From NCBI GenBank assembly GCA_003164475.1, contig PLTL01000108.1:14718-22115 (forward strand): a stretch of DNA of 7,398 bases, written 5' to 3'. The stretch is from Candidatus Dormiibacterota bacterium (GTDB taxonomy: Bacteria; Chloroflexota; Dormibacteria; UBA8260; Bog-877). Shown one piece after another: positions 1 to 7,398 of this stretch (the stretch's first letter is position 1; each line of letters starts with the position of its first letter). The notes under the pieces are model-generated. The model did no database searches. It had not been told where the DNA came from and worked only from the letters and a program-made list of their open reading frames with translations. Both the position numbers and the translations under genes were made by a program.

Positions 1-1
1 C

Positions 2-793
2 TTCCTGCTCACCTGCGAGGAGAACATGGGGCTGGCGGTCGACCACAGCCAGTCGACGGTCTTCTTCGAGGGCCGCAGCGTCTGGATCCGGGCCTACCCG
101 ATCTCGATCGACATCCGGGCCATGGCCGAGCTGACCACCCACGAGGAGGTGGTGCGCCAGGAGCAGCTGATCTCCCGCTGGCGGCCGGAGTTCCTGATCC
201 TGCGGGTGGACCGCACGGACCTCAGCAAGAACATCGTACGTGGCTTCCTCGCCTATGAGCGGCTCCTGGAGTCCCACCCCGAGCTGAGGGGCCGGGTTGT
301 GTTCTGGGCCCTGCTCCAGCGCAGCCGCCAGAACGTCGACGCCTACCGCTCCTACCTGGGGGCTCTGGTCAGCGCCGCCGCCCACGTCAACCGACGCTTC
401 CAGACCGGGACCTGGATGCCGATCCGCCTGGAGGTGGAGGAGAACCTCCACAAGGCGGTGGCCGCCTACAAGTCCTACGACGCCCTCCTGGTCAACCCCA
501 TCTATGACGGCATGAACCTGGTCGCCAAGGAGGGGGTCATCTGCAACACCGCCGACGGGGTTCTGGTGCTGAGCGAGAACGCCGGCAGCTACGAGGAGCT
601 GGGCCACGACGCGCTCACCATCAACCCCTTCGACATCGATCAGACCGCCGAGGCCCTGCACTCGGCCCTGACCATGCCCAAGCGCGACCGCTCCACTCGG
701 GCCCGTCACCTCCGCCAGACGGTGCGCCGGAACGACATGGCCCGCTGGATCAGCTCGCAGCTCCAGGACCTCAACGAGCTGGTCGCTCGCTGA
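2..793 (+). CDS. otsA: Trehalose-6-phosphate synthase (GT20), C-terminal part, 5' truncated by window
   Basis: This would transfer glucose from a nucleotide sugar (UDP- or GDP-glucose) to glucose-6-phosphate, the first step of OtsAB trehalose synthesis in the cytosol. The frame is open from base 2 with no start, so 263 residues are visible, roughly the C-terminal half of a GT20 enzyme. Family landmarks are a basic/acidic donor-site segment RVDRTDLSKN (bases 203-232), DGMNLVAKE (506-532), and a SENAGSYEELG stretch equivalent to the SxFAGxxxEL of E. coli OtsA, followed by NPFDID. RVDRTDLSKN instead of the usual RLDYSKG/VDRLDYTKG is, from memory, typical of the divergent actinobacterial branch. 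That branch lies near other GT20 enzymes such as glucosylglycerol-phosphate and pseudo-glycosyltransferases, so acceptor specificity is inferred. The gene runs tail to tail with an otsB-like gene, which supports the trehalose role. Confidence 0.88.
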   Translation, partial: FLLTCEENMGLAVDHSQSTVFFEGRSVWIRAYPISIDIRAMAELTTHEEVVRQEQLISRWRPEFLILRVDRTDLSKNIVRGFLAYERLLESHPELRGRVVFWALLQRSRQNVDAYRSYLGALVSAAAHVNRRFQTGTWMPIRLEVEENLHKAVAAYKSYDALLVNPIYDGMNLVAKEGVICNTADGVLVLSENAGSYEELGHDALTINPFDIDQTAEALHSALTMPKRDRSTRARHLRQTVRRNDMARWISSQLQDLNELVAR

Positions 794-797
794 CCCG

Positions 798-1622
798 TCA
801 GGCGGCCCGGTCCAGCCGGTCCAGGATCGCGGTGAGCAGCCGGGCCCACTCCTCAGGACCCTCCAGGCAGAGGTCCGCCTCAGCCCTGACCTGCTCGGGC
901 GCCTCCAGGCTGAGAACGCCGAAGGCCAACGCCAGCTCCAGATCGGCGGCTCGGTGGTGGAGCCAGACCATGGCGGGGAGGTCCCCCAGGTCGTCGCCGG
1001 CGTAGACACACCCCCTGGGCGCGATTCGGTCCAGGAGCTGGCCCAGGGCGGTCCCCTTGTCCCCGGCGTGGCTGTCGCGCAGCTCGAGCACGAAGCGGCC
1101 CCGGAGCAGCTCCAGGCCCTCGCGCTGGGCCACGTGGGTCAGTATCCGGCGCAGCGACAGGGCGGCGGCGTGGCGGTTGCTGGCGTTTCGGTAGTGGACC
1201 GCCACCGCCAGGGTCTTGATCTCGACCTGGACCCCCTCCAGCTGGCCGGTGGACCTTCGCAGTTCGGCGGCGATGCGGCGCAGCCGGGCCGGCGGGTTGG
1301 AGGGGGGCTGGGGAAGCGAGCTTGGGCCCCCCGAGCGCCAGGGCTCAAGGCCGTAGCTGCCCAGCAGGAGGACCCCGGGCAGCGGGCACTGCACCGAGAG
1401 GTTGGCCAGGTCCCGACCGCTGATCACCGCCACCGAAGTCCGCAGGGCCAGCTGGGTCAGGGCCCGGGCGGCCTCAGGCAAGGGACGGGCCCGGAGGGGG
1501 TTCCGTACCACCGGGGCGATGGTCCCGTCGAAGTCGGTCGCGACCAGCAGGCTGCCCGAGCGGGCCAGCCGGACCAGGGGTGCGGCGAGGTCCTCGAGGG
1601 TCCGCTGAGGAAAACCTGCCAC
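798..1622 (-). CDS. otsB: Trehalose-6-phosphate phosphatase (HAD superfamily)
   Basis: This enzyme removes phosphate from trehalose-6-phosphate to give trehalose. The 274-residue protein is a normal OtsB length and has the full HAD set: motif I DFDGT (residues 30-34, nucleophile Asp30 and acid/base Asp32), motif II SGRD (68-71), motif III Lys in GDKG (Lys189) and motif IV GDDLGD (209-214) for Mg2+. VEIKTLAVAVHYRN (133-146) fits the OtsB cap region. The usual GxHGxE is SYGLE here (89-93), a mild variation. The start is a GTG. No Shine-Dalgarno is visible, but TATGAT lies exactly six bases upstream, suggesting a leaderless mRNA. The gene is convergent with otsA, leaving four bases between stop codons, so the two cannot be one operon as in E. 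coli otsBA. Confidence 0.93.
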   Translation of the reverse strand: MAGFPQRTLEDLAAPLVRLARSGSLLVATDFDGTIAPVVRNPLRARPLPEAARALTQLALRTSVAVISGRDLANLSVQCPLPGVLLLGSYGLEPWRSGGPSSLPQPPSNPPARLRRIAAELRRSTGQLEGVQVEIKTLAVAVHYRNASNRHAAALSLRRILTHVAQREGLELLRGRFVLELRDSHAGDKGTALGQLLDRIAPRGCVYAGDDLGDLPAMVWLHHRAADLELALAFGVLSLEAPEQVRAEADLCLEGPEEWARLLTAILDRLDRAA

Positions 1623-1628
1623 CCGCTG

Positions 1629-1634
1629 ATCATA
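1629..1634 (-). promoter_or_regulatory. -10 element of a probable leaderless promoter for otsB
   Basis: On the minus strand TATGAT (5/6 match to TATAAT) is followed by six bases and then the GTG of otsB, so transcription would begin at or next to the start codon. It lies in overlapping palindromes (TGATCA and CATATG, 1627-1636). No good -35 hexamer is seen at 16-18 bp, which is common in actinobacterial leaderless promoters. Confidence 0.5.
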
Positions 1635-1663
1635 TGCGGGGGAAAGCCGGGGCCCGGATCCGC

Positions 1664-1669
1664 TACGCT
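1664..1669 (+). promoter_or_regulatory. -10 element of a probable leaderless promoter for the Holin-X-like gene
   Basis: TACGCT (TANNNT-type -10) is followed by exactly six bases and then the ATG at 1676. No Shine-Dalgarno precedes the ATG. The spacing mirrors the element on the opposite strand. No clear -35 is visible. Confidence 0.45.
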
Positions 1670-1675
1670 GCGGGC

Positions 1676-2068
1676 ATGGCCAGCCCCAAGGCGCCGGAGG
1701 AGACCGTGTCCGAGATCGTGCACGGTCTCACCGACGAGGTCCACCAGCTGGTGGCCGACGAGGTCAACCTGGCCAAGGCCGAGCTCAAGGAGGCCGGCAA
1801 GCGCGGGGCACGGGTGGTGGTGGCGGCGGCTGTGGGGATGCTGGGGGCCGGGGTGTTCCTGGTCTTTGCCCTGGTGACGCTGGTGGAATGGTTGCCCAAC
1901 CACACGCTGGTGGCGGCCATGGTGGCGTTGGTCGGTCTGGCCCTGCTGCTGGTGGGGACGGCGGTGGCCTGGGCCAACCGCCGGCTCTGGCCCTTCAGCC
2001 AGACCAAGGCCAGCCTTGAAGAGGATCTGCAGTGGGCACGTCGACAGAGCAAGCGCGTCAGGCGGTAG
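1676..2068 (+). CDS. Holin-X-like (phage holin superfamily III type) two-helix membrane protein
   Basis: The 130-residue protein has an N-terminal amphipathic, charged segment (about 8-45, ETVSEIVHGLTDEVHQLVADEV then NLAKAELKEAGKRG), two strong membrane segments (about 47-71 and 77-101), and a basic tail with the pattern WPFSQTKASLEEDLQWARR. That tail and layout match the actinobacterial Holin-X / putative phage holin superfamily III family. Despite the name these are usually chromosomal proteins of unknown function, thought to act at the envelope; nothing here suggests a prophage. The ATG at 1676 is chosen because the conserved part begins there, no earlier in-frame start is attractive, and a -10-like hexamer sits six bases upstream. 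The 3' end overlaps the next gene by 37 bp, indicating a two-gene unit. Confidence 0.8.
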   Translation: MASPKAPEETVSEIVHGLTDEVHQLVADEVNLAKAELKEAGKRGARVVVAAAVGMLGAGVFLVFALVTLVEWLPNHTLVAAMVALVGLALLLVGTAVAWANRRLWPFSQTKASLEEDLQWARRQSKRVRR

Positions 2069-2499
2069 CCGCTAGTCGGGGGCGGATGGAAGTCAGCCTG
2101 GACCGGCTCGAGGCACGGATCCGGCATGAGCTGGACCCGGCCCAGCGGCTTCGACGCGACGGGCCCAAGCTGGCAGCCGGGTTGGCCGTGGCGGTCGTGG
2201 TGGGCGCCGTCTATGTGGCCCGCGCCCGGCGGCAACGGCGCAGCACCGGGTCGGCCGAGGTGGACTGGATCGCGGCCATGCCCGAGGAGTGGCGCCGGCG
2301 GCTCCAGGAGCTGATCGGCGAGGCGGCCGCCATCGTGAATCTGCCGGGCAAACGGGACAAACCGGCTGGCAGGAGGTCGCTCGCCTCCAGCCTGGCGCTG
2401 CGGGCGGCCCGGATGGCGGCCCCGGCGGTGATGGCGGCCGCGGCTGAGCGAATCGGGCGGCCGGCCGGGCCGGCCCGGGGCCAGCGGCTTCGGGGGTGA
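2032..2499 (+). CDS. DUF3618-like single-pass membrane protein
   Basis: The 155-residue protein has an N-terminal segment TEQARQAVAASRGRMEVSLD (residues 5-24) resembling the DUF3618 pattern of a charged helix that binds or spaces something at the membrane. One hydrophobic helix follows at about 47-63, then a basic stop-transfer RARRQRR. The C-terminal part (EVDWIAAMPEEWRRRLQEL, then a long Ala/Arg-rich helix) is not a domain I recognise. The GTG start is supported by AAGAGGA ending six bases upstream, inside the preceding gene. Holin-X-like and DUF3618-like genes are commonly adjacent in actinobacteria, where both are presumed cell-envelope proteins; exact function is unknown. The family assignment rests on the short N-terminal region and on the neighbour. 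Confidence 0.72.
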   Translation: MGTSTEQARQAVAASRGRMEVSLDRLEARIRHELDPAQRLRRDGPKLAAGLAVAVVVGAVYVARARRQRRSTGSAEVDWIAAMPEEWRRRLQELIGEAAAIVNLPGKRDKPAGRRSLASSLALRAARMAAPAVMAAAAERIGRPAGPARGQRLRG

Positions 2500-2613
2500 C
2501 TGTCGGCACGCGGCGCCCGATGGCCCGACTCAGGCTCTCGGCGCGGTGCCCCGGGGCCACCACCGTCGGGCTCGAGCCTTCCCCTCGCGGGCGCCCGGTC
2601 CCAGGCGCCGACC

Positions 2614-2631
2614 CTGGATCGGATCCGAGGA
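2614..2631 (+). repeat. GGATC element, copy 1
   Basis: CTGGATCGGATCCGAGGA contains the perfect 10-bp palindrome TCGGATCCGA (2619-2628). A second copy, longer by five inserted bases, lies at 2797-2819. It may be an operator, or chance in GC-rich DNA. Confidence 0.3.
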
Positions 2632-2702
2632 GGCACACGCCCGTTCGGCTGGCCGGAACTGACGGACTGAAGATATTGTTACACGGCCCTCTCAGCCGCG
2701 CC

Positions 2703-2742
2703 GGGGGGCCGTGGCGGGGGTGTCGCGGGGGTGTCGCGGGGG
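2703..2742 (+). repeat. Four G-tracts with 11-nt period; possible G-quadruplex
   Basis: A G6 tract (2703-2708) and three G5 tracts (2716-2720, 2727-2731, 2738-2742) are separated by CCGTGGC, TGTCGC and TGTCGC. The last three form an exact 11-bp direct repeat unit GGGGGTGTCGC. Loops of six to seven bases satisfy the usual G3+N1-7 rule for a four-tract quadruplex on the coding-side strand. Confidence 0.6.
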
Positions 2743-2796
2743 CTTGGCGGCAGCATCTGAAGAGCTGGTTTGAGTTCGCCTGAGCCACCTCGAGGG

Positions 2797-2819
2797 CTGG
2801 ATTCGATCAGATCCGAGGA
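2797..2819 (+). repeat. GGATC element, copy 2
   Basis: This stretch begins CTGGATTCGATC and ends AGATCCGAGGA, sharing both flanks with the element at 2614-2631 but with five extra central bases. It sits just before the AT-richer putative promoter segment, so it could be a regulator site. Confidence 0.3.
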
Positions 2820-2847
2820 CTTAATACTTCCTTAAGAAGAGCGTCGC

Positions 2848-2853
2848 TACGAT
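2848..2853 (+). promoter_or_regulatory. Candidate -10 element upstream of the exopolysaccharide locus
   Basis: TACGAT lies just after an AT-rich stretch with an imperfect palindrome (2828-2840, CTTCCTTAAGAAG). Transcription from here would begin near 2860, giving a leader of about 110 bases before the ATG at 2970. A second candidate is TATCCT at 2922-2927. No convincing -35 accompanies either. Confidence 0.3.
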
Positions 2854-2881
2854 AGTGCAATCGTGTGCAACTGTGGCCCTC

Positions 2882-2904
2882 GGCTACCCATTTTTGGCTA
2901 CCCA
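2882..2904 (+). repeat. 9-bp direct repeat GGCTACCCA, 14-bp period
   Basis: GGCTACCCA occurs at 2882-2890 and 2896-2904, separated by TTTTT. It sits between the two candidate -10 elements and upstream of the first gene of the locus, a position suitable for a regulator or an RNA leader element. Confidence 0.45.
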
Positions 2905-2969
2905 ACGCGTGGCTCAACGGCTATCCTGTTCGCTCGGGTTGGTGTGGGCGGAACAGAGTTGGGGTGGGC

Positions 2970-3704
2970 ATGAAGGGGCCTTTCGGGCACCGCTCGAGGC
3001 AAGCCACGCACATCGAGGATTGGCTTCGAGAAGTGGAGGAGCTGCGTGAGGAGAACGCGCGGCTGCGCATGGACGCCACCAGGCCGGCGTCGCTGCAGGA
3101 TGCGCGCACCCGGCTTGCCGAGATAGCCGGCAGGTACAAGACCGTTGGGGAGGGTGCCATTCATGGCACCAAGCAGGACCGGCTGGACGAGGCCTGGCAC
3201 CTCATGGCGGAGGCCCAGCGGGTGAGGTCCTCGCTGATGTCAGTGCTCTCTGACCTGGCGCTTGCCGCCAATCAGCTGTCCCGGCAGATGGCGATCGACG
3301 GTGGCCCGATGGAGATAGACCGAAGGGTCGAAGAGCGTCGGAGCCCGGTCGGAGTCCCGGCCCCCGTGGCCAGCGGCCGAGACCGTGTCGAGGAGGTGAT
3401 TGGGCAGTCCTTGGAGATCGTTGCGGTCATGGCAGATCCGGGGGCGGATCCGAACCCAGGCCCTTCGGAAGATGACCCGGGAGAGCCGGCCGCGACTCCG
3501 TCCCGCCCTGTGCCCCTCTCCTATCCCATCGATGACCTCCGGGCCAGATCCAACGGCCACCGGAACGGCAACGGCCACCGGAACGGCAACGGCCGCGGGA
3601 ACGGCAACGGCCGCGGGAACGGCAACGGCCGCGGGAACGGCAACGGGCACGGGAGCGGCACGTTCGACGAAGGCATGGGCCCCGAACGCGCTGCGGAAGG
3701 ATGA
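2970..3704 (+). CDS. Uncharacterised helical protein with Asn-Gly repeat tail
   Basis: I do not recognise a named family. The 244-residue protein has no signal peptide or membrane segment. Residues about 13-33 (HIEDWLREVEELREENARLR) look like a short coiled coil. Residues about 37-110 form a helical region with DRLDEAWHLMAEAQRVRSSL, which I have the impression recurs in proteins encoded beside actinobacterial PelF-like transferases. After an acidic, Pro-rich linker comes a hydrophilic tail of six N-G-x-x-N-G units. The ATG at 2970 is chosen over an in-frame GTG at 2865 because the added N-terminus would be Trp-rich and unlike the rest; neither start has a strong ribosome binding site. It leads the putative polysaccharide operon, 64 bp before the glycosyltransferase, and may be an assembly or regulatory partner (inference). 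Confidence 0.7.
   Translation: MKGPFGHRSRQATHIEDWLREVEELREENARLRMDATRPASLQDARTRLAEIAGRYKTVGEGAIHGTKQDRLDEAWHLMAEAQRVRSSLMSVLSDLALAANQLSRQMAIDGGPMEIDRRVEERRSPVGVPAPVASGRDRVEEVIGQSLEIVAVMADPGADPNPGPSEDDPGEPAATPSRPVPLSYPIDDLRARSNGHRNGNGHRNGNGRGNGNGRGNGNGRGNGNGHGSGTFDEGMGPERAAEG
3552..3659 (+). repeat. Six in-frame 18-bp tandem repeats encoding NGxxNG
   Basis: Six consecutive 18-bp units: two of AACGGCCACCGGAACGGC, three of AACGGCCGCGGGAACGGC, and a degenerate last unit. They are in register with the codons and encode NGHRNG twice, NGRGNG three times and NGHGSG once. Near-identity at the DNA level indicates recent expansion by slippage or recombination, so unit number may vary between strains. 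Confidence 0.95.
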
Positions 3705-3766
3705 GCAGGGCCGCGCAGAGAAGGCGGCGCCGCCGCCTCACCAGACCGTGCCGGGACCGAGGCTGA
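3701..3766 (+). CDS. Possible 21-residue Arg-rich bridging ORF
   Basis: An ATG overlaps the stop of the preceding gene as ATGA. The frame runs 21 codons, encodes six consecutive arginines (residues 7-12), and stops at 3764-3766, two bases before the ATG of the glycosyltransferase. It could couple translation across the 64-bp gap by termination and reinitiation. It could equally be chance; there is no separate ribosome binding site at a good distance. Confidence 0.25.
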   Translation: MSRAAQRRRRRRLTRPCRDRG

Positions 3767-3768
3767 GC

Positions 3769-5247
3769 ATGGCTAGGTCCGGGCGCCAACCGGCCGGAGC
3801 TCGCCGTGAGAGGACGCGCGTGCTGCTCACCACCGAGGGCACCTACCCGTTTGTCGTCGGTGGAGTGTCGACCTGGTGCGACCAGCTGCTGAACAACCTC
3901 CCCGAGATCGATTGGCTGGTCCAGCCGGTAGTGGCGGGCGGCATGCGGCAGGGGGCGGCCTTCCAGCTGCCCTCCAACGCCCGGCTCGAGCCGGTTATCG
4001 ACCTCTGGGGCTCCACCCTGCCACCCCCCCGGTTCGCTTGGAGCAGCCGCACTCGGCCCGACCTGCCGGCCAGTCTGGCGCTGGCTCTGCTCGGCTGGAG
4101 TGCCGATCCGGAGAACTTGACCTCCGAGCTGACCTGGTGCCATCTTCATCCCGAGGCAGTGATAGCCTCCTTCCGTCGCCGCGGTGCTTGGCGGCTGTTC
4201 GTCGAGGCCCTCCGGGAGATCGTTGATGAACCGACTGACGAGGTCACTCCCGGGCTGAAGCTGGACACCGCCGCCGCGGTGCGCTGTTACCACGCCATCT
4301 CGTGGGCGGCCCGAGCCGCATCCTTCCCCACTCCGCCCGTGGACGTCGTCCACGTGACAGCCGCGGGGTGGGCGGCGATCCCGGGGCTGGTCCAGAAGCG
4401 GCTCCGCGGCACTCCCCTACTGCTCACCGAGCATGGCCTCTACGTCCGCGAGGCGTACCTGGCCGCGGCGCGGTCACTCGAGAGTGGCTGCGCCCGGTTC
4501 CTCTCCACGCGGATTGCGCGGGGGCTGGCCCGGGCCACCTATCACGCCGCCGACCTCGTCGCGCCGGTCACCGATGCCCACCGACCTTGGGAAGTGGCTC
4601 TGGGAGTTCCGCCAGAGCGGATCTGGGCCATACCCAACGGTGTCCTGTCGCCGGACACCGTGGAGCCCGCCGCTCCGGGGAAGGTGGTGGTCAGCGTGGG
4701 CCGGATCGACCCGCTCAAGGACGTCCAGACCATGCTCCGGGTCGCCGCGGAGGTCCTCCGGCGGCACCCGGACGCCGTCTTCCGGCACTACGGACCGGTC
4801 TCCCCGGGCCAGGACGCCTATTTCGCCCAGTGTGAGCGACTGCATCGCTGGCTCTACCTCCGGGACTCCTTCCGCTTCATGGGGCCCACCAGCGATCCCC
4901 GCGGGGTGATCCGAGGAGCCAACCTCGCGCTCATGACCAGCATTTCGGAAGGATTCCCGATGGCGGTGCTGGAGGCACTCTCACAGGGCCGTCCGGTGGT
5001 GACCACCCTGGTTGGCGGCGTGCTCGACGCGGTGATGGGGGCCGGACTGACGGCCGCGCCGCGGGACGTCTTCGGTCTCGCCGACGCCACCTGTGCCCTG
5101 CTTGAAGACCCGCGCCTGGCCGCCACCCTCGGGGCCCGAGGGCAGGCCCGGGTCCGGCGGCGCTTCACCCAGGAGGGCATGCTGGCCAGCTACCGGGAGC
5201 TCTTCGCCACCCTGGCGAGTGCGCCTGGTGAGGCGATCAGCGCATGA
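3769..5247 (+). CDS. PelF-like GT4 glycosyltransferase (exopolysaccharide synthesis)
   Basis: This is probably the cytosolic polymerising glycosyltransferase of a Pel-like polysaccharide. In Pseudomonas, PelF uses a UDP-N-acetylhexosamine. The 492-residue length fits PelF (about 500). The N-terminal domain opens with LLTTEGTYPFVVGGVSTW (residues 19-36), the hallmark of the PelF/DUF3492 domain, and includes LLTEHGLYVREAYL (about 218-231). The C-terminal GT4 domain has VGRIDPLKD (about 310-318), RHYGPV, and the EX7E motif with Glu394 and Glu402 in SEGFPMAVLEAL, then GGVLDAV. The ATG at 3769 has GAGG six bases upstream; the frame stays open further upstream only as a shadow of the previous gene. 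The stop overlaps the next start as ATGA, indicating translational coupling. Sugar specificity cannot be read from the sequence. Confidence 0.9.
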   Translation: MARSGRQPAGARRERTRVLLTTEGTYPFVVGGVSTWCDQLLNNLPEIDWLVQPVVAGGMRQGAAFQLPSNARLEPVIDLWGSTLPPPRFAWSSRTRPDLPASLALALLGWSADPENLTSELTWCHLHPEAVIASFRRRGAWRLFVEALREIVDEPTDEVTPGLKLDTAAAVRCYHAISWAARAASFPTPPVDVVHVTAAGWAAIPGLVQKRLRGTPLLLTEHGLYVREAYLAAARSLESGCARFLSTRIARGLARATYHAADLVAPVTDAHRPWEVALGVPPERIWAIPNGVLSPDTVEPAAPGKVVVSVGRIDPLKDVQTMLRVAAEVLRRHPDAVFRHYGPVSPGQDAYFAQCERLHRWLYLRDSFRFMGPTSDPRGVIRGANLALMTSISEGFPMAVLEALSQGRPVVTTLVGGVLDAVMGAGLTAAPRDVFGLADATCALLEDPRLAATLGARGQARVRRRFTQEGMLASYRELFATLASAPGEAISA

Positions 5248-6557
5248 AGCTGACCACTGAATTGGCGGCCGTGCGCGCGCGGGCGGCGCTGGGCCGGCCT
5301 CCGCTGGACAAGCTGGAGGCGGCCGTTGTCCTCGAGTCCTGGGGCCTGCCGCAGGGTAGGGCTCTGCCGGTGTCCGGCGCTTCGGAGGCGGCACCTCCTC
5401 CCACCGCCCTGGACCGCTGGTCGGCGATGTCCATCGAGGAGGACGGTGACTCCTATCTGGAGATCCTCGGGCTGATCGCCGGACTGTTGGCTGCCACCCT
5501 CTGGGCGGCACCTCTGGTAGCGAACCTGGGCGGGGCCGCGTTCAGCGCCTGGAGGTGGGCCCTCCCCGCCACCTTCTTCCTGCAGTGGCTCATCCGCCGG
5601 CGCTACTTCACCCGCTTCGAGAAGGGCCGCCGGGACCGCCTTAGCGGGCTGCGCGGTGAGGAGGTGGCGCCGGCGATCGCGGTAATCGTCGCCGTCTTCC
5701 TGGCGGTCGCGATCCTGGGGGTTCCGGGGCTCGGCGCGGCTCTGGCGCTGATGGTCATCTGGACCGGTGGGCTCCTCCTGGTCCGCCGCGGCTGGGCGCC
5801 GATATACGTTGGCCTGCTTCTGGCCGGGACGGCGGCGTTCGTGGCCCGCACCCCGGCAGCCATGGACGTCCTGGCCGAGGGGGAGGCGGTGCTAGCGGCG
5901 GTGGTGGTGGCGGTGATGACCAGCCACCAGCCCCGACGTTGGCCCCGCCCCTGGCGCGAGGCGCTTCCGTCCGGGCTGGTCGGCCTCAGCCTGGGAGTCA
6001 TCATCGTGGCCTTCTGGTTCCCCGTCAGCGCGGGCGGCCTGCGCCTGCTGGCGGTCGCCATGCTGCCCCCCCTGCTGGGCAGCCTGGCCTGGTTCTGGGT
6101 CCTCACCCATTTCTGGAGAGAGATCTGGATCGACTTCGCCACCACCGAGGTGCACGGCCACAACCGCGGGCGCTTGGGCCGCACCGCCTTCAGGGTCAAT
6201 GCCAGCGCGCTGCTGAGCTACATCCTGGTGGTGGCTCCCCTGGCGGTGGCCGGGATCGAAGCAGTCCGCTTCTTCGGAATCGCCGCCGGCAACCCGGTGC
6301 TGATCTTCCTCGACCTCGGCCTGGTGGGCCTGGCCAGCGCCTTGTTCGCCTGGCTGGAGGCGTTACGGCAGGGCACCCTGGTACTGGCCGTGGCGATCTG
6401 CTCGCTCCTCGCCGGGTTGCTCACCTTTCACTTGGTCGCCGACGGGTTGACTCTGTACCCCGAGTTTGTGGTGGCGGCCAGTGCCAGCGTGCTCGCCGCC
6501 GGCGCGCTCTGGGTGCTCCACAGTGAACCCGATCGGCTGGCGGCACAGATGCTGTGA
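5244..6557 (+). CDS. 12-TM membrane protein, probable PelG-like polysaccharide transporter partner
   Basis: The 437-residue protein has a soluble N-terminal part (1-70) containing a helical segment ALGRPPLDKLEAAVVLESWG (15-34), followed by about 12 hydrophobic segments (roughly 72-93, 100-118, 143-160, 163-180, 185-202, 213-226, 241-263, 267-290, 320-340, 350-372, 377-398, 405-425). PelG, the inner-membrane partner of PelF, is a MOP-superfamily protein of about 450 residues with 12 helices, and here the gene overlaps the pelF-like stop by ATGA. Topology, length and position therefore suggest an equivalent role in moving the nascent chain across the membrane. I see no diagnostic PelG motif, and the soluble N-terminal extension is not part of classical PelG as I know it. 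The family call is inference; the membrane nature is clear. Confidence 0.62.
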   Translation: MKLTTELAAVRARAALGRPPLDKLEAAVVLESWGLPQGRALPVSGASEAAPPPTALDRWSAMSIEEDGDSYLEILGLIAGLLAATLWAAPLVANLGGAAFSAWRWALPATFFLQWLIRRRYFTRFEKGRRDRLSGLRGEEVAPAIAVIVAVFLAVAILGVPGLGAALALMVIWTGGLLLVRRGWAPIYVGLLLAGTAAFVARTPAAMDVLAEGEAVLAAVVVAVMTSHQPRRWPRPWREALPSGLVGLSLGVIIVAFWFPVSAGGLRLLAVAMLPPLLGSLAWFWVLTHFWREIWIDFATTEVHGHNRGRLGRTAFRVNASALLSYILVVAPLAVAGIEAVRFFGIAAGNPVLIFLDLGLVGLASALFAWLEALRQGTLVLAVAICSLLAGLLTFHLVADGLTLYPEFVVAASASVLAAGALWVLHSEPDRLAAQML

Positions 6558-6630
6558 AACCTATGAACTCAACAACGATTAGACGAGATGGAGGGGGTTG
6601 GGAAACAGAATGAAGGGGAGAAACTTGAGG
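6558..6630 (+). promoter_or_regulatory. Short AT-richer spacer with ribosome binding site
   Basis: This 73-bp spacer precedes the secreted-protein gene. AAGGGGAG (6613-6620) ends 10 bases before the ATG at 6631 and is the best ribosome binding site. An alternative in-frame ATG lies at 6610. A 16-codon frame (6563-6613) ends with a stop that overlaps this ATG as ATGA. No terminator is visible, so read-through from the membrane-protein gene is likely. Confidence 0.45.
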
Positions 6631-7398
6631 ATGAGAATTCGCAGTTGGTGGCCGCCGGCCCGGTCAACACGGGTGGGCAGAGATCACGGATTGGGATTGA
6701 GTCGTCGGCTGGCCGTGGGCCTGACCGGGTTGGCTCTGGTGGCCGCCGTGGCAGCCACGGCGGGAACCTCGGCCAGCGCCGCGGCGATGACCTCAAAGCA
6801 ACTCGACCTGAAGATCTTGCTGATCGGTGGAGTTGGAGGCGCAACCTCCGATCCCACCACTGCAGCCTGGACCTCCACCTTGACCAGAGAGGGCGTGCCC
6901 TTCACCCAGGTCAATGCCGTGGGGGCCACGGTTGGTAGCGAGACGGTGGCACTCCCCGCTCTCTCCTCAGGGAACATCGGCTACTACAACGCAGTGGTGC
7001 TCGCGGACGCGCCGGCGGACTTCGCCGCTGGGCAGCTCACCGCTCTGGACACCTACGAGGCTACCTTCGGGGTGCGCCAGCTCGACGGCTACGTGTCGCC
7101 GACAACCGCCCTGGGAGAGACCGCGGTGACCGCGGGAGCGACTCTCGATGGCACGACCGCGACCCTGACGCCGGCCGGGCTGGCGGCCTTCCCCGAGTTG
7201 ACGGGAACGGTGATCTTCGACACCGGCACCTTCGGCTACCCCACCACGGCGGTGGCGGGAGCGCCTTTCACTCCCTTCCTCGATAACGGCTCGGGTGATG
7301 TCCTGGCGGGCGTCTACTCTCACCCCAGCACGGATCCCCAGGCGGGGGTGGAGGAGCTGGTGCTCAACTTTGCCTACAACGCCAACCAGCTGCAGTGG
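6631..7398 (+). CDS. Secreted Agd3-like carbohydrate-binding/deacetylase protein, N-terminal part (3' truncated by window)
   Basis: The frame is open to the last base (256 residues visible), so this gene continues beyond the window. It begins with a signal peptide: long basic n-region with twin arginine SRRLAVG (24-30), hydrophobic core about 27-44, and a likely AxA cleavage site in SASAAA (about 47-52). The mature part, LKILLIGGVGG, then YNAVVLADAPADFAAGQL, LDTYEATFGVRQLDGYVSP and VEELVLNFAYNANQLQW, resembles by eye the N-terminal carbohydrate-binding domain (CBM87) of Agd3. Agd3 is the Aspergillus fumigatus deacetylase (CE18) that partly deacetylates galactosaminogalactan; NCBI names bacterial proteins of this type Agd3-related. 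The catalytic domain would lie outside the window and is not shown. The position after PelF-like and 12-TM genes fits extracellular modification of an amino-sugar polymer. Confidence 0.6.
   Translation, partial: MRIRSWWPPARSTRVGRDHGLGLSRRLAVGLTGLALVAAVAATAGTSASAAAMTSKQLDLKILLIGGVGGATSDPTTAAWTSTLTREGVPFTQVNAVGATVGSETVALPALSSGNIGYYNAVVLADAPADFAAGQLTALDTYEATFGVRQLDGYVSPTTALGETAVTAGATLDGTTATLTPAGLAAFPELTGTVIFDTGTFGYPTTAVAGAPFTPFLDNGSGDVLAGVYSHPSTDPQAGVEELVLNFAYNANQLQW

What the first reader, a model, noticed from the sequence alone, without database searches (positions are those of the whole stretch)
2970..7398. Hybrid Pel-like / galactosaminogalactan-like exopolysaccharide locus
A PelF-type glycosyltransferase, a translationally coupled 12-TM protein in the PelG position, and a secreted protein resembling the fungal GAG deacetylase Agd3 occur on one strand with no terminator between them. 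Pel (bacterial) and GAG (fungal) are both partly deacetylated, GalNAc-containing polymers. This set suggests a high-GC bacterium making a similar cationic polysaccharide with a deacetylase of the fungal type instead of PelA. The motifs in the glycosyltransferase are seen directly; the assembly into a pathway is inference.
Basis: partly seen in the sequence, partly recalled or inferred. Interest (0 to 1): 0.78.

Follow-up and report, generated by a model that had tools for sequence, protein, structure and literature searches.

The report
Bacterial Agd3-type exopolysaccharide operon
A bacterium of the phylum Dormibacterota carries a gene set that probably makes and trims a sticky, positively charged sugar polymer like those of fungal and bacterial biofilms; bacterial operons of this kind were described in 2020, so it is a good new example rather than a new kind.

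Summary

The idea is not new: Bamford et al. 2020 described bacterial agd3 operons with a GT, a multi-spanning membrane protein and GH114, in Actinobacteria among others. What this adds: Dormibacterota, the coiled-coil component, and a sign that one deacetylase type sits behind two different PelF/membrane-protein pairs. The polymer's chemistry is inferred.

The parts
2970..3704 (+). Small cytoplasmic coiled-coil protein (244 aa; LREENARLR motif, Asn/Gly-rich tail). No known family.
   Evidence: No NCBIfam match and no Pfam match over its cut-off. Homologues next to pelF, agd3 or the membrane-protein gene in 14 of 18 related loci and in 0 of 62 other PelF loci, by iterated local HMM (first-pass tblastn/phmmer).
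3769..5247 (+). PelF-type GT4 glycosyltransferase (492 aa)
   Evidence: NF038011 148.3 bits (cut-off 100), PF11997 2.5e-34. R311, K316, E393 and E401 (counted from codon 3772) invariant in the 24-row alignment A2; that these are GT4 catalytic residues is recalled. In the tree it pairs with L001 (100/99) inside a 19-row clade (100/100).
5244..6557 (+). 12-helix membrane protein of MOP-flippase fold in the PelG position (437 aa), start overlapping the pelF stop
6610..7398 (+). Agd3-like secreted deacetylase, N-terminal part only (signal peptide by eye, CBM87); runs off the window. Start 6610 or 6631 uncertain.
   Evidence: PF25116 2.5e-5, under cut-off; 6nwz 5.5e-4; 55% identical to L001 Agd3-like; tree with L001 and L031 at 100/100.

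Best explanation
This is the front part of a PelF-dependent exopolysaccharide operon of a Dormibacterota bacterium. Shown: gene content and homology, recurrence of the set, conserved catalytic motifs in the relatives, and folds by prediction. Inferred: PelF polymerises an amino sugar (most likely UDP-GalNAc, as Pel PelF does) in the cytoplasm; the 12-helix MOP-fold protein moves the chain across the membrane, as PelG is thought to do; the secreted Agd3-type CE18 enzyme binds the chain through CBM87 and removes acetyl groups, making it cationic and adhesive; GH114 cuts deacetylated stretches; an SDR epimerase supplies the sugar nucleotide; and the coiled-coil protein is a cytoplasmic partner of the synthase, perhaps standing where PelD/PelE stand in Pel.
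Against: The window itself has no deacetylase domain, hydrolase or epimerase; these are read from L001, which is 44% (membrane protein), 55% (Agd3 part) and 62% (PelF) identical. PelF's sugar donor cannot be told from sequence. The L001 Agd3-like protein has 173 residues between H-x3-H and the next conserved column and Ig-like repeats, and gave no PDB sequence match at E up to 1. GH114 is missing from genomes G016 and G018, and Agd3-like from G006 and G018, all possibly incomplete. L022 shows no Agd3-like gene or GH114 in about 6 kb downstream either. In the class of L001 only L001's own genome has the membrane protein (1 of 110). Foldseek support for the MOP fold is weak.
Confidence: 0.82

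Rival explanations
1. The locus makes a different polymer (for example an acetylated hexosamine or mixed glycan, or a glycan joined to another carrier) and the CE18/GH114 pair trims that polymer; only the enzyme families are shared with Pel and GAG.
For: PelF chemistry is not readable from sequence. The PelF clade is far from the other 62 loci's PelFs (24-38% identity to the window) on a long branch (1.76 changes per column), and its membrane partner is not PelG by profile.
Against: Agd3 deacetylates GAG and Ega3 (GH114) is specific for its deacetylated regions (PMC7229062, passages and section 13), and both families recur beside this PelF.
Confidence: 0.14
2. The genes are neighbours by chance or serve separate functions: a glycosyltransferase of cell-surface glycans beside an unrelated secreted protein.
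For: The locus is rare among close relatives (1 of 110 genomes of the class, L001's own), and membrane protein and window part of the secreted protein have no family hit over a curated cut-off.
Against: Recurrence in a Dormiibacterota MAG and several actinobacterial groups, 16 of 18 loci, with shuffled order and orientation; 23 of 27 strong Agd3-like matches on PelF-locus contigs.
Confidence: 0.02
3. The secreted protein is a CBM87 adhesin or matrix-binding protein that has lost its deacetylase.
For: The window shows only CBM87. In L001 and L031 Pfam finds no CE domain, but Ig-like repeats.
Against: L001 and L031, which group with the window at 100/100, keep D-D, H-x3-H and the late His, and the L001 model covers Agd3 from residue 142 to 805.
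Confidence: 0.05

Closest known systems
Bacterial agd3 operons of Bamford et al. 2020 (PMC7229062, section 13 read, other passages)
   [quoted passage not shown] GH114 common; spherulin-4 genes in some Actinobacteria.
   Different: The section and passages read name Actinobacteria, Deinococcus-Thermus and Proteobacteria, not Dormibacterota, and mention no coiled-coil gene. Supplementary lists and the figure were not available here.
Fungal galactosaminogalactan cluster (uge3, sph3, gt4/gtb, agd3, ega3)
   Same: GT4, CE18 deacetylase, GH114, epimerase; in Solirubrobacter also a GH135-type gene.
   Different: As recalled, the fungal GT is one large protein; here a separate PelF and MOP-fold protein. 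Gene names partly recalled.
Gram-positive Pel operon pelDEADAFG (PMC7112168, passages; PMC13254593, passages)
   Same: PelF, 12-helix exporter, surface deacetylase with CE plus binding domain.
   Different: No PelG-profile match at the 18 loci, PelD not detected (inconclusive), CE18 in place of PelADA, separate GH114.
Thermus and Meiothermus PelF loci (L029, L034, L036, L045, L046)
   Same: PelF next to an Agd3-like gene.
   Different: Other PelF clade and another membrane partner.

Membership tests
PelF (GT4) | Match above the NCBIfam PelF cut-off | tested here: met
   148.3 bits, cut-off 100
PelF (GT4) | UDP-GalNAc polymerase activity | not testable with these tools
   needs enzymology
PelG (PF16933) | Sequence match to PelG | tested here: not met
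   No PF16933 hit in the window protein or in L003, L013; hhalign to a 14-row PelG alignment (2 of its rows checked against PF16933) gives probability 0.1%
PelG (PF16933) | MOP-superfamily 12-helix fold, directly after pelF | tested here: met
CE18/CBM87 (Agd3) | CBM87 domain | tested here: inconclusive
   In the window 2.5e-5, 24.6 bits against a cut-off of 27.6; under cut-off also in L001; over cut-off in L003, L004, L011, L046
CE18/CBM87 (Agd3) | Catalytic motifs CM1-CM4 in the window's protein | not testable with these tools
   They lie beyond the window's end. In the relatives: D-D, H-x3-H, H 23 of 23, R 22 of 23. R and last H matched to CM3/CM4 by order, not by residue alignment
CE18/CBM87 (Agd3) | Three-domain Agd3 fold (tested on L001, the nearest relative with context, not on the window) | tested here: met
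Pel operon | PelD c-di-GMP receptor | tested here: inconclusive
   PF16963 in 0 of 19 genomes, but the model found PelD in only 5 of 13 genomes with other PelF loci, used as a control (a 14th, L018, not held)
GAG-type cluster | GH114 beside agd3 and the GT (tested in relatives) | tested here: met
   In 12 of 18 related loci; not visible in the window, which ends first

The most novel reading that the evidence does not exclude
This is a third class of PelF-driven synthase, free of PelD/PelE and of c-di-GMP control, in which a dedicated small coiled-coil protein organises PelF and a divergent MOP flippase, while the CE18 deacetylase is a detachable module that has stayed behind as synthase/flippase pairs were exchanged (window and L001 against L031).
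Probability: 0.3. Interest if true: 0.62.

Novelty: new member of a known kind. Interest (0 to 1): 0.42.

Why it matters
It extends Agd3-type cationic exopolysaccharide operons to Dormibacterota, uncultivated soil bacteria (habitat recalled), and gives the whole family two testable handles: a conserved coiled-coil gene of unknown role, and a PelG substitute with the same predicted fold but no detectable sequence similarity. Strains of Kineococcus, Conexibacter and Solirubrobacter with culture-collection numbers (L002, L011, L003) carry the same set, so the polymer can be isolated and the parallel with fungal GAG tested.

Tried and rejected
Own genome: none held, so downstream genes were read from relatives. 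A genome scan with the membrane-protein alignment failed for lack of a conserved stretch; a smaller alignment (A3) was made but not scanned, and the PelF alignment A2 was used instead (81 relatives, best 80 kept). PelFs as close as or closer than L001's exist in protein clusters (1535 hits, best 120 listed), but their gene context could not be seen. PelG identity by profile was rejected. A second PelG-like type (A6, 537-aa) does relate to PelG (75%) and its N-terminus resembles that of the window protein by eye ('GKPxDxxE' against 'GRPPxDxxE'), but hhalign gave only 0.3%, so I make no claim; the membrane partners of L031, L023, L024, L046 and L037 (A8) relate to A6 at the N-terminus (95%), not to the window family (10%). 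PelD absence: inconclusive. A clean empty site was looked for: the shared backbone ends at about window 2331-2475 in four relatives. Beyond it L085 and L086 share a reading stretch (58% over 161 residues) and L086 and L087 share 133 bases (79%), while the window shows only scattered short fragments with L087 and L088. That fits an added or replaced segment in the window, but no boundary is claimed. Searches for the membrane protein in the class of L001 (1 of 110), its phylum (1 of 201, plus one 62-residue match at 8e-4) and Actinomycetota (1 of 396, plus one 101-residue match at 7e-4) found in each case only the genome used as centre, and scored at most 15, 8 and 4 candidates per genome, so they are lower bounds. 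Literature: nine searches, of which I saw titles and abstract openings of the listed rows only; one paired Dormibacterota with PelF (no paper); none used the coiled coil as a term. The library omits most subscription journals.

Full report
What is in the window. Eight genes can be read. Positions 2-793 hold the end of a trehalose-phosphate synthase (PF00982, 8.2e-64), 798-1622 (minus) a trehalose phosphatase, 1676-2068 a Holin-X family protein and 2032-2499 a small protein. Then, on the plus strand, come the coiled-coil gene 2970-3704, pelF 3769-5247, the membrane protein 5244-6557 and the Agd3-like gene 6610 to the end. No terminator-like site lies between 2970 and 7398 on this strand.

Where it comes from. 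No whole genome is held. The OtsA piece is 91-92% identical to three genomes of the class of the Dormiibacterota MAG L001, and at most 54% among the matches listed for 296 Actinomycetota genomes, of which 217 had a match. None of the five fetched stretches (4-12 kb) encodes the coiled coil, PelF, membrane protein or Agd3-like protein, and in eight near genomes the PelF profile finds only partial, C-terminal GT4-type matches (best 1.7e-20). Beyond the shared block, relatives share some sequence with each other but nothing coherent with the window. So the window is Dormibacterota, and the polysaccharide locus looks like an accessory gene set there: in the class only L001's own genome (1 of 110) has the membrane protein (a lower bound).

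PelF. It passes the curated PelF cut-off. A scan of GTDB contigs with an alignment of its relatives returned 81 relatives, 80 kept. In a tree of 50 PelFs the window pairs with L001 (100/99) inside a clade of 19 (100/100) from Dormiibacterota and Actinomycetota.

Neighbourhood. Of 80 PelF loci, 18 carry the window-type membrane protein; 16 of these have an Agd3-like gene (not L006, L022) and 12 a GH114 gene (not L006, L008, L013, L015, L016, L022). Of the other 62, six have an Agd3-like gene (five Thermus/Meiothermus and L031), and none of the 48 that match my PelG profiles A5 (29) or A6 (19) does. These loci are related by descent, so the counts are not independent events. Genome-wide, 17 of 19 genomes have an Agd3-like and 17 of 19 a GH114 match; 23 of 27 strong Agd3-like matches are on the PelF-locus contigs, and of the other four (G003:C915, G013:C103, C229, C282) the first lies near a partial membrane-protein match and the second near a GH114. 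GH114 rang in 2 of 14 control genomes. L001 has GH114 (4.2e-66) and an SDR epimerase/dehydratase (2.9e-55) directly after agd3. In Solirubrobacter a Spherulin4/GH135-type gene lies directly after the membrane protein; the family occurs in 4 of 19 genomes.

A fourth component. The 244-aa gene at 2970 has relatives beside these genes in 14 of 18 loci and none in the other 62, among 4806 ORFs of 81 sources. First-pass matches were clear for L001, L002, L005, L009 and L014 (1.3e-20 to 6.4e-10); the other nine entered by iteration and share mainly a LREENARL heptad stretch, so homology there rests on position as well as sequence. In L012, L016 and L017 the gene follows the membrane protein instead of preceding pelF or agd3. 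The four loci without it are cut short near the expected place (L006, L013, L015) or upstream (L022). A search of 5.8 billion clustered proteins gave four clear relatives (63-77%) and three weak, perhaps chance, ones. Its role is unknown; a scaffold for the synthase is a guess.

Module exchange. In the Agd3 tree the window, L001 and L031 form one group (100/100), yet the L031 PelF lies with Meiothermus (99/97) and its membrane partner is not of the window type, in the same order pelF, membrane protein, agd3. Cautions: the window row is a 267-aa fragment (28% of columns), the L031 PelF is flagged as a long branch, and L031 is a MAG, so contamination is possible. The simplest reading is exchange of the synthase/flippase pair in front of a kept deacetylase.

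Compared with what is known. Bamford et al. 2020 (PMC7229062, section 13 read) found agd3 homologues in 45 bacterial species; of 35 in their tree, 30 have agd3 in or near operons with carbohydrate-active genes; all operons identified had a cytoplasmic GT and a multi-spanning membrane protein, and GH114 was highly consistent. That covers the main idea. Gram-positive Pel (PMC7112168, PMC7112194, passages) is a different operon with PelD, PelE and PelADA. In nine searches no listed title or abstract opening was about this locus in Dormibacterota; the coiled coil was not a search term.

Verdict.

Noticed in passing
window 1-2499: Conserved Dormibacterota block (otsA, otsB, Holin-X family, small protein); nucleotide similarity to four relatives stops at 2331-2475, beyond which relatives share some sequence with each other but not with the window.
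   Followed up: partly
window 3550-3660: Near-tandem repeat coding Asn-Gly-rich tail (NGNGRGNGNG) of the coiled-coil protein, seen in the translation.
   Followed up: no
L031:2204-9982: Agd3-like protein of the window type behind a Meiothermus-like PelF and a different membrane protein: a possible synthase/flippase exchange.
   Followed up: partly
L003, just after the membrane-protein gene (G003:C349:213527-214090): Spherulin4/GH135-type gene beside the locus; a second one beside a partial membrane-protein match on another contig (G003:C120).
   Followed up: no
L012, L016, L017, downstream of the membrane protein: A GlmS-like protein (SIS plus glutamine amidotransferase) and a CofD-like protein follow the locus (families tested in L017, the others by BLAST cluster); GlmS would feed hexosamine supply.
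   Followed up: no
L002, L005, L009, L012, L015, L017: Two Agd3-like genes at one locus, in separate branches of the Agd3 tree.
   Followed up: partly
L001:12312-12830: Long stretch in the CE domain directly after the HTWSH motif; not present in L004's alignment to Agd3; not counted in the other members.
   Followed up: no
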